Of a DNA stretch of 64,000 nucleotides, positions 1 through 64,000 are shown piece by piece. The DNA is from Levilactobacillus suantsaii (GTDB taxonomy: Bacteria; Bacillota; Bacilli; Lactobacillales; Lactobacillaceae): positions 62,001-126,000 of the forward strand of contig NZ_QXIL01000006.1 in assembly GCF_004115745.1 (NCBI RefSeq). The letters run 5' to 3'. The position numbers were made by a program, and so were the translations under genes. The notes beneath the pieces were generated by a model. That model made no database searches. It saw only the letters and a program-made list of their open reading frames with translations, and was not told the DNA's origin. Every line of letters begins with the position of its first letter. Positions within the stretch are counted from its first letter, which is position 1.

Positions 1-63
1 ATCGTGGCCATGATCATCGTGATGCAACTGACTAACGATCATTCGGGGAGGTCTTCACAATGA
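1..63 (+). CDS. potB: Spermidine/putrescine ABC transporter permease (C-terminal end only)
   Basis: Only the last 20 codons are present (ending DHSGRSSQ then TGA at 61-63). The stop overlaps the potC start in an ATGA, which is typical of translational coupling in pot operons. The residues visible are the end of a hydrophobic helix (IVAMIIVMQL) followed by a short polar tail. Identity as PotB is inferred from its position before potC-potD, not from its own sequence. Confidence 0.7.
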   Translation: MVAMIIVMQLTNDHSGRSSQ

Positions 64-860
64 AAAAGCTCTCACGCGTTTATCTGGTTTTGGTGTTCAT
101 CGTCCTGTACCTGCCCATTCTCTACCTGATTGCTTATTCCTTTAGCCAGGGCACGACTATGACCAACTACCACGGGTTTACCTGGCAACATTACCGTGAC
201 CTCTTTGCCGACCCACGGATGCTAGCCATCGTGGCCGATACACTACTGGTTGCCCTGCTGTCTTCGCTGATTGCGACCTTGATTGGCACGTTAGGTGCGT
301 TGAGCATTCACCGCACGTCTAAACGGGTTACCCGCGATGTCTTGTTGAGCTTAAACAATATTCTGATGGTTTCCCCGGACGTCATTATCGGGGCCAGTTT
401 CTTAATCTTTTTCACCACTTTGAAAGTCCCGTTAGGCTTCACCTCGGTGTTACTCAGTCATATCGCCTTCGAGATCCCCATCGTGGTCTTGATGATTCTG
501 CCCCGCCTACGGGAGATGTCGCCTTCACTTCTCTGTGCCGCAGCCGATCTCGGCGCGACCACCCGTCAACAACTCAACAAAATCATCATTCCGTTCATCA
601 CTCCGGGCATCATGGCGGGCTTCTTCATGGCTTTGACCTACTCCCTCGATGACTTTGCGGTGACCTTCTTCGTGACCGGTAACGGCTTTTCGACCCTGTC
701 CGTGGAAATCTACTCTCGGGCTCGGCAAGGGATCAACCTGGAAATCAACGCGCTGTCTGGTGTCATGTTCATCTTCTCGCTTCTACTAGTGGGCGGCTAC
801 TACCTCCTACAACAGGGCAACGCGAAACGCCGGCAACGGAGTCAGGAGGCGGCCCAATGA
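60..860 (+). CDS. potC: Spermidine/putrescine ABC transporter permease PotC
   Basis: Inner-membrane permease of the PotABCD polyamine importer. The 266-residue protein is of normal family length, with about six hydrophobic segments starting at residue 7. It carries the EAA-type loop that contacts the ATPase around residues 159-180 (CAAADLGATTRQQLNKIIIP). It overlaps potB by ATGA at its start and potD by ATGA at 857-860, so the three genes are one operon and translationally coupled. The Shine-Dalgarno GGGGAGG lies at 45-51. Substrate specificity (spermidine over putrescine) is inferred from the family. Confidence 0.93.
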   Translation: MKKLSRVYLVLVFIVLYLPILYLIAYSFSQGTTMTNYHGFTWQHYRDLFADPRMLAIVADTLLVALLSSLIATLIGTLGALSIHRTSKRVTRDVLLSLNNILMVSPDVIIGASFLIFFTTLKVPLGFTSVLLSHIAFEIPIVVLMILPRLREMSPSLLCAAADLGATTRQQLNKIIIPFITPGIMAGFFMALTYSLDDFAVTFFVTGNGFSTLSVEIYSRARQGINLEINALSGVMFIFSLLLVGGYYLLQQGNAKRRQRSQEAAQ

Positions 861-1879
861 AACGTTTAATCAGTCTCGTCATCGGCTTATTAGCCATCTG
901 TGGGCTGTTAGCCTACACTGGCAATCGTCTACAACGTTCAAGTGGTGATTCCGGCAGTAAAGTCCTCAACCTCTACAACTGGGGGGATTATATCGATCCG
1001 TCTCTACTGAGTAAGTTTCAACGCGAAACGGGTTACCACGTCAACGTCGAGACCTTCGACAGCAACGAAGCGATGTTCACCAAACTCAAGCAAGGGGGAA
1101 CCCACTACGATTTGACGGTCCCCAGTGACTACATGGTCAGCAAGCTCAAACAGGCCCACTTACTCCAACCTATCGACCGGCACCGGTTGACCGGCATGCA
1201 AAACTACGACCCGCGCTTTTTAAATCAGTCCTTTGACCGCCACAACCGCTACTCGATTCCGTATTTCTGGGGTACCTTGGGCATCATTTATAACGACCGC
1301 TATATTCGCCCGGGGACGCTGACTCACTGGTCCCAACTCTGGTCACCTAAGTACCGCCACCAGATCATGCTGGTCGATTCCGCCCGGGATATCCTGGGCA
1401 TGGCCTTGGTCGAACGGGGGGAATCCATGAACACCACGAACCCGCAGACCCTACTAGCGGCCACCCACCGGCTCGACCAACTCAGTCCCAACGTCAAAGC
1501 CATCGTCGCCGATGAAATCAAAATGTACATGATTCAAGACGAAGCCGCCATTGCGGTGGACTGGTCCGGAGAAGCCGCCGAGATGCTGGCGTCCAACAGC
1601 CACCTGCACTACGTAGTGCCTAAAGAAGGCAGTAACTTGTGGTTCGACAACCTGGTCATTCCGAAATCCGCCCAGCACTATCAAGCCATTTACGCCTTCT
1701 TGAACTTCATGAATCGACCGGAAAACGCCGCCCAAAACGCCGAATACATCGGTTACGCCACCCCCAACGCCAAAGCTAAGGCGCTGTTACCAAGAAGCGT
1801 GCGCAATGACCGCCAGTTCTATCCTGATGACGCAACGATTCGCCATCTGCAAGTCTACCGCAACCGTCCAACTGTATAA
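857..1879 (+). CDS. potD: Spermidine/putrescine-binding protein PotD
   Basis: Extracytoplasmic polyamine-binding protein of the PotABCD importer. The 340-residue protein starts with a hydrophobic segment (residues 4-23) and then the family hallmark LNLYNWGDYIDPSLL. The one Cys near the end of the hydrophobic segment (LLAIC) is a poor lipobox, so it may be membrane-anchored through an uncleaved helix instead of lipid. The rest matches the bilobal PotD/PotF fold (for example VPSDYMVSKL, IPYFWGTLGIIYN, VDWSGEAAEML). It is the last gene of the operon and is followed by a stem-loop. Confidence 0.93.
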   Translation: MKRLISLVIGLLAICGLLAYTGNRLQRSSGDSGSKVLNLYNWGDYIDPSLLSKFQRETGYHVNVETFDSNEAMFTKLKQGGTHYDLTVPSDYMVSKLKQAHLLQPIDRHRLTGMQNYDPRFLNQSFDRHNRYSIPYFWGTLGIIYNDRYIRPGTLTHWSQLWSPKYRHQIMLVDSARDILGMALVERGESMNTTNPQTLLAATHRLDQLSPNVKAIVADEIKMYMIQDEAAIAVDWSGEAAEMLASNSHLHYVVPKEGSNLWFDNLVIPKSAQHYQAIYAFLNFMNRPENAAQNAEYIGYATPNAKAKALLPRSVRNDRQFYPDDATIRHLQVYRNRPTV

Positions 1880-1917
1880 CGACCGTTATCTCGAATTTAA
1901 AATGCACCATTAACGCC

Positions 1918-1955
1918 AAACGACCAGCCTCCGCAAGGGGTGCTGGTCGTTTTAG
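1918..1955. terminator. Bidirectional terminator between potD and pstB
   Basis: Inverted repeat AACGACCAGC (1919-1928) / GCTGGTCGTT (1942-1951) with T residues following on the plus strand and A residues before it. It sits between the convergent pot and pst operons and could serve both. Confidence 0.75.
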
Positions 1956-2028
1956 CTCAAACAAAAAGACCCGTTACCACGCCGAATCTCCGGCAGGCAC
2001 GAGTCGCTGGGTTTGAATTATCGTTTGT

Positions 2029-2832
2029 TTAACCGAAACTTCCGGAAACGTAGTCTTGGGTGACTTGAATTTGCGGGGTACTAAACATCGTGGTCGTCGG
2101 TGAGTATTCCATCACGTGACCCAGGTGGAAGAACGCACACTGGCTACTGATTCGGGCCGCTTGTTGCATATTGTGCGTCACGATGATAATCGTGTACTTC
2201 TTCTGCAACTCCAGAAGGGTCTCTTCGACCTTTACCGTGGAGATGGGATCTAACGCGCTACACGGTTCGTCCAAGAGCAGGACGTCCGGGGACATGGCCA
2301 GTGACCGCGCAATACACAGTCGCTGTTGTTGCCCCCCAGACAACGCCAAGGCGCTCTTATCTAATGAGTCCTTAACTTCATCCCATAAAGCCGCCCCTTG
2401 CAAACTCTGTTCGACCCGCTCATCGAGGACCTTTTTATTCTTGACCCCCGTCGCTCGTAAAGCGTAGATGATGTTTTCCCGAATCGATTTGGCGAACGGG
2501 TTGGGCCGTTGGAAGACCATCCCGATGTGCCGCCGAATTTCATAGATGTTAACATTTGGCTGGTTGATATCCACCCCGTGGTACCAAATCTTACCTGTCA
2601 CCGTGGCAATCGTATCGTTCATCCGGTTCAACGACCGTAAGTAGGTGGACTTCCCAGACCCCGAAGCGCCAATCAACGCCGTAATCTGGTTCTTCGGAAA
2701 AGCCAGACTGGCATCGTGCATCGCGTGGTTACTGCCGTAAAACACTTGCATGTTTTCGGTCTTCATGGCCAACGTCGTATGCTCATCAAACGTCTGAACC
2801 GCCGTTTTCTCAAAAGAATAATTTTTTAGCAT
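2029..2832 (-). CDS. pstB: Phosphate ABC transporter ATP-binding protein PstB
   Basis: ATPase of the high-affinity phosphate importer. The 267-residue protein shows Walker A GASGSGKST (55-63), Q-loop VFQRPNPF (106-113), signature LSGGQQQRL (164-172) and Walker B DVLLLDEP (183-190). LNRMND after Walker A is characteristic of PstB. It is 12 bp downstream of pstA and ends the pst operon. Many Lactobacillaceae have two pstB copies in tandem, but only one is present here. The N-terminus is about 20 residues longer than the conserved ATPase core, so the true start may lie a little downstream. Confidence 0.95.
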   Translation of the reverse strand: MLKNYSFEKTAVQTFDEHTTLAMKTENMQVFYGSNHAMHDASLAFPKNQITALIGASGSGKSTYLRSLNRMNDTIATVTGKIWYHGVDINQPNVNIYEIRRHIGMVFQRPNPFAKSIRENIIYALRATGVKNKKVLDERVEQSLQGAALWDEVKDSLDKSALALSGGQQQRLCIARSLAMSPDVLLLDEPCSALDPISTVKVEETLLELQKKYTIIIVTHNMQQAARISSQCAFFHLGHVMEYSPTTTMFSTPQIQVTQDYVSGSFG

Positions 2833-2844
2833 CAGCTGACCTCC

Positions 2845-3732
2845 CTATTTACTGGCCGTGACGCGCCGATATAGGTAGTTCCCTAACACCCGCGCAAACA
2901 AGTTGAACAACAGCACCGCAATAATCAAGACGGCCGACGCCGCCGCTGATAACTGCGCGGCGTTAGTAGCGAGACCTTCCGTATTGACCTTCCAGATGTG
3001 GACCGCTAATGTTTCAGCGGGTCGAAACGGGTTCAACGGACTGGCTGCGTCCATCGGGTTCCAGTCACTGAAGTTCGTGACCGGGGCACTTTGACCGGCC
3101 GTGTAAATCAGCACAGCGGCTTCCCCGAAGACCCGCCCGGCACTCAACACAATCCCGGTCACGATGCCGGGTAAGGCTACGGGCAAGATGATGCCAATCT
3201 CAGTCTTCCACTTCGACAACCCTAACGATAAGCCCGCTTCCCGTTGACTCCGGGAAACGGCGCTCAAGGACTCTTCGATGTTCCGCGTCAATAATGGTAA
3301 GTTAAAGAACGTCAAGGCAATCGCCCCCGAAATGACCGAAAAGCCAATCTTGAATTTCACCACGAAGAGTAGGAAACCGAACAGCCCTACAACCACGGAT
3401 GGCAGTGAACTCAAGACTTCAATGGCAGAACGAATCAAACGCGTCCGCCAATTATCCTTCGCGTATTCGGCCAGATAAATCCCGGCTCCCAGCGAAATAG
3501 GAATTGAAATCAGCATGGTTAAAATCAGCAGGTAGAAGGAATTGAACAGTTGGATACCGATACCTCCCGCCCCACTAAAGGAATCCGCGGATCCGGTCAG
3601 AAATAACCAGCTCACGTGCGGCAATCCTGAAATTAAGATGTAGGCCAGTAGGAAGGCCAGAATACCGACGACCGTTGCCACGATCACGTCGATAATAATC
3701 GTTGCCAATAAGTCTTTCCGTTTAGCGTTCAT
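2845..3732 (-). CDS. pstA: Phosphate ABC transporter permease PstA
   Basis: Membrane subunit of the phosphate importer. The 295-residue protein has six hydrophobic segments, starting at about residue 10. It carries the conserved PstA stretches GIGIQLFNSFYLL, LSSLPSVVVGLFGF and the EAA-loop AGLSLGLSKWKTEIGIILP. Its start overlaps the pstC stop by 11 bp (3722-3732), which indicates coupled translation. It pairs with PstC to form the channel. Confidence 0.95.
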   Translation of the reverse strand: MNAKRKDLLATIIIDVIVATVVGILAFLLAYILISGLPHVSWLFLTGSADSFSGAGGIGIQLFNSFYLLILTMLISIPISLGAGIYLAEYAKDNWRTRLIRSAIEVLSSLPSVVVGLFGFLLFVVKFKIGFSVISGAIALTFFNLPLLTRNIEESLSAVSRSQREAGLSLGLSKWKTEIGIILPVALPGIVTGIVLSAGRVFGEAAVLIYTAGQSAPVTNFSDWNPMDAASPLNPFRPAETLAVHIWKVNTEGLATNAAQLSAAASAVLIIAVLLFNLFARVLGNYLYRRVTASK

Positions 3733-4675
3733 GACTCAGTTGCCCCCTCTTTGCAATGACCCGCACTAAGGCGTTGAAGAACAGTGACATCAGTAACAGA
3801 ATCAGTGCTAGTGACCATAAAGCGTTGTTAGGCAGGGTCCCGTCGATAGTGTCCCCAATTCCCGTCGTCAATTGACTGGTCAACGTTGCAGCTGGTGAAA
3901 CCAGGTTCTTGGGCATGATGGCCGCGTTACCGATGACCATTTGGACGGCTAGAGCTTCACCAAATGCCCGCGCCATTCCGAAGATAATCGCGGTCAAGAT
4001 TCCGGGCGTCGCGGCCCGTAAGATGACCCGCGAGACCGTTTGCCACCGCGTCGCCCCTAAGGCCAACGAAGCTTCCTTGTAGAAGCGTGGTACGGCTCGT
4101 AAGCTATCGACGGTCATCGTCGTAATCGTCGGTAAGACCATGACGAACAGCACGAAGGTCGCCGAGATAATCCCGAAACCGGAACCACCGACTAGGTGCC
4201 GCATAAACGGCACGACTACGGCCAGACCGATGAACCCGTACACCACGGAAGGAATCCCAACTAGCAGTTCAATCACCGGTTGTAAGAACTTCCGCCCGCG
4301 TTTCGGGGCAATCTCGGTCATAAAGATGGCCGTCCCAATCGCGAAAGGTGTCGCGACTAATGCAGCGGCAAAAGTCACTGCAAACGATCCGACAATCATG
4401 GGTAAAGCCCCGATTTTACCTTGGTCAGGGGCCCAGTTGGTCCCACTTAAGAATTGCCAAACGTTGACGTGGTTCTGCGTAAACGTGGCAATCCCTTTCG
4501 ACGTGATGAACCATAACATTGACGCCACGACCAAGATAATAATTCCGATACACGTGTAACTAATGCTCCGGCCTAACCAGTCTTCATGGGTTGCCCGGGT
4601 CGCGTGATGCAGAGTGTACGCCCAATCCTTCGTCTGGGTCTTCTCCTGCTTAAAACTCGAATTTGTTTGCTCCAT
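3722..4675 (-). CDS. pstC: Phosphate ABC transporter permease PstC
   Basis: Membrane subunit of the phosphate importer. I place the start at 4675 (MEQTNSSFK), preceded by GGAGAG seven bases upstream. An in-frame upstream extension of 22 residues runs through the hairpin between pstS and pstC and is unlikely to be translated. The 317-residue protein has an unusually long cytoplasmic N-terminus (about 50 residues) before the first membrane helix, then the family motifs VGIPSVVYGFIGL and SLALGATRWQTVSRVILRAA. Overlaps pstA by 11 bp. Confidence 0.94.
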   Translation of the reverse strand: MEQTNSSFKQEKTQTKDWAYTLHHATRATHEDWLGRSISYTCIGIIILVVASMLWFITSKGIATFTQNHVNVWQFLSGTNWAPDQGKIGALPMIVGSFAVTFAAALVATPFAIGTAIFMTEIAPKRGRKFLQPVIELLVGIPSVVYGFIGLAVVVPFMRHLVGGSGFGIISATFVLFVMVLPTITTMTVDSLRAVPRFYKEASLALGATRWQTVSRVILRAATPGILTAIIFGMARAFGEALAVQMVIGNAAIMPKNLVSPAATLTSQLTTGIGDTIDGTLPNNALWSLALILLLMSLFFNALVRVIAKRGQLSHER

Positions 4676-4691
4676 AAGATAACTCTCCTTT

Positions 4692-4730
4692 AAAAAAGGT
4701 GAAGGTGCGTTTGACGTCTGCACCTTCACC
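4692..4730 (-). terminator. Terminator-like hairpin between pstS and pstC
   Basis: On the minus strand GGTGAAGGTGC (4730-4720) and GCACCTTCACC (4708-4698) form an 11-bp perfect stem around an 11-base loop and are followed at once by six T (4697-4692). This is a full intrinsic-terminator signature inside the operon. It probably lets most transcripts stop after pstS, so that the binding protein is made in excess over the membrane subunits. Confidence 0.8.
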
Positions 4731-4752
4731 CGACCATTCACCTTAAGCTGGA

Positions 4753-5646
4753 TTATTTAGACGTCACGACGCCCTTAGCATCCTTGGTGACTTGCATGTC
4801 ATGAATACTAATGTAACCCATGTCTTTGACCAAACTGTTTTGGACGTCCTTCGACGTCATGTAGCTTAAGAACGCTGCCGTGGTTGCGTTAGGCTTGCCC
4901 TTAGTGTACATGTGTTCGTAAGACCAGATCTTCCACTTGTTGTTTTCCACGTTGTTGTCGGTTGGGGCAACGTTATTGATGGAAAGTGCCTGAACTTTGT
5001 TCGTGTAGTAGGAGAAGGCTAAGTAACTCACAGCCCCTGGCGTCGTTGCGACAATCTTTTGAACGGCACCATTAGAGTCTTGTTCTTGTGACTTAACGGC
5101 GGTCTTTCCTTTCAAGACAGCATTTTCAAAGGTTGCCCGGGTCCCAGAGCCCTGTGCCCGGTTAATGATGACGATCTTTTGATCCTTACCACCGACCATC
5201 TTCCAGTTCGTAATCTTACCCGTAAAGATCTTCTTCAGTTGTGACATCTTCAAGTTCTTCACACCGGCATCCTTGTTGACGACGGGGCCCATCCCCACAA
5301 CGGCCACCTTGTGGTCAGTCAACTTGCTAGCGTCAATCCCCTGCTTTTCTTCCGCGAAGATATCAGAGTCCCCGATTGAAACGGCACCGGATTGAACCTG
5401 GCTCAAACCAGTTCCGGACCCACCGCCTTGCACCGTCAAGTTAACCTTGCTATGCTTCGATTGAAAGTTAGCGCCGGCCTTGGCTGCTAATGGTTGTAAC
5501 GCCGTTGACCCTACTGCCGTTACCTTACCAGAAAGTGCTGCACTACTGGACTTACTGCTACTCGTTGAGCTCGTGGCTTTACCACAGCCAACCAACAATA
5601 AGCTGATCGTTGCAAATCCCATTGCTAACTTCGTTCCTTTATTCAT
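4753..5646 (-). CDS. pstS: Phosphate-binding lipoprotein PstS
   Basis: Surface lipoprotein that captures inorganic phosphate and delivers it to PstCAB. Start chosen at 5646 (MNKGTKLAMG), with GGAG about eight bases upstream. The signal peptide ends in the lipobox LLVGC, giving a mature N-terminal Cys at residue 21. The phosphate-loop motifs are present: AVGSTALQPL, QGGGSGTGLSQV, SIGDSDIF and NRAQGSGTRATFE. It is 297 residues long and first gene of the pst operon. A PhoP-type control is expected from the family, but I could not define a convincing Pho box in the 300 bases upstream. Confidence 0.95.
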   Translation of the reverse strand: MNKGTKLAMGFATISLLLVGCGKATSSTSSSKSSSAALSGKVTAVGSTALQPLAAKAGANFQSKHSKVNLTVQGGGSGTGLSQVQSGAVSIGDSDIFAEEKQGIDASKLTDHKVAVVGMGPVVNKDAGVKNLKMSQLKKIFTGKITNWKMVGGKDQKIVIINRAQGSGTRATFENAVLKGKTAVKSQEQDSNGAVQKIVATTPGAVSYLAFSYYTNKVQALSINNVAPTDNNVENNKWKIWSYEHMYTKGKPNATTAAFLSYMTSKDVQNSLVKDMGYISIHDMQVTKDAKGVVTSK

Positions 5647-5659
5647 CCCTGTCACTCCA

Positions 5660-5950
5660 TGTCTATTAGATATAGTCGGTACGTCAACTTTGTAAGTCAG
5701 GCAACGAACTCCGTGACGCCTCCCCTTAACTTACAAAACTAATTTTAAGCGACGAATATATAGTAATTGTCGCAATCATGTAAATTTTGAGTAAATGTTG
5801 AGCGTTTTACGCAAAATTGCCCGCGAATGCCGGTAAAACAGGGTACCGTGCCATCATTTAGGGGGCGTTCGACCAGGATTTTACCCCGATTACCGCCGGA
5901 GTGGTGGAACAATTGCGTCCCCGCGCAAAAATGGCTAAAATTAAGACTAA
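5660..5950. other. Intergenic region upstream of pstS and of the 116-residue gene
   Basis: About 300 bases between divergent genes. It holds A+T-rich stretches (5735-5800) with TTACAAAAC and TTGTAAG-like repeats that may be regulatory. No ORF with a ribosome binding site is visible, and I could not assign a specific promoter. Confidence 0.4.
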
Positions 5951-5963
5951 GAGGTGATTCGAA

Positions 5964-6314
5964 GTGGCAAAAAAGGATGAAAAACGGGCACGGCACGCTA
6001 TTATCGTCGACATGAACGATTTCTTGATGGATTACGCTGCTGGTAAATTAGGCCAACAAGCTAACCTCGCCCAACAAGTCGCGGCAGCCGGACAACCTGA
6101 TTTGACCGGTTTAGATGACTTATTCAAGGATGAGGGGGTCGGCCGGCGTACCAAGTACGAAGAGGTCGCCACGGGATTTTTACGAGATAAAGACAACGTC
6201 AACGCCGTCGAAGAATCCAACGACGTAAAGGCCGCCAGCACGGAACTGACGAAAGAAGCAATTGCGTACCTTGGTAGCCATCCCAACGAGTTTAACAAAT
6301 GGGAAGAAGCTTAA
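5964..6314 (+). CDS. Hypothetical acidic protein, 116 residues
   Basis: I do not recognise this family. GTG start at 5964, with GAGGTG (5951-5956) seven bases upstream. The protein opens with a basic stretch (AKKDEKRARH), then a hydrophobic/amphipathic helix (IIVDMNDFLMDYAAG), then an acidic, helical, soluble C-terminus ending NEFNKWEEA. There is no signal peptide, membrane helix or cysteine. It is monocistronic, facing away from pstS and followed by a strong terminator. Confidence 0.75.
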   Translation: MAKKDEKRARHAIIVDMNDFLMDYAAGKLGQQANLAQQVAAAGQPDLTGLDDLFKDEGVGRRTKYEEVATGFLRDKDNVNAVEESNDVKAASTELTKEAIAYLGSHPNEFNKWEEA

Positions 6315-6316
6315 CT

Positions 6317-6366
6317 AAACTAAAAGAGACCCGGAAAACAAAGCTTTCCGGATCTCTTTTAGTTTG
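6317..6366. terminator. Strong bidirectional terminator
   Basis: AAACTAAAAGAGACCCGGAAA (6317-6337) pairs with TTTCCGGATCTCTTTTAGTTT (6345-6365) with one mismatch and a 7-base loop. It lies between convergent small genes and has T-rich flanks in both directions. Confidence 0.85.
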
Positions 6367-6389
6367 GACTACATCGTGGACTCAATGAC

Positions 6390-6596
6390 CTACTGCCAAT
6401 TCCACAGGTCAGCCTTCATTTTAGTAGCAATAATCTTGGTCAAAAAATCGATAAACTGGTCCGGCATGTATTGAGCGGCTTCAAAACTGGTTGGTTCGCC
6501 GTCCACCGTCGTGATCATCGTCCCCTCATGAGTCAGGGTCAACCCATACTTGGGCGCCACCACCGTACAGAGCCGGTCGACTTGCTGTTCGTTCAT
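6390..6596 (-). CDS. Hypothetical protein, 68 residues
   Basis: Unrecognised small protein (MNEQQVDRLCTVVAPKYGL... ending MKADLWNWQ). It has two predicted amphipathic helices around a short strand region (MITTVDGEPTS). A GTG immediately before the ATG at 6596 is an alternative start; AGGGGGC is about 10 bases upstream of the ATG. It ends beside a terminator shared with the 116-residue gene. Its upstream neighbour is the HPr-like gene 53 bases away, and the two may be cotranscribed. Confidence 0.6.
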   Translation of the reverse strand: MNEQQVDRLCTVVAPKYGLTLTHEGTMITTVDGEPTSFEAAQYMPDQFIDFLTKIIATKMKADLWNWQ

Positions 6597-6648
6597 CACA
6601 AAACGCCCCCTGATTTGAGCTTAATCAAAGCGGGTGGGCGCGTCAAGG

Positions 6649-6912
6649 TCAATAACAATACTTATCTTTAGCGAGTTGCTGGTGAATGGCCGCAGCCAGG
6701 TCCCCTTCATCGGGCCCCTCCGCCACGATTTGCATGAATTCACCACCGTGATTGCTAAGTTCCGCAATGCCCGGCTGTTTGCGGGGATCAAGTTCGATAT
6801 CCCGAATACGAATCATAACATTACCCGTGTACTTTTGACAGACTTTTTGCAAAATGGGGGCTTCGTCTGTCGCTGGAATCGTCGGGTATAATGGGAGTCC
6901 AATTGTCTTCAT
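6649..6912 (-). CDS. HPr-like protein lacking the phosphorylation sites
   Basis: The 87-residue length and order of elements match the HPr fold: helix at 15-28 (EAPILQKVCQKY), strand NVMIRIRD, loop KQPGIAEL, strand EFMQIVAEG, then DEGDLAAAIHQQL, which mirrors the HPr C-terminus GADE..A...I...L. The catalytic His15 motif (GIHARPAT in true HPr) is replaced by PTIPATDEA with no His. The Ser46 position reads Gln (KQPG). It therefore cannot be phosphorylated by EI or, at the usual residue, by HPr kinase. Start at 6912, with AGGTGAT at the proper distance. A perfect cre lies 21 bases upstream. Fold assignment is my inference from pattern; function unknown. Confidence 0.6.
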   Translation of the reverse strand: MKTIGLPLYPTIPATDEAPILQKVCQKYTGNVMIRIRDIELDPRKQPGIAELSNHGGEFMQIVAEGPDEGDLAAAIHQQLAKDKYCY

Positions 6913-6932
6913 AGTAATCACCTCATCTTTAT

Positions 6933-6946
6933 TGTAAGCGATTTCA
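6933..6946 (-). promoter_or_regulatory. cre (CcpA) site upstream of the HPr-like gene
   Basis: TGTAAGCGATTTCA fits the cre consensus TGWNANCGNTNWCA at all 14 positions. It lies 21 bases upstream of the HPr-like start codon, in a place where CcpA would block transcription. Confidence 0.65.
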
Positions 6947-7047
6947 CAAGTGAAGCCAACCCCCTTTACACGCTCGCGTCAAAATGACGGCGAACGTGCG
7001 TTCAAAAAAGTATGGTATGATGGGGCTGAGAAACGGAGAAACGCAAC

Positions 7048-9426
7048 ATGCCAATCAAACTTGGGGTGCGCGACTTAGTCGAGTTCACCTTACGAACCGG
7101 CGATCTCGGGACCACCACGAACAGTCAGAATACCGCTTTACTCGGTGCCCAGATTCACCGGCGGCTCCAAAAACAGCGCGGCAACGACTATCAAAAAGAA
7201 TATTATCTGGATCTCCCCCTCACACTGGTCCACCACGACTATCTCCTCCACGGCAGGGCCGACGGGGTCACCCTGCACGACACCACGGCCGAAATCGAAG
7301 AAATCAAAACTTCAGACACCCCGTTTGACCAACTGAGTGCCAATACGTTGACGTTGTACTGGGGGCAAATCAAGCTTTACGCGCACCTGCTCTTTTGCCA
7401 ACTACCCAAGCTCACCGAACTTACCCTGACTTTGACTTACTACCAGACCGACACAGACCAGGTGACTCAGACCACCCAGACCATCGACCCGGAGAGTGCC
7501 AAGGCCTTCTTCCAGCAAGTCATCGATGACTACGTGGCCTGGTTGACCCTCAAGGCCGAATTAAGGGCCCGCCGTGACCCCACGATTCAAAGTTTGACCT
7601 TTCCATACGGGCAGTACCGTCCGGGCCAACGCGAATTAGCCGTAGCCGTTTACAAAACGATTCTCAGTCACCAACGGCTTTTTGCCGAAGCGCCGACCGG
7701 GACGGGCAAGACCATTTCGACCCTGTTTCCCACCATTAAAGCCATCGGCGAAGGCGTCATCCAACGCATCTTTTACCTGACGGCCAAGCAAAGTACCCGA
7801 CGCGTGGCCGAAGAAGCCCTCGACTTAATGGCGACTAAGGGACTCAAGCTCAAGAGCATCACCCTCACGGCCAAGGCCAAGATTCAATTTCCCGAAGAAG
7901 AGAACCTGTTGCCCGAAAACAACCCGTTCATGTTGGGTTACTACGACCGCCTCAAACCGGCGTTACTCGACTTGATTCAACACAACGACCAACTGACTCG
8001 GCCCGTCATCGAACGCTATGCGCGCAAACATACGCTCGATCCGTTTGAATTTCAATTGGACGCTAGTCTCCTTTGCGACGTGGTCATCGGGGACTACAAC
8101 TATCTGTTCGACCCGCAAGTCCACCTTCAGCGGTTCTTCGCCACGGCCGACCCCGAAAACTTCTTTTTGATCGATGAAGCCCATAATTTGGTGGACCGCT
8201 CCCGCGATATGTACTCGGCAGCCATCAGCAGTGCGCCACTCGACGCGCTAATCGACAGCAGTCGTGACGCGACTCAGGCCACTCCTAAGCTACGCCGGCG
8301 CCTGCAAGATCTCCGGGCCACCTTCGATGACGTCAGCGCGCCGCTGCGGGAAAGTCGCCAGACCGACACCACCTTTCTGACGCCGCCGGAAGCCTTCAAC
8401 CACGATCTTAGTCGGCTCATCGAAGCCATCCACGATTGGCTGGCTGACCAAGCCCAAACGCCGTTTACCCAGGCGATTTTGGACTTCTACTTTACGGCCA
8501 TCAGCTACCAACGTATCGGGGAATATTATGACGACACCTACCGGATGCGTTTGACGGTGGACCACACCGGCATCACTTTGAAACAACTCTGCTTGGACCC
8601 CAGTGCCTTTTTGGCTGACAGTCTGGCATTGGGCCATGGCGCCGTGCTTTTTTCCGCCACGCTCTCCCCGCTTGATTACTACCAGACCGTCCTAGGGGGC
8701 GGCCCCAAGAGCCTAGCTTACCGCCTCGAGTCGCCTTTTGATCCGCACCACCAGGGATTGTTCATTACCAATTACATCCAAACGACTTACAAGCAACGCC
8801 AAGCTAACCTGGCCAATATCCTGTTAGCTATCAAAACCATGATCGACAGTCATCAGGGTAACTACCTGATTTTTTTGCCGTCGTACAGTTATCTCCTGAC
8901 GGTTAAACAAGCCTTTAGCCTGGCCTATCCGCAAGTTGCAACGATCGCCCAGGAAGCGCAGATGACCGAAGCGGCACGGCATGATTTCTTAGCGGCCTTT
9001 CAACCGCATCCTAACCAAACCTTAGTTGGCTTTGCGCTCCTGGGAGGCATCTTCGCCGAGGGAATCGACTTGCAAGCTGACCGGCTAAGTGGTGTCGGTA
9101 TCGTTAGCGTGGGGCTTCCTGGAATCAGCCCCGAAAACGACCTGATTCGCGACTATTTCGACCAGCAAGGGCAACCCGGCTTTGCCTTTGCCTACCAATT
9201 GCCTGGGGTGAACAACGTCTTTCAAGCCGCTGGACGCCTGATTCGCGGGGCTAAAGACGTCGGTGTCGTCTTGCTGATGGACCAACGTTTCGCCACCACC
9301 CGTTACACGTCACTTTACCCGCAGCATTGGCAACACTACCAGCGCCTGTTTCGTCCCGAACAATTGCAACCGGCACTCCAACAATTTTGGGCCGGCGTGA
9401 CCAACCCGTTGTCCGGGGAATCCTAA
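7048..9426 (+). CDS. Rad3/DinG-type DNA helicase with N-terminal PD-(D/E)XK-like domain, no Fe-S ligands
   Basis: Superfamily 2 XPD/DinG-like 5'-3' helicase, probably acting in DNA repair. Residues 1-170 look like a PD-(D/E)XK nuclease domain (HGRADGV, EIEEIKTS, GQIKLYAHLL). Helicase motifs follow: Walker A APTGTGKT (about 214-221), DEAH with LIDEAHN (about 374), FSATLSPL, and motif VI QAAGRLIRG (about 725). In relatives with a cluster, three cysteines sit in the ICFPEE-NCDPENCP region; here that region reads KIQFPEEENLLPENNP, and only the fourth (SLLCDVV) remains. The cluster is therefore lost. GGAG is nine bases before the ATG, and the gene is monocistronic. Confidence 0.85.
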   Translation: MPIKLGVRDLVEFTLRTGDLGTTTNSQNTALLGAQIHRRLQKQRGNDYQKEYYLDLPLTLVHHDYLLHGRADGVTLHDTTAEIEEIKTSDTPFDQLSANTLTLYWGQIKLYAHLLFCQLPKLTELTLTLTYYQTDTDQVTQTTQTIDPESAKAFFQQVIDDYVAWLTLKAELRARRDPTIQSLTFPYGQYRPGQRELAVAVYKTILSHQRLFAEAPTGTGKTISTLFPTIKAIGEGVIQRIFYLTAKQSTRRVAEEALDLMATKGLKLKSITLTAKAKIQFPEEENLLPENNPFMLGYYDRLKPALLDLIQHNDQLTRPVIERYARKHTLDPFEFQLDASLLCDVVIGDYNYLFDPQVHLQRFFATADPENFFLIDEAHNLVDRSRDMYSAAISSAPLDALIDSSRDATQATPKLRRRLQDLRATFDDVSAPLRESRQTDTTFLTPPEAFNHDLSRLIEAIHDWLADQAQTPFTQAILDFYFTAISYQRIGEYYDDTYRMRLTVDHTGITLKQLCLDPSAFLADSLALGHGAVLFSATLSPLDYYQTVLGGGPKSLAYRLESPFDPHHQGLFITNYIQTTYKQRQANLANILLAIKTMIDSHQGNYLIFLPSYSYLLTVKQAFSLAYPQVATIAQEAQMTEAARHDFLAAFQPHPNQTLVGFALLGGIFAEGIDLQADRLSGVGIVSVGLPGISPENDLIRDYFDQQGQPGFAFAYQLPGVNNVFQAAGRLIRGAKDVGVVLLMDQRFATTRYTSLYPQHWQHYQRLFRPEQLQPALQQFWAGVTNPLSGES

Positions 9427-9432
9427 GTACAC

Positions 9433-9475
9433 AAAAATTGCGTCCCCACCCAATCGGTGTGGGTACGCAATTTTT
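9433..9475. terminator. Bidirectional terminator
   Basis: AAAAATTGCGT (9433-9443) and ACGCAATTTTT (9465-9475) enclose a further CCCAC/GTGGG stem. It lies between the convergent helicase and lactonase genes. Confidence 0.85.
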
Positions 9476-9501
9476 AATTAATTTCACTTTTAATCAATTA
9501 C

Positions 9502-10542
9502 TTAAGCGGGTAACACGCTGACGCCTTCGGGAACCATAAAGTCCTTTTGGGCCAAGGTCAGTTTCCCAGTCGCGGCATCGCGCTTAAACAACGAAGCGTT
9601 GTCGGAGTTTTGGTGAACTACTAAGACTAAGCTTTCGTCAGCCGTCCAGTTGAAGTCGCGGGGGAAGTCCCCTTCCGTGGCGATGCGTTGAATCTCGGTC
9701 AACGTCCCATCGTCGGCCGTCTGCAAGACCGTGATCGAGTTATTGCCCCGGTTGGAAACGTAGACGAAACGACCATCACCACTTAACCGAATGGCGGCTG
9801 AACCGTTGTGGGCGGTCCAGTCATCAGGAATCACATGGGTGATCTGCTTAACGGCTAATTGACCCGCCTTTTCGTCGTAGGTCAACGTGGCCACGTTACT
9901 GCTCAGTTCGCCCACCAGATAAGCCACGCCCTTGGTAGCATCGAAAACGATGTGCCGCGGACCAAAGCCAGCCGGCAAGTCGAGGTGACTTACAGCTGAT
10001 AGCTTCCCGGCATCCGAGACATCATAGAGGTAGACCCGGTCCGTCCCCAAGTCACACACAACTAAGCGCTTATCCGGCGTCAAGTCGGCGTAGTGCGGGT
10101 GCGGCCCATCGGCCTGCTCTGGCGCAGGACCCACGGGATCCGTATCGGTCACTTCGTCAGCCACGGTCAAAGCCCCATCCTCGGCAATCTTGTAGACCGT
10201 CACTTCAGCAGTGTGGTAGTTGGCCGTATAGACCAATTGCCGATCCTCATCGACAGACACGTAAGCCGGTGACGACCCCGGTGTTAAGACTTGTTGAATC
10301 GCCCGCGGCTTCTTATCCGTCATGTCATAGATGATCAAACCACCCTGGGTCTGACCATCGCTTTCCTTTTTGTTGATGACGTACAGGCGGTGGGCCTTCG
10401 ACTTCGCAATGTAAGTTGGGCTGCCGGCAGATGCCAACCATTCGCACTTCGTCACTTCAGCCGCGTCTGAATCGACGCTGACCTGATAAATTCCACGACT
10501 AATGCGTTTGGTATAAGTCCCAATGTAAAACTCTTCAGTCAT
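9502..10542 (-). CDS. pgl: 6-phosphogluconolactonase, beta-propeller (YbhE/YkgB) type
   Basis: Hydrolyses 6-phosphogluconolactone in the oxidative pentose phosphate/phosphoketolase route, central to heterofermentative lactobacilli. The 346-residue protein is of normal length and shows seven-bladed lactonase features: FYIGTYTKRISRGIY at the start, ASAGSPTYIA, GSSPAYVSVD, GPHPHYADLTPDK, GPRHIVFD, SNRGNNSITV and EGDFPRDFNW. Monocistronic, facing the helicase. An extended -10 (TGCTATACT on the minus strand, TATACT at 10579-10584) is upstream. Confidence 0.93.
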   Translation of the reverse strand: MTEEFYIGTYTKRISRGIYQVSVDSDAAEVTKCEWLASAGSPTYIAKSKAHRLYVINKKESDGQTQGGLIIYDMTDKKPRAIQQVLTPGSSPAYVSVDEDRQLVYTANYHTAEVTVYKIAEDGALTVADEVTDTDPVGPAPEQADGPHPHYADLTPDKRLVVCDLGTDRVYLYDVSDAGKLSAVSHLDLPAGFGPRHIVFDATKGVAYLVGELSSNVATLTYDEKAGQLAVKQITHVIPDDWTAHNGSAAIRLSGDGRFVYVSNRGNNSITVLQTADDGTLTEIQRIATEGDFPRDFNWTADESLVLVVHQNSDNASLFKRDAATGKLTLAQKDFMVPEGVSVLPA

Positions 10543-10578
10543 ACTGTTACCCCTTTCAACTTATCTGTATCCTCTTTA

Positions 10579-10584
10579 AGTATA
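10579..10584 (-). promoter_or_regulatory. Probable -10 element of pgl
   Basis: TATACT preceded by TGC (extended -10), about 37 bases upstream of the pgl start. The -35 is not clear. Confidence 0.4.
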
Positions 10585-10745
10585 GCACAGCTCCTAAACG
10601 AACCTGCTAGAGGGGCCCTTTTCGTCGCCAAAGTCCTGACTGGTACTTCCTGCATAGAACCGGTAAAATAGACTTAACTTACTGGTTGACCGGGGCAATC
10701 TCCTCGATAGCTTACCAGTCTTATCGCAGAAAGGACTCCTGTACT

Positions 10746-11192
10746 ATGTCTAGTTTTGAAGGCTACCATCCCTTAATGACGCCCACGTTTCGGTTTGATT
10801 GGCTGACTCAATTTCGTCTGAAACACGTGGCGACCTTGACCCATCAAGGCTTAGCCGAAACTGCCGATTGGTTGAATACCGTCATGCGCCAAACCATGAG
10901 CCGTCAGGCCTTGACCTGGGGCATCGAGCGCCGCGCTACCCGCAAACTGGTGGGCTGGGGCGGCTTTCAAGCTATCGATTTACCCGGCCACCGCGGCGAC
11001 GTTTATCTGACCGCCCCTCAGTTACCCAGCAGTGAACAACAAGAAATCTTGACCCGGTTGGTGAAATTCGCCCAATCCGAATTGGAATTCACCACCTTAA
11101 CGTTGCTCGACGATCACGACCTCGATACCACGGTCTTGACGACGTTAGGCTTCACCCCTCGTCAGAACCACCAGTGGCGCTTAAAACTTTAA
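10746..11192 (+). CDS. GNAT-like acetyltransferase, 148 residues
   Basis: Start taken at 10746 (MSSFEGYHPLM), with AAAGGA a suitable distance upstream; an in-frame extension of 20 residues has no ribosome binding site. The fold pattern is that of RimJ/RimL-type N-acetyltransferases: WLTQFRLKHVATLTHQG at the N-terminus, the GIERRATRKLVGWGGFQAID strand pair, then TTLTLLDDHDLDTTVLTTLGFTPR near the C-terminus. The usual acetyl-CoA loop (Q/R-x-x-G-x-G/A) is not obvious, so the enzyme may be degenerate or divergent. Substrate unknown. Confidence 0.6.
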   Translation: MSSFEGYHPLMTPTFRFDWLTQFRLKHVATLTHQGLAETADWLNTVMRQTMSRQALTWGIERRATRKLVGWGGFQAIDLPGHRGDVYLTAPQLPSSEQQEILTRLVKFAQSELEFTTLTLLDDHDLDTTVLTTLGFTPRQNHQWRLKL

Positions 11193-11205
11193 TTCTATGA
11201 CGACC

Positions 11206-11252
11206 TAAAAAGAGCTCATCAGCCAGTTGAACACTGGTTGATGAGCTCTTTA
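11206..11252. terminator. Bidirectional terminator
   Basis: AAAGAGCTCATCA (11209-11221) pairs with TGATGAGCTCTTT (11239-11251), with an inner CCAGT/ACTGG stem. It lies between convergent genes. Confidence 0.85.
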
Positions 11253-11307
11253 GTTTGGTTTCAAAGTGAATTAAGTTAGTTTGCTGATTTAACTTTCCTG
11301 ATGAAAC

Positions 11308-12909
11308 TTACGAGACCCGTTCATTTAAGTCGACCGCTAAGTCCATGGAATCACTCCGGTAAGCATCGTGTAACCCCAATGCGTAACAAACCAAACTTCC
11401 GGCGGCAACCGCCACGAAATCCAGTGGATAAGGGATCCAACCCAAACCACTAAATTCATGACTTCCCATGAGAGACATTAGGGTCAGCCAAATCATTTCG
11501 AATAACAGCCAACGGCTTCCCCGGAGACTGTTACGAATCTTCCGCCACCCCGCAGGCTCACGGACTTCATAGTAAACGTAGAAGACCAAGCCCAGGGCAA
11601 TGACCCCGAAGACCTCTACGGTCGTCGGCCATTTGGCCCAGTAAATTGCCAGACTAGCCAACGCGTAGGATAACGGCGCCCACAATTTGGCGTGTGGCAT
11701 CCGGTAAGGCCGAACGAAATCCGGTGCCTGATGCCGCAAACTAATGACCGTGATAGGACCAGTCAGATATGCAATCAACGTTGCCGTTGAAATGACATCG
11801 GACAACGCACTCCAGTTCCGGAAACAAGCTACCAATAAGACCCCGAGGACCATATCAGCCACCATGGCCCGCCGAGGAGTCTGGTACATCCGGTTGAATT
11901 CACCCAACCGGGTCGGCATATGCTTGTCGGCCCCCATTGCGGCTAAGGCCCGACTGGCCGTGGCAACGAATGAGACCCCGGTCCCGAATGGCGACACGAA
12001 CGCATCCAAGTAGAGCAACGTGGATAGCCACCCCAGGTTCAGCAAAATCGCGATATCCGCGAACGGTGACTGGAAGTTAACCCCAGACCAGCCGTGAATC
12101 AATGAGTGCGCTGGAACGGTCCCGATAAAGACGATTTGGAGCAACGTGTAAATGACCGTACTAATAGCAAAAGCAATGATAATTCCCCAGAAAATATTCT
12201 TTTCGGGGTGGTCAATTTCGTTCCCCATGTTAATGGTCGTCTGGAACGCGTTGTACGAGAAGATAATCCCGGCAGCGGTCGTGGCCGCGAAGATTGGCGC
12301 GGTCCCACTCGGCATGAAGCATCCCTGAGCCATAAAGTTCGACGAATCAAAACCGGTCAAAAACAGAACGATGATCGTCAACGTCGGAATCCCTAATTTG
12401 AAAATCGAAATAAAACTCGTGAACCGGGTCATCAACTTAACCGACCAGAAGTTCAGTAGCGTAAACGCCAAAATAAACAAGAACACGATAAATAATCCCA
12501 AGTTCGTGATATTGCCACCACTTAGGAAGCCCCGGGTCCAGTTGGCCCAGGACCATGGCCACGAGCTCATGTATTGAACCGCGGCAACAGCTTCAATGGG
12601 AATGATCGTTAACAGTGACAACCAGTTCGCCCAAGCCGCCACGAACCCTAACAGGGGCCCGTGGGAAAAGGCAGCGTACTGGCTCATCCCCCCACTGGAC
12701 GGAAACATGGTTCCTAATTCAATGTAGTTCAAAGCAATCAAGCCAATCACAACGGCCCCGATCACCCAAGATAGAACCGCAGCTGGCCCGGCAATTTGGG
12801 CGGCCATTCCGGCACCAAACAGCCAACCAGAGCCAATAATGGCACTAAGTGTTAGCATGACTAATGAAAATAGACTCATTTTACGTTGTTTCAAGCCAAA
12901 ATTCCTCAC
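11308..12909 (-). CDS. APC-superfamily amino acid permease
   Basis: Membrane amino acid transporter of 533 residues, about 12-14 hydrophobic segments. The N-terminal hallmark is LTLSAIIGSGWLFGAG, followed by FPSSGGMSQYAAFSHG and SYNAFQTTINMGNEIDHPEKN. The IGSGWLFGA motif and the length resemble YveA-type aspartate/proton symporters, but substrate cannot be fixed from sequence alone. The C-terminal half has extra hydrophobic segments. Start at 12909 (MRNFGLKQRKM). Monocistronic; the next gene upstream on the same strand starts a separate unit. Confidence 0.85.
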   Translation of the reverse strand: MRNFGLKQRKMSLFSLVMLTLSAIIGSGWLFGAGMAAQIAGPAAVLSWVIGAVVIGLIALNYIELGTMFPSSGGMSQYAAFSHGPLLGFVAAWANWLSLLTIIPIEAVAAVQYMSSWPWSWANWTRGFLSGGNITNLGLFIVFLFILAFTLLNFWSVKLMTRFTSFISIFKLGIPTLTIIVLFLTGFDSSNFMAQGCFMPSGTAPIFAATTAAGIIFSYNAFQTTINMGNEIDHPEKNIFWGIIIAFAISTVIYTLLQIVFIGTVPAHSLIHGWSGVNFQSPFADIAILLNLGWLSTLLYLDAFVSPFGTGVSFVATASRALAAMGADKHMPTRLGEFNRMYQTPRRAMVADMVLGVLLVACFRNWSALSDVISTATLIAYLTGPITVISLRHQAPDFVRPYRMPHAKLWAPLSYALASLAIYWAKWPTTVEVFGVIALGLVFYVYYEVREPAGWRKIRNSLRGSRWLLFEMIWLTLMSLMGSHEFSGLGWIPYPLDFVAVAAGSLVCYALGLHDAYRSDSMDLAVDLNERVS

Positions 12910-12977
12910 CTTCGTCAGATTAGTGCCATTTTACTCCTGTCAGCGAGTAATGCAATGATAAGGCCCTCATAATCCTC

Positions 12978-13685
12978 TCAGAAGAGCTGGCCAACGTAGT
13001 AGTGAATGAACATGGTGATGATGCCGACGACGATGTTGCGGATGATGGCCGTTTTGACCAGACCATGCCCTAATTTTGCACTCAAATAACCGGTCAATGC
13101 AACCGATAGAATCACCGCAGTGATGGTCCCCGGCCATTGCCAAGCCACCGGCAAAAACGTCATGGCAACCAATGGGAAGACCCCACCGGCCGAAGCAGAA
13201 AATAAGGACGAAAATGCAGCGTTCCATGGGTTCATATAGTGCCCTAATTTAATGTCATAACGAATTCCCACTAAAGTTTCCAGCGCATTTTTACTCATCA
13301 GATCTTTAGCGATTGCTAATGCGGTCGCGGACGAGACGCCGCGTTGCTCGTAGAATTTCTGCACTAGCGCTTGTTCACCGGCATAGTCTTTTTTTAATAA
13401 TTTCGCTTCTTCGGCCACGGCCGCCTGCTCCGTGTCCTTTTGGGTGCTCACGGACGCGTACTCCCCCGACGCCATCGAGAAAGCGCAGGCAATCAAATCC
13501 GACAATCCCGCGATAAAGATGGTGAACTGATTGGTCGTGGCAGCTGCCACACTGAACAGGACCCCGACGACGGTCAGGATTCCGTCATTGGACCCCAGGA
13601 CACCAGCCCGTAAGGTATTCAGTTTTTCTTCCATCGTCTGGTGTTCTTTTTGTTTTTTTACTTGCACTGAATCATTTGCTACCAT
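12978..13685 (-). CDS. VIT-family metal (Fe/Mn) transporter, second copy
   Basis: The 235-residue CCC1/VIT1-type membrane protein shows LRAGVLGSNDGILTVVGVLFSVAAATT and FSMASGEYASVSTQKDTE, both family signatures, and about five hydrophobic segments. The family moves Fe2+ or Mn2+ out of the cytoplasm. The N-terminal 17 residues are polar (VANDSVQVKKQKEHQT). It lies 15 bp downstream of a paralogue, so the two are one operon, presumably under the PerR gene next door. Confidence 0.88.
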   Translation of the reverse strand: MVANDSVQVKKQKEHQTMEEKLNTLRAGVLGSNDGILTVVGVLFSVAAATTNQFTIFIAGLSDLIACAFSMASGEYASVSTQKDTEQAAVAEEAKLLKKDYAGEQALVQKFYEQRGVSSATALAIAKDLMSKNALETLVGIRYDIKLGHYMNPWNAAFSSLFSASAGGVFPLVAMTFLPVAWQWPGTITAVILSVALTGYLSAKLGHGLVKTAIIRNIVVGIITMFIHYYVGQLF

Positions 13686-13700
13686 TATTTAACGCCCCTT

Positions 13701-14387
13701 TTATGCAAATAAGTGACCGATACCGTAAGTCACTAACATGGTCAAGACTCCGGCGACCACGTTACGAATCGTACCGTTGCGGCGATTGGCGTTGCCAAGC
13801 ACCGCCGCTAAGTACCCGGTGATCGACAACGCGATGATCACCGCGATGAACGTACCGATAATCCGGAGATTCTTGGGCAATAACCCGATGGAAACCAGCG
13901 GCAAGATTGACCCAGTTGGAAACGAGATCATTGAAGCGATGGCCGCGGAAAATGGATTGGTGTACTCCCCGACATTGAACCCGAAGCGTTCCCGCACCGT
14001 AGTCTTCAACGGGTCTTTGGTCATCATCTCGTGGGTCGCTTGTTCCGCTAGTTCGGGCTTAATGCCACTCGCCACGTACTTGTTCTTAACGAACGCGAAC
14101 TCATCGGTGTACTGGTCATCCAGCGCCACCGTCTGCGTTTCGATGGCTTTACGTTGGGCGTCCTTTTGCGTATTCACCGACACGTATTCCCCCATGGCCA
14201 TCGAGACGGTCCCGGCAATCATACCGGCAATCCCGGAAATGAAAATGGCAAAGCTACTAGTTGCCGCTCCAGCCACCCCCAAGACAATCCCGGCGACGGA
14301 TAAAATGCCATCATTAGCCCCCATGACACTAGCCCGTAAGACGTTGACCCGTTGGGCTAACGTAGCTGGCTTCTTCTTTCCTTTCAT
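13701..14387 (-). CDS. VIT-family metal (Fe/Mn) transporter, first copy
   Basis: Paralogue of the following gene with the same landmarks: LRASVMGANDGILSVAGIVLGVAG and VSMAMGEYVSVNTQKDAQ, 228 residues. The conserved Asp/Glu residues of the metal path (NDG, GEY) are kept in both copies. A Per-box-like site lies about 95 bases upstream, and perR is transcribed divergently, so peroxide- or iron-responsive control is likely. Two copies may form homo- or hetero-dimers or differ in metal preference; that is inference. Confidence 0.88.
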   Translation of the reverse strand: MKGKKKPATLAQRVNVLRASVMGANDGILSVAGIVLGVAGAATSSFAIFISGIAGMIAGTVSMAMGEYVSVNTQKDAQRKAIETQTVALDDQYTDEFAFVKNKYVASGIKPELAEQATHEMMTKDPLKTTVRERFGFNVGEYTNPFSAAIASMISFPTGSILPLVSIGLLPKNLRIIGTFIAVIIALSITGYLAAVLGNANRRNGTIRNVVAGVLTMLVTYGIGHLFA

Positions 14388-14481
14388 TACTGCCTACCCC
14401 CTACAATTCTTTTAGACACAGTACTTTCATCATAACACGAGTCCAATTTAAAAGTTTGGTGCCCTTAAAATTTTATTTATA

Positions 14482-14496
14482 TTAGAATTATTATTA
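14482..14496. promoter_or_regulatory. Per-box-like operator between VIT genes and perR
   Basis: TTAGAATTATTATTA matches the PerR consensus TTATAATNATTATAA at 12 of 14 defined positions. It lies about 95 bases from the first VIT gene and 165 bases from perR, which are divergent. Confidence 0.55.
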
Positions 14497-14567
14497 CCTA
14501 GCAACGGTTCTATTTTACCATGAATTCCCTGAAAGTAAATCGCTCCCGCTCAAGAATTTAAATTAAG

Positions 14568-14582
14568 TACGAATTATTCTAA
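14568..14582. promoter_or_regulatory. Weaker Per-box-like sequence
   Basis: TACGAATTATTCTAA matches the PerR consensus at 10 of 14 positions and is about 80 bases upstream of perR. It could be an autoregulatory site, but the match is marginal. Confidence 0.25.
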
Positions 14583-14661
14583 ATTGAGCAGAAGACTGGA
14601 AGTCTTGCTAAAATGTGGTTTAATAGAGTCAGACAAGACTAATTATAAGGAGGAAATCACA

Positions 14662-15174
14662 ATGGCCCAACCCAATGAATTGCTCGCTCAGGCGTTAAAA
14701 ACCTTGAAGGAGCACCATATTCGGGTCACCCCGCAACGTCGTACCATCTTGACGTATCTGGTGACCCACCACAATCACCCCGCAGTCGACACGATTTACA
14801 CGGCTTTGACCGCTGAACAACCGAACCTCAGCATGGCCACCATCTACAACACCTTAAACCTCTTGGTCGATCTGGGAATTGTGATTGAGCTGCCAAACGA
14901 TGCCGGCGGGGTGCGCTACGATTTTTACGGCCAACCCCACTATCATGTTATCTGCGAAAATTGTGGCAAAATCACCGACGTCTTCACCTCGGACTTTGGT
15001 CAATTGGAACAGCAACTCAACCGCGAAGCCAGTGAAAAGACCGGTTACCTGGTCACCAGCAACCACGTGGAAGTCTACGGTTTATGCCCTGAATGTCAAC
15101 AGAAGTTGCATATCGATCCCACTCGTCAGGAGTGGACGCAAGGTGACCGTTTAAAGATGGTCGACCCCCAATAA
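14662..15174 (+). CDS. perR: Peroxide-responsive Fur-family repressor PerR
   Basis: Start at 14662 (MAQPNELL), with AAGGAGG in front; an in-frame extension to 14584 has none. The 170-residue protein has a winged helix (RVTPQRRTILTYL, SMATIYNTLNLLVDLGIV). The regulatory metal ligands of PerR are all present: His of HPAVDTIY, Asp of VRYDFYG, His pair of HYH, Asp of GKITDV. The two zinc CxxC pairs are CENC and CPEC. An Asp in RYDF is the PerR feature (Fur-type relatives differ). It likely represses itself and the divergent metal transporters. Confidence 0.9.
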   Translation: MAQPNELLAQALKTLKEHHIRVTPQRRTILTYLVTHHNHPAVDTIYTALTAEQPNLSMATIYNTLNLLVDLGIVIELPNDAGGVRYDFYGQPHYHVICENCGKITDVFTSDFGQLEQQLNREASEKTGYLVTSNHVEVYGLCPECQQKLHIDPTRQEWTQGDRLKMVDPQ

Positions 15175-15192
15175 AACCGCAACTTAGGAATT

Positions 15193-15209
15193 ATTACATT
15201 TAGGTTACA
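15193..15209 (-). promoter_or_regulatory. WalR-type box
   Basis: On the minus strand TGTAAC-N5-TGTAAT fits the WalR (YycF) direct-repeat consensus TGTWAH-N5-TGTWAH exactly. It lies about 210 bases upstream of a cell-wall amidase, the typical WalR target class, but in the opposite orientation to the gene. Confidence 0.35.
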
Positions 15210-15416
15210 GTCGTCGTGGAGTTTTAATCTATTTGCAAACACCCAAAACAAAGCCCGTTATTAGTGATATTAACCATGTAATATTGGCGTCAATCCCCGT
15301 CATAGCAGTTGTCGTAGACTCCTTTTCCGGATATAGTAAGGGATGAAGTGTAAAATGACGACGCAATTGTACGGACGATTGCCAACAATAGGTTACAGAT
15401 TTGAGGGATGATTCGG

Positions 15417-16497
15417 GTGAAAATGCATACAGCGCTTTTGACTGTCCTGGCGACGGTCGGTCTAGCCGGTGTCTTCGGTGGGACGACTACGACGGCCAAC
15501 GCTAGTTCAAAAGTTAACAACTATATTAACAGTAAAAATTACAAGCCAGCCAAGGTCACAAAATCCATCTGGAGTGGCTTTCCAAAGTACAAATACCGAC
15601 ATGGTAAGGGGGAAACCAGAAGGCGTCGTGGTCCACGAAACGGCCAACCCGTCCTCAACTATCTACAACGAAATTTCTTATATGAAGCGTAACTATAATA
15701 ATGCCTTTGTGCACAGTTTCGTGGACGCTTCGCACATCATCAACATCGCCAACACTAACTACCTCGCCTGGGGCGTTGGCTATCCGGGGAACGCGCGGTT
15801 CATTCAATTCGAACAGATTGAAGTCCACAGTAAATCCGCCTTCGCTCGTGAGGTCAACAACGCTGCTTGGTACACTGCCTCGTTATTGAAGCAGTATAAC
15901 TTGAAGCCCAACGACGCCGCTTACGATGGTAAGGGAACGGTTTGGTCTCATAAATCCGTGGCTAAGCACCTCGGGGGCTCGAGCCATACCGATCCGGACG
16001 GCTACTACGCTAGCGCCGGTAAGAAGTATTTCGGCCAAAAGTACACCATGGCCGCCTTTTACCAGTTGACCAAGAAGTACTACAAGTCCTTGACCACTAA
16101 GAGCCACGTTAAATTGACCACGGCAACTTATAAGTCCGTCGACAAGCAGGCCAAACTCAGCAGCAAGTACTCGAAGTACTACCTGTACAACCACGTTAAG
16201 GGCGCCAACAAAAACGCCAAGCGCCTCAAGTGGTCGAAGATCTCGCCTCAAGTGGGCAAGACCTACTATATCGACATGACGGCCAAGAAGAAGTCGACTA
16301 AGACTACCTGGTACCGGATCAAGCCTTCCAAGAACAGTAGCAAACGTTACTGGGTCTACTCGAAGGTCCTGACGGGTATCAAGAACGTGCCGACCGAAAC
16401 GGTTAGTGCCACTAACGCGGCCATTACGCCTTCCGCCGACAGTAGCAGTACTGCAAGCAGTAGCGCTTCGACCAGCAGTAGTAGTGCTAGCAACTAA
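15417..16497 (+). pseudogene. Secreted N-acetylmuramoyl-L-alanine amidase, frameshifted
   Basis: Peptidoglycan amidase of the Amidase_2 type. The first frame gives a signal peptide (HTALLTVLATVGLAG... TTANASS) and the start of the mature protein up to YRHGKG. The rest of the enzyme continues in the next frame: GKPEGVVVHETANPSS, NAFVHSFVDASH, WSHKSVAKHLGGSSHTDP (zinc and catalytic region), then an SH3/GW-like wall-binding segment and a Ser-rich tail. Removing one G from the five-G run at 15608-15612 restores one reading frame. So the gene is broken, phase-variable or carries a sequencing error. Start GTG at 15417 has GAGGG nine bases upstream. Confidence 0.85.
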
Positions 16498-16512
16498 ACT
16501 CGAATTCAACTC

Positions 16513-16542
16513 AGGACCCCGGATTTTTCCGGGGTCCTTTTT
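16513..16542 (+). terminator. Terminator of the amidase gene
   Basis: AGGACCCCGG (16513-16522), loop ATTTTT, CCGGGGTCCT (16529-16538), then T run. Confidence 0.9.
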
Positions 16543-16733
16543 CTATCCCCCAAAGGCTACCATCAGGCTAGCAATCGATGCCTCACCAACCGAGTTATCG
16601 ATAGTCGTAATATTTTAGCTGTCGAATTATCGGGACCAGCATACCACACCCATCTGCCAGACAGTATGCCCACCCCCGCCAGAATGGGGCACTTCGCGAT
16701 GGTGACTGCTGGTAATCATCCCCTAAAGCGACG

Positions 16734-16767
16734 CAAAACGGGCGCGAAGGCTTGTCTTCGCGCCCGT
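16734..16767 (-). terminator. Terminator of the YibE/F operon
   Basis: ACGGGCGCGAAG (16738-16749) / CTTCGCGCCCGT (16756-16767), perfect 12-bp stem with AAAA at 16734-16737 giving the T-tract on the minus strand. Confidence 0.85.
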
Positions 16768-16788
16768 CCCTTTAATTTTATGAGTGAG

Positions 16789-17568
16789 TTAACTTTCCGT
16801 CGAATCTTGCGGCCGTTTCCGCCGTAATGCGATGGCCCGGGTCATCACCCAAGTGGTGATGGGCACCGTCAGTAAGACACTGAACATCGCAAAGAGAACC
16901 ATCAAGACCTCCGCAACAAAAATCTTATCGTTCAAGATTTCGCCGAAGGAATAGTTCACGCCGGTAAACCAGATAAACAACGCCAAAAAGCCCCCAAAGA
17001 ATCCGAAAAACAAGGTGTTGAAGGTGGTCCCAATAATCTGCTTGCCCACCGTGATGCCATCGCCAAACAGGGCCTTCATAGTCACCTGCGGGTGTTGTTC
17101 GAGGATTTCACTCAACCCCGCAGAAATCGCCATCGCGGCCTCCGCAATCGCCCCCAGCGTACTGAGAATCGCCGTGGCCATAGTAACTTGAACGAAGCTG
17201 ATGCCGACCAGTACCGAAAGGCCTTCCAGATCTTCACTGTCTTCGGGTCCAAAGCCCTGGACCAGCGCCCAGTGTTCGACCGGAACAATCAGCAAGACCA
17301 GCACGACTAAGACGCCGACTGACGCCAGAAAGGCAACCGTACTGGACAAGTCGTCACCACTACTCATGAAGATGGTCAACGCGAGAACTAGAACTCCCAC
17401 GACCAGCGTCACGATCAACGGTGAGAAGTGAAAGGCCACCAGCACGATGGCTAAGAAAAGCAAGCCGAAGTTGAGAATCAAGGCAAAAAACGCCTGGGCT
17501 CCCGCCTTGCCCCCCACTAAAATCATCAGGAGCAATAAGAGCAATCCTAAGACCGTAATCGTACTCAT
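16789..17568 (-). CDS. YibE/F-family membrane protein, second subunit-like gene
   Basis: A 259-residue polytopic membrane protein (about six to seven hydrophobic segments) with the YibE/F signature region DLEGLSVLVGISFVQVTMATAILSTL and MAISAGLSEILEQHPQVT. The family is of unknown function. Start chosen at 17568, with GGAGG seven bases upstream. The ATG overlaps the stop of the upstream gene (ATGA, 17565-17568), so the two are coupled and probably act as a complex. The C-terminus is basic (RKRPQDSTES). Confidence 0.8.
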   Translation of the reverse strand: MSTITVLGLLLLLLMILVGGKAGAQAFFALILNFGLLFLAIVLVAFHFSPLIVTLVVGVLVLALTIFMSSGDDLSSTVAFLASVGVLVVLVLLIVPVEHWALVQGFGPEDSEDLEGLSVLVGISFVQVTMATAILSTLGAIAEAAMAISAGLSEILEQHPQVTMKALFGDGITVGKQIIGTTFNTLFFGFFGGFLALFIWFTGVNYSFGEILNDKIFVAEVLMVLFAMFSVLLTVPITTWVMTRAIALRRKRPQDSTES

Positions 17569-18683
17569 GCGTGCACCTCCTCTTGCGGCAGCCAACGACT
17601 AGCCAAGTAACTGGCCAGTGGCACTGCCAACACGATGCCAATCCCACTGATCAGGCTTTGAACAACTCCCATCGACATGTTCATCGAGAAGGTGTAGCCC
17701 CAGCTATTGCCATTTTTGAGGTATAGCAACGCCATGGGAAAAGTATCAGCCACAAAAATAAAGAACAAGACATTGATGAGCGGCCCCATGATGGTGCTTC
17801 CAATCTGACGGCCGGAAAGAAAAATCTGGCGAGGCGTCAACTGCGGCCGTTCACGTTTCAACGCGTAGAGCGATGAGATGATGTCGGTCGATTCGTCCAT
17901 CACCGCCCCCAAAGACCCTAGCAGCGTCTCCGCGATAAACAAGGGGCGTGGTAACTGCGTGACGTACTGCATCGATTCGTAATACATCCCCTTTTCGTGG
18001 GTCAGGTGAAAGACCACCAACGCCACGAGAATCGAGCACAGGGTCCCACCTAACGTCGTCATTAACGTGATGACCATCTGGCGGGTCCACCCCAAAACCA
18101 GCCACAGTGTTACGGCCGCAAACGCCACGGCCAAACTTCCGAAAATCCAGAGGACTTGGGCGCCCTGCGTCGACCCATTCAACAGAATGGCTAAGAAAAA
18201 CAGCACGCCATTGGCCGCCACACTCAAGAAGGCCATCAAGCCACTCGTCTGCATCATCAGCAACAGTAAGCCGACCACTAGCCACAGCATGAAGACTAGT
18301 GGTGTGTCTCGTTTCTTATCCTTGACCATGGCGTGGAGCTGCTGGCCACTTCTGTGCACCACCACGAAGAGTTGACTCCCCACATGGTAGCGTTGATCCA
18401 TAGCTCCCGAAGTCGAATACGTATTCGTCAACGTCACCCGTTGCCCGCGGCGTTTAGTATTCAACAAGTGCCCCGTCAGTTTTTGTTTGGTCTGATGGTC
18501 AACGTTTTGAAAATCGTCCGTTTCCTTAGTGGTCTGTTGTTTTTGCACGGCCGTAACTTGCAAAATGGGATCCTGGTAGAGCCGCGCATCGTGTGCGGTC
18601 CCCCAAACCAAAAGGCCGCCAATGAAAAGAACCAGTAACCAGGCCCACCAGGTCACCCGATGTTTTTTATTGAATCCTTGCAA
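17565..18683 (-). CDS. YibE/F-family membrane protein, first gene
   Basis: TTG start at 18683 (LQGFNKKHR), preceded by GGAGGGG; an alternative TTG at 18698 lies inside this ribosome binding site. The 372-residue protein has one N-terminal helix, an extracytoplasmic soluble domain (about residues 40-130, YQDPILQVTAV... GSQLFVVVHRSG), then seven or so membrane helices. The conserved YibE/F stretch AETLLGSLGAVMDESTDIISSLYAL and GPLINVLFF is present. Function unknown. It is cotranscribed with the next gene. Confidence 0.8.
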   Translation of the reverse strand: MQGFNKKHRVTWWAWLLVLFIGGLLVWGTAHDARLYQDPILQVTAVQKQQTTKETDDFQNVDHQTKQKLTGHLLNTKRRGQRVTLTNTYSTSGAMDQRYHVGSQLFVVVHRSGQQLHAMVKDKKRDTPLVFMLWLVVGLLLLMMQTSGLMAFLSVAANGVLFFLAILLNGSTQGAQVLWIFGSLAVAFAAVTLWLVLGWTRQMVITLMTTLGGTLCSILVALVVFHLTHEKGMYYESMQYVTQLPRPLFIAETLLGSLGAVMDESTDIISSLYALKRERPQLTPRQIFLSGRQIGSTIMGPLINVLFFIFVADTFPMALLYLKNGNSWGYTFSMNMSMGVVQSLISGIGIVLAVPLASYLASRWLPQEEVHA

Positions 18684-18834
18684 CCTTGTCCCCTCCAAAA
18701 AAGACTATCCGTCCCGTTATTAGTCCGTTAATTTACTGCACATACGTCCAATATACCACTTTACTTTGACAGCACGGCAACTCCTGGTAAAACTTAACCA
18801 AATCGAAGTGGCCCCCCTCAATTATGGGAAAGCC

Positions 18835-18863
18835 TTGCAATTTCAAGCGGAATCCAGTAGAAT
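18835..18863 (+). promoter_or_regulatory. Sigma-A promoter of the 41-residue gene
   Basis: TTGCAA (18835-18840), 17-base spacer, TAGAAT (18858-18863). Transcription would start near 18870, 34 bases before the start codon. Confidence 0.7.
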
Positions 18864-18903
18864 AGTAGCCGATTGTTATTTTAATTAAGCGAGGGTTTAT
18901 ACC

Positions 18904-19029
18904 ATGAGAAAAGCACATCCAAATGGCGTACAAGGCCGGCGGAAGGTTAACCGTAAAAAGGACCGGAAGCGGCAAGGCGAAATTTCTGACCTCCAACGTT
19001 GGTTGAAGGGCGAAATCAAAACCAAGTAA
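18904..19029 (+). CDS. Small basic protein, 41 residues
   Basis: ATG at 18904, GAGG about 10 bases upstream, stop TAA at 19027-19029. The sequence begins MRKAHPNGVQGRRKVNRKKD and continues with RKRQGEISDLQRWLKGEIKTK. It is strongly basic in the first 25 residues and ends in a short amphipathic helix, which suggests nucleic-acid or ribosome binding (inference). It has its own promoter and terminator, so it is probably expressed. I do not recognise the family. Confidence 0.7.
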   Translation: MRKAHPNGVQGRRKVNRKKDRKRQGEISDLQRWLKGEIKTK

Positions 19030-19041
19030 TCGCCAATGACC

Positions 19042-19075
19042 AAAAAGAGCCGGGACGGTTGTCCCGGCTCTTTTT
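19042..19075. terminator. Bidirectional terminator
   Basis: AAAAAGAGCCGGGAC (19042-19056) / GTCCCGGCTCTTTTT (19061-19075), perfect 15-bp stem with a 4-base loop, between convergent genes. Confidence 0.9.
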
Positions 19076-19096
19076 CTATCCTTTAATTTCGTCAAG

Positions 19097-19522
19097 TTAA
19101 TCGACGACTAACACGCTGGTCTTGGCGTTACGGACCACGTAAGCAGTAGTCGACCCCATGATGGCCCGACCTAACCCGTGGACCCCTGAGCGGCCAATGA
19201 CCGTCAGACTGGTGTTTAAATCCTTAGGCAGAGTCGTGGCGATGGTTGGTTTTGGCAACCCCACTTTGAAACTGGTCTCGACCGGAACGCCGGCGTCTTC
19301 GACTTCCTGGACCGCACTATCCAGGAACTTCGTCGCTGCGTCCTTAAAGTGCGTGACGATTTCACTACCAAATTCCGCCCCGTAATGGGCGTAAGTCTGG
19401 TCACTGGCGACGGAAACGATGAACAGTTTCGAGCCGAGTTTCTGGGCTAATTTAATGGCCTCCACCAGTGCAGCGTGGGCGTTTTTACTTCCATCCATCG
19501 GGACCAAAATCCGATCATACAT
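19097..19522 (-). CDS. Universal stress protein, ATP-binding UspA type
   Basis: The 141-residue cytoplasmic protein starts YDRILVPMDGSKNAHAALVEA, the classic UspA N-terminus with the Asp that contacts ATP. The C-terminus carries the ATP motif G-2x-G-9x-G-S/T as GRSGVHGLGRAIMGSTT and the last strand SVLVVD. Role in stress survival is general; the partner is unknown. Monocistronic. Confidence 0.9.
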   Translation of the reverse strand: MYDRILVPMDGSKNAHAALVEAIKLAQKLGSKLFIVSVASDQTYAHYGAEFGSEIVTHFKDAATKFLDSAVQEVEDAGVPVETSFKVGLPKPTIATTLPKDLNTSLTVIGRSGVHGLGRAIMGSTTAYVVRNAKTSVLVVD

Positions 19523-19736
19523 GCTATCCCGTCCTTTCCATAATCCGGTGTCGGTGACATCGCTTTCAACACCTTTATCATACCAATAAACGTTAAATTA
19601 TGGAAGTAACCATCTGACTTTTCCCCCGCTCAAGTCCCCTGGTTCTTGGTGGCCCTAACCTTTTTAGTCCCCGGAACGGCGCGACTTGTGGTAAGATGTA
19701 GCAAGACTTTACACGATAAGGATGGCGTTATTCTCC

Positions 19737-20618
19737 ATGAAAAAACTACTCACGGGTGCCCTTGGACTCCTAGCCCTAGTCCTCGCGGGGTGCTCTAATT
19801 CACTCACCACTAGCAAAACAACGTATCACCCCACGGCCCTCACCGCCGTGGTCAAAGGCACGGCCAAGGGTGACCAGGTGACCTACCAAGTTAAGGGACA
19901 CGCAAAACAAACCGCCCCCATCAAGGCCGGCAGTTACTTTTTCCAGGTTCCCGCGGCGACAAGTGACCAGGACGTTAAGGTCTCCAGTGGTAGCGCCCAC
20001 AAGACCATTACGGTCAAGGGAACTCAGGCTTTAGGCACCTACCACAAACTCGCGACCCAATATAACCAACTCGTCATTGCCAGTCACCTGCCGACCAAGG
20101 TTCAAAAACAACTCCAAACGGCCAAAAAGAACCAGGCCAAGACCAAGCGTCAACTAGAAAAATTAGCTCAAAGCAACCCCACTGCCGCCGCAGCTGCCGC
20201 TAAAAAACAACAGGCTGCAGCTAAAAAGCTCAAGCAACAAACGGCCAAAGAAAAACAGGCCGCCAAAGACGAGTTGCTGCCGACAACGGCCAAGGATGGG
20301 ATTCATAACCTGGTCAAGACAAACGGCGTCACATTACGCGCCAACGTCCAACAGGGTAAGCTGATGGGCATCGCGCAGATCACGTCCACTAAAAAGGTGA
20401 AGACCAAGGTGGGGCAACGTCAATTTGGGACCACCTTTGCCTTGCTGGGTACGACCTTAAAAGCCCACCCCAAGACCGTGATGAAGAAGTTCAAACAGGT
20501 CTTAAAGGACGCCAAAGCCAACAGTAGCTCAACTAAGACCAAAACCATTCGGTCTAACGGCATCCGCTTCAACACCGGTTTTTCGACCGATAATCTTTAC
20601 ATCTACATGACCAAATAG
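19737..20618 (+). CDS. Putative lipoprotein with coiled-coil segment
   Basis: The 293-residue protein has a lipoprotein signal peptide (KKLLTGALGLLALVLAGCSNS) with mature Cys near residue 19. Then comes a beta-rich domain (about 25-105), a Lys/Ala/Gln-rich coiled coil (about 120-180, for example KKQQAAAKKLKQQTAKEKQA), and a C-terminal domain (NLVKTNGVTLRANVQQGKL to the end). Start chosen at 19737; an ATG at 19722 sits directly on AAGG and has no spacing. I do not recognise the family. Probably anchored to the outer face of the membrane. Confidence 0.75.
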   Translation: MKKLLTGALGLLALVLAGCSNSLTTSKTTYHPTALTAVVKGTAKGDQVTYQVKGHAKQTAPIKAGSYFFQVPAATSDQDVKVSSGSAHKTITVKGTQALGTYHKLATQYNQLVIASHLPTKVQKQLQTAKKNQAKTKRQLEKLAQSNPTAAAAAAKKQQAAAKKLKQQTAKEKQAAKDELLPTTAKDGIHNLVKTNGVTLRANVQQGKLMGIAQITSTKKVKTKVGQRQFGTTFALLGTTLKAHPKTVMKKFKQVLKDAKANSSSTKTKTIRSNGIRFNTGFSTDNLYIYMTK

Positions 20619-20640
20619 GCTCTCAATTACTCACCATCTG

Positions 20641-20674
20641 AACGTCTCCGGTAATCTGTCGGGGACGTTTTTTT
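20641..20674 (+). terminator. Terminator of the lipoprotein gene
   Basis: AACGTCTCCG (20641-20650) / CGGGGACGTT followed by a run of T. Confidence 0.8.
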
Positions 20675-20934
20675 CATGCCACCAGTCAACGGCCCCATCA
20701 TCGGTCTGCTCTCAAAACGATTCGGCAAACTAATCCCGTCCCCACACGGTCTTTCCAAGACCAATTAGATAAAAAGCTGAGCTTTCTTAACCCACCGCAA
20801 TAAAGTGTAATCATTTTCATCCCCGTCGATAGTGCCGCATAATGACCGTAAGCTGTGCTAGTGACGACGAGGCATCATGTCGTTTCGGAGTCACCTAAAC
20901 CGGCCAAAACATTTTTCTACTAGGGGGAGTCAGT
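20675..20934 (+). other. Leader region of the MarR-type gene
   Basis: About 260 bases without an ORF. It contains a small AAAGCT/AGCTTT hairpin (20773-20785) and a nested GTGAC-ACGAC / GTCGT-GTCAC repeat (about 20861-20893), which could be an operator or leader structure. I see no clear promoter. Confidence 0.3.
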
Positions 20935-21432
20935 ATGCAAAGCGAGGAGAGAGTATTTGAGACATTCTTACGACAGTATCGAGAAATCTTCTGCGTCTTG
21001 ATCAACGCTGCCGAACAGATTACGGGGCAATACTCACTGAGTTTCGAACAATATCTACTGTTAAAACAGATTCATGAACAGCGTAACATCACCTTGAGTG
21101 AACTGGCGGACGATACACGAACCACCCGTTCAGCGGCCGCCCGGAAACTGCGGGCCCTCTTACTCGATGGTTACGTGGAACAAGAAGCTAAGATGGACGA
21201 CCGGCGTGTGAAGTACCTGCGGTTGACCCCAAAGGGCACCCGGGTCGAAGACGATATCCACCAAGTCTTTTTGCAAAGCGCCCATACTTGGAACGAACTA
21301 CCTTCCGATTTGGATCCGGAAGCTATCACCGATTTCTTCACTCACTACCAAGCCAACGTCGCACTTTGGAACCGGAACCGGCCAAAGTTCCACCGGCCAG
21401 TGGTTCGGGTGCGCCATCAAGCCGAGGAGTAA
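20935..21432 (+). CDS. MarR-family transcriptional regulator
   Basis: Start ATG 20935, with AGGGGGAG upstream. The 165-residue protein has the winged-helix core SLSFEQYLLLKQIHEQRNITLSELADDTRTTRSAAARKLRALL then VEQEAKMDDRRVKYLRLTPKGT, the MarR wing with DxR. Flanking helices form the dimer interface. The C-terminal tail is basic (FHRPVVRVRHQAEE). It has no obvious target in its transcription unit; the downstream gene is pepO, separated by a terminator. Confidence 0.88.
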   Translation: MQSEERVFETFLRQYREIFCVLINAAEQITGQYSLSFEQYLLLKQIHEQRNITLSELADDTRTTRSAAARKLRALLLDGYVEQEAKMDDRRVKYLRLTPKGTRVEDDIHQVFLQSAHTWNELPSDLDPEAITDFFTHYQANVALWNRNRPKFHRPVVRVRHQAEE

Positions 21433-21440
21433 TCCCGCTT

Positions 21441-21512
21441 GGCGGCTAAAAGGTGGGAGACCAAGAAGAGCCGGGCTTTAGTCCGCCAGCCACCTTGGTC
21501 CCCCACCTTTTT
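21441..21512 (+). terminator. Terminator with an interleaved alternative stem
   Basis: The terminator stem pairs AAAAGGTGGG-GACCAAG (21448-21465) with CTTGGTC-CCCACCTTTT (21494-21511). A second stem, GGCGGCTAAA (21441-21450) with TTTAGTCCGCC (21477-21487), interleaves with it, so the two are mutually exclusive or form a pseudoknot. Confidence 0.75.
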
Positions 21513-21633
21513 CGTGCTCACCGGCCAACCGAACTCCCCCTATTATGAGATTTTGATGATAAAACAGTTCCCTTTCCAGCCTAAGTGGGTTACCCTATGA
21601 TTAATGATATTATTTTTTAAGGAGGACTTTCGT

Positions 21634-23586
21634 ATGCACAACACTCATTTTGCTGCCGGCAATCCCGGTAGTGCCACGACTTTTCCCATTGACGAATCGC
21701 AATTGAACCAGGACCTCTACGACGCCGTCAACGGGCAATGGGCCAAGCAAGCCACCATCCCCGCCGACCACTCTTCGACTGGGGGCTTCATGGATCTGGT
21801 CGACAACATCGAACACACCTTGATGACCGATTTCGATGACCTCTTGGCTGGCAAATTGACACCAGCCAATTCAGAAATGGCCGAATTCAAGAAGTTTTAC
21901 GCGTTAGCCTTGGACACGGCCGCCCGCGATAAAGCGCAAGCTACACCCTTAAAGCCGTTTTTGGCCTCAATCGAAGCCCTTCACAGCTTCGCTGATTTAA
22001 ACGCCAAGCTGCCTAAGTTCTATCGACAAGGTATCCCAACACCAGTCACGTTGGTGGTCGAACCGGACATGAAAGATACCAGCAACTACGCGCTGTACGT
22101 CGACGCACCGAACTTGATTTTGCCCGATAAGACCTACTACGCTAAGGACAATCCGGCAGCCAAGCAATTATTGCCGATTTACACGCAGATGGCGACGAAG
22201 CTCCTGACCATGGTGGGGTACTCGGCTGACGACGCCCAACGCTTAGTTGACCAGACCAAGCAATTCGATGCCTTGATTGCACCACACGTGAAGTCGTCCG
22301 AGGAAGCAGCCGACTACGTCAAGGATTACAACCCCTTCCCGTTAGCGACCGTAGCGGCTAAGACCGATGCCCTTGATTTGACGGCTACCATCACCGAACT
22401 CTTACATGACACCCCCGACCAGGTCATCTTGCCGCAACCGACCTACTTTGACGCTTTAAGCGACTTGTTGACGCCAGCCAACTTCACGTTAGTTAAGAGC
22501 TGGATGCTGGTTAAGACCGTGCTATTTGCCAGTGCCACGCTAAGTGAGGACTTCAGTCAAGTCGGCGGGACTTATAGCCGGGCCTTGTCCGGACAAAAGC
22601 AAGCCCGTTCGCCGAAGAAGGCGGCCTACTACTTAGCTAGTGGCTACTTCAGTCAAGTCGTCGGCGACTATTACGGTCGCAAGTACTTCGGTGAAACTGC
22701 TAAGGCTGACGTCCGTAAGATGGTGGTCAAGATGGCTGGGGTCTACCAAAACCGCTTGAAGACCAACGACTGGTTGAGCAGTGCGACCCGGCAAAAGGCC
22801 ATCGTCAAACTCCAAAAACTGACTATCAAGGTTGGCTATCCGGATAAGATCGACCCGCTCTTCGCTAAGTTCAAAGTCGATACCACTAAGACACTCTTCG
22901 AAAACGCACAGGCTTTCGACGAAATCGCGCTTGAAGAACACTTCGGTCACTGGGGTCACCCCGTCGACCGTGACAAGTGGGACATGAGTGCCAACACGGT
23001 CAACGCCTACTATTCTCCTTCGAACAACGAAATCGTCTTCCCCGCAGCTATCCTGCAAAAGCCGTTCTACAGTCTCGAACAATCCAGTAGCACCAATTAT
23101 GGCGGCATCGGGGCGGTCATGGCTCACGAGATCTCCCACGCCTTCGATAACAACGGATCACAGTTCGACGAGTTTGGGAACCTGAACAACTGGTGGACCG
23201 CCGATGATTTGGCCCACTTCAAGGACCTCTCGCAGGCCATGATCAAGGAATTCGACGGTATCGAATTTGCGGGTCAAAAGGTCAACGGGAAGCTGACCGT
23301 CTCCGAAAATATCGCCGACGCTGGAGGCCTGAGCTGTGCCCTAGAAGCTGCCAAATCAGCGGACGACGTCGACTTACGGGCCTTCTTTATCAACTGGGCC
23401 AATGTTTGGCGGATGAAGGCAACGACCGAATACATGCAGCTGCTGTTGTCGATCGACGTCCACGCCCCAGCAAAACTACGGGCCGACGTCCAGGTCAAGA
23501 ACCTCGATGACTTCTACACCACCTTCAACGTCCAACCAGGTGATGGGATGTACTTGAAGCCGGCCGACCGGGTCAAAATTTGGTAA
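21634..23586 (+). CDS. pepO: M13-family endopeptidase PepO
   Basis: Zinc oligoendopeptidase that cleaves peptides in the cytoplasm during peptide nutrition. Start at 21634 (MHNTHFAAG), with AAGGAGG (21619-21625). The 650-residue protein is of normal length, with no signal peptide. Zinc motif HEISH (about 497-501, in VMAHEISHAFDNNG), the second ligand in ENIADAGG (about 558), and the substrate-binding NAYYSPSNNEIVFPAAIL upstream. The C-terminus ends with YLKPADRVKIW, typical of M13 enzymes. Monocistronic with a terminator. Confidence 0.95.
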   Translation: MHNTHFAAGNPGSATTFPIDESQLNQDLYDAVNGQWAKQATIPADHSSTGGFMDLVDNIEHTLMTDFDDLLAGKLTPANSEMAEFKKFYALALDTAARDKAQATPLKPFLASIEALHSFADLNAKLPKFYRQGIPTPVTLVVEPDMKDTSNYALYVDAPNLILPDKTYYAKDNPAAKQLLPIYTQMATKLLTMVGYSADDAQRLVDQTKQFDALIAPHVKSSEEAADYVKDYNPFPLATVAAKTDALDLTATITELLHDTPDQVILPQPTYFDALSDLLTPANFTLVKSWMLVKTVLFASATLSEDFSQVGGTYSRALSGQKQARSPKKAAYYLASGYFSQVVGDYYGRKYFGETAKADVRKMVVKMAGVYQNRLKTNDWLSSATRQKAIVKLQKLTIKVGYPDKIDPLFAKFKVDTTKTLFENAQAFDEIALEEHFGHWGHPVDRDKWDMSANTVNAYYSPSNNEIVFPAAILQKPFYSLEQSSSTNYGGIGAVMAHEISHAFDNNGSQFDEFGNLNNWWTADDLAHFKDLSQAMIKEFDGIEFAGQKVNGKLTVSENIADAGGLSCALEAAKSADDVDLRAFFINWANVWRMKATTEYMQLLLSIDVHAPAKLRADVQVKNLDDFYTTFNVQPGDGMYLKPADRVKIW

Positions 23587-23614
23587 GCCATTCCAAAAAA
23601 AGCTTAGCACCATT

Positions 23615-23668
23615 AAAATAGACGTTTCAGACAAGCCTCAATCGAGACTGTCCGAAACGCCTATTTTT
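23615..23668. terminator. Bidirectional terminator between pepO and galR
   Basis: AAAATAGACGTTTCAGACA (23615-23633) pairs with TGTCCGAAACGCCTATTTT (23649-23667) with two mismatches. Confidence 0.8.
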
Positions 23669-23679
23669 AATTGTTAGCC

Positions 23680-24711
<1,032 letters not shown>

Positions 24712-24719
24712 TTAATAGC

Positions 24720-26183
24720 TTATAGTTGGGCCAAGAATCGGTCCAACGCCGCTTGGCCGGTCGCGTTTCGTTTGAAGACCCCGGCATCAGCCAGGACCCG
24801 CGCGAACGTCTTACCAATTTCTTGGTGGACGATTTGTTGCACGTTGGCGGTCGTTACGTCGTTATCTTGCTTAATCGTGTCGGCCCAAGCCCGATGCATG
24901 TCGGCAATCTGGTTTGGTTGCCCAACCAAGTACTTCTGCACTTCAGCCATCTCGGTCTTCAACCGGGCCGGTAAAATAGCTCGGCCCATGACCTCGATCA
25001 GACCAATGTTTTCTTTCTTGATATGTTGTACGTCCTGATGCGGGTGGAAGATGCCATCCGGATACTTCGCGGACGTTTGGTTGTCCCGTAAGACCAGGTC
25101 CAACACGTAGTCGTCACCATCCCGGTACGCAATTGGCGTGACCGTGTGATGCCGCGTGTCATCGGTGTAGGCCCGCACATCCACGCTTTCATCGGAATAG
25201 ATTTTCCAACTCGCCATGATTTTGACCGCCGCCGTCACTAGCTCTTCAGGATGGGCCCCGCGTAATCGTAAATCGGTCATTGGCCACTGAACAACGCCGG
25301 CCGTAACGCCGGGAACGTCCAAATCAAATTCACGGTCTAACGGCGCCTTCATCATCGGGAAGGTGTGTTTGCCCCCCTGATAATGGTCGTGACTGAGCAT
25401 CGAACCGCCTACGATGGGCAAATCAGCATTACTACCGACAAAGTAAGTCGGGAACTGCCGCACAATCTCCAATAGGTTCGTGATGGCGTGCTGGTCGACC
25501 TTCATCGGCCGGTGAATCTGGGACAAGAAGATGGCGTGTTCGGAGAAGTAGGCGTACGGCGAATACTGGAAGCCCCAGATTTCACCACCGAGCATCAACC
25601 GCACAATGCGGTGATTGCTGCGGGCGGGATAACCCAAGCGGCCCAGGTACCCTTCGTTGGTCATGCACAATTGATCGAGCGGATAACCCGTTTTCGGTTG
25701 GTTCCGGGCGGCCGCAATGGCCTTCGGGTCCTTTTCGGGCTTCGACAGGTTAATGGTGATTTCCAACGGGCCCGCCGCCGTGTCGGCATCGAAGACCACG
25801 TTGCGCGCAATGTTGCGCGTCTTGATATAGTCATTAGCCTTGCTCAACTGGTAGAACCAGTCGGTCGCCTTAGTCGGACTTTCCTGATACCGGTCCCAGA
25901 AACCGCGATTCAATGCGGATGGCAATGGTGTCATCAAATCCATCAACTGGGCCTCTAAGATTTCACGCTCACTTGGCGTGTCGTTAATCTTACCATGCTC
26001 AACGGCCGTGTTGATTAGAGCCGTGACCAAATCAATGGGATTGGCCGCCACCGCAGCCTGCGTCTCACCGTCGCCAATCAACGCGTAGATCCGGTTTTCA
26101 ACGTATTGGCGGTCTAAGGCCGTGTACGGTGATGGTGACGCCACGATAGCGTCTAAGAATAGTTGTAAGGTGGTTTGAGCCAT
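24720..26183 (-). CDS. galT: UDP-glucose--hexose-1-phosphate uridylyltransferase
   Basis: Leloir enzyme that exchanges UMP between UDP-glucose and galactose-1-phosphate. The 487-residue protein is the long GalT2 type of Firmicutes. Landmarks are VENRIYALIGDGETQAAV near the N-terminus, the SHNRIVRL/GSMLSHDHYQGG histidine-rich active site region, and DIQHIKKENIGLIEVMG-like text (DVQHIKKENIGLIEVMG). Its start codon overlaps the galE stop by one base (TAATG), so translation is coupled. Confidence 0.95.
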   Translation of the reverse strand: MAQTTLQLFLDAIVASPSPYTALDRQYVENRIYALIGDGETQAAVAANPIDLVTALINTAVEHGKINDTPSEREILEAQLMDLMTPLPSALNRGFWDRYQESPTKATDWFYQLSKANDYIKTRNIARNVVFDADTAAGPLEITINLSKPEKDPKAIAAARNQPKTGYPLDQLCMTNEGYLGRLGYPARSNHRIVRLMLGGEIWGFQYSPYAYFSEHAIFLSQIHRPMKVDQHAITNLLEIVRQFPTYFVGSNADLPIVGGSMLSHDHYQGGKHTFPMMKAPLDREFDLDVPGVTAGVVQWPMTDLRLRGAHPEELVTAAVKIMASWKIYSDESVDVRAYTDDTRHHTVTPIAYRDGDDYVLDLVLRDNQTSAKYPDGIFHPHQDVQHIKKENIGLIEVMGRAILPARLKTEMAEVQKYLVGQPNQIADMHRAWADTIKQDNDVTTANVQQIVHQEIGKTFARVLADAGVFKRNATGQAALDRFLAQL

Positions 26184-27187
26184 TACGCGTTCGCCCCCCG
26201 GTCAGCGTAACCTTCGGGATGGGATTGTTTCCAGTTCCAAGCAGTCCGGATAATGTCTTCGACGTTGTCGTATTGCGGTTGCCAGTTCAAGACTTTGCGA
26301 GCCTTATCGCTGGCCGCAATCAAGGTGCTAGGGTCGCCTGCCCGCCGCGGTGCCATCTTGGCGGGAATCTCCTTGCCGGTGACCTTCCGGGCCGCTTCCA
26401 ACATCTCTTTGTTGGAAAAGCCGGTCGAAGACCCCAGGTTAAAGGCATCGCTGTCGTGTCCCGCCTTTAGGTATTCGAGCGCTAAGATGTGGGCGTCGGC
26501 CAAGTCGACCACCTGCACGTAGTCGCGTACGTTGGTGCCATCCTTAGTCGGGTAATCATCCCCGAAAATCGACAGCTCTTTGCGTTCGCCGGCCGCAACT
26601 TGGAGAATGATGGGGACTAAGTGAGTTTCCGGATGGTGATCTTCCCCGATACTACCATCGGGCTTCGCGCCCGCGACGTTGAAGTACCGTAAGGCCACGA
26701 ACTTGATGCCGTACGCTTTGTCGGACCACCGCATGATCTTTTCCATCATCAGCTTACTTTCTCCGTAAGGATTGGTGGGAATCTGGGGGTCGGTTTCCTT
26801 AATCGGAATTTGCTTGGGTTCACCATACGTGGCGGCCGTTGAGGAGAAGACGATGCGCTTGACGTGATGCTTGTTCATGACTTCCAACAGTGAGACCATG
26901 CCAGCCGTATTGTTGTCAAAGTACTTCAACGGCTTTTCCATCGACTCAGGTACGATAGAAAAGGCCGCGAAGTGCATGACCCCTTCGATATCTTCCTGGT
27001 CGAAAACGTTGTTCAAAAAGTCCTGGTCGCGAACATCGCCCTGATAAAAGCGGGCCTTGGGATTCACGGCGGCGCGGTGCCCCGTGATCAAGTTATCCAC
27101 GACGGCCACGTCATACCCCTTTTCAATCAACCGATCAACCGCGTGGGAGCCGATATAACCGGCACCACCTAAAACTAAAACTGTCAT
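26183..27187 (-). CDS. galE: UDP-glucose 4-epimerase GalE
   Basis: Interconverts UDP-galactose and UDP-glucose with bound NAD. Start at 27187 ([15 protein letters not shown]), with GAGGAGG nine bases upstream; an upstream in-frame ORF is 12 residues longer with no site. The 334-residue extended SDR has the [12 protein letters not shown] motif (7-15), Ser-Thr ([10 protein letters not shown]) and YxxxK ([11 protein letters not shown]). Between galK and galT in the operon. Confidence 0.96.
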
Positions 27188-27234
27188 TGCGTAATTCCTC
27201 CTCAATCTATCTTGTGCGTTCAACTCGTTAAACC

Positions 27235-28404
27235 TTATTTAGTCAATTCGTGAGTCCCGTCGGCTAAGTGCGCGATGTAGAATTCGGCCGGGTGACCAAT
27301 CTTTTGGTTGTAAGTGTCCCCTACAGCCTGTTCGAAATCCTGCACGTTGCTTTCCTTCACAATGGCAATCGCACAGCCACCGAAACCGGCCCCGGTCATC
27401 CGGGCACCTAAGACGCCTGGTTGGGCCCAAGCCGTTTCGACTAACGTGTCAAGTTCTTTCCCGGTCACGGCAAAGTCGTAATGTAATGACACGTGGGACG
27501 CGTTGACTAACTTTCCAAACGTGGTCAACTCATTTTTTTGCAACGCATCGAAGGCCCGTAACGTCCGTTGGTTCTCGACGACCGCGTGCCGCGCCCGCTT
27601 GATTAACACGTCATCGTTAATCAGATAACTGTTTTCGTCAAATTGGTCATTGTTTAAATCACCTAAAGTTTGAATATCGAGCTTCGTTTGCAGGCGCTTC
27701 AAGGCTTCTTCACATTGAGACCGCCGTTCGTTGTACTTCGAATCGGTCAGTTCCCGGCGCTTCTTGGTGTTCATGATAACCACCACGTACCCGTCCATCT
27801 TGACCGGAGCGTATTGGTACTTCAACGTGTTGGTGTCCAGTAGGATGGCTTGGTCCTTTTTCCCCATGAAGATGGCGAATTGATCCATGATCCCGGTGTT
27901 CAAGCCCAAGTAGTCATTTTCGACTTGTTGCCCGGCCTTGACCAAATCTACCCGGGAGATCTGCTGGTCGTAAGCGTCCAGTAGAATCTGGGCCATCAAC
28001 ATTTCCACCGAAGCGGAAGAGGATAAACCAGAACTATCGGGCAAGTTCCCGTGAACGTAAAGGTCAAACCCTTGGTCGATGGTCTTGCCCTGCTTGGCAA
28101 GTTCAAAGAGTAGACCTTTGAAATACTTAGTCCAGTTATCGGCCGGGTCGTAGGTCAAATCGTCGAGTGAAAACTCGATGGTGCCAGCCTTGGGCAGGTT
28201 GGCAGAATACATCCGCACCGTCCGGTCATCGCGCTTACTAAAGGCCCCGTAAGTTCCGAGACTGATGGCGGCTGGGAAGACGTGCCCCCCGTTGAAGTCG
28301 GTGTATTCACCGATCAAATTGATCCGTCCCGGGGAGAAAAAGACCCGTTGTGGTGTGGCATTAAAAGTTTCTTTATATTCAGATGCAAGGCTGGCATAAT
28401 CCAT
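27235..28404 (-). CDS. galK: Galactokinase GalK
   Basis: Phosphorylates galactose at C1 with ATP. The 389-residue GHMP kinase has the GalK signature [15 protein letters not shown] (27-41), the phosphate loop [15 protein letters not shown] (about 121-135) and the C-terminal [22 protein letters not shown] is 9-10 bases before the ATG. First gene of the galK-galE-galT-galR operon, with a sigma-A promoter, GalR operator and cre directly upstream. Confidence 0.97.
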
Positions 28405-28427
28405 GACGATTAACTCCTTTAGAATTT

Positions 28428-28443
28428 TAGTAAACTTTTACTA
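28428..28443. promoter_or_regulatory. GalR-type operator of galK
   Basis: TAGTAAACTTTTACTA: perfect 7-bp arms TAGTAAA/TTTACTA with a 2-base centre. It lies at the expected transcription start of the galK promoter and 24 bases before the start codon. It is closely similar to the site before galM. Confidence 0.65.
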
Positions 28444-28450
28444 TAGTTTA

Positions 28451-28479
28451 ACTATACCCAGTAAAAGTTCGTGTGTCAA
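28451..28479 (-). promoter_or_regulatory. Sigma-A promoter of galKETR
   Basis: On the minus strand TTGACA (28479-28474), 17-base spacer, TATAGT (28456-28451). The spacer includes an extra TTTTACT half-site. Confidence 0.8.
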
Positions 28480-28485
28480 ACAAAA

Positions 28486-28499
28486 ATAAAGCGTTTTCA
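28486..28499 (-). promoter_or_regulatory. cre-like site upstream of galK
   Basis: TGAAAACGCTTTAT matches the cre consensus at 12 of 14 positions and lies just upstream of the -35 element. Confidence 0.5.
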
Positions 28500-28517
28500 A
28501 AGATGTTTCAAGAAAGA

Positions 28518-28541
28518 GGTCTCGGTCATTGACCAGAGACC
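28518..28541 (-). terminator. Hairpin downstream of the galactose permease gene
   Basis: GGTCTC-GGTC / GACC-GAGACC stem. It lies 14 bases downstream of the permease stop; the T-tract on the minus strand is weak (CTCTTTCTT). Confidence 0.55.
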
Positions 28542-28554
28542 CCCTGCTCACTGA

Positions 28555-29988
28555 TTAGTCTCCGATCTTTTTACCGGCGGCCTTTTCAGCTTTCAACTTC
28601 GTTTCGAGTTCCTTAACAATCTTAGCGTGTTCCTTCTCGGTTAACTTGATCTTCGTGAAGTAAATGATTGCGGCCAAGATAATCAAAATCACTGGGATGT
28701 AGAAGATGAACATCTTAAATTGTAAGAGGCCACTAGCCGAAATATCACTTGGCTTAGCGTTCCCGGTCATGCCGGATTGCAAAGCCGCTAACATGACGAC
28801 CCCGTTGGCGAACGCACCGGCCAATTTATCAATCAATGGCCGAACGGACAAGGTGACGGATTCGTTCCGCGTGCCGTTCTTCCATTGACCATACTCAACA
28901 CTGTCCGTAATGGTCATCAACGCAGCCAAGAAGACCATTGGGTACGGGAAGAAGTAAAAGGCAACCCCGACAAGGACGGAAGTCACGTTAGTTCCTGAGA
29001 ACAGGAAGATAATGTAACCAATCACCATCACGGCAATACCGCCAATGTAGACCCCTTGTCGAGTGAGCAACTTGACCATGAATGGGAAGAGGACAACGGA
29101 AATGACCCCTAAGATCGCGGTGATGACCCCAACGATACTGTAGGCCCCCGCATTCCCAATAACGTAACGGAAATAGTAAAGCAAGAGGGAATTGGTGACA
29201 ACGTAACCAAAGGCAAACATGAAGTAGGAGAGACCTAACCACATCAACTGGTCGTTTTCCCCAATCGCCTTGAAGACGTCCCGTAACCGGGTCTTCTTGG
29301 TGTTTTCCCGTAACAGGTTCTTTTGTTCCTTAGTCCCTAAGGTAATCGCTAACGCCCCTAAGAAGGACACGATGGCGATGACCGTGGCAAAGCCGAACCA
29401 ACCGGCTCGAGTCTGCGTTTGACCCGTGGCGCCGGAGAACTTCTGACTGAAGAAGTAAACTAACGGCATGACCACGATGATGACCCCTTGGGCCCCTAAA
29501 GTGGACCCAAACCGGCCAACGGTCCCGAATTTCGTCCGGGTCGCAGAATCAACACTCAGCGCTGGCAACATTGACCAGAGTGAAATATCTTTGAACGAAT
29601 AGAAAATATCCAAGATAACAAACACGATGCCAAAGACAATCAGGTAAGCCAAATCGTTGCTGTCGGCCAAGCCACCCAGGCTGGTAAAGATCAGCATCAA
29701 CGCAACGGCACTAATCAACCCACCACAGAATAACCAGGGCTTGAATTTCCCCCAACGGGTCCGGGTATTATCCACGACCCCACCAATCATGGGGTCAAAG
29801 GCAATTTCAATCAACCGAATGATGACCAGCATCGCACTGACCGTCCCAATCATTTTAGCGGAATTGGCGTGGCCAGTGAATAAGACACTGGTAACGAAAA
29901 TAGGGAAGTAGGTACTCAGCGTGGCATAAAACGCATCGTGCCCGAACGCCCCAAACGCGTATGACGCGTACTGTTTAAATAAATTCAC
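28555..29988 (-). CDS. GPH-family sugar:cation symporter, probable galactose permease
   Basis: Membrane symporter of 477 residues, 12 hydrophobic segments. GPH/LacS-MelB landmarks are AFGHDAFYATLSTYFPIFVT at the N-terminus, IRLIEIAFDPMIGGVVDNTRTRWGKF (conserved Asp in FDP) and LMTITDSVEYGQWKNGTR. It lacks the C-terminal EIIA-like domain of LacS. Position in the galactose cluster suggests galactose uptake. It is 35 bp downstream of a small gene (81 residues) and probably cotranscribed with it. Confidence 0.88.
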   Translation of the reverse strand: MNLFKQYASYAFGAFGHDAFYATLSTYFPIFVTSVLFTGHANSAKMIGTVSAMLVIIRLIEIAFDPMIGGVVDNTRTRWGKFKPWLFCGGLISAVALMLIFTSLGGLADSNDLAYLIVFGIVFVILDIFYSFKDISLWSMLPALSVDSATRTKFGTVGRFGSTLGAQGVIIVVMPLVYFFSQKFSGATGQTQTRAGWFGFATVIAIVSFLGALAITLGTKEQKNLLRENTKKTRLRDVFKAIGENDQLMWLGLSYFMFAFGYVVTNSLLLYYFRYVIGNAGAYSIVGVITAILGVISVVLFPFMVKLLTRQGVYIGGIAVMVIGYIIFLFSGTNVTSVLVGVAFYFFPYPMVFLAALMTITDSVEYGQWKNGTRNESVTLSVRPLIDKLAGAFANGVVMLAALQSGMTGNAKPSDISASGLLQFKMFIFYIPVILIILAAIIYFTKIKLTEKEHAKIVKELETKLKAEKAAGKKIGD

Positions 29989-30023
29989 GGTTCTACAACA
30001 CCTTTCTTCTTGCTATGTTAAGG

Positions 30024-30269
30024 CTAACCATGATAACAGTGCTCAACTAACTTGCTTAAGATAGCCTCGCGCTGTTGCGCTTTAGCCATGGTAAACCGGC
30101 TTTCCTCCAAACTATTGAAATCCTGGGCCAATAACGTGGCCTCTAAGTATAACGTCAATTGACGCTTGATATAGATCTTGTTTTCTTCATCAGGCCGTTG
30201 CGCGTTACCACCCAAAACAGCCGCCGCAAACGTCTCTGGATTGAGCTTAATCTTATCGCTGTTTGCCAT
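30024..30269 (-). CDS. Small protein of the galactose cluster, paralogue A (81 residues)
   Basis: Start at 30269 (MANSDKIKLNPETF), with GAGGG nine bases upstream. The sequence runs PETFAAAVLGGNAQRP, then YIKRQLTLYLEATLLAQDFN, then AKAQQREAILSKLVEH. It is soluble and mainly helical, with no cysteine cluster and no known DNA-binding motif. Near-identical in core to the next small gene (30637-30876). It precedes the galactose permease by 35 bp, so the two are likely one operon. Family not recognised. Confidence 0.8.
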   Translation of the reverse strand: MANSDKIKLNPETFAAAVLGGNAQRPDEENKIYIKRQLTLYLEATLLAQDFNSLEESRFTMAKAQQREAILSKLVEHCYHG

Positions 30270-30320
30270 TTCTAGATCCCTCTTTTCTGCAGATAAACTC
30301 GTGACCAAAGTCAACTTAGA

Positions 30321-30334
30321 TGTAAGCGCTTTAC
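30321..30334 (-). promoter_or_regulatory. cre-like site upstream of paralogue A/permease
   Basis: TGTAAGCGCTTTAC matches 12 of 14 cre positions. It lies about 52 bases before the small gene start. A TATAAT -10 (minus strand, 30388-30393) is further upstream. Confidence 0.4.
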
Positions 30335-30519
30335 GGTTTTAGTTTAGGGGTTTTAGTTAAAAATTACAACCCTAATCCTTGTGCACAATTATACTTAAAT
30401 CCAGGTGTATCAACGGTCTTACGTAATTGCAACCGGTTGTCTTTTCAAAGTAAAAATTTAGTAAATCTCGTACCTAACGACCGCCGCCAGCCAGTAAACT
30501 GGGCGTAGCCGAAATAGTA
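30335..30519. other. Regulatory region of the permease operon
   Basis: About 185 bases without an ORF. It holds a TATAAT on the minus strand (30388-30393), TTTAGTAAAT (30447-30456), which is a half GalR operator, and repeated TTTTAGTTTA/TTTTAGTTAA motifs (30337-30360). A full operator palindrome is not present. Confidence 0.35.
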
Positions 30520-30565
30520 AAGCGCATCCCCTAAAATAAATGCTTCATTTCAAGGCATGCGCTTC
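30520..30565. terminator. Stem-loop downstream of paralogue B
   Basis: AAGCGCATCC (30519-30528) / GGCATGCGCTT (30554-30564) with a further AAATG/CATTT stem in the loop. The position fits the end of the pgm-paralogue B unit; the T-tract is short. Confidence 0.55.
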
Positions 30566-30636
30566 TTTAATTCATTACGATGATTACAACAAGGACCATT
30601 AGTTACGCTCAGCCTGAGAACCCGTGGCTAACGGCG

Positions 30637-30876
30637 CTAATTATAACGATGTTCCATCAGTTTTTTAAGGATATCTTCACGTTGTTGGGCCTTCGCCGCG
30701 CTAAAGCGACTCACTTCCAAATGATTAAAGTCTTGGGCTAGCAAGGTCGCCTCTAGATACAGCGTCAGTTGGCGCTTAATATACCGTTTATTTTCTTCTC
30801 CGGGTTTTTGGGCGTTGCCACCTAAAACCGCCGCCGCAAACGTTTCTGGATCTAAAGTCATTTTGTCTCTTGCCAT
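30637..30876 (-). CDS. Small protein of the galactose cluster, paralogue B (79 residues)
   Basis: Start at 30876 (MARDKMTLDPETF), with AAGGAG eight bases upstream. It differs from paralogue A by few substitutions in the central part (LDPETFAAAVLGGNAQKP, YIKRQLTLYLEATLLAQDFN, AKAQQREDILKKLMEH). It lies 81 bp downstream of pgm and about 370 bp upstream of paralogue A on the same strand. The pair is a tandem duplication within the galactose cluster; function unknown. Confidence 0.8.
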   Translation of the reverse strand: MARDKMTLDPETFAAAVLGGNAQKPGEENKRYIKRQLTLYLEATLLAQDFNHLEVSRFSAAKAQQREDILKKLMEHRYN

Positions 30877-30957
30877 GGTCAAAACTCCTTCCCATCTAGT
30901 CAGCGACCATCCCCGGCCGCTAACACAGTACCGACACAACATTCAACTGAGAGCCTT

Positions 30958-32691
30958 TTAGCTGATCGAAGCCACGTAAGTCTTCAGCGCTTGTTCGTAG
31001 CTTGCCAACCGCTTTTGCGCCGCAGCGGCCGTCTGGTCACTGGTCCCGATATAGAACTTGACCTTTGGCTCGGTCCCGGATGGCCGGATGCAAATCCAGG
31101 TCCCATCGGTCAACCAGTACTTCAAAACGTTGGACTGTGGTAAGTCGATGGCAGTGGTCTGGCCAGTGGCGGTCGTCTTCGTGCTCGTCTGGAAGTCTTC
31201 AACGGCTGTGATTGTTTCTCCCGCAAAATCATGCGGTGTATTTTCCCGGAATTCATTCATCAACTTGGCCCGTTGCGCGGCACCATCGACACCCTGGAAC
31301 TCTTCAAAGGTGGTTTTTTCGGCGTAGTAGCCGTAGGTTGCGTAAAGCTCTTCGATACCGTCGTAGAGGGTCATCCCCCGTTGTTTATAATCCGCCGCCA
31401 CTTCGGCCAATAAGACCGTCGATTGAATGGCATCCTTATCCCTGACGAACGGTTTGATCAAGTAACCGTAGCTCTCTTCAAACCCAAACAGGAAGGTGTG
31501 GTCATGCGTCGTTTCGTACTGGTGAATCTGTTCGGCGATAAACTTGAAGCCGGTCAAAACGTTGGTCGTTTCCACCCCGTAAGCCGCCGCAATCTTGGTG
31601 GCGAGCTCGGTCGACACGATTGATTTGACCACTCGGCCGTTAGCGGGCAGGTTCCCTGCCGCTTTCCGGGCTTTCAGAATGTAAGCCAACAGAATCGACG
31701 CAATCTGGTTCCCGCTTAATAATTGGTACTCGCCGTCAGGTTGGCGTACCGCAGCCCCTAACCGGTCGGCGTCAGGATCGGTGGCCACTAACAAATCGGC
31801 CCCCTGTTTCTTGCCTAAAGCAATCGCCATGTCAAAGGCTTCCGGGAATTCAGGGTTCGGGAAGTCAACCGTTGGAAATTCGGGGTCGGCAATCGCCTGT
31901 TGCGGGACCATAGTGAAGTTTTCAAACCCCGCCTTGCGCAGGGCCCGTTCACCAATGACCTTCCCCGTCCCGTGAAGTGGCGTATAAATCAACTTCATGG
32001 TCTTACCAACTTGGTCAATCAACTGATGGTTGATCGACACGCTGGCCACGTTTTGTAAGTAAGGTTGGTCGACGTCTTCGCCAATCATGTGCATCACGTT
32101 GGCTTGGCGCAACGCCTGTTCATCGGCAGTCTGAATCGCGAAGACATCACTGGCCGACCGGACGAACTTGGTAATCATATCTGAGGCCTTCGGGGGCATC
32201 TGCCCACCATCGGGACCATAGATCTTATACCCATTGTATTGCTTCGGGTTGTGACTGGCCGTAATCATGATGCCCATGGCGGTATGCAGGTAGCGCACGG
32301 CAAAGGACAGTTCCGGCGTCGGTCGTAAGTCATCAAACACGAAACTCGGAATCTGATGGGCGCCTAAGACCTTCGCCGCTTCGTGAGCAAACTCCGTCGA
32401 GTGGTACCGTGAATCAAAGCTGATGGCGACTCCCCGGCGTTTCGTCGCCGTATCGAGGGTATCTAAGTAGCGGGCGACCCCCTCGGTGGCTTGCCGCACC
32501 GTGTAGACGTTCATTTGCCCGATACCGGGGCCCATGACGCCCCGCATCCCGGCGGTCCCAAAACTCATCGGGCCACTGAATGCGGCCTCTAAGGCCTGAT
32601 TGTCTCCCGCCATGGCGTCCAGTTCTTGGCGCACGGTAGGCAACATCGTCGGTTGTTTTTGCCAAACGGCATAGTTTTCTTGCCAACTCAA
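30958..32691 (-). CDS. pgm: Phospho-sugar mutase (phosphoglucomutase)
   Basis: Interconverts glucose-1-phosphate and glucose-6-phosphate, so it joins the Leloir pathway to glycolysis. TTG start at 32691, with GGAGAG seven bases upstream. The 577-residue protein has the alpha-phosphohexomutase landmarks: active-site serine loop MITASHNPKQYNG, metal loop DPDADRLGA, sugar loop FGFEESYGYLI and phosphate loop RPSGTEPKVKFY. The length and FGFEESYGYL sequence fit the Firmicute PgcA/PGM2 type. Confidence 0.94.
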   Translation of the reverse strand: MSWQENYAVWQKQPTMLPTVRQELDAMAGDNQALEAAFSGPMSFGTAGMRGVMGPGIGQMNVYTVRQATEGVARYLDTLDTATKRRGVAISFDSRYHSTEFAHEAAKVLGAHQIPSFVFDDLRPTPELSFAVRYLHTAMGIMITASHNPKQYNGYKIYGPDGGQMPPKASDMITKFVRSASDVFAIQTADEQALRQANVMHMIGEDVDQPYLQNVASVSINHQLIDQVGKTMKLIYTPLHGTGKVIGERALRKAGFENFTMVPQQAIADPEFPTVDFPNPEFPEAFDMAIALGKKQGADLLVATDPDADRLGAAVRQPDGEYQLLSGNQIASILLAYILKARKAAGNLPANGRVVKSIVSTELATKIAAAYGVETTNVLTGFKFIAEQIHQYETTHDHTFLFGFEESYGYLIKPFVRDKDAIQSTVLLAEVAADYKQRGMTLYDGIEELYATYGYYAEKTTFEEFQGVDGAAQRAKLMNEFRENTPHDFAGETITAVEDFQTSTKTTATGQTTAIDLPQSNVLKYWLTDGTWICIRPSGTEPKVKFYIGTSDQTAAAAQKRLASYEQALKTYVASIS

Positions 32692-32768
32692 TTCAAATCT
32701 CTCCTTCTGCTGGTAACTTTTTAACCCAATATTATCGTACTCGTTTCAAGACCCGCGAACAAACGCCC

Positions 32769-33788
32769 TTACTTGCGAACATACTGGTAGGCAATCGTAT
32801 GGGTGATTGACTGATTAGCCGGCAAAATGATGTCCCCGAAATCCTCGTGGTGAATGGCATCAGGTAAGTTCTGGGCTTCCAACGCTAAGGCGTTGTAATC
32901 GCGCTTAGCGGCTCGGTCGGGATCTGTGGCGTTCGCCGTGAAGACCACGACGCCGTTTCGGTCCGAATAAATGCGAACTTCCCGGTGCCCCGTGGTATCA
33001 CCGACCGTGGCAATAGGATTGTCTCCGGGCTTGACTTCAAAGGCATCATCGTATTCGACGCCCCCGTTCTTTGCCAATTGGGCCAAACCATCCTTGATGG
33101 TTCGTGCTTCTCGAAAATCGTATCCAGTGCCGGCCACGGCCGCTTTTTCGCCGGTCGGAATCTTCTGGTCGTCTAAGATCAAGTGCTTGTCGGCGTTCAA
33201 TTTCAACCACTGATGGTCTAAATCGTGCTGGTCGTCCGTCACGTTGAAGTAGGCGTGAATCGTCGGGTTAAACAAAGTCGTCGCGTCACTCTTCCCGGTG
33301 AAGGTCACGGTCAACCGATCATTTTCATCTAATGTATAGGTAATCGTCGTGGTCAGATTGCCGGGGTAACGGTCGTCGGTCGTCTTGGACGTATGCGTCA
33401 AAACCACGCTGGCCGCGTTGTCGGTTTGGGTCGTCGTGGCATCCCAATTGATGAACAGAAACCCATGCGGGCCACCGTGAATTGCGTTCGGCGCCTCGTT
33501 GGCGTCAATGTGGGACGTCACCCCGTTCAGTTCAAACTCAGCGTTCTTGATTCGCCCAGCCACTCGGCCCAGGGCCTGGCAGAGGCAATACGTATTGTCG
33601 TCGTAAGCCGCCAGGTCATCCTGGTGAACGGCTAGCTGTTGCCGCCGACCGTCTTCCAGGGCACTAAATTCTTGAAGCGTTGCCGCCCAGGTGAGAATCG
33701 CGGCTCTCGTCCCGTGTTGGTTGGTCAAAATATACTTCGTGACTTTTTGTTGGTGAAGTTCGCCAGCAACTTCTTGCGTAATTTGCAT
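32769..33788 (-). CDS. galM: Aldose 1-epimerase (mutarotase)
   Basis: Converts beta- to alpha-galactose before galactokinase. The 339-residue beta-sandwich protein carries NAIHGGPHGFLFINWD (catalytic His), FNPTIHAYFNV (second catalytic His) and ALEAQNLPDAIH (catalytic Glu). GGAGG is about nine bases before the ATG. A GalR-type palindrome lies about 85 bases upstream. First gene in order of the galactose cluster on this strand. Confidence 0.94.
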   Translation of the reverse strand: MQITQEVAGELHQQKVTKYILTNQHGTRAAILTWAATLQEFSALEDGRRQQLAVHQDDLAAYDDNTYCLCQALGRVAGRIKNAEFELNGVTSHIDANEAPNAIHGGPHGFLFINWDATTTQTDNAASVVLTHTSKTTDDRYPGNLTTTITYTLDENDRLTVTFTGKSDATTLFNPTIHAYFNVTDDQHDLDHQWLKLNADKHLILDDQKIPTGEKAAVAGTGYDFREARTIKDGLAQLAKNGGVEYDDAFEVKPGDNPIATVGDTTGHREVRIYSDRNGVVVFTANATDPDRAAKRDYNALALEAQNLPDAIHHEDFGDIILPANQSITHTIAYQYVRK

Positions 33789-33869
33789 AAAACAGGCACC
33801 TCCAAAAGATTAAGAATCCGGTTTCATTGTATAATAATCAGCCTTTAAGTACCATCGTTTTCCGAGATT

Positions 33870-33885
33870 TAGTAAAATTTTACCA
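33870..33885. promoter_or_regulatory. GalR-type operator upstream of galM
   Basis: TAGTAAAATTTTACCA: TAGTAAAA/TTTTACCA, one mismatch from a perfect palindrome. It shares 13 of 16 bases with the galK operator. It lies about 80 bases upstream of the galM start. Confidence 0.6.
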
Positions 33886-33910
33886 CCCCACGACGGCTAC
33901 TTCAGCCCTT

Positions 33911-33953
33911 AAAAAACCGCTTAAAATCACGATTAACGTCATTTTAAGCGGTT
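33911..33953 (-). terminator. Terminator of the PEPCK-like gene
   Basis: AACCGCTTAAAAT (33915-33927) / ATTTTAAGCGGTT (33941-33953), 13-bp perfect stem, with six A at 33911-33916 giving T on the minus strand. Confidence 0.85.
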
Positions 33954-33964
33954 CAATCAATTTT

Positions 33965-35686
33965 TTAATCTGTCATGAGGACCGCCAACAATGCCTTAGC
34001 GGACTCGTTCAACTTATCTTGCGACTTGTCGTTGCCCAGATGAGTGTAGATTTCCCCCACGTAGGTCTGGTCCTTAAAGAACTGGGCGAAGACCGCATCG
34101 ATGATGGGTTGCGTCGCGGCAGGTTCTTGGACCGGACCAAACGGATTGGCGAAGAAGGTCGTGCTCATCCCCACTTCGTCGGTAGTCCCGAGTGCGCGGC
34201 GTTTCCCGGCCACAAAGGTCGCCTTGGCAGTCTCCTGGTCCGTGAAGCGGTGCACCCCGACGGCATCATCGTAGTTGTTGGCGTAGACCCACATGTCGAC
34301 GTGGTGGTGCGCCACCACCCGGCCCCAGGTGTTGGCAGGGATGATTACTCGGGCGTTGGCCTGTTCGGGATTCATGTAAATGCCTCGGTCCATGTTGGTG
34401 AAGGCCACCTCACTGCTCAGGTCGTCGAGCCGGACAAAGGCCCCGGTCTCGGTCCCCTGTGCGTACAAGCCTTCCTGGCTATCCAGGGTGAAACTGCCCA
34501 TGTCATCGAAGATGGTCTCGATGTTAACGATTTGGTCATCCGCCACGGTCTGTAAGGCTTCGATTGATTCGGACTTACCAGCCCCGGAGTCACCGAAGAA
34601 GACCACAGTCTTAGCCTGGCCACTGGCAAAGGTAATTTTGACCATCGCACCGTGAATCGGCAGCCGTTGCCGGACAATCTGGTGGAGGTTGTGCAGCGTC
34701 AAACACATCTTCTTCATGTAGCCGAAGTAAGTGGTCTGGTCGTTATACGGGACTTGGCCCACGTAGAGGTCGTTGGCCGCGTCGTAGAAATAGTGCCCGT
34801 TTTCTGGGTCGGCATCCCCCGCCGCACTGGGCGACCCAAACAGCAAGATCAGGTCCGGCTTATGATTCAAGACTTCCTGACGGTCGGCCAGTTGAAAGAG
34901 GTTCGCCAGTGCTAGTCCAGACGCTAAGTAGTCGCGGTGGAAGTAAATATAAGCCAGGCTAGTCCCAATCTTCGCCGGGTAACACAGCCAATCGGTATAG
35001 CCCCCCGTGAAGTTTTTCAGGGGGTTCTCCTGACTAGCCGTGAAGCGGCCTTTGCGCTTGTTGCTCTTGGTATGCAACATCATCGGTGGCCGTAACATCA
35101 AACGGTTGATGAAGCGCACGTCACGCAGGGCCTCGTACCCAGCCGGAATGGGCCACTGCACCCGTTGCAGTAACATGCAGGCACTGGTCGCGGCGGCCGT
35201 TTGCCGGTAAACGTGGTTGGCATGACCCTGAAGCTTTTCTTCAATCGTTCGGTACAAGCGCAAGACCACGTCGTTGAACCGTTGGTCGATGGTGATGAAT
35301 TCACTGGCGACCACGTGATTTTGCTGAGTGGTCATCGTGGCCACGCGCAGATAGGACCGATAATACGAGTAGAGGGCCTCAATGCTGTCCAAGATCTCTT
35401 TGCGGGAAAAGTGGTCAAAGGCCCGGGGCTGGTCGGTCAACACGTCCTTTAACGTGTCGATATAGGTCGCGGCATCCGTGCAGGCAAAGGTGGTCTCGGC
35501 ATCGGCAACGGTCGGCAGGTGATCCTGTTGTTCGGTCAAAAACAACGCGACGAACGCGGCAAATTCGGCGCTGTTGATTAGTTCGAAGGTGCTCGACAAA
35601 AAGCGGGCACTGTAGTTCAACACGGCAACTTTGCGGTCGGGGGTCGCATAAAAGGTGCGTAAATCAATCGGTGCGGGTACTGGCAT
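33965..35686 (-). CDS. P-loop protein related to PEP carboxykinase / HPr kinase
   Basis: A 573-residue cytoplasmic protein. The P-loop FFGDSGAGKSESIEAL (about 360-375) reads like HPr kinase (GDSGVGKSE) more than PEP carboxykinase. Other parts (IETIFDDMGSF, YAQGTETGAFVRLDD, VIIPANTWGRVVAHHHVDMWVYANNYDD) have the look of the PEPCK C-terminal half. The N-terminal 250 residues are helical and unlike either. It is not a normal PckA, and true substrate is unknown. Monocistronic, upstream of galM with its own terminator. Confidence 0.7.
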   Translation of the reverse strand: MPVPAPIDLRTFYATPDRKVAVLNYSARFLSSTFELINSAEFAAFVALFLTEQQDHLPTVADAETTFACTDAATYIDTLKDVLTDQPRAFDHFSRKEILDSIEALYSYYRSYLRVATMTTQQNHVVASEFITIDQRFNDVVLRLYRTIEEKLQGHANHVYRQTAAATSACMLLQRVQWPIPAGYEALRDVRFINRLMLRPPMMLHTKSNKRKGRFTASQENPLKNFTGGYTDWLCYPAKIGTSLAYIYFHRDYLASGLALANLFQLADRQEVLNHKPDLILLFGSPSAAGDADPENGHYFYDAANDLYVGQVPYNDQTTYFGYMKKMCLTLHNLHQIVRQRLPIHGAMVKITFASGQAKTVVFFGDSGAGKSESIEALQTVADDQIVNIETIFDDMGSFTLDSQEGLYAQGTETGAFVRLDDLSSEVAFTNMDRGIYMNPEQANARVIIPANTWGRVVAHHHVDMWVYANNYDDAVGVHRFTDQETAKATFVAGKRRALGTTDEVGMSTTFFANPFGPVQEPAATQPIIDAVFAQFFKDQTYVGEIYTHLGNDKSQDKLNESAKALLAVLMTD

Positions 35687-35929
35687 AAAAAGGCTCCTCT
35701 CATGGTGCTCTCATTATTAGATTAGCCCTCAGTTTAGCGTATTTTCCGCCCAGATGAAAGCCTTTCTTGACCCGGTCTTTGGTTTTGTTGTCAACCGAAC
35801 TAAACTCCCCTTGCAGCCGTTTGATAGACACCGCCTATCAATTCGCCCCCAAAATCGTATTGGTATTTGCCAAAAGAGCGACTAGCATAGAAAGTGAACG
35901 GTTACATAATTTAAAGGAGGATGATGAAT

Positions 35930-36751
35930 ATGGCAACTGATTGGCTCGGACTCAAAGATAAAGTGTGCGTGGTCACCGGTGCTATCGGTGGTATGGGCAC
36001 CAAAATCTGTCACGAACTAGCCGCCCAAGAAGCGACCGTCGTGGCGTTAGATATGAAACGTGACCCCCTCGAAAAATTCGTCAAAGAGCTCAAGACGACT
36101 TACCAGACCAACGCCTTAGCCGTGGCCTGCAACGTCACCGACGAAACCAGCGTGCAACACGCCGTTACCCAGGTCAAAGATGCTTTGGACCACGTCGACG
36201 TGGTCATCAACACGGCGGGTATCTTAAAATTCGACCCGTTAGAAGACCTCGACTACGCAACCTGGAAACAGGTCTTAGACGTCAACTTGAACGGCTATTA
36301 CCTAATTACGCACGAATTTGGCAAACTGATGATCGCCCAGAAACACGGGACCTTCGTTCACATCTCAACGGTGGCCAGTGACATTCCCGAAACTTACAGT
36401 GGCGCCTACAGCACCAGTAAGGCTGGGGTCAACATGCTCTCAAAGCAGGTGGCGGCCGAATGGGGCATGTTTGGCATCCGCAGTAATGTCTTGGAACCTT
36501 GTCTGGTCAAGACGCCGATGTCGGCCGACTTTTACGCCGACCCCAAGGTGGAAAATGGCCGCAAGGCACTGACCGCTAGCAAGCGTATCGGCACCACTCA
36601 AGACATCGCTAACGCCATCTTGTTCTTGGCCAGCGACCGTTCCAGCTACATCAACGCGGCGGCTTTACCGATTGACGGTGGCTTTAGCGTGATGATGCAA
36701 AACCAGATTCCTAAGCCTGGTGGCCGGCGCGGGTTCGCCGAGACCCACTAA
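35930..36751 (+). CDS. Short-chain dehydrogenase/reductase
   Basis: Start at 35930 (MATDWLGL), with AAGGAGG (35914-35920) nine bases upstream; ATGs at 35921 and 35924 are too close. The 273-residue classical SDR has the TGAIGGMG dinucleotide motif (about 17-24), NTAG (strand 4), catalytic Ser in HISTVAS and YSTSK. The C-terminus ends PKPGGRRGFAETH. Substrate unknown. It faces a convergent MFS gene with a shared terminator. Confidence 0.9.
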   Translation: MATDWLGLKDKVCVVTGAIGGMGTKICHELAAQEATVVALDMKRDPLEKFVKELKTTYQTNALAVACNVTDETSVQHAVTQVKDALDHVDVVINTAGILKFDPLEDLDYATWKQVLDVNLNGYYLITHEFGKLMIAQKHGTFVHISTVASDIPETYSGAYSTSKAGVNMLSKQVAAEWGMFGIRSNVLEPCLVKTPMSADFYADPKVENGRKALTASKRIGTTQDIANAILFLASDRSSYINAAALPIDGGFSVMMQNQIPKPGGRRGFAETH

Positions 36752-36765
36752 CCTCCGACTAAACG

Positions 36766-36819
36766 AAAGGACGCCGCACGTGATGCCCATTAGGGGCATG
36801 CCGTGTGGCGTCCTTTTTT
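36766..36819. terminator. Bidirectional terminator
   Basis: AAAGGACGCC-GCACG / CGTG-GGCGTCCTTT with inner GCCC/GGGC, then T run. It lies between convergent SDR and MFS genes. Confidence 0.8.
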
Positions 36820-36844
36820 AGTCATTTCTATTTAAGGTCAGGCA

Positions 36845-38275
36845 TCAATCCTGAGCTGCTTGGGCCTTTTGTTTCCGCCCATCGCGCAGCATTGCGGCAA
36901 AGATGAAGCCCAGTACCGAGACCACCAAGAAGGTGATGAAAACCCGCCGGTACCCCACGAGGGTCGCGGCAGAAGCCGACATCGTAGCCTTGTGGCTGGC
37001 CGTCACGACCGCTAGAATCAAGGTCGCCACGGCAACCCCGGTCGACCCCAGGATTTGCCGCACCGTCGTGATAACCGCGGTCCCGTGTGAAATCAACTGG
37101 TCGGGCAGCGAATTAGCCCCCAACGTGACGGCGGGCATCATGACGAAGGCATTGCCCCCTTCAATCAGGGCCGCAATCAAAATCATGACAATCAGCGGTT
37201 GCTTGCCGGAGATGATAGCCAGTAAGGCCCAACCGACGACAATCATGCCCATCCCGGTCAACATGGTGCCTTTAAAGCCAATCTTATCGGCTAAGCGTCC
37301 GGTCAACGGGTTCAAGAGGCTTAACAAAACGGCCCCAGGAACCAGCGACATCCCGGAAGCAAACGGCGACAGCCCCAAGACGTTTTGGTAGTACAACGGG
37401 AAGATAATCGTCACGACGATCAACGCGATGTACGAAGTTCCGGTCAGCAACACGGCCAAGTCAAAGTTGAAAGTCTTTAAGACCCGTAAATCCAGCAACG
37501 GTGAGGTGACGTGAAATTGCCGCCAAACGAAGAAGGCAACCAATAGTAAGCTAACGATCAGTAACACACTTTGCGCGCCCCAGTTGACGCCGGTGCTACC
37601 AATTTGATTGACTACGTATAAAATCCCGATGAACCCAAGACTGCCAATCACGGAAATGTAATCCAACCGCGACGTTTTTTGGGGCATAACGTCCTTGATC
37701 GTCTTGAACGCCACCAAAAAGACTACCGTGATGATCAGCATAAAGACTACGAAGAGTCCCTGCCACGTGGTGTACTTCAACACGATGCCAGAGATAATCG
37801 GGCCGACCGCTAAGGCAGACCCCATGACTAACCCGGCGAAGCCCATGACACCGCCCCGTTTATCCTCGGGCGTGATGCGCAACATCACAGTTTGATACGA
37901 TGGAAACATGATTCCTACGGCCATGGCCTCCATGACCCGGCCCAGTAACATCAGCGGAAAGCTGGTGGCCAGATAAATAATGAACGTCCCCACGTCGAAT
38001 AAGGCCAACATGCTCATAAATAAAATCGGGAAGCGCAAATTATTCAGTAACCACGGACTGACCGGCATCATCACCACCATGACCAACATGAATCCGGTCG
38101 TCAGCCATTGTACGGTCGATGCCGACACGCCAAAGTAACGCATCAACGTCGGGTACGCCGTCGACAAGGACGACTGACTGATGGACATGGTGAAGGTCCC
38201 GGCTAGTAGCGTCCAGATGAACGCCAGGTGATTATAGGGTTTCCCCTTCAAATCAATCGATTGTGCTTCTGCCAT
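36845..38275 (-). CDS. MFS drug exporter, DHA2 (EmrB/QacA) type
   Basis: The 476-residue membrane protein has 14 hydrophobic segments. Landmarks are LAGTFTMSISQSSLSTAYPTL, the motif C-like GLVMGSALAVGPIISG after LGRVMEAMAVGIMFP, and QWLTTGFMLVMVVMMP. GAGGAG precedes the ATG. Closest to LmrB/EmrB lincosamide- or multidrug exporters by family; substrate not inferable. No regulator is adjacent. Confidence 0.88.
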   Translation of the reverse strand: MAEAQSIDLKGKPYNHLAFIWTLLAGTFTMSISQSSLSTAYPTLMRYFGVSASTVQWLTTGFMLVMVVMMPVSPWLLNNLRFPILFMSMLALFDVGTFIIYLATSFPLMLLGRVMEAMAVGIMFPSYQTVMLRITPEDKRGGVMGFAGLVMGSALAVGPIISGIVLKYTTWQGLFVVFMLIITVVFLVAFKTIKDVMPQKTSRLDYISVIGSLGFIGILYVVNQIGSTGVNWGAQSVLLIVSLLLVAFFVWRQFHVTSPLLDLRVLKTFNFDLAVLLTGTSYIALIVVTIIFPLYYQNVLGLSPFASGMSLVPGAVLLSLLNPLTGRLADKIGFKGTMLTGMGMIVVGWALLAIISGKQPLIVMILIAALIEGGNAFVMMPAVTLGANSLPDQLISHGTAVITTVRQILGSTGVAVATLILAVVTASHKATMSASAATLVGYRRVFITFLVVSVLGFIFAAMLRDGRKQKAQAAQD

Positions 38276-38422
38276 CTAACCCACTCCTCTAGTTTAGAAT
38301 TGTTCTTAACTGTTCCATCCTAGCGCTTTTTAGCAGGTCTGTAAACTCACACCGCTCAGCCCAGCCGAAGTTAACCGGCTAGCGCTGGTGATTTTACCAA
38401 CTGTCCATCCCCGAACCAGCCG

Positions 38423-38450
38423 TTACTTCCCCGCCTTTTTTTGGTACAAT
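38423..38450 (+). promoter_or_regulatory. Promoter of the 58-residue gene
   Basis: TTACTT (38423-38428), 16-base spacer, TACAAT (38445-38450). The start codon is 43 bases downstream of the -10. Confidence 0.5.
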
Positions 38451-38492
38451 AGAGGTTATGAATGACTAGACTAAAGGAATTGAGGGCACGCT

Positions 38493-38669
38493 ATGGACTT
38501 AGTAAGCTATTTACACGATGAAATCAACTTTCTGACCGAACAAATGACGGCCGCCGAAAAGGAGCAGAACAGTTCGATGCGCTTTCTCTGCGACGCCCGA
38601 ATTGAAGAAGCTAAGCATATTTTAAACAAGATCGACGCTGGCGACATCGACCAACTCACCAAGGGTTAG
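38493..38669 (+). CDS. Hypothetical protein, 58 residues
   Basis: ATG 38493, with GAGGG (38482-38486) six bases upstream, stop TAG 38667-38669. The sequence MDLVSYLHDEINFLTEQMTA is followed by AEKEQNSSMRFLCDARIEEA and KHILNKIDAGDIDQLTKG. It is acidic and almost entirely helical, a probable helical hairpin. It has its own promoter and terminator, so is probably expressed. Family not recognised; similar short helical proteins are common near cell-wall or metabolic genes, but no function can be claimed. Confidence 0.75.
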   Translation: MDLVSYLHDEINFLTEQMTAAEKEQNSSMRFLCDARIEEAKHILNKIDAGDIDQLTKG

Positions 38670-38681
38670 GCCACTATGACC

Positions 38682-38728
38682 AGCCCCACACTGGTCCCGC
38701 TGATAAACGGTCTGGCGTGGGGCTTTTT
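38682..38728 (+). terminator. Terminator of the 58-residue gene
   Basis: AGCCCCAC (38682-38689) / GTGGGGCT (38717-38724), followed by T run. Confidence 0.8.
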
Positions 38729-38818
38729 GGTTCCGCCTAATCCTGACTTGAAAACTCGCCGGAAACGCGAAATAGGTGTAAATTAGAGACGGACATAAAT
38801 TTAGAGGGAGGCAACACG

Positions 38819-39610
38819 TTGATAACTATTAAATCAGCTCGTGAAATCGAAAAAATGCGTGAATCTGGCGCTGTCTTGGCGGGGGTTCATTTGGGCCTAC
38901 GCAAGATCATCAAGCCCGGTATCTCCAGTTGGGAAATCGAAGAATTTGCCAACAAGTACATCGAAGAGCACGGCGCTCGACCTTCCGAAAAGGGCTTTGA
39001 GGGGTACAAGTACGCCACCTGCGTCAGTGTCAACGATGAAGTGGCCCACGCCATCCCCCGCAAGAACTTAATTTTAAAGAACGGGGACATCGTCAAAGTT
39101 GACATGACCGTCAACTTAGATGGGTTCGAAAGCGATTCCTGCTGGGCCTACGCAGTCGGCACCATCAGTGACGATGCCAAGCGTCTCATGGCCGTCACCA
39201 AGAAGGCGCTCTACTTGGGCATCGACCAAGCCGTCGTCGGCAACCGGATTGGTGACATTGGCCACGCCATCCAAGACTACGTGGAAACGCAGAACCATAT
39301 GGGTGACGTCCGCGAACTCATCGGCCATGGCATTGGGCCGACCATGCACGAACAGCCTAACGTGCCCCACTACGGTGAAGCGGGCCACGGCTTACGGCTC
39401 CGCGAAGGCATGACCATCACCATCGAACCGATGGTCAACTTAGGGACTTGGGAAATCGCCTCGAAGCCCACGGCCGATAAGACCTGGGAATACTACGTCA
39501 CCGCCGACGGTTCTTTGTCGTGCCAATACGAACATACCCTGGTCATCACTAAGGACGGATCCAAGATTTTAACCTCGCAGGACCCCGAATTTGATGCCAA
39601 GTATCTTTAA
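38819..39610 (+). CDS. map: Methionine aminopeptidase, type I
   Basis: Removes initiator methionine from new proteins. TTG start at 38819, with GAGGGAGG directly upstream. The 263-residue protein has the five metal ligands in context: DMTVNLDGFESD (two Asp), GHGIGPTMHEQP (His), TIEPMVN (Glu) and QYEHTLVIT (Glu). No N-terminal zinc finger, as usual for Firmicutes. It is 19 bp upstream of menG and probably cotranscribed. Confidence 0.95.
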   Translation: MITIKSAREIEKMRESGAVLAGVHLGLRKIIKPGISSWEIEEFANKYIEEHGARPSEKGFEGYKYATCVSVNDEVAHAIPRKNLILKNGDIVKVDMTVNLDGFESDSCWAYAVGTISDDAKRLMAVTKKALYLGIDQAVVGNRIGDIGHAIQDYVETQNHMGDVRELIGHGIGPTMHEQPNVPHYGEAGHGLRLREGMTITIEPMVNLGTWEIASKPTADKTWEYYVTADGSLSCQYEHTLVITKDGSKILTSQDPEFDAKYL

Positions 39611-39629
39611 TCCTTAAGGGGGAGTCAGC

Positions 39630-40352
39630 ATGTCGTTAACCAATCATACACCAGAAGCCACGGTCACCACACTGTTCAACCAAATTGCGCCCCAGTATGA
39701 CCAGATGAACCGTCTGATCAGTCTGGGAACCCACCAGGTGTGGCGCCATAAAGTGATGGCGGCCATGGCCGTGACGCCCGGGGACTTTGCCCTGGACTTG
39801 TGCTGTGGCACCGGCGACTGGACGCTGGCGTTAGCCCAAGCGGTCGGCCCCAGTGGTCACGTGGTTGGGTTGGACCTCAGTGCCGAGATGCTGACTATCG
39901 CCGAGAAAAAAGCGCGAGCCCAGCACTTACAGGGTCAACTCACCCTCAAAACGGCCGACGCCATGCACCTCCCCTACCCGGACGACACTTTTGACGTGGT
40001 CACGATTGGCTTTGGGTTACGCAACGTCCCCGATGCCGCGCAAGTGCTCACCGAGATGACCCGGGTGGTCAAGCCTGGCGGCCAGGTGGTGTGTCTAGAA
40101 ACCTCCCAACCGACCAACCCGGTGATCCACGCAGGCTGGCAATTGTATTTCGGTCACCTGGTTCCCTTGATGGGCCGGGTGGTAGCGCACCACTATCGTG
40201 CTTACCAGTATCTGCAACGGACCACCCATGAGTTCGTCTCCGCCACGACTTTGGTCCGGATGTTTCAAGCGGCCGGGTTAACGGCGGTCCACTATACCCG
40301 TTTCAATCTGGGAGCCGCAGCGGCCCACTACGGCCGCAAACCGTGGCGTTAA
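39630..40352 (+). CDS. menG: Demethylmenaquinone methyltransferase
   Basis: Final methylation step in menaquinone synthesis. The 240-residue UbiE/MenG-type protein has FNQIAPQYDQMNRLISLGTHQVWR (family signature), the SAM loop LDLCCGTGDWTLALA, and TIGFGLRNVPDAAQVLTEM. It follows map by 19 bp. There are no other menaquinone genes in the window, and in many lactobacilli the pathway is incomplete, so its actual substrate may be imported demethylmenaquinone (inference). Confidence 0.93.
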   Translation: MSLTNHTPEATVTTLFNQIAPQYDQMNRLISLGTHQVWRHKVMAAMAVTPGDFALDLCCGTGDWTLALAQAVGPSGHVVGLDLSAEMLTIAEKKARAQHLQGQLTLKTADAMHLPYPDDTFDVVTIGFGLRNVPDAAQVLTEMTRVVKPGGQVVCLETSQPTNPVIHAGWQLYFGHLVPLMGRVVAHHYRAYQYLQRTTHEFVSATTLVRMFQAAGLTAVHYTRFNLGAAAAHYGRKPWR

Positions 40353-40371
40353 CCCCACTACTCATTACTTT

Positions 40372-40433
40372 ACAAAACACTAAAGTGCACCGTTTTTAAA
40401 TGGAAAATCCACTTAAAAACGGTGCACTTTTTA
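40372..40433. repeat. Intergenic palindromic repeat, copy 1
   Basis: AAAGTGCACCGTTTTTAA (40382-40399) / TTAAAAACGGTGCACTTT (40413-40430) preceded by ACAAAACACT. Same family as 49394-49463 and 62180-62248. It also works as a terminator after menG. Confidence 0.85.
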
Positions 40434-40525
40434 GCTGTTTGGTGGCCATGATAGTGCCAAACGTGCGCCAACATCAGTTCCTTGCGCTCTCGTCTTAGAT
40501 TGCCAGACTACTATGTAATAGTCGC

Positions 40526-41371
40526 TTACTGGGCTTGTTCGATCAGCGCTAAGACATGCTGATTATTGTTCAACCGCGCAAAGGCCGCGGCGTCGTCTAA
40601 GTCTTGCTGGATGGCCGCAGGATCCCCGTGCTCTTGTTGCTGGTTCAATGCCCGCCGCAAGGTGATTCGGGCCAAATAAAAGGTCACGTGGTACTGGGCG
40701 CAAATCTTCACGCCGTATGCTAACAAGTCGTCGCTGGTCTCATAATCGTGTTGCTGACTGTAAAATTCAGCGGTGTAATTGACGATGTTCAGCGCCCGCC
40801 AAATACTGTGATGCGTCTTAAACGACAATTTATAGATTTCGTCAAAAACCTTATTAAAATAAAATTCAGCTCGGGTCGCATCCCCAGCCAGGTTGTACGC
40901 AATCCCCGTCCCCGTGTAGGCCAATAAGGCGTACATCGAGTGATGGCTTTCGTCCAAGCGATTTAAAATCTGGGAGAAATCAAACAACGCATCGCTGATA
41001 CTCCCATGACCCAACGCCGTCGCGTAACCACGCAAGAAGTAATAACGCAACTGAAAGGTCGTTGAATCCTCATGTGGGTCGCCTAGTTGGACCAAATCCG
41101 CACGCACAGCTGGATACATCTCCCGTTGGAGGTGCGTTTCGGCCGCTTCTAAAATAGCGGCACGTTTGGAATCGCCCCCCTGATTGACCGGAAAAAGGTC
41201 ATCAAGGGTCAATTCTAAGCGGTCGCACAGCTGTAACAGAATTTTTAACGATGGGACCTTCCCCTTTCGTTCGAATTTACTAAGGGTGGCCTGCGTACAA
41301 ATTCCCTGAGCCAGCTGATCTTGCGAGAGGTGCATCTGTTTTCGAGTCTCAATGAAAATTTCTACGTTCAT
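40526..41371 (-). CDS. XRE/Rgg-like transcriptional regulator with TPR-type C-terminus
   Basis: The 281-residue protein has an N-terminal helix-turn-helix (IETRKQMHLSQDQLAQGICTQATLSKFERKG, about 7-37) and a helical repeat C-terminus (AETHLQREMYPAV, GTGIAYNLAGDATRAEFYFNKV, RALNQQQEHGDP). This architecture fits Rgg/PlcR-type peptide-sensing regulators. There is no obvious pheromone gene next to it. It ends 160 bp from repeat copy 1 and divergent to nothing. Confidence 0.8.
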   Translation of the reverse strand: MNVEIFIETRKQMHLSQDQLAQGICTQATLSKFERKGKVPSLKILLQLCDRLELTLDDLFPVNQGGDSKRAAILEAAETHLQREMYPAVRADLVQLGDPHEDSTTFQLRYYFLRGYATALGHGSISDALFDFSQILNRLDESHHSMYALLAYTGTGIAYNLAGDATRAEFYFNKVFDEIYKLSFKTHHSIWRALNIVNYTAEFYSQQHDYETSDDLLAYGVKICAQYHVTFYLARITLRRALNQQQEHGDPAAIQQDLDDAAAFARLNNNQHVLALIEQAQ

Positions 41372-41433
41372 AATATTGGATTCTCATTCCTTAAATGGTT
41401 TCGGGGTTACACTTTCAGAGTACACCACGACTG

Positions 41434-42063
41434 TTAAAATTGCCACCCGTGGTGGGTACGGTCCCAGTCACGTTTACGGCTGGCTGAGACGAACGGGTTA
41501 CCAGCGACCGTGAAGCGTAACGGTTGGTCTTGCCAGCTACCGGCGCTGACGCCGACCCGTGCTGAAGCCTGAATTCTTTGGGGCACTCGCGTGGCTTCCG
41601 CCGTAATCGTCAAGTTGTGGGTTCCCAACATAGTCCGATTAAGGTCCTTCGTGTGAATTCCTAAAGCCGCCATCAACTTTCCCGGTCCATTGGTCAGGTT
41701 CAACACCGGTTGGTCGCGGTGAATCTGCATGAGTTCACGCCCCCGGTGCGGTTCTAACCCGCGAATCAAGATTCCTTGAGGCACCCCGTTGGCTTGGGTC
41801 GCGACATCAAACATGTAATAACCCTGTAACACGTAAATGTAGATGGTACCCGGGGCATCATACAACGCCGCGTTAGCCGCCGTCTTCCGGCCGCCAAAGG
41901 CATGCGCAGCAGTATCCTGCTCGCCCAGATAAGCTTCGGTCTCCACGATCCAACCACTCATCACACCAGCCCGGGTCTCGTAAATCAACTCATGCCCTAA
42001 CAGGTCTTGGGCAATCTGCTCGGTTGGCCGACCCGTATAAAAATCGCCAATTGGGTTCGTCAT
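41434..42063 (-). CDS. Alkyladenine (3-methyladenine) DNA glycosylase
   Basis: Base-excision repair enzyme of the AAG/MPG type. The 209-residue protein shows ETEAYLGEQDTAAHAFGGRKT (catalytic Glu), YIYVLQGYYMFDV, GVPQGILIRGLEP and NGPGKLMAALGI. Length is normal for bacterial MPG. Monocistronic; faces the DUF488 gene. Confidence 0.93.
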   Translation of the reverse strand: MTNPIGDFYTGRPTEQIAQDLLGHELIYETRAGVMSGWIVETEAYLGEQDTAAHAFGGRKTAANAALYDAPGTIYIYVLQGYYMFDVATQANGVPQGILIRGLEPHRGRELMQIHRDQPVLNLTNGPGKLMAALGIHTKDLNRTMLGTHNLTITAEATRVPQRIQASARVGVSAGSWQDQPLRFTVAGNPFVSASRKRDWDRTHHGWQF

Positions 42064-42154
42064 CCGCTACGCTCCCTTCCAAAAATTTCTACTTCCCCTT
42101 TAATTGTACACCCGGTTTCCGTTTTCTGCGAGAGACAATCTAAAAGAAGTACGC

Positions 42155-42182
42155 TTGCACCCAGCTTACGAAACGGTAAAAT
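42155..42182 (+). promoter_or_regulatory. Promoter of the DUF488 gene
   Basis: TTGCAC (42155-42160), 16-base spacer, TAAAAT (42177-42182). Confidence 0.6.
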
Positions 42183-42206
42183 GGGGCATAGGAGATGATA
42201 TGACTG

Positions 42207-42599
42207 ATGGCATTAAAATTAGAACGCATCTATACCAAGCCCGCCGACCTTAGCGGTTACCGGGTCCTCGTCGACCGGTTATGGCCCCGCGGCATTTCTA
42301 AAGTCAACGCTAAGTTGGATCGCTGGGAAAAGTCGATTGGGCCATCGACCGACCTACGTAAATGGTTCAACCACGATCCCGAAAAATTTCCCGAATTTCG
42401 GGCCCGCTACTTAGCGGAGCTGGCCGCTAACCCGGACAAGGACGCCTTTTTGCAACTCCTGGCGGAGCAATTGCCCCAACAAGACGTCATCTTACTTTAC
42501 GGCGCCAAGGACCAGACCCACAATCAGGCCGTAGTCCTCAAGGCTTGGCTACAAGCTCAGCTTGCGGGGCAAGTATCCGCTGAACGGTTGGCAGACTAA
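42207..42599 (+). CDS. DUF488-family protein (YeaO-like)
   Basis: The 130-residue cytoplasmic protein has the family hallmarks LERIYTKPADLSGYRVLVDRLWPRGISK, FNHDPEKFPEFRARYLAEL and VILLYGAKDQTHNQAVVLKAWL. Function unknown. GGAG lies 11-14 bases upstream. The last 62 bases overlap the end of the convergent HAD gene. Confidence 0.9.
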   Translation: MALKLERIYTKPADLSGYRVLVDRLWPRGISKVNAKLDRWEKSIGPSTDLRKWFNHDPEKFPEFRARYLAELAANPDKDAFLQLLAEQLPQQDVILLYGAKDQTHNQAVVLKAWLQAQLAGQVSAERLAD

Positions 42600-43230
42600 G
42601 CTCTTCAGTACTGGCGAGCATCGCGGTAACCGGCGTTAACGGCTGAGCGTTGATGCCGATGGTCAAACACCCTGCCGCCATGGCCGCTTGCACCCCGGTG
42701 GTCGTGTCTTCAAACGCCACGCACTGCGCCGGAGCCTGGTGGATTAACTTGGCCGCGGCAAGATAGACATCGGGGGCCGGTTTACTGGCTGGCAGACTCG
42801 CCGCCGGGACAATTTTATCAAAAATCGCCGTTAAGCCGAGGTGGGCGATTTCCGCCGGGGCATTGGTTGAGGCCGACGCTAAGGCCACTGGGTAGCCCTG
42901 CTGCGTCACTTCGGTCAAAAAGGCCGTAATCCCCGGTAACCGGTTGGCCGGCGTCATCTGAGCCACAAATTGGCGGTACAGCTCATTTTCATGATCGGTC
43001 ATCTGTTGGAACTGTTGGGCGTCTAATCGGTCGGGTTGCCCCACCGAGTCTAGAATCGTCACCAGTGATTGACGCCGACTCATCCCTGGTAACCGGCGCG
43101 TCAAATCGGCGGTCCACGGAATCTGGAGCTCACGAGCTACGGCCTGCCAGGATTGCAAGTGATACTGCCAGGAATCAGCGATCACGCCGTGGAGATCAAA
43201 TAAAAAGCCTTTAATCTGTGTTTTAGTCAC
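42538..43230 (-). CDS. HAD-family beta-phosphoglucomutase-like protein with altered active site
   Basis: GTG start at 43230, preceded by GGGGGGAG. The 230-residue protein follows beta-PGM along its length: cap domain around residues 17-90, SASTNAPAEIAHLGL, SKPAPDVYLAAAKLI, and FEDTTTGVQAAMAAG. The nucleophile motif reads FDLHGVIADSW where beta-PGM has FDLDGVI-D. The first Asp is kept but the second (acid/base) Asp is His. It is therefore uncertain that it is an active mutase; it may be a phosphatase or other HAD enzyme. Overlaps the DUF488 gene tail to tail by 62 bp. Confidence 0.8.
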   Translation of the reverse strand: MTKTQIKGFLFDLHGVIADSWQYHLQSWQAVARELQIPWTADLTRRLPGMSRRQSLVTILDSVGQPDRLDAQQFQQMTDHENELYRQFVAQMTPANRLPGITAFLTEVTQQGYPVALASASTNAPAEIAHLGLTAIFDKIVPAASLPASKPAPDVYLAAAKLIHQAPAQCVAFEDTTTGVQAAMAAGCLTIGINAQPLTPVTAMLASTEELSLPTVQRILAPQAELVAKP

Positions 43231-43344
43231 GAGACTCCCCCCTATCGCGTACTCATTAGGCGCAATTATACACCCCAATTAGCATTAAAAGCGTCAACGG
43301 TATTTCATCCGCTGGCGCTTTTAAAGTGACTTCAATCAACCGTC

Positions 43345-43803
43345 TTAACGAATCACAATGACGGACACGTCGGCCTTGCGGGCCAAGCGCAGACCAATAG
43401 CTCCTGGTCGGCCGTGTGACGCGAAGTCAACGTCGGCCCCACAGACGACCAAATCGGGCTCAAAGCTCGGAATGACCTGCTGTAAGATGACGTCGTCCAC
43501 GTCACCGCCTTCAGCAACCAGCGGTTGAACGTGCTTGACGCCAAAGCTTTCGGCCTTAGCGGCGTAATCTTTAACGACCGTTTGGAGTTCCGTACGCTTC
43601 TGGTGTAGCTTATCCGGCATTAACGAGTCGTAGACGCTAATATCGTTATTTTCTAGGACCGACACGATTCCCAGTTCGGCATCGTAATCCCGCGCCATGG
43701 TCAGCGCAAAGCGAAAGGCGCGACTGGTCGATGGGCGATCATCTTCATCAATCGTAATCAAAATCCGGTCAAAAAATAACGGGCGGTACTCTTCTTCTGG
43801 CAT
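43345..43803 (-). CDS. Universal stress protein family
   Basis: The 152-residue protein has the UspA start FDRILITIDEDDRPSTSRAFRFAL and the final strands VVCGADVDFASHGRPGAIGLRLARKADVSVIVIR. The classic G-2x-G-9x-G-S/T ATP motif is not present in that form, so ATP binding is doubtful. GAGGGG is upstream. It is not cotranscribed with the BCCT gene downstream, from which a terminator separates it. Confidence 0.85.
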   Translation of the reverse strand: MPEEEYRPLFFDRILITIDEDDRPSTSRAFRFALTMARDYDAELGIVSVLENNDISVYDSLMPDKLHQKRTELQTVVKDYAAKAESFGVKHVQPLVAEGGDVDDVILQQVIPSFEPDLVVCGADVDFASHGRPGAIGLRLARKADVSVIVIR

Positions 43804-43893
43804 AAAACCCCTCCTGGTGTTCTCTTTTTCCTGATTTCATTATAACAACCAGTTATGAAAACGCAACCGAACCGCTAAGCGACGGCCTTAACT

Positions 43894-43934
43894 AAAAAGG
43901 ACCCCACCGACAATCAGTCGGCAGGACCCTTTTT
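43894..43934 (-). terminator. Terminator downstream of the BCCT gene
   Basis: AAAAAGGACC...ACCGAC / GTCGG...GGACCCTTTTT; the inner CCGAC/GTCGG and outer AAAAAGG/CCTTTTT stems enclose a few mismatches. Confidence 0.65.
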
Positions 43935-43965
43935 CTAATTCGATTTAAGTTAATGATGCCTGACC

Positions 43966-45555
43966 TTAACGGGCGTGGTCCGGTGACAGAATCATCGGTC
44001 CGCGAACCGCGTGTGGTAATTCAACCGTAATTCGGCGCATCACCACTGGCTTAGGCACAACCACGGGTGCCGTGGCTGGCTTGGTCTTCGCCGTTAACAT
44101 GTGCCAGATGGAATGAAGCAACAACAGGCAAACTGCCATCAACGGGAATCCAGCAATCGTTGAGACCGTCTGAACAGTCTTGAAGCCCCCGACCATCACA
44201 ATCCCGAAGGAGAAGAAAATGAAGACGACGACCCAGACCATCCGGTTCCAACGACTTGGTTGTTGCCCATCGTCTAAGTTCAGACTGGTGAACGACGACA
44301 CGATGAACGCCGATGACGAAATCGTGGTGGCCAAGAAGATGAAACACGAGATGCAGTACAAGGCCAACACAATCATCTTAAACGGTAAGGTAGAGATCAC
44401 CGTGGCGACCACGGCGGCCTGCCCCTGCGTGTTTAAGATGTGGACCAAGTTCACAGCCCCCGTCTGCTGGAGCCACAGGGAGTAACCCCCGAAGATGGCG
44501 TAGAAGCTCATGCAACCCAAAGCCCCATAAGTCAGCATTCCAATCAAGACCTGCTTGATAGTCCGGCCTTTAGAGATCCGGGCGATAAACAGTCCCATGA
44601 CGGGCATGTAGGACAACCACCAACCCCAGTAGAAAATGGTTTCCTGCTGGGCCGTGGTGTCCCCACCGTTCGGCAGGGTATTCGTGGCCATCGAGACAAA
44701 CTTCTGGGCCATCAAGCCCAAACTGTTGGTTTCGGAATTCAAAATATACATGGTTGGTCCGATAATCAAAATCAAGGCCAACAGTCCTAAGGCGGTCCAA
44801 ATATGTGCCGCACTCAACCGGTCAATCCCCCCGTTTAACCCGTGGAAGACCGTGACGGCAAACAAAACGAATAAAATAATAAAGAGCTCAATCTTCAGGG
44901 TCAAGTTATCTTGAACCCCGGTCAAGCGACTTAAGACTTTCGAAATAATCGGAATTTCCATGCCGACCGATGATCCGATTCCGCCCATGATCCCGAAGAC
45001 CACGAGGAAGTCAATCACCTGACGGGCAATCTTCTTACCGCGACTATCACCTTGGAGGCTGGTAATGGCGGCACTTACCCGTTGCACTTTTCCGTGCTTC
45101 ACGAACAACACGTAGGCAATCGCAATGGTAGCCGGCGCGAACATCATCCACGCCATCGGCCCCCAGTTGAACTGACCGTACATGTGTGCTGCCCCGTAAG
45201 CCGCTTTGGAAAACGGCTTTAACCCGAAGGCCGGGTGCTGCAAGTACCGCAGGGGGTCAACGATGGAGAGCATTAAGATACTGGCATCAATCGCCGTCGC
45301 AAAGACCATACTCCCCCACTGGAAGCTGCTGTAACGCGGCTTGTCATCGGGATCCCCTAATTTAATTTTCCCAAACTTACCAAAAGCGAGATACATAAAG
45401 AATAAAAAGTTGATCACGTAAACCAGCAGATAAGCCCACGCCATGTTGGTATCAATCCAACTCAGCACGGTACTTAACGTTGCCTGTAATCGATCACCGC
45501 CCATAATAAAGAAGATGGACGCGATAATAAACAAGACAAAGGTTGGCACGAACAC
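43966..45555 (-). CDS. BCCT-family betaine/carnitine/choline transporter
   Basis: The 529-residue membrane protein with 12 hydrophobic segments carries AFGKFGKIKLGDPDDKPRYS, AAHMYGQFNWGPMAWMMF, GIGSSVGMEIPIISKV and FYWGWWLSYMPVMGLFIARISKGRT. It imports compatible solutes such as glycine betaine or carnitine. The listed start is a GTG at 45555 without a good Shine-Dalgarno. The open frame continues 28 codons upstream (...ARKNIDKL) with no ATG, GTG or TTG, so the true start is not clear and the N-terminus may be truncated. Confidence 0.85.
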   Translation of the reverse strand: MFVPTFVLFIIASIFFIMGGDRLQATLSTVLSWIDTNMAWAYLLVYVINFLFFMYLAFGKFGKIKLGDPDDKPRYSSFQWGSMVFATAIDASILMLSIVDPLRYLQHPAFGLKPFSKAAYGAAHMYGQFNWGPMAWMMFAPATIAIAYVLFVKHGKVQRVSAAITSLQGDSRGKKIARQVIDFLVVFGIMGGIGSSVGMEIPIISKVLSRLTGVQDNLTLKIELFIILFVLFAVTVFHGLNGGIDRLSAAHIWTALGLLALILIIGPTMYILNSETNSLGLMAQKFVSMATNTLPNGGDTTAQQETIFYWGWWLSYMPVMGLFIARISKGRTIKQVLIGMLTYGALGCMSFYAIFGGYSLWLQQTGAVNLVHILNTQGQAAVVATVISTLPFKMIVLALYCISCFIFLATTISSSAFIVSSFTSLNLDDGQQPSRWNRMVWVVVFIFFSFGIVMVGGFKTVQTVSTIAGFPLMAVCLLLLHSIWHMLTAKTKPATAPVVVPKPVVMRRITVELPHAVRGPMILSPDHAR

Positions 45556-46248
45556 TAACTTATCAATATTTTTTCGCGCTAAAATAAAAATCCTGCCACT
45601 GATAACTTGGTTAAAAGTTTCAGAAGTTCTTGCTTCGTCCTATTCGCACTCGTCAAATTGTATCACACACAATTTAGTGCCTAGTCCACAAGCGTTAATT
45701 CCCGGCTAGCTACCGGTACAGCCCTTTGCTAACGGTCAACGACCGCACAAAGATTTTCAGTATCTCCAGATTTTTAACAGGGCTTTGACAAAACCTCGTT
45801 GGGCGCAGGAACGGGAACACTCCGTTCCTGATAGAGTTTTTGCACGTTCGGCCTAGTTTTGCTAGGTATAAAATCAGTAGCAGATTTTCCTTCCTTCTTC
45901 GGTCTGGCCTGCGGTGCAAGATACTGATCGAAGCCTCGCAAATAAAACTCAGTGCCGACAAACCTTCAACTGGCTCAACACTTTGCCCCCCATCAGTCGC
46001 GACGTCGCAAGTTGAGGCCTCACGATTGGCAAAACATCAATGACTGACTCATTAGAGAACAAAGACTGCGTGTCGGGTTGGCTTAAGGTTCCGCCAATCT
46101 TCGGTAATCGAAAATGATAACCGCATTCGAAACGTTGTTGGCTGTATTAGGCCAACAGATGTTTTAGGTGAAATTAGAAATCATCAATTACCTCCTCATT
46201 AGTCTACCCGAACGACTTTCGCTCGGGGTGTCACGCTCCCAGGATACA
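45556..46248. other. Gene-free region with several stem-loops
   Basis: About 690 bases with no credible gene. It contains stem-loops CAGGAACGG/CCGTTCCTG (45806-45830), CCTAG/CTAGG (45852-45866), AAAATC/GATTTT (45870-45888), TGTTGGC/GCCAACA (46136-46157) and ACCCGAACGA/TCGCTCGGGGT (46206-46229). A 6-codon ORF with GAGGAGG in front lies on the minus strand (46184 to 46164). The region may be a degraded element or structured RNA. Confidence 0.4.
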
Positions 46249-46336
46249 CAAAAAGCGCCGAACCGGGTCGTCCCACGAGTCCGACGCTACGCGCCTAAAC
46301 AGCCGCTACGACTGCATTCCTGTGAAGCAATATCCA
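46249..46336 (-). ncRNA. Possible small RNA, about 88 nt
   Basis: On the minus strand a promoter (TTTACT-16-TATAAT, 46370-46343) is followed about 50-60 bases later by an intrinsic terminator: AGCGTCGGAC (46288-46279) with GTTCGGCGCT (46263-46254), 10 bp with two G-U pairs, then five T (46253-46249). No ORF of note is inside. I do not recognise it as 6S, tmRNA, RNase P or SRP RNA. Confidence 0.4.
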
Positions 46337-46342
46337 AAGCTT

Positions 46343-46370
46343 ATTATACGCGGTCGCTGTCATTAGTAAA
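46343..46370 (-). promoter_or_regulatory. Promoter of the putative small RNA
   Basis: TTTACT (46370-46365), 16-base spacer, TATAAT (46348-46343). Confidence 0.5.
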
Positions 46371-46486
46371 ACCCTAACCTTAAATCAGACATTAGCCTAC
46401 TTTTGTAAACGGTTGCGGTCCCCATCATGGCTTTAATCTAAGAATTTGATGAGAATTTTGATTGTCGACAATTGGTTGGCCGGCAA

Positions 46487-47089
46487 CTAAAAAGCCCAGG
46501 GCCATTTCGCCTTAACAGCGGCGTTGCCCGTCGCGCCATTATCGATTTCCTTGATGACCCGCGCGGGGTTACCGGCAATGACCACGTTGTCGCCAAAGGA
46601 CTTCGTCACCACGGAACCGGCCCCTACGACCACATTATTCCCCAACGTGACCCCGGGTAAAATAGTGACTCGGCCCCCCAACCAGGCGTTATCGCCAATG
46701 GTGATGGGGGCGCCCATTTCCACGTCGGCCGACCGGGCCAGCGCATTCAAGGGATGGACCGGCGTGTAAAGACCAATGTTCGGTCCAAAGTAGCAGTGTT
46801 CACCAATCGTGATGGGACAAGTATCCAGGAAAGTCATATCGTAATTGCCATAAAAGTGATCACCGATGTGGATATTCCACCCGTAATCAAATTTGAACCC
46901 TGCTTCCACGAAGAAGTCGTCACCCGTATCGGTGATAAGCTTGCGGTAGCCGGCGTTCCGTTCATCGTTGTCGTCTAACTGGTTGACCGCCCGTAATTGT
47001 TTCCGGGCTGCGGTCCGCCGCGCAATCAACTCGTGATCGAACTGTTTGTAGGGCTGGCCCGCGGTCATCTTTTCCCGTTCTGTTGCCAT
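46487..47089 (-). CDS. Sugar O-acetyltransferase (maltose/galactoside acetyltransferase type)
   Basis: Start at 47089 ([12 protein letters not shown]). A GTG four codons upstream lies on the GAGGAG ribosome site. The 200-residue protein is a left-handed beta-helix enzyme: [22 protein letters not shown] (Mac domain), then hexapeptide repeats [21 protein letters not shown] with the catalytic His, and [22 protein letters not shown]. Transfers acetyl from acetyl-CoA to sugars. Monocistronic. Confidence 0.9.
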
Positions 47090-47181
47090 AACATGAATCA
47101 CTCCTCTATATCCGTTAATGATACCACTTTCCCCCAGAAGTCCCTAGGCACGGTCTCTAAAGCCCACCACCTGGGGACGCC

Positions 47182-47209
47182 AAAAAAGCCCGGCAAAACC
47201 TGCCCGGAC
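47182..47209 (-). terminator. Terminator of the VOC gene
   Basis: GTCCGG / CCGGGC stem on the minus strand followed by T run (47187-47182). Short stem with one wobble pair. Confidence 0.6.
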
Positions 47210-47237
47210 CCCGGTTTATGATCGATTTAGTGGCACT

Positions 47238-47702
47238 TTAGTCCGCCGGGGTCGGCACAACGGGTTGTGTCGGGGCTTCCCGGAGGATCCAGGTGATGCC
47301 ATACGCATCAACAATTTGGCCCATCTTACCACCCTGTTGTTGATCCGTAAACGGACTGATAATCTTGACGTCGGCCTTCACCAAGCGTTGATAGAGTGCC
47401 GTTAAGGCCTTCACGCTGTCGCTGTCGTCCTCATCAACCAGCAACATCAGTGAAATCAACGTCGAGGACGTGGGTTGACCCATGAAGGCGTCGGCACATT
47501 GCACGTCTAACCCTAATAATTGAAAGCCCCCGCGCATGGTCAATTGGCTCAATTCCACGTCAGCGTTCAGCCCATACTGTTCCGCTTCGTCCGCGGTCGG
47601 ACTGACCCGATAAACGTTCGTGGCCCCAAAGACTTGTTGATAGTAAGCTAAGGCTTCCTTAGCATTCTCGAATTCCAAATAGGGAATCATTTTTGCTTCC
47701 AT
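47238..47702 (-). CDS. VOC-superfamily (PhnB-like) protein
   Basis: Start at 47702 (MEAKMIPYLEFENAKEAL), with GAGG a proper distance upstream. The 154-residue protein has the PhnB/YjdN-type pattern: MIPYLEFENAKEALAYYQQVFGA, QLTMRGGFQLLGLDV and the C-terminal KMGQIVDAYGITWIL. Such proteins are glyoxalase-like metal-binding folds; substrate unknown. It is 28 bp downstream of rnhA and may be in one unit. Confidence 0.85.
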   Translation of the reverse strand: MEAKMIPYLEFENAKEALAYYQQVFGATNVYRVSPTADEAEQYGLNADVELSQLTMRGGFQLLGLDVQCADAFMGQPTSSTLISLMLLVDEDDSDSVKALTALYQRLVKADVKIISPFTDQQQGGKMGQIVDAYGITWILREAPTQPVVPTPAD

Positions 47703-47730
47703 GATCGTTACCTCATTATTCTTAGTCTGA

Positions 47731-48576
47731 TTACTCCTCATCCGGCGGCATCTGGAGGATGCGCCGAATAGCCGCGACCGACTGGTCAACAGTTTGTTGA
47801 TTCGCCGGTTGGGCTGTTGGTTGCTTAGCCGGGGTCCCCGTCGGTTTTACCCGCGAGTTAGTGGCCGTTGACCCCATCTGATCCATCGTCGTGTTTAACA
47901 GGTGGTCGACAAACACGTTGCCTTGATTCGTGGCGTGCCCCTTCGTCCAGTGAAAACTCAGGTGCTGGAACTGCCCTAACAGGGGGTCGACTTGCTGCCA
48001 AAGCTCAGTGTTGGCTAACGGCCCCGCGCTGCGCTTCCATCCACGCCGTTTCCAACCAGAAAGCCAACCCTTGGTCACGGCATTCAAAACGTACTGGGAA
48101 TCCAGCACGAATTGAATTTGGCGCGCCGTCTGGTCGAGTGCCACTAACCGTTGGAGGGCTTGCAAAAACGCCATGATCTCCATCCGGTTATTACTGGCGC
48201 CCCATTCACCGGCAGAATCGGTCACGACTTGCTCAGGCAACTCGATGCGGTAGGCCCAAGCGGCCTTATCACCCTGCCGCACGTGGCCCCCCGCCACGTT
48301 ACCAGTATTGCGTGAGCCACCGTCCGTATAAACGGTAATTTCACTAGTTGACGTCGCTGTTGTCTGGGCACCCGATTGAGTTGCCAGAGAGCTTGACGCT
48401 ACTTTAGCCGTCGTTTTTGGGGGCTCCCCCGTCAGAAAAGCCTGCGCTTCGCCGCGCGTGGCAAAGCTCTTGTAACGGGCGCCCGGAAACCCTTGGACTT
48501 GTCGTTGAGCTTCCGGCCAAGTCCGGTAGATGCCGGGCTTACGACCGCGGCGGACCGCATAAAACTTCTGTCCCAT
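47731..48576 (-). CDS. rnhA: Ribonuclease HI with N-terminal viroplasmin-like domain
   Basis: Degrades RNA in RNA-DNA hybrids. Start at 48576 (MGQKFYAVRRGR); AGTGGGG is six bases upstream. Residues 2-50 form the hybrid-binding domain (KFYAVRRGRKPGIYRTWPEA then GFPGARYKSFATRGEAQAFL). A variable linker follows, then the catalytic domain with ITVYTDGGSRNTGN (Asp), NNRMEIMAFLQAL (Glu), FVLDSQYVLNAV (Asp) and WTKGHATNQGNVFVDHL (His/Asp). The 281-residue length is typical. A linker of Thr/Ser and Ala/Pro/Gln tracts flanks both ends. Confidence 0.93.
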   Translation of the reverse strand: MGQKFYAVRRGRKPGIYRTWPEAQRQVQGFPGARYKSFATRGEAQAFLTGEPPKTTAKVASSSLATQSGAQTTATSTSEITVYTDGGSRNTGNVAGGHVRQGDKAAWAYRIELPEQVVTDSAGEWGASNNRMEIMAFLQALQRLVALDQTARQIQFVLDSQYVLNAVTKGWLSGWKRRGWKRSAGPLANTELWQQVDPLLGQFQHLSFHWTKGHATNQGNVFVDHLLNTTMDQMGSTATNSRVKPTGTPAKQPTAQPANQQTVDQSVAAIRRILQMPPDEE

Positions 48577-48863
48577 CGTCATCCCCACTTTCACACTAAT
48601 CCTTGTTAGTTTACCATACTTTTTCATCAGATTTTTGAAAATGGGTATTACCAAAATTGTGAAGCCGTTACCTTTGCCGATTTCACAAGTTAAATCAACT
48701 GACTAATGACTTAGCTCCCGCTTTCATTCGGGATTCTGCCCTTTGCAGGGGATATTTGTTTTCATTATGCACAGATTATGCTAACCTAGTATATAAGGGG
48801 ATTTTACCGACCGGAAAGTGACTTTATCTGTTACCTTGTCTAAAACTTCTAAGGGGGGTCTTT
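48577..48863. other. Intergenic region with inverted repeats
   Basis: About 290 bases between divergent genes. A perfect TTGTGAA-N18-TTCACAA inverted repeat spans 48657-48688. Small CCCG/CGGG and CCCT/AGGG hairpins lie at about 48717-48755. An A+T-rich TATATAAG near 48790-48800 is a possible -10. No ORF. Confidence 0.4.
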
Positions 48864-49337
48864 ATGGAAAGTCCTATCCGTGCAACACTCATTACCGTTG
48901 ACCAAGCCCGGGCCATGCTGAAAGATCAGCACGACCAACGGGGCGAACGTTTTCCCCACCTTGCACTTTCCGGTCAGTATATCTTGCCAGATTATCGGTT
49001 AACCCGCAAACGTGAAGCGTTTAAAATTCGCCGACACACCTTCTTGAAACGGCACTTCCGGTCTTACGTGGCGTTTGATTCCGACAACGGCCAAACGTTG
49101 TGGATTCATAATTTTCCTAGTTTGTCTGAGGCCTGCTTTTGGTTAAACACCGGTCTGAAACCAACCGACACTGACTCCGCTAGTTCCTACCAAGAATGGA
49201 AATCCTTACACGTTGACGAAATTGAAGTCCTGAAGAAACAACTACGGACCCAGCATCACGAGAAAAAGAAACCCAGCACTGTAGCGAAAAAACCGACGAT
49301 TGCCGTGGTTAAGAAAAGTAAACACGCGAAGAAATAG
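48864..49337 (+). CDS. Hypothetical protein, 157 residues
   Basis: Unrecognised. ATG 48864, with AAGGGGGG nearby. The protein is basic. It has a compact N-terminal part (ATLITVDQARAMLKDQHDQRG, RFPHLALSGQYILPDYRL, REAFKIRRHTFLKRHFRSYVAF) and a Lys-rich low-complexity tail (KKKPSTVAKKPTIAVVKKSK) of about 40 residues. The tail could bind nucleic acid or wall polymers (inference). Monocistronic with a terminator. Confidence 0.75.
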   Translation: MESPIRATLITVDQARAMLKDQHDQRGERFPHLALSGQYILPDYRLTRKREAFKIRRHTFLKRHFRSYVAFDSDNGQTLWIHNFPSLSEACFWLNTGLKPTDTDSASSYQEWKSLHVDEIEVLKKQLRTQHHEKKKPSTVAKKPTIAVVKKSKHAKK

Positions 49338-49365
49338 GCGTTCCGCGTTTTCGGGAACGCTTTTT
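49338..49365 (+). terminator. Terminator of the 157-residue gene
   Basis: GCGTTCC (49338-49344) / GGGAACGC (49353-49360), then five T. Confidence 0.85.
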
Positions 49366-49393
49366 GTGTCCCCATTAATCGGTAAACGGGCCG

Positions 49394-49463
49394 GGGACAA
49401 AACACTAAAGTGCACCGCCTTTAAATGGGAAAGCCATTTAAAGGCGGTGCACTTTTTAAGTGA
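49394..49463. repeat. Intergenic palindromic repeat, copy 2
   Basis: Perfect 22-bp arms AAAGTGCACCGCC-TTTAAATGG (49407-49428) and CCATTTAAA-GGCGGTGCACTTT (49434-49455), preceded by GGGACAAAACACT and followed by TTAAGTGAC. The best-preserved copy. Confidence 0.9.
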
Positions 49464-49584
49464 CCCAATAGAACGATACCGCAACGGGCGCCAAAAGTCA
49501 GGTCGTTGCGCTGAGCCCGAATTCGGTGAGCCTACCCCCAAGCAGGCGTCTCACCGGAGTCATTAATGCGCGACTTTTTAAGCA

Positions 49585-50838
49585 TCATTTCAATTCGTCT
49601 TGTGTCAAATGAAGGTGGACGTGTTTCGGTTCGGTCCGGACAATCACCTTGCCGTGATGAATCGAATACAACACTTCTGCACGGGTGTTCAACGCGTTGT
49701 AGAAGTTATCGCTGTTCATCACGACCAGGTTCGCCGGTTTACCGACTTCGATACCGTAGTGGTCGGCCACGTGCATGGCTTTAGCCCCGTGGGTGGTTAT
49801 AAATTGATAGGAGTTCAAAATATCGTCGTAGCCCATCATTTGGGTCACGTGAATCCCGGTATGTAACGCATCCAACATGTTGCCATCGCCCATCGGGTAC
49901 CACGGGTCCTTGATGTCATCTTCACCGAAAGCCACGTTGATGCCTGCTTCGTTGAGTTCCTTGACCCGGGTCAAGCCCCGACGCTTTGGATAGGTGTCAA
50001 AGCGACCACCCAAGTGAGTGTTGATCAGCGGGTTCGAAATCATGTTGATGCCCGAGAGCTTCAGCAAGCGCATCAACTTGTAAGCGTAGGCGTTGTTGTA
50101 CGAGCCCATCGCCGTGGTGTGGCTGGCCGTGACTTTGTCGCGTAACCCCGTTTCGTAGGCCAACGTCGCCAGCGTCTCCAAGCCACGCGATGCCGGATCA
50201 TCGATCTCGTCACAGTGCGCATCGACTAATTTCCCGTACTTTTGGGCGATACCCACCGCAAAGTGTAAGGATTCCACGCTGTATTCCCGGGTAAATTCGA
50301 AGTGCGGAATCGCCCCAATCGCGTCGACTCCTAATTGGGCCGCGCGTTCTACGAGTTCCTTCCCGTGTGGAAATGACAAGATGCCGTCTTGTGGAAAAGC
50401 GACCAACTGCAACTCGATAAAGTCTTTGACCTCGTCACGAACTTCGATCAAAGCCTTCAATGCCGTCAAATGCGGGTCGGTCACATCCACGTGGGAACGG
50501 ACGAACTGAATCCCATGTGACGCTTGCAACTCCAGTGCCTGTCGGGCCCGCTGTTTGACGTCATCGTGAGTCAGTGTCTTCTTGCGTTCTCCCCAGATAC
50601 GAATGCCATCAAAAAGCGTCCCGGATTGGTTCCATTCGGGGTCCCCTGCCGTCATGGTGCTGTCCAAATGAACGTGTGGATCCACGAATGGTGGTAAAAT
50701 CAGCTTTCCCTTGGCGTCCAGGACATCTTCATGGTCTAGCGGCGTCAAGTGCGGGGCAATGGCCGTAAAGCGACCCTTTTCGATTCGAATATCCTGTGGT
50801 TCCGTGGCATTTTCAATGAAACCCTGTTGAATTAACAT
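49585..50838 (-). CDS. codA: Cytosine deaminase
   Basis: Deaminates cytosine to uracil in pyrimidine salvage. The 417-residue amidohydrolase matches CodA: HVHLDSTMTAGDPEWNQSGTLFDGI (metal HxH and substrate loop), HCDEIDDPASRGLETLA, and SHTTAMGSYNNAYAYKLM, plus GEDDIKDPWYPMGDGN (catalytic Asp region). No codB permease is adjacent. The next gene upstream on the strand is a small membrane protein. Confidence 0.9.
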   Translation of the reverse strand: MLIQQGFIENATEPQDIRIEKGRFTAIAPHLTPLDHEDVLDAKGKLILPPFVDPHVHLDSTMTAGDPEWNQSGTLFDGIRIWGERKKTLTHDDVKQRARQALELQASHGIQFVRSHVDVTDPHLTALKALIEVRDEVKDFIELQLVAFPQDGILSFPHGKELVERAAQLGVDAIGAIPHFEFTREYSVESLHFAVGIAQKYGKLVDAHCDEIDDPASRGLETLATLAYETGLRDKVTASHTTAMGSYNNAYAYKLMRLLKLSGINMISNPLINTHLGGRFDTYPKRRGLTRVKELNEAGINVAFGEDDIKDPWYPMGDGNMLDALHTGIHVTQMMGYDDILNSYQFITTHGAKAMHVADHYGIEVGKPANLVVMNSDNFYNALNTRAEVLYSIHHGKVIVRTEPKHVHLHLTQDELK

Positions 50839-50891
50839 GACGTTTCAGTTCCCTTCTATCCTGTAAGTTTGACCGTTGCCTCGGTGCAACG

Positions 50892-51185
50892 TTAATAAAA
50901 ACCAGTGATGGTCCGGCCGAACCAGAGCAACAACCCGTCGGCAAAAGCGCCGATAACGGCGACCCACATAGCCACCACGGTCCAGACCAGCCACCAGCCC
51001 GATTGGTGAGCGAACGTTTTCCCTAGGCCTATTAAGCTTAGCACACATCCCAGCAATCCGAACGTTAAGGTCAGTGGTTCGTTACCCGTTAGGAGATACG
51101 CCCAGCCGAGGGCCCCCGTAAGCGCATAGCTCCCCATGAGCAGTCCGATAAGGCCCCAGAGTGGCCCCCGCCAACGTTTCCCCAT
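50892..51185 (-). CDS. Small membrane protein, 97 residues
   Basis: Start at 51185 (MGKRWRGPLWG), with GAGGGGG ten bases upstream. Three hydrophobic segments (LWGLIGLLMGSYALTGALGW, LTLTFGLLGCVLSLIGLG, WWLVWTVVAMWVAVIGAFAD) and a short C-terminus. No known family recognised. It precedes codA by 53 bp on the same strand and may be cotranscribed. Confidence 0.75.
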   Translation of the reverse strand: MGKRWRGPLWGLIGLLMGSYALTGALGWAYLLTGNEPLTLTFGLLGCVLSLIGLGKTFAHQSGWWLVWTVVAMWVAVIGAFADGLLLWFGRTITGFY

Positions 51186-51285
51186 AATCCGTTTACCCCC
51201 TCGCACTAATTTTTAATCGATTTAATCGTTCCCCGTGGCAATTCATGCTATCCTAGGCTTAATGACATTTCTTAGGAGGGTTTAT

Positions 51286-52110
51286 ATGACAAATACTTAT
51301 CCACAAGCGCTGACCATCGCCGGGTCCGATAGCGACGGCAGTGCTGGCATGCAGGCTGACCTACATACTTTCTTTGCCCGCAACGTTTACGGCGCGTCCG
51401 TCATTACCGCGTGCGTGGCGGGAAACTCCTATGGTATCCACGCCAGCATCCCCATGCCTACGGATTTTATCGATCAGGAATTCCAGGATTTAGCAGACGA
51501 TTACCATATTCGTGCTGCTAAGACCGGGATGCTCGCCGATTCGGAACTGATCAACGATGTCGTGCGTAACTACCAGCAAGCTGATTTTGGCCCGTTGGTC
51601 GTCGATCCCGTCATCATGACCAAGCACGGCAACCAGCTGCTCGAAGAGAGCGCCTTTGAAACGCTCCGGACGAAGCTGTTGCCATTGGCTACGGTTTTGA
51701 CCCCCAACTTCTACGAGGTCGAAAAGATCGCAGAAATCACAATTCACAGCGATGCCGACATGGTCGCGGCCACCCAGAAAATGCAAACCATGGGTGCCAA
51801 GAACATCATCGCTAAGGGCAGTCACGCCATCGCCAACCAGACGGTGGTCCGTGACTTCGTCCTCTTAGAGTCTGGCGAAAGCTTCTGGTTGAGCCAACCT
51901 TACCACGATACCGACCGGGTCAACGGGACCGGTGATTCTTTGTCGGCCTGCATCACCGCCGAATTAGCCAAGGGCACGCCAATGAAACAAGCTATCGCCT
52001 TGGCTAAAGCGTTCGTGAACACCGCAATCGGTAACCCGATTGAAGTCGGCCATAAGTTCGGTCCCATCAATCACTGGGCGGCCCAACGTGCGTCTTACGA
52101 CCAACTGTAA
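51286..52110 (+). CDS. Pyridoxine / hydroxymethylpyrimidine phosphate kinase
   Basis: Start at 51286 (MTNTYPQALTIAGSDSDGS), with TAGGAGGG upstream. The 274-residue ribokinase-like protein has the ThiD/PdxK signature TIAGSDSDGSAGMQADLHTF, DPVIMTKHGNQLL and the C-terminal GTGDSLSACITAEL anion hole with catalytic Asp. It could phosphorylate HMP(-P) in thiamin synthesis or pyridoxine; sequence does not decide, and no thi genes are nearby. Monocistronic. Confidence 0.88.
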   Translation: MTNTYPQALTIAGSDSDGSAGMQADLHTFFARNVYGASVITACVAGNSYGIHASIPMPTDFIDQEFQDLADDYHIRAAKTGMLADSELINDVVRNYQQADFGPLVVDPVIMTKHGNQLLEESAFETLRTKLLPLATVLTPNFYEVEKIAEITIHSDADMVAATQKMQTMGAKNIIAKGSHAIANQTVVRDFVLLESGESFWLSQPYHDTDRVNGTGDSLSACITAELAKGTPMKQAIALAKAFVNTAIGNPIEVGHKFGPINHWAAQRASYDQL

Positions 52111-52183
52111 CCTTAATCTCTCACGAGTTTCATTAGAGTTCGCGCCCTGCGGCCGGACTCTTTTTTGGTCTTGTCACTCCGGG

Positions 52184-52363
52184 TCACCACTTGTCTGGCC
52201 GCCAAGTCCGGCCATCGATTTCCCCTTGTAACTGGTCGTGGCGTTGCGCCTGTTCGGTGACTACCCGGTCCAACGCTACCCAAAAGGCCCGGTCCGTGAA
52301 TTGGGGCTGCTGGGCCGCTAACGCTTGTATTTGCTGATGAAGCCAATCCTGCTTACTCGTCAT
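52184..52363 (-). CDS. Small hypothetical protein, 59 residues, overlapping the oxidoreductase
   Basis: ATG at 52363 overlaps the stop of the NAD(P)H oxidoreductase gene by 11 bp; AAGGAGG lies inside the upstream gene at the proper distance, so translation is coupled. The protein begins MTSKQDWLHQQIQALAAQQP and continues FTDRAFWVALDRVV then QRHDQLQGEIDGRTWRPDKW. It is soluble, helical and rich in Gln/Trp. Family not recognised; the position suggests a partner of the oxidoreductase. Confidence 0.75.
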   Translation of the reverse strand: MTSKQDWLHQQIQALAAQQPQFTDRAFWVALDRVVTEQAQRHDQLQGEIDGRTWRPDKW

Positions 52364-53048
52364 CGTCGGCCTCCTTAATCATCGCTAACGTGTCTGTCAG
52401 GCCCTCTAAGTCATCGCATTGCTGATCGAAGGTTGCGGCCACCAATTGGCCTGTTTGCCGCTGATTGGCGCTTAAACGGGCAATCATGGCCGGTAAGCGG
52501 GCTGCAAACCAAGCCTGCCGGTTAGCTAACGTATCCGGTTGGGTCTGCGTCAAATAACGCTGGTAATCAATGACCAGTTGCAATTTTTGCGGCTCAGTCA
52601 TATAACCGAACTGATAAACGGGGAATAGCGGTAACCACGTCAATTTGGCTCGGTGGGCTACCGCAGCTAACGGCGCCAAAGCCGCGTCAAGGGTCAAGTT
52701 TTCCGTGCCGCCCCGGCGAAAGGCCGTTTGCGGCATCCCCGTACTGACCACGACCCCCAGTTCTTTCCCCGCTAGGGGGTAGCGGTGATCGCCGTACACG
52801 AAGTTACGCGTCAAGACCGTATCCTCCCAGCGTTTGAAACTCGCCGGCGCCGCGTACCAGTACAAGGGAAATTGTAGGATGATGCGGTCGGCTTGACGTA
52901 ACAGCGCCTGCTCGGCCGCCACATCGATTGGTCCCAGGTCGCCCAGTTCATGCCAAGTCACCTGTGAGGCCGGTAAACTGGCGTGTAAAAATTGTTGGGT
53001 GGTCGAATCCGCAACTTGCGGATGGGCTACCAGCACTAAGGTTGCCAT
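52353..53048 (-). CDS. NAD(P)H-dependent oxidoreductase, NQO1/KefF-like flavodoxin fold
   Basis: The 231-residue protein starts ATLVLVAHPQVADSTTQQFLHASL, the flavodoxin-like phosphate loop of NAD(P)H:quinone reductases, followed by QADRIILQFPLYWYAAPASFKRWEDTVLTRNFVYG and GKELGVVVSTGMPQTAF (flavin- and quinone-binding pattern of the KefF/MdaB group). Reduces quinones or related electrophiles using FMN/FAD (family knowledge). Followed by an overlapping 59-residue gene. Confidence 0.88.
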   Translation of the reverse strand: MATLVLVAHPQVADSTTQQFLHASLPASQVTWHELGDLGPIDVAAEQALLRQADRIILQFPLYWYAAPASFKRWEDTVLTRNFVYGDHRYPLAGKELGVVVSTGMPQTAFRRGGTENLTLDAALAPLAAVAHRAKLTWLPLFPVYQFGYMTEPQKLQLVIDYQRYLTQTQPDTLANRQAWFAARLPAMIARLSANQRQTGQLVAATFDQQCDDLEGLTDTLAMIKEADDDE

Positions 53049-53102
53049 CGGTTACCATTCCTTTCTGAATCCACTGTAGCATAGAAATGATTTTTCCCCA
53101 GC

Positions 53103-53134
53103 AAAAAAGCCCGCTAACTGAAGTTTACGGGCTT
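53103..53134 (-). terminator. Terminator of the 49-residue gene
   Basis: AAGCCCG (53107-53113) / CGGGCTT (53128-53134), with six A at 53103-53108 giving T on the minus strand. Confidence 0.8.
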
Positions 53135-53138
53135 AAGC

Positions 53139-53288
53139 TTAACTTAGACGTTGATTCGACTTACTGGAGAAACGGTCTCGTTCAGCAAGGTGTTTGCTCT
53201 TCTTCCGAAAGGCCGCGAGATTATTGAGGTATAATTGCCCTCCTGCAGCGAACAAGATAATCAACAAAATAATAAGTACAGCCGTCAT
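53139..53288 (-). CDS. Small membrane protein, 49 residues
   Basis: ATG at 53288, with AGGGGGG seven bases upstream; stop TAA at 53141-53139. The sequence MTAVLIILLIILFAAGGQLY is one membrane helix and is followed by a basic tail LNNLAAFRKKSKHLAERDRF. It has a sigma-A promoter and its own terminator. Function unknown; resembles small stress-induced or regulator-type single-pass proteins. Confidence 0.75.
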   Translation of the reverse strand: MTAVLIILLIILFAAGGQLYLNNLAAFRKKSKHLAERDRFSSKSNQRLS

Positions 53289-53323
53289 CAGAATCCCCCC
53301 TGTTAATATCAGGTTACAGTTAT

Positions 53324-53352
53324 ATTATCCTAACGTTACAGAAAGATTGCAA
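53324..53352 (-). promoter_or_regulatory. Promoter of the 49-residue gene
   Basis: TTGCAA (53352-53347), 17-base spacer, GATAAT (53329-53324). Two TGTAAC repeats 22 bases apart flank the -10, possibly WalR-type half sites. Confidence 0.6.
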
Positions 53353-53424
53353 GTAAAAAACATCAAAAATAATAATTTTAATAATTTCTCACCCTAACGC
53401 CCACCGATTCAGACCAATTTTTCG

Positions 53425-53733
53425 CTACCGGTGGCTCGACTCACTACTTGACGTGGCGGGCTTTGACTGGTCGGTCGATGACTTTTTAACGGACTGGTGG
53501 CGTTTTTTAGCTTTGTCGACTTGGTGGGAGACCTGGTTTGTCGGACTGACATCCGACTTCCCCGCCAAATTCGAGATAGGGTACGCCACGATGAGGACAC
53601 CCAAGGCGATGGCGAGATAAATCAGGTTCTGTTTCCGCTCGCCGTGAGCCTGGGTGATTTGAAAGAAATAGTAGATTAAGCTAATGGCCGCAAAGAAAAC
53701 AATGATCTCCGCGACCACGTGAATAATGACCAT
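53425..53733 (-). CDS. Small membrane protein, 102 residues
   Basis: Start at 53733 (MVIIHVVAEIIVFFAAIS), with AGGAGGG upstream. Two hydrophobic segments (about 5-23 and 38-57) flank a short loop, then a Ser/Lys-rich charged C-terminus (HQVDKAKKRHQSVKKSS then ETSSSESSHR-like). No family recognised. Monocistronic. Confidence 0.75.
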   Translation of the reverse strand: MVIIHVVAEIIVFFAAISLIYYFFQITQAHGERKQNLIYLAIALGVLIVAYPISNLAGKSDVSPTNQVSHQVDKAKKRHQSVKKSSTDQSKPATSSSESSHR

Positions 53734-53800
53734 GCGATTCCCTCCTGGTTGGTTGCCGAATGACACATCTCAGTTGCGTCTGCGTTTCGCAGACCCGCGA

Positions 53801-53829
53801 TTGACACGGACCGACGGCTTCTCTATAAT
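53801..53829 (+). promoter_or_regulatory. Consensus promoter of tRNA-Arg
   Basis: TTGACA (53801-53806), 17-base spacer, TATAAT (53824-53829). Full consensus -35 and -10 with ideal spacing. Confidence 0.85.
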
Positions 53830-53849
53830 AAATAATTGTGAATACTTTT

Positions 53850-53923
53850 GTCGCAATAGCTCAGCTGGATAGAGCAACGGTCTTCTAAACCGTAGGTCGA
53901 GGGTTCGAACCTCTCTTGCGACA
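53850..53923 (+). tRNA. tRNA-Arg (anticodon TCT)
   Basis: Acceptor GTCGCAA pairs with TTGCGAC; D-arm GCTC/GAGC with AGCTGGATA loop; anticodon stem ACGGT/ACCGT with loop CTTCTAA; T-arm GAGGG-TTCGAAC-CTCTC. Loop positions 34-36 read TCT, decoding AGA/AGG. CCA is not encoded. Preceded by a full consensus promoter and followed by a stem-loop. Confidence 0.97.
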
Positions 53924-53960
53924 TTCCTAAGGGTCAAAGACCCATTATAATTGATAAGGA

Positions 53961-53994
53961 AAGACCCCAGGTCGAGTGGACTTGGCGTTTTTTA
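53961..53994 (+). terminator. Terminator after tRNA-Arg
   Basis: CCAGGTC / GACTTGG stem (one wobble pair) followed by a T run (53987-53993). Confidence 0.65.
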
Positions 53995-54014
53995 TTATGG
54001 TTGTGGTCACGTGG

Positions 54015-54608
54015 CTAGATTTCCCGTGGTCGGAGGTGCTGGGCAAAGGTCCGGACGTTTTCCCGTAAGAACTGCCGCCGGACGATCCCGATGCCGCCGT
54101 GCGGGTACAGACTACGAAAAACAGCGTTGCCAAAATTGATCAAGATAAAGTTATCAACTTCCTGGGAAACGTTCACGTCAGCCGCCATTTCGCCACTGGC
54201 AACCATTTTATGGAAGGTCCCCGTCAGTGATTCCCGCAACCGAAGGGGTAACTTTTCGGCAATCCGCCGAACCTCGGCAAACTGATAGGATTCCCGTAAG
54301 TCCAACAGAAAGATAGATTGGTGTTGCCGAACAAAATCAATGTAAAGTTCGGCAATCCGCTGCAGGTCAAACACGACGTCGCCACTCATCTGGAACACTT
54401 CCCCAATGCGATCAATGTCGGCAAGATAACCCGTAATCAACTGCTCCAACAGATGCCGTTTATCCTGAAAATGGCGAAAGATGGTGCTTTCATTGACTCC
54501 AGCGCGGGTGGCGAGTTTCCGGGTCGTGGTCCCCCGGTAACCATATTTCAGCAGTAGTTCAGAAAACGCTAACAAGATTCGTTGGTCCGTTTCTTGTTTC
54601 GTCCCCAT
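54015..54608 (-). CDS. TetR-family transcriptional regulator
   Basis: The 197-residue protein has the N-terminal helix-turn-helix (RILLAFSELLLKYGYRGTTTRKLATRAGVNESTIFRHFQDKRHLLEQLI, about 8-57) and a helical ligand-binding domain. It is 139 bp downstream of the MATE exporter on the same strand and is probably its local repressor (inference). GGGGG is nine or so bases upstream of the ATG. Confidence 0.9.
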   Translation of the reverse strand: MGTKQETDQRILLAFSELLLKYGYRGTTTRKLATRAGVNESTIFRHFQDKRHLLEQLITGYLADIDRIGEVFQMSGDVVFDLQRIAELYIDFVRQHQSIFLLDLRESYQFAEVRRIAEKLPLRLRESLTGTFHKMVASGEMAADVNVSQEVDNFILINFGNAVFRSLYPHGGIGIVRRQFLRENVRTFAQHLRPREI

Positions 54609-54704
54609 GCCATCAACCCCCTTCTATCGTTAAATTGTACCATGGTTCCGGGTCTAATCCAGTCCCAGACGCCCGAAGAAATTGTCCTTTGGCCGGTAAA
54701 CACA

Positions 54705-54735
54705 AAAAGTCGCGATAATTTATCGCGACTTTTTT
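54705..54735 (-). terminator. Terminator of the MATE gene
   Basis: AAAAAGTCGCGATAA (54705-54719) / TTATCGCGACTTTTT (54721-54735): 15-bp perfect stem, 1-base loop centre, T on the minus strand. Confidence 0.85.
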
Positions 54736-54747
54736 CATTGGATTCAG

Positions 54748-56088
54748 TTAAGATTCGGTTACTGCTCGATTTGCTCGGGCAACCTGGTGCCGGTACAAGC
54801 CCCAGCCCAAAAGCGCCGTCAAGACGTCCGCAATGGCTTGAGACCAAATCGTTCCGGTGTATCCAAATAACAAGTTCCCCACGACGATGGCCACGGTAAA
54901 AATAATGCCTTGCCGTGAAATCGACATGATGAAGGCGTTCAAAGCCTTAGCCGTTGACTGGAAGACCGTCGTGTAAACCAGAATGGCCCCCACAAACGGT
55001 GTGGTCACCAGCAAGATACGCAACAGTTGCCCGCCGTAGTGAATGACCGCAGGGTTCTTCAAGAACAACGAAACCAACCACGGCGACACAATAATCATCA
55101 AGGACGCCATGACTAGCGACCAGACCACTTCGACCATCAAATCAAAGCGAATGACTTTTTGCAGGCGGGGCTTATCATTGGCCCCATAACTATACCCGAT
55201 CAATGGTTGGGCGCCGAAAGCAAAACCAATCATGATGGCATTGACCACCTGGTAAACCTTGAGGGCAATCCCCAACGCGGCCACTCGATCGGCCCCGTAA
55301 CGGGCTAAGTAGTTGTTGAAGAGCGCCGTTTGGTAACTAACCATGAGGTTGGTCACGGAAGCCGGCACCCCAATCACCAGGATCTGCCAGATGTCAGCCT
55401 TATGTAACCGCGATTCGTGCCAGTTGACGTTCACGATTTGACACCGCCGCCGCACGAAGTAGACCAGAATCAAGTCGGTCAACACGAAACCGATCACGTT
55501 AGCCAACGCGGCCCCGGCCGCCCCCAACTTTAAACTTAAAATCAAGATGGGGTCCAGGGCAATGCTGACGATGATGCCGCCAACGCTGCCAATCATGTTT
55601 TCTTTGGCCCGGCCTTCCGTTCGCATCAAGTTCCCGGGAACGATGGACAGTGCCACCAGCGCCGCCCCAACGTTAAAGATGCGGTAGAACTGGGCGGCGT
55701 ACGGGTAAGTTGTGGCCGTTGCGCCCATCAAAGTCAGAACCGGCCGTTCGAAGACCAACATCAAAACTGCTACGGCAATCCCGGCAAACAGGACGCCGTA
55801 GAAGCAGAAACTGCTGACCCGGCGTGCCAACTCGTAATTGTGCTGACCCAATAGCCGGGACACATACGCACTGCCACCTAAACCAAAGATATCCCCTAAG
55901 GCAATCATCAGGTTAAACAGCGGTGTACAGAGTGAGACCCCCGCCACCAACGCCGTATTCTGAGTCATGGACACAAAGAAGGTGTCCGCCAAGTTATAAA
56001 TCATGCTCGCGAGCATGCTCAAGACGACCGGCATCGCCAAGGTAAAGTAAGCGCGATGTACCGGTGCCTTTTCAAATAGATCTTCCAA
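54748..56088 (-). CDS. MATE-family efflux transporter
   Basis: TTG start at 56088, with GAGGG upstream. The 446-residue, 12-helix protein has the MATE pattern: FTLAMPVVLSMLASMIYNLADTFFVSM, ALGDIFGLGGSAYVSRLLGQ, and the repeat in the second half ALGIALKVYQVVNAIMIGFAFGAQPLIGYSYGA. Exports drugs or metabolites using Na+ or H+. Two CCCC-AT-GGGG palindromes lie upstream (see 56109 and 56171). Confidence 0.92.
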   Translation of the reverse strand: MEDLFEKAPVHRAYFTLAMPVVLSMLASMIYNLADTFFVSMTQNTALVAGVSLCTPLFNLMIALGDIFGLGGSAYVSRLLGQHNYELARRVSSFCFYGVLFAGIAVAVLMLVFERPVLTLMGATATTYPYAAQFYRIFNVGAALVALSIVPGNLMRTEGRAKENMIGSVGGIIVSIALDPILILSLKLGAAGAALANVIGFVLTDLILVYFVRRRCQIVNVNWHESRLHKADIWQILVIGVPASVTNLMVSYQTALFNNYLARYGADRVAALGIALKVYQVVNAIMIGFAFGAQPLIGYSYGANDKPRLQKVIRFDLMVEVVWSLVMASLMIIVSPWLVSLFLKNPAVIHYGGQLLRILLVTTPFVGAILVYTTVFQSTAKALNAFIMSISRQGIIFTVAIVVGNLLFGYTGTIWSQAIADVLTALLGWGLYRHQVARANRAVTES

Positions 56089-56108
56089 AACTCATCCCTC
56101 GATATGTA

Positions 56109-56126
56109 CCCCCGATAATTGTGGGG
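56109..56126. promoter_or_regulatory. Possible operator upstream of the MATE gene
   Basis: CCCCC-GATAATTGT-GGGG palindrome 20 bases upstream of the MATE start. A related CCCC-AATTTTT-GGGG lies at 56171-56185. A TATACT -10 (minus strand, near 56139-56144) lies between. It could be the binding site of the neighbouring TetR protein. Confidence 0.35.
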
Positions 56127-56223
56127 CAGAATACCTATTAGTATACGCCATTTTGCCCGTTAAAATGTAGCCCCAATTTTTGGGGAAACCGAGCCATAAT
56201 CAGCGGGGGCCGGTGATTACCCC

Positions 56224-57426
56224 TTAGGCGAGGCGGACCCCCTTTTTATAGACTTGCTTATCCGGTTGTTGGACCGCTTGAATCGCCGCGAGTGGATCAG
56301 CGTCGAGGACCACGAAATCTGCCATCTTCCCGGGGGCCAGGGTGCCATAACGCTTATCGATCTGTAATAGCTTAGCCGCGTTTTTCGTCGCCCCTAAGAG
56401 GGCTTCAAACGGCGTCAATCCCATCTGAGTCATCAACACCAATTCATCCGTGGTCCCGGTGGCAAAGCCGTTGAACGGCGTCCCCGCATCGGTGCCCACG
56501 GCGTAGTTGACCCCAGACGTCAACGCAGTGCGCATGTTTTGATAGAAGAAATCTTTGACTCCCGCGTTCTTACGATAGACGTTGTCTGGCACGATGCCCT
56601 TACCATACCGGTCAATCTTGTCACAGGGACTCAACGTGGGCACCAAATAAGTCCCCTGGGCCTTCATCAGGGCCAATTGATCGGCATCCAGGTAAATGCC
56701 GTGTTCAATGGAATCCACCCCGGCTTCAAGTGACAGTTGAATGCCTCGATTACCCTGCGCGTGTGATGCCACGGTCATGTGCTTGCTGTGGGCCTCCGAT
56801 ACGGCCACCTGAATCTCTTCTTCGGTCAGTTCCGTATCATCGACCTCGTCAGCGGCAGACATCACCCCGCCAGTGGCCATCACCTTAATGTTGCCGGCCC
56901 CCAGCTTAAAGTTTTCTCGGACGGCCCGCCGCACGTCGGTCGCCGAGTTGACCAGATGGCCAAAGTTGCTTTCACCGTTCAACCCCTGGGGTTCATCCCC
57001 GTGGCCGCCAATGATGGAAATGGGTCGACCGGAACCATCGATTTCAGTGCCTCCCAGGTCCCCTGCCCGTTGCAAACGCGCCAGCTTGAGATCAACGTCA
57101 AAGGCACACCCGCAGTCCCGGATGTAGGTCACGCCATCGCGGGCGAGTGCCTTTAAGTTTCGCAGAGCCCGGTAAGCCACCTCGGTCTCGGATAAATGGT
57201 CGTTGGGCCGGCCACTCGTGCCACTCATCATAAGATGAGTGTGGACGTTCATCAATCCCGGAATCACATACTTGCCGTGTAAGTCCAACGTTTTTTCGGT
57301 GGTGGTCGGCGTCCCCGTCCCGAGGTCGCTGATCTCACCGGCAGCGTTGACCGTAAAATACGCATCGAGTAAGTAGTGGTCGGTCACCCCATCAAAGAGT
57401 TGGCAATGTACAAACGTTTGAGTCAT
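56224..57426 (-). CDS. Metal-dependent amidohydrolase
   Basis: Start at 57426 (MTQTFVHCQLFDGV), with AAGGGAG upstream. The 400-residue protein shows GLMNVHTHLMMSGTSG (metal HxH), ASHAQGNRGIQLSLEAGVDSIEHG (two metal His), YAVGTDAGTPFNG (metal Asp) and LAPGKMADFVVLDADP. The group includes prolidase- and imidazolonepropionase-like enzymes of unknown in vivo substrate. It is upstream of no related gene and is separated from the MATE gene by 135 bp. Confidence 0.87.
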   Translation of the reverse strand: MTQTFVHCQLFDGVTDHYLLDAYFTVNAAGEISDLGTGTPTTTEKTLDLHGKYVIPGLMNVHTHLMMSGTSGRPNDHLSETEVAYRALRNLKALARDGVTYIRDCGCAFDVDLKLARLQRAGDLGGTEIDGSGRPISIIGGHGDEPQGLNGESNFGHLVNSATDVRRAVRENFKLGAGNIKVMATGGVMSAADEVDDTELTEEEIQVAVSEAHSKHMTVASHAQGNRGIQLSLEAGVDSIEHGIYLDADQLALMKAQGTYLVPTLSPCDKIDRYGKGIVPDNVYRKNAGVKDFFYQNMRTALTSGVNYAVGTDAGTPFNGFATGTTDELVLMTQMGLTPFEALLGATKNAAKLLQIDKRYGTLAPGKMADFVVLDADPLAAIQAVQQPDKQVYKKGVRLA

Positions 57427-57654
57427 CAGCAAAAACTCCCTTAATTAGAATCGACGGTACGCTTTAACGGGCCTCACTGGACCCGGACCTGGCCGTCGTG
57501 AAGAATTAGCCAAATTCTAAGAGAGTTTCTCATCTTTGTCAATCACCTTTAGGAGGCATTACTCAATGGCCCTGACTGAATGCCGGCTACAGCCCATTTT
57601 TCAGCTAGTGCCCCATGTCTAATTACTTTTTCATCATCAGGATCAGGGCATTAA

Positions 57655-57684
57655 AAAAGCCACCGTCCGAAGACGGTGGCTTTT
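57655..57684 (-). terminator. Terminator of the cold-shock gene
   Basis: AAAAGCCACCGTC (57655-57667) / GACGGTGGCTTTT (57672-57684): 13-bp perfect stem, CGAA loop. Confidence 0.9.
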
Positions 57685-57704
57685 AGGCTAGAGGCTAATG
57701 TAAA

Positions 57705-57908
57705 TTAGTCAACAACCGTAACGTTAGCAGCTTGTGGGCCACGATCGCCTTGTTCTACGTCAAGGGATACGTGTTGGCCTTCTTCAAGAGTCTTGAAGCC
57801 TTCACTGTTGATAGCAGAGAAGTGAACGAAAACGTCAGAGCCGTTTTCCAAAGTGATGAAGCCGTAACCTTTATCAGCGTTGAACCATTTAACAGTACCT
57901 TGTTCCAT
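57705..57908 (-). CDS. Cold-shock protein (CspA family)
   Basis: Single-stranded nucleic-acid chaperone. Start at 57908 ([18 protein letters not shown]); GGAGG is ten bases upstream. The 67-residue protein contains both RNA-binding motifs KGYGFI (RNP1) and VFVHF (RNP2) with conserved aromatics. The untranslated leader is about 120 bases, which is typical for temperature-responsive csp mRNAs. It has its own promoter and terminator. Confidence 0.96.
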
Positions 57909-58030
57909 AAGAATGAAACCTCCGTGCGCATAGCGCAATAATATTTGCATTTGAAAGCTGGGGTAAAAAGGAGCCATTCTTAAAGAACGTCGAGCCTTTA
58001 AAACTTCCGAACCATAAATACATTAACCAT

Positions 58031-58059
58031 AGGATAACAGGTATTCCCCAGAATAGCAA
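58031..58059 (-). promoter_or_regulatory. Promoter of the cold-shock gene
   Basis: TTGCTA (58059-58054), 17-base spacer, TATCCT (58036-58031). It implies an untranslated leader of about 115 bases. Confidence 0.65.
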
Positions 58060-58099
58060 ATGGGAAGTTTCAAATATTTGGCGAAACTATGATTAAGCC

Positions 58100-58705
58100 C
58101 TAGCGCCTCGCGGCCAACCAATTATATGCCGCCAACACCTCTTGGGGCGTGATGTTATGCGTTCCACCAGTCACGTTAACGGTCGTCGTCATCTGTAAAT
58201 CTTCACAGGCTGCCGCTAATTTTCGAACGGTCGCCACACTTACTAATTGGTCGCGCTGCCCCACGGATAACCAGACTTCTCGGTCCGGTTGAACCTGGGG
58301 AGTGGGGACCGGCAACTGTAAGGGGTGAAATAAAACGGCATAACGGCCAGGAAACAGCCCCATCTGGACGCCGTAAGCCCCCAGTGCGGCACCGTTCGAA
58401 TAGCCAACCGTGATCAACTGAGAACTGTCCCAGTGGTGTTCTTGGCATAGTCTCTGTGCCTGGTCAGCCACCCACTGGGCAGCGGCTTTAATTTGGGCCG
58501 GATTCGCCGGGGAACTGGCCGTTTGCGTGTAATACTGGCGCTGAGCACCACTCCCCTGACGGCCCGCAATCGTCATCAAAGGGCTTGTGGGGGCCAAGCG
58601 CCGGCCAAAGTCTAAAATCTCACGGTTAGTGCCCCCTGTACCCTGCAACAATAACACCGGGGGCGCGGTATTAGCTCCCGGCATGGTTTCAATCAAATCA
58701 TCCAT
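58100..58705 (-). CDS. Alpha/beta-hydrolase, carboxylesterase/phospholipase type
   Basis: The 201-residue protein carries the nucleophile elbow GYSNGA (Ser), preceded by HHWDSSQLITV, with an Asp (QRDQLV) and His (GGTHNI) in the expected order for the catalytic triad. The N-terminal VLLLQGTGGTN supplies the oxyanion loop. Family hydrolyses small esters. It lies 12 bp downstream of a small gene, so the two are likely one operon. Confidence 0.88.
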   Translation of the reverse strand: MDDLIETMPGANTAPPVLLLQGTGGTNREILDFGRRLAPTSPLMTIAGRQGSGAQRQYYTQTASSPANPAQIKAAAQWVADQAQRLCQEHHWDSSQLITVGYSNGAALGAYGVQMGLFPGRYAVLFHPLQLPVPTPQVQPDREVWLSVGQRDQLVSVATVRKLAAACEDLQMTTTVNVTGGTHNITPQEVLAAYNWLAARR

Positions 58706-58717
58706 TCTCGTTTTCTC

Positions 58718-59038
58718 CTAGCGGTGCACAATGATTTCAATGGTATCTTTTTGTGGCGCCACGTTCAACCCAAAGCACGGCTCCGTCAAAATCTTACCGT
58801 ACTCGTCCAGCACATCGTCGGGAAGGGGCGTGTGGTCGTGTAATTGCTTGATCAACTCGTCGGCCGTTTCAATCTGGCCCAAATCAACGAACAATAGCGC
58901 GTCGTTGATCAAGTCATGGACCAAGTCGCTCAACAGGCCGTTGGGTTTGCCCTGCACGTCGGTCACCACGACTTGGGCGCTTGCCAACGGCCGATGATTG
59001 ACGGAAACAAACTTTAAAATGGTAAAAATAGTTGGCAT
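58718..59038 (-). CDS. Hypothetical protein, 106 residues
   Basis: Unrecognised. The protein starts PTIFTILKFVSVNHRPLASAQVV and has an Asp/Leu-rich helical middle (LLSDLVHDLINDALLFVDLGQIETADELIKQLHDHTP) and ends IEIIVHR. Soluble, acidic, no metal motif. It lies between mutY (17 bp upstream) and the esterase (12 bp downstream) and is probably in one unit with both. Confidence 0.7.
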   Translation of the reverse strand: MPTIFTILKFVSVNHRPLASAQVVVTDVQGKPNGLLSDLVHDLINDALLFVDLGQIETADELIKQLHDHTPLPDDVLDEYGKILTEPCFGLNVAPQKDTIEIIVHR

Positions 59039-59055
59039 AAGATATTTCCCCCCTG

Positions 59056-60183
59056 TTATTGAACCGCCGCGCGAGCCTGAGCCCAGCGCCGCATCATCTT
59101 TTCTTGCACCTTTGGAACGGGTAAATCAGCCACTTGTGTCGTCGCGACCCACTGCCCCGGAAAGTAAGTCAAAGGCGTCGCCGTGGGGAGTTTCGCTTGC
59201 AGTAAGCTCACTTGCCAGCGTTGGTGTGTATACGTCTGACTCACGGTTCTTCCGCCCAGTGGCGTAAACCTTACCGACAACTGGTAATCGCGTTGCCAGC
59301 GGGCTTCCAAGGCGGCAATATCAGCCGCTAAAGTTGGTGTCGTCGTGGCCTCGGCCGGCAGTAAATCGGCCTTGGGAATCAATGGGTAAGTCCAGTATCC
59401 CGCTAACATCTGTTGTGCTGAGCGCTGGACCAGTAAGTCCCCCGCCGGTGAGGTGACCAGCAGACCGTAGTATGGCACCAATTTAGGCCGAGGTTTCTTA
59501 GTCTTGACCGGGTAAGCGAGCACCTGGTCCGTCCGGTACGACGCGTCGAACGCGCGAACCGGGGAGTGTGCTGGGTCGGGCGTCTTGGCTGTCATGTAGC
59601 TCGACCCCAAGTCCATGACAGCCTGGTTGAAGTCTCCGGGTCGCTGCGAATCCACAATGGGTTGTAAGATATCAAAGAACACCTGGCGCGTCTTGGGTTG
59701 AGCCACGTCCGCATCAATCAACAACAAGCGAGCAAAGACCCGAAACGCGTTGCCGTCGATGGCCGGCACGACTTCATTAAAAGCGATGCTAGCGATAGCA
59801 CAAGCCGTGTACGGGCCAACCCCCACCAAATCCTGGAGCGTCGCGGCGGTCGTGGGCCACTGGCCGTGATAATCGGTCACTAATTGGCGCGCCGCTCGTT
59901 GCAAGTTGCGGGCCCGCGAATAGTAGCCCAATCCCTGCCAAGCCTTCAACAAGTCGGCCTCCGCCGCGTTAGCCAGCGCCGTGACCGTTGGAAAAGCGGC
60001 CATAAAACACTGATAATACGGAATGACCGTTTGGACTTGCGTTTGTTGCAACATAATCTCACTGACCCACACGTGATACGGGTCGTGATCGTGGCGCCAG
60101 GGCAAGTCCCGCCCCTCCTGGTCGTACCAGGCTAATAGGGTGCGACGGAACTCGCGAATCGTCGCCGGCGACCATTTTTCCAT
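59056..60183 (-). CDS. mutY: Adenine glycosylase MutY without Fe-S cluster
   Basis: Removes adenine opposite 8-oxoguanine. Start at 60183 (MEKWSPATIRE); GGAGGG is nine bases upstream. The 375-residue protein has the catalytic Glu (SEIMLQQTQVQ), HhH motif LVGVGPYTACAIAS and catalytic Asp (PAIDGNAFRVFARLL), plus the C-terminal NUDIX-like domain. The usual four cysteines after MDLG are missing: the segment reads MDLGSSYMTAKTPDPAHSP. No cysteine follows in the protein. Confidence 0.95.
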   Translation of the reverse strand: MEKWSPATIREFRRTLLAWYDQEGRDLPWRHDHDPYHVWVSEIMLQQTQVQTVIPYYQCFMAAFPTVTALANAAEADLLKAWQGLGYYSRARNLQRAARQLVTDYHGQWPTTAATLQDLVGVGPYTACAIASIAFNEVVPAIDGNAFRVFARLLLIDADVAQPKTRQVFFDILQPIVDSQRPGDFNQAVMDLGSSYMTAKTPDPAHSPVRAFDASYRTDQVLAYPVKTKKPRPKLVPYYGLLVTSPAGDLLVQRSAQQMLAGYWTYPLIPKADLLPAEATTTPTLAADIAALEARWQRDYQLSVRFTPLGGRTVSQTYTHQRWQVSLLQAKLPTATPLTYFPGQWVATTQVADLPVPKVQEKMMRRWAQARAAVQ

Positions 60184-60443
60184 GACCATCCCTCCGTTTA
60201 CCATTTTCTTAATTTTAGCGAATTCCCACCGGTATCACAAGTGGGGCCCCTTAACTAGCCCTTGACGTGGTCCTCATCCTCCCCTATCATCAAACGGGAA
60301 GTCTCCAATCCCTAACGCCTGTCATTGAAGGCATCACCCGGCTTAGTCCACGAGTCGATGCCACCTGGGCCGGCCACGATCAGATGGTTAAGTCAGCGCG
60401 TGAACGGGGTGAACAATTGGAGAAACTCATCGGAGGAAAACAC

Positions 60444-62096
60444 ATGAAACACTGGATTTTACCCGCGATGCTCCTACTGCTAGGGAGCCTCGCTGGGTGT
60501 ACGAAAGACACAACGGTTCATTCAACGAGCGATAGTCAAGGGGTCATGACCCAACGCCAAGTTTTGACGCTAGCCACCAGCACTCCTTTGACCACTTTAG
60601 ATGCCGATAAGATGACCAAATTTGGACGGTTGAACAACACCATTGAAGGTCTATATCAGACCAATCGCGACGGTCAAACCCAACTGGCTCTGGCCAAGCG
60701 CGTCCAACTGAACGCCACCAAGACGACTTACACCTTCAAATTATGGCAGGATTCCCGGTGGAGCAACGGGGACACTATCACCGCACAAGATTTCGTCTAC
60801 GCCTGGCGCCGCGCTTTGGCCCCACAAACTAAGGCGCCGGAAGCCGACCTGTTTTTAGGCATCAAAAATGCCCGCCAGATTCTGGCCGGTGATCTACCCG
60901 CCACCCAGTTGGGAGTCCACGCCAAGGGACGGTTCACCCTGGTGGTCACCCTCGATCATCCCATGGTGGAACTCCCCCAACGACTGGCTTACCCCATCTT
61001 CGGCCCCCAGAACCAGCGGGTAGCGACAAAATGGGGAGCCAAGTACGCTACCCAACCCAAGTATCAGGTGTACGCGGGACCCTTCATGGTCAGTTCTCAC
61101 GGTAACACGGCCAAGCACTGGCACCTAATTCCCAACCCCTATTACTGGGACCGCAAGCACGTTTATTTGACCCGCATCAACGTCAACGTTTACCATAATC
61201 AGGCCCAAGAATGGCAAGATTATCAACAAGGCCGGCTGGATGAAGTTCGACTCCAGTCGAAAACTGACGTTAAATCGGCGGAAACACAGACCACCTACAC
61301 GGCTCGGCCTTACTCCAAAATGATTCTGATTACATATCGACACCACTCCTCAACGAGCATACCCAGCCAACTTTTACGCCAAACTACGACCCGGTTAGCC
61401 ATTTCCCACGCCGTTAACCGTCAAGCTTTGGGCCGCAATACCTACGGAAAATCATCGCTTCCCGCTCAAGGTATCGTCCCGGCTGGGCTCAGCCGGGGTC
61501 TCCGGGGCACCACCGACTTTGCCGCTAGTCAACCGGACCAAACCGCCTTGACATACCAACCTAAAGTAGCTCGGCAACAGTGGCGCCAAGCCTTAAAGAA
61601 AGTCCACCGGCACCGCATCACCTTGACTTTGAGTTACTTGGATACCACCCACGGTCGCCTGGTCGCGACACAGCTTCAAAAACAACTCATGACGACTTTG
61701 CCGGGGCTCACGGTCCGCTTAAAACAGCGGGCACAACACCTCAACGGTCATTCCAGCCCGTTAAACGGTGATTTGAACTTGAACACCCAGCAGGCGCAAT
61801 ACGCCGACCCCCTGGCGATGTTGGCACTGTTTACAACGACCAACTCCGCGAACACCACACGCTGGCACAATCGCGATTACGACCGTTTGGTTGCTCAAGC
61901 CAGCAACGCCACGGCCTTCAACACCCAGCGGTGGCGAACCCTATTAAAAGCCGACGGAATCTTGATGCGCGAACAAGGCGTCACGCCACTTTTCCAACCA
62001 GCTAGCACGTACCTGATGAACCCACACTTAAACGGCGTTCGCTTCAACACCGTAGGAACGTTGTCGAACTTCAAGGAAGCCTACTTCGCCAGATAA
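60444..62096 (+). CDS. Oligopeptide ABC transporter substrate-binding lipoprotein
   Basis: Start at 60444 (MKHWILPAML), with CGGAGG upstream; an upstream in-frame extension of 59 residues has no credible start. The 550-residue protein has lipobox LLGSLAGC, and the OppA/SBP_bac_5 pattern WSNGDTITAQDFVYAWRRALAP, DHPMVELPQRLAYPIFGPQN, ISHAVNRQALG and ADPLAMLALFTT near the end. It is an orphan: no permease or ATPase is adjacent, so it probably uses a transporter encoded elsewhere. It captures peptides outside the cell. Confidence 0.9.
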   Translation: MKHWILPAMLLLLGSLAGCTKDTTVHSTSDSQGVMTQRQVLTLATSTPLTTLDADKMTKFGRLNNTIEGLYQTNRDGQTQLALAKRVQLNATKTTYTFKLWQDSRWSNGDTITAQDFVYAWRRALAPQTKAPEADLFLGIKNARQILAGDLPATQLGVHAKGRFTLVVTLDHPMVELPQRLAYPIFGPQNQRVATKWGAKYATQPKYQVYAGPFMVSSHGNTAKHWHLIPNPYYWDRKHVYLTRINVNVYHNQAQEWQDYQQGRLDEVRLQSKTDVKSAETQTTYTARPYSKMILITYRHHSSTSIPSQLLRQTTTRLAISHAVNRQALGRNTYGKSSLPAQGIVPAGLSRGLRGTTDFAASQPDQTALTYQPKVARQQWRQALKKVHRHRITLTLSYLDTTHGRLVATQLQKQLMTTLPGLTVRLKQRAQHLNGHSSPLNGDLNLNTQQAQYADPLAMLALFTTTNSANTTRWHNRDYDRLVAQASNATAFNTQRWRTLLKADGILMREQGVTPLFQPASTYLMNPHLNGVRFNTVGTLSNFKEAYFAR

Positions 62097-62179
62097 AATC
62101 AAGCCCACCCGGACAACCAATCACAAGAGTGCAACAAACTGACTTTTGGCGCATGCTTCGGCACCCTTATGGATCCGAG

Positions 62180-62248
62180 TAACTTAAAAAGTGCACCGCT
62201 TTTAAATGGATTTTCATTTAAAAGCGATGCACTTTACTGTTTTGTCCC
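62180..62248. repeat. Intergenic palindromic repeat, copy 3 (inverted)
   Basis: Inverted copy of the family. Arms GTGCACCGCTTTTAAATG and CATTTAAAAGCGATGCAC with one mismatch; flanks match the other copies in reverse (GTTTTGTCCC). Lies between convergent genes. Confidence 0.88.
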
Positions 62249-62265
62249 AGACTCTGATTTTAGGG

Positions 62266-62583
62266 TCAATCGTTAAGTTGTTGTTGCGCTTCTTGGACCA
62301 CCGCATCTCCGGCGAACTCACTGGTCAGCCGTTGCATCGGGGTGTAAGCGTGCCGGTCCTTATAGGCCACCGGATAGGCCGCGACGACCGCGACCTTCAA
62401 CTGGTTTTCGGTCAAGAAAATTTGACCAACCCCGCGGTACTTACCCTTGCTGTGCCGGCCAGTTCGCCAGGAATGTAGCTTGAACTCACCGTTTGCTTCC
62501 CGCTTGATCTGGTAGTTGCCCGATGCATCCGCCACGACGGGCACGCCCAGATATTGGTTCACCTCATACTTTGCTTTTGCCAT
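62266..62583 (-). CDS. Hypothetical protein, 105 residues
   Basis: Unrecognised. The protein begins MAKAKYEVNQYLGVPVVADAS and contains HSWRTGRHSKGKYRGVGQIFL and TPMQRLTSEFAGDAVVQ. It is basic, soluble and beta-rich in the first half. It lies 5 bp downstream of the lipoate ligase on the same strand, so it is probably in one operon with it. Confidence 0.75.
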   Translation of the reverse strand: MAKAKYEVNQYLGVPVVADASGNYQIKREANGEFKLHSWRTGRHSKGKYRGVGQIFLTENQLKVAVVAAYPVAYKDRHAYTPMQRLTSEFAGDAVVQEAQQQLND

Positions 62584-62588
62584 CTCTT

Positions 62589-63629
62589 TTACGAATTCTC
62601 CTTAGTCAACGCCGTAATCAGGGGGTCAATGGTCGCCGCCCCTAAAACGGCCGTAATTTTCGGTTGAGTCAAAATGGGTTGTAACACCGCTGTTGTGGCG
62701 GGTTGCCCGACCAACTGAGCCGCAATCGGGGCTAATTGGTCACTTGACGCCAGCGTGCCAAACAACGCCACCCGCCGTAATTGTCCTCGTTGCGCAGTAA
62801 AGTTGACGTGCAAGTCGCCATCGGCTAGCTGCAACCGTTGGTACTGTCGGAAACCGGGATTGGCGCCGTAGTTCCATGCGTCCGTGCGGTATTTTTCGGT
62901 CAGACGCTGGTCAATCACGGCCCAATCGTGGTCCGTTAAGTGGTAGGTCTCGATTTGGTCTAGTCGGGCCACCCCGAACACGTGACAAAGCAAGGCCTCC
63001 CTGAACGCTTGAATATCCAAATTTTGATATTGCGGGGCCAAGTACTGCCGCAAATTAGTGATGGGCACTCGGTTCGAGGCCACGCCGCGAGTGGTTGCCG
63101 TCTGCGCCGCGGGGCGTAACGCCTGATGAGCCGCCGCCACGTTCAGATCATACATGATGGTCCCGCCAGCCGCGTAACCAGCCCCGTTTTTGAACATGGT
63201 CATCCCCGAAAACTTCTTGCCCGCCACCGTCAGCGCACTCTTCTGGCTGATGGCCAAGTCGGTCACGCCCATTGCCGTCAAAGCCTTCAAAATGGGAGCC
63301 GCGAAGACCGCATAGTCCCCAAATCGCGCCCCATCATCCACCTCGCCGTTCACGATGTGCTCAAAGATCAAGTTGCGTTCATCGTGATAGACGGCGCCGC
63401 CCCCTGACGTGCGTCGAACCAGTTGGACGTGGTGCGCCTGCAAGTAATTAAAGTCCACTTCTGCGGTCACGGTCTGGTTCACACCGATGATGACCGCCGG
63501 CTGGTTCACGTACATCATGAGGCCGTGGCCTGGTAGCTTTAAATCGTTGACCAAGTAATTGTCAATGGATTGATTCACCAACGCATCGGTGACCACTTGG
63601 CCTCGACGCGTCGTATCGATGAGAAACAT
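62589..63629 (-). CDS. lplA: Lipoate-protein ligase
   Basis: Attaches lipoate to lipoyl domains with ATP. The 346-residue protein has the LplA signature RRTSGGGAVYHDERN (about 73-87), the lysine-bearing VAGKKFSGM and the C-terminal accessory domain (beginning FRQYQRLQLADGDLHVNF). It is 154 bp from a divergent GcvH-like gene, a natural target. The 5-bp gap to the next gene suggests an operon with the 105-residue protein. Confidence 0.92.
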   Translation of the reverse strand: MFLIDTTRRGQVVTDALVNQSIDNYLVNDLKLPGHGLMMYVNQPAVIIGVNQTVTAEVDFNYLQAHHVQLVRRTSGGGAVYHDERNLIFEHIVNGEVDDGARFGDYAVFAAPILKALTAMGVTDLAISQKSALTVAGKKFSGMTMFKNGAGYAAGGTIMYDLNVAAAHQALRPAAQTATTRGVASNRVPITNLRQYLAPQYQNLDIQAFREALLCHVFGVARLDQIETYHLTDHDWAVIDQRLTEKYRTDAWNYGANPGFRQYQRLQLADGDLHVNFTAQRGQLRRVALFGTLASSDQLAPIAAQLVGQPATTAVLQPILTQPKITAVLGAATIDPLITALTKENS

Positions 63630-63722
63630 TGCGAAAAGCTCCTTCCCCCGCGGGTCTAAATTACTCTCAGTTTAGCATACGGCCCCGCCCCCAACAACTT
63701 TACAACCGCTCAATAGAAGTGG

Positions 63723-63751
63723 TTGTCAGCGGTTACATAACTTCGTATACT
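63723..63751 (+). promoter_or_regulatory. Promoter of the GcvH-like gene
   Basis: TTGTCA (63723-63728), 17-base spacer, TATACT (63746-63751). The spacer contains GGTTACATAA, also found before the SDR gene at 35900-35909. Confidence 0.75.
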
Positions 63752-63787
63752 AGAGGTGACCTTAAGTTATCCGAGAGGAAGATGACC

Positions 63788-64000
63788 ATGATAAATTCTA
63801 CCCCATCATTTTGGCAACGTTTAAAACACTGGTGGCACGCCCGTTTTAGTGCTCCCAGCGCACCGACCATTACCGAAAAGGACGGTGTCTGGATCGAACA
63901 GCAAGACGCCCACCATTACCGGTTGGGCTTAGCCAGTGACGCACTGGAACAGATCGGTGACATCAGCTTTGCCGACCTCCCGATTTTAGTCGACGATGAG
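63788..64000 (+). CDS. GcvH-like lipoyl carrier protein (N-terminal part)
   Basis: Start chosen at 63788 (MINSTPSFWQRL), with GAGG nine bases upstream; the ATG six bases earlier is too close to it. The first 71 codons are visible. A basic, Trp-rich N-terminal extension is followed by TEKDGVWIEQQDAHHYRLGL and SDALEQIGDISFADLPILVDDE, which align with the glycine cleavage H protein core (EHEWV...GITDYAQEQLGDIVFVELP). The lipoylated lysine would lie beyond the window. No gcvT/gcvP is visible, so this may be a GcvH-like protein of a redox module. Confidence 0.75.
   Translation, partial: MINSTPSFWQRLKHWWHARFSAPSAPTITEKDGVWIEQQDAHHYRLGLASDALEQIGDISFADLPILVDDE

Follow-up and report, generated by a model that had tools for sequence, protein, structure and literature searches.

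In its textbook form, HPr (PtsH, PF00381) exerts its main roles through two phosphorylation sites. Unlike the HPr-like protein analysed here (HPRL), NPr and FPr are phosphotransfer proteins with an active histidine. Both are paralogues of HPr (PMC2405797), and the HPr fold and paralogy to HPr are common to them and HPRL. Crh of Bacillus and its relatives has the HPr fold without His15, as does HPRL, but keeps Ser46 and is a substrate of HPr kinase (PMC9631020); the HPRL members of the genus Levilactobacillus have neither site, and their docking columns are not conserved. Bc1009, from the SigB cluster of Bacillus cereus, is an HPr-like protein that is made under a transcription regulator and controls a sub-regulon (PMC9912610). 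It is a precedent for an HPr-like protein that is regulated by its production, which for HPRL, too, would be set by a transcription regulator, although Bc1009 is SigB-controlled and its authors consider phosphotransfer (PMC9912610).

HPRL is a diverged paralogue of HPr that has retained the fold. It shares with ordinary HPr its length, the order of strands and helices, Foldseek matches and profile similarity, but it lacks the phosphorylation sites, lies outside the ptsHI operon, carries a cre on its own -10 box and is far more diverged within the genus. No description of an HPr-like protein without both phosphorylation sites in these bacteria was found among the matches listed in a literature search that covered mainly non-subscription journals; in the passages covered of a transcriptome study of L. 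oligofermentans, ordinary ptsH is the only such gene named (PMC4972977). The gene is read on the minus strand from an ATG at 6912 to a stop at 6649 of the window, the whole 64-kb stretch of DNA that was analysed, and the locus has the following features:

6649..6912, minus strand: HPRL, gene of an HPr-like protein of 87 residues with an ATG start, identified by its open reading frame with ribosome-binding site, its orthologues, dN/dS and the HPr fold
6918..6924, minus strand: ribosome-binding site GAGGTGA, found in 34/34 Levilactobacillus leaders
6931..6936, minus strand: -10 hexamer TACAAT, run into by the cre, in 37/37 orthologues
6933..6946, no strand assigned: cre TGAAATCGCTTACA, a predicted CcpA operator that overlaps the -10 box
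6954..6959, minus strand: -35 hexamer TTGGCT with a 17-nt spacer; TTGGCA or TTGGCT stands at 17 nt in 34/34 Levilactobacillus members
6390..6596 (to 6599 in a second reading), minus strand: orf69, a small conserved downstream gene for a 69-aa protein with its start chosen by eye, in 31/31 named loci
7048..9426, plus strand: DinG-like helicase, the divergent neighbour, identified by Pfam/NCBIfam and in the named loci

The GTG at 6921, given as the start in the list of open reading frames, is an unlikely start codon, and the ATG at 6912 behind GAGGTGA is preferred.

A search of 98 related genomes found HPRL in 34 of the 35 that belong to Levilactobacillus, the window's own genome counted, in one of 24 genomes from other genera of the same family, and in none of 39 from other families. 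The orthologues within the genus are 47-71% identical to the window's protein. In a second genus of the same family, the gene is present in 3 of 15 genomes, and among 397 genomes of the family and 395 of the order (overlapping samples) whole-length matches were confined to Levilactobacillus and this second genus; the remaining matches were shorter and weak, and the three that were inspected were ordinary HPr. The one genus member without HPRL, G013, has the helicase and orf69 adjoining each other. HPRL is under purifying selection, with a median dN/dS of 0.039 (18 pairs with dS of 0.02-1, drawn from 27 sequences of the same length, while 8 of the 35 were left out, seven for length and one as the second-genus member), compared with 0.043 for ordinary HPr (401 pairs). 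The orthologues together with this low ratio rule out a chance open reading frame or a pseudogene. A plasmid or phage gene was also considered and set aside; HPRL had no match in a plasmid or phage collection at E 1e-3. Mean pairwise identity within the genus is 61% for HPRL (27 sequences) versus 95% for ordinary HPr (n=30).

Kinship to HPr emerges from the family more clearly than from the single sequence, which matches Pfam PTS-HPr with E 0.0062 and 17 bits (gathering cut-off 23), gives a weak match in NCBIfam (E 0.081) and, in the PDB, scores slightly better with a designed thioredoxin (E 0.078) than with HPr (E 0.13). The best match of the family profile, A1, to PDB sequences is HPr 1rzr (E 1.5e-4), and 32 of the 35 family members match Pfam PTS-HPr at E up to 0.1. 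In a genus-wide Pfam search, HPRL was the second PTS-HPr match in 11 of 35 genomes; nine of these matches were above the gathering score, three of these only with neighbours in frame. Alignment with ordinary HPr by hhalign gave a probability of 94.7% and E 6.2e-8 over residues 17-85. The AlphaFold2 model (pLDDT 82.9, pTM 0.69; five models spanning 71.3 to 82.9) has the strand and helix order of HPr, and of its 50 best Foldseek matches ranks 1-40 were titled HPr, Crh or NPr, with TM of 0.70-0.84 for ranks 1-33. An HPr layout had been proposed in a sequence-only reading of this DNA, and it is supported alike by the family profile, by AlphaFold2 and by Foldseek: structure prediction and profile comparison, the check suggested there, returned an HPr-like fold and a PTS-related profile, and not another fold or an unrelated family.

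The same reading had described a phosphohistidine loop without its histidine and a protein of a type different from Crh, and both points are borne out. The loop, PTIPATDEA, occupies residues 10-18. The profile alignment of HPRL with ordinary HPr is ungapped with an offset of one, and in this register Ala14 takes the place of His15, a position extrapolated just beyond the aligned stretch in a loop that takes insertions. The place of Ser46 is taken by Lys45; the earlier statement that the serine is absent therefore stands, but the Gln46 that it had assigned to this position does not. The window's protein has none of His15, Arg17, Pro18, Ser46, Ile47 and Met48. Alignment of homologues, also suggested earlier, showed the loss of both sites to be kept throughout the genus: columns 12-18 contain no His, and columns 45-46 no Ser, in any of 34 Levilactobacillus members. 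His15 and Ser46 are both present at all 30 ordinary HPr loci of the genus that were inspected, of 35 genomes. Thus, not only His15 but, within the genus, Ser46 as well has been lost, which sets HPRL apart from Crh. In 9 of the 34 Levilactobacillus members a serine stands in column 44, directly ahead of the Ser46 position, and in two of the three second-genus proteins it stands at column 45 itself, followed by polar residues that replace Ile-Met. Ordinary HPr reports sugar supply by its phosphorylation, which HPRL probably cannot do.

A perfect cre upstream of the gene had been noted as well, and it holds up: TGAAATCGCTTACA matches TGWAANCGNTNWCA at 14 of 14 positions, 20 bases before the ATG, and a cre recurs in 37/37 orthologues. 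The pattern has four matches in the window (the palindrome counts on both strands), while shuffled windows gave a mean of 0.20 and reached four in 1 of 100 shuffles. Recurrence in all 37 orthologues is stronger evidence than the shuffle statistics, although these are related sequences and not independent events. The best cre has no mismatch in 33 of them and one in the other four (L013, L031, L034 and L035), which lies at the first base in the last three and is a C-to-T change in the CG core in L013 (on the same contig as L056), the orthologue of L. brevis ATCC 14869. Elsewhere in the window, exact matches are found at 19555-19568 and 63724-63737. A promoter scan of the region gave three promoter-like sites, the HPRL promoter among them, where 0.9 were expected; the -35 hexamer is weak in two of the three second-genus members.

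A cre over the -10 box is a classical arrangement for CcpA repression. The window's own genome encodes one CcpA and one HprK above curated cut-offs, so that both features of a CcpA regulon, a cre at the HPRL promoter and ccpA in the genome, are present. It also has one ordinary ptsH (L001), followed by a frame that resembles the start of ptsI. Because the cre lies on the -10 box in all 37 orthologues, CcpA should repress HPRL; and because the HPRL promoter should read the same sugar signal as ordinary HPr, the amount of HPRL is expected to run opposite to sugar supply. With ample sugar, Ser46 of ordinary HPr would be phosphorylated by HPr kinase, CcpA together with HPr-Ser-P would occupy the cre and block RNA polymerase, and little HPRL would be made; when the preferred sugar is low, HPRL would accumulate. 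The carbon signal would then be carried by the amount of HPRL and not by its phosphorylation. The reading that we favour, with moderate confidence, is that HPRL, having diverged from HPr, signals by how much of it is present rather than by phosphorylation and would act on a partner through a new face.

Where that face might lie is suggested by the pattern of conservation. The mean majority share is 0.96 in strand 1, 0.87 in helix 3 and 0.84 in the tail; it is lower in helix 1 (0.71), strand 2 (0.70), strand 4 (0.68) and residues 27-30 (0.64), and lowest in loop 9-17 (0.60), strand 3 (0.58), helix 2 (0.57) and residues 42-49 (0.52). Ten residues are invariant in all 35 rows of alignment A1: M1, I4, G5, I34, G57, G66, D68, E69, L72 and H77. 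The three best conserved segments, which hardly vary, form a candidate binding face. With less certainty than the regulatory steps, strand 1 (MKTIG), helix 3 (GPDE..L...IHQQL) and the C-terminal Cys-Tyr tail may serve HPRL to bind another protein or a second copy of itself, although the fixed residues could be structural instead.

In contrast, the face through which HPr acts on its known partners seems to have been lost. This face is represented here by 15 HPr positions taken as contacts of CcpA, HPr kinase or enzyme I. PMC8016206 also describes Ile47 and Met48 as docking residues of HPr. In HPRL, the mean majority share is 0.52 in the 15 docking columns versus 0.77 in the rest, and random draws, taken over columns irrespective of surface exposure among the 34 genus rows with the second-genus row left out, were as low in 2 of 20,000; among ordinary HPrs of the genus (n=30), these columns have a share of 1.00, against 0.95 for all others. 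Variation at exposed columns is common to all proteins, and the variability of strand 3 (0.58) indicates that variation in HPRL is not limited to the docking face. The place of Arg17 is Asp or Glu in 34/34 genus members, and the places of Ser46 and Ile47 are variable.

These columns bear directly on the proposal, made in the sequence-only reading, of a scaffold or antagonist of CcpA and HPr kinase, and on the related possibility that HPRL relaxes carbon catabolite repression (CCR): it would compete for CcpA against HPr-Ser-P, or for HPr kinase against HPr, in a feedback that leaves other sugar genes open. Such a role would form a double-negative loop, as CcpA is in turn predicted to repress HPRL, and L. 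brevis uses glucose and xylose together, for which relaxed CCR has been proposed (PMC7452873). The one-base mismatch in the cre core of the ATCC 14869 orthologue would be in line with it, and a title in the reference list of PMC7452873 calls this strain catabolite-derepressed; the two together are a lead only, in one of four mismatch cases, and for the three with a first-base mismatch (L031, L034 and L035) we know of no phenotype. The docking columns, invariant in ordinary HPr, are among the most variable of HPRL, and this, with the acidic residue in place of Arg17, argues against an antagonist of CcpA or HPr kinase. We regard relaxation of CCR by competition as unlikely, while an antagonist acting through another face of HPRL is conceivable.

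Homodimerisation, or a metal or redox function, would account for other fixed residues: His77, the Cys-Tyr end and Cys25 would form a site, and the link to carbon would run only through the promoter. His77 is present in 37/37 orthologues, Cys25 in 34/34 genus members, and Cys86 in 30/34 genus members and in all three of the second genus. However, Cys25 is missing from all three second-genus proteins and a serine replaces Cys86 in 4 of the 34 genus members, and we give this explanation a rather small chance. Smaller still is the chance that HPRL mimics His15-phosphorylated HPr, with Asp16-Glu17, near the places of His15 and Arg17, imitating the phosphate and signalling low sugar to a partner able to sense P-His-HPr. 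Column 16 is Asp or Glu in 34/34 genus members and Asp in 3/3 of the second genus, and Glu17 occurs in 28 of the 34; moreover, HPRL is expected at low sugar, when P-His-HPr would dominate. Yet Asp-Glu at a helix start is a common capping pattern too, and loop 9-17 is variable overall and takes insertions.

The neighbours of HPRL are not those of the ptsHI operon but the helicase, orf69, orf116 and pst genes. The order helicase, HPRL, orf69, orf116, pstS is constant in all 31 named loci (29 Levilactobacillus and two Lactobacillus sp.), HPRL also adjoins the helicase in all three second-genus genomes, and the helicase and pst genes are more conserved than HPRL, orf69 and orf116. Of these, orf116 (5964-6314) encodes a conserved protein of 116 residues with no Pfam match and also occurs close by in a genome of the second genus (L036, 41% identity). 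The orf69 product has no Pfam or NCBIfam match; its gene lies within 150 nt of HPRL in 21 of the 31 named loci, and transcription of HPRL may continue into it. Of 30 other genomes searched for the helicase, 18 had it at E up to 1e-100, and among the listed frames, inspected by eye, no diverged HPRL copy stood beside it in 19 loci of these 18 genomes. In one genome of another genus (L136), which lacks HPRL, an orf69-like frame abuts the helicase (by eye), and HPRL may therefore have been inserted between an older helicase-orf69 pair. That HPRL is an accessory of the helicase or of orf69 is most improbable, because the constant gene order and the adjacency in the second genus are outweighed by the helicases that have no HPr-like frame beside them, by G013, which keeps both genes without HPRL, and by the separate promoter with its cre.

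Downstream of HPRL in four loci lies a palindromic, branched structured element (177 positions, L043:6288-6458; also in L042, L044 and L050). A 206-nt stretch of L043 folds with z -4.88, and by eye its outer stem is altered on both sides in L050. It has no Rfam match, and no description of it appeared in the best 10 of 23 literature matches. A covariance model built from the four sequences had matches in 33 of the 35 Levilactobacillus genomes, with at least 47 copies in 17 of them, and in none of 23 genomes of other families; by the same model it is missing from the window's own genome. The element is a high-copy interspersed repeat.

A genus-wide family without either phosphorylation site, in which the old docking face has apparently been given up and another surface is fixed, would show that the HPr fold can be reused as an abundance-coded signal. 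It is doubtful, if conceivable, that HPRL is a phosphorylation-free HPr regulator that converts the state of CcpA into an amount of protein, feeds back on sugar use and partly explains the co-fermentation of glucose and pentose by L. brevis. HPRL is also a specific gene that can be tested for a part in the relaxed control of sugar use reported for that species.
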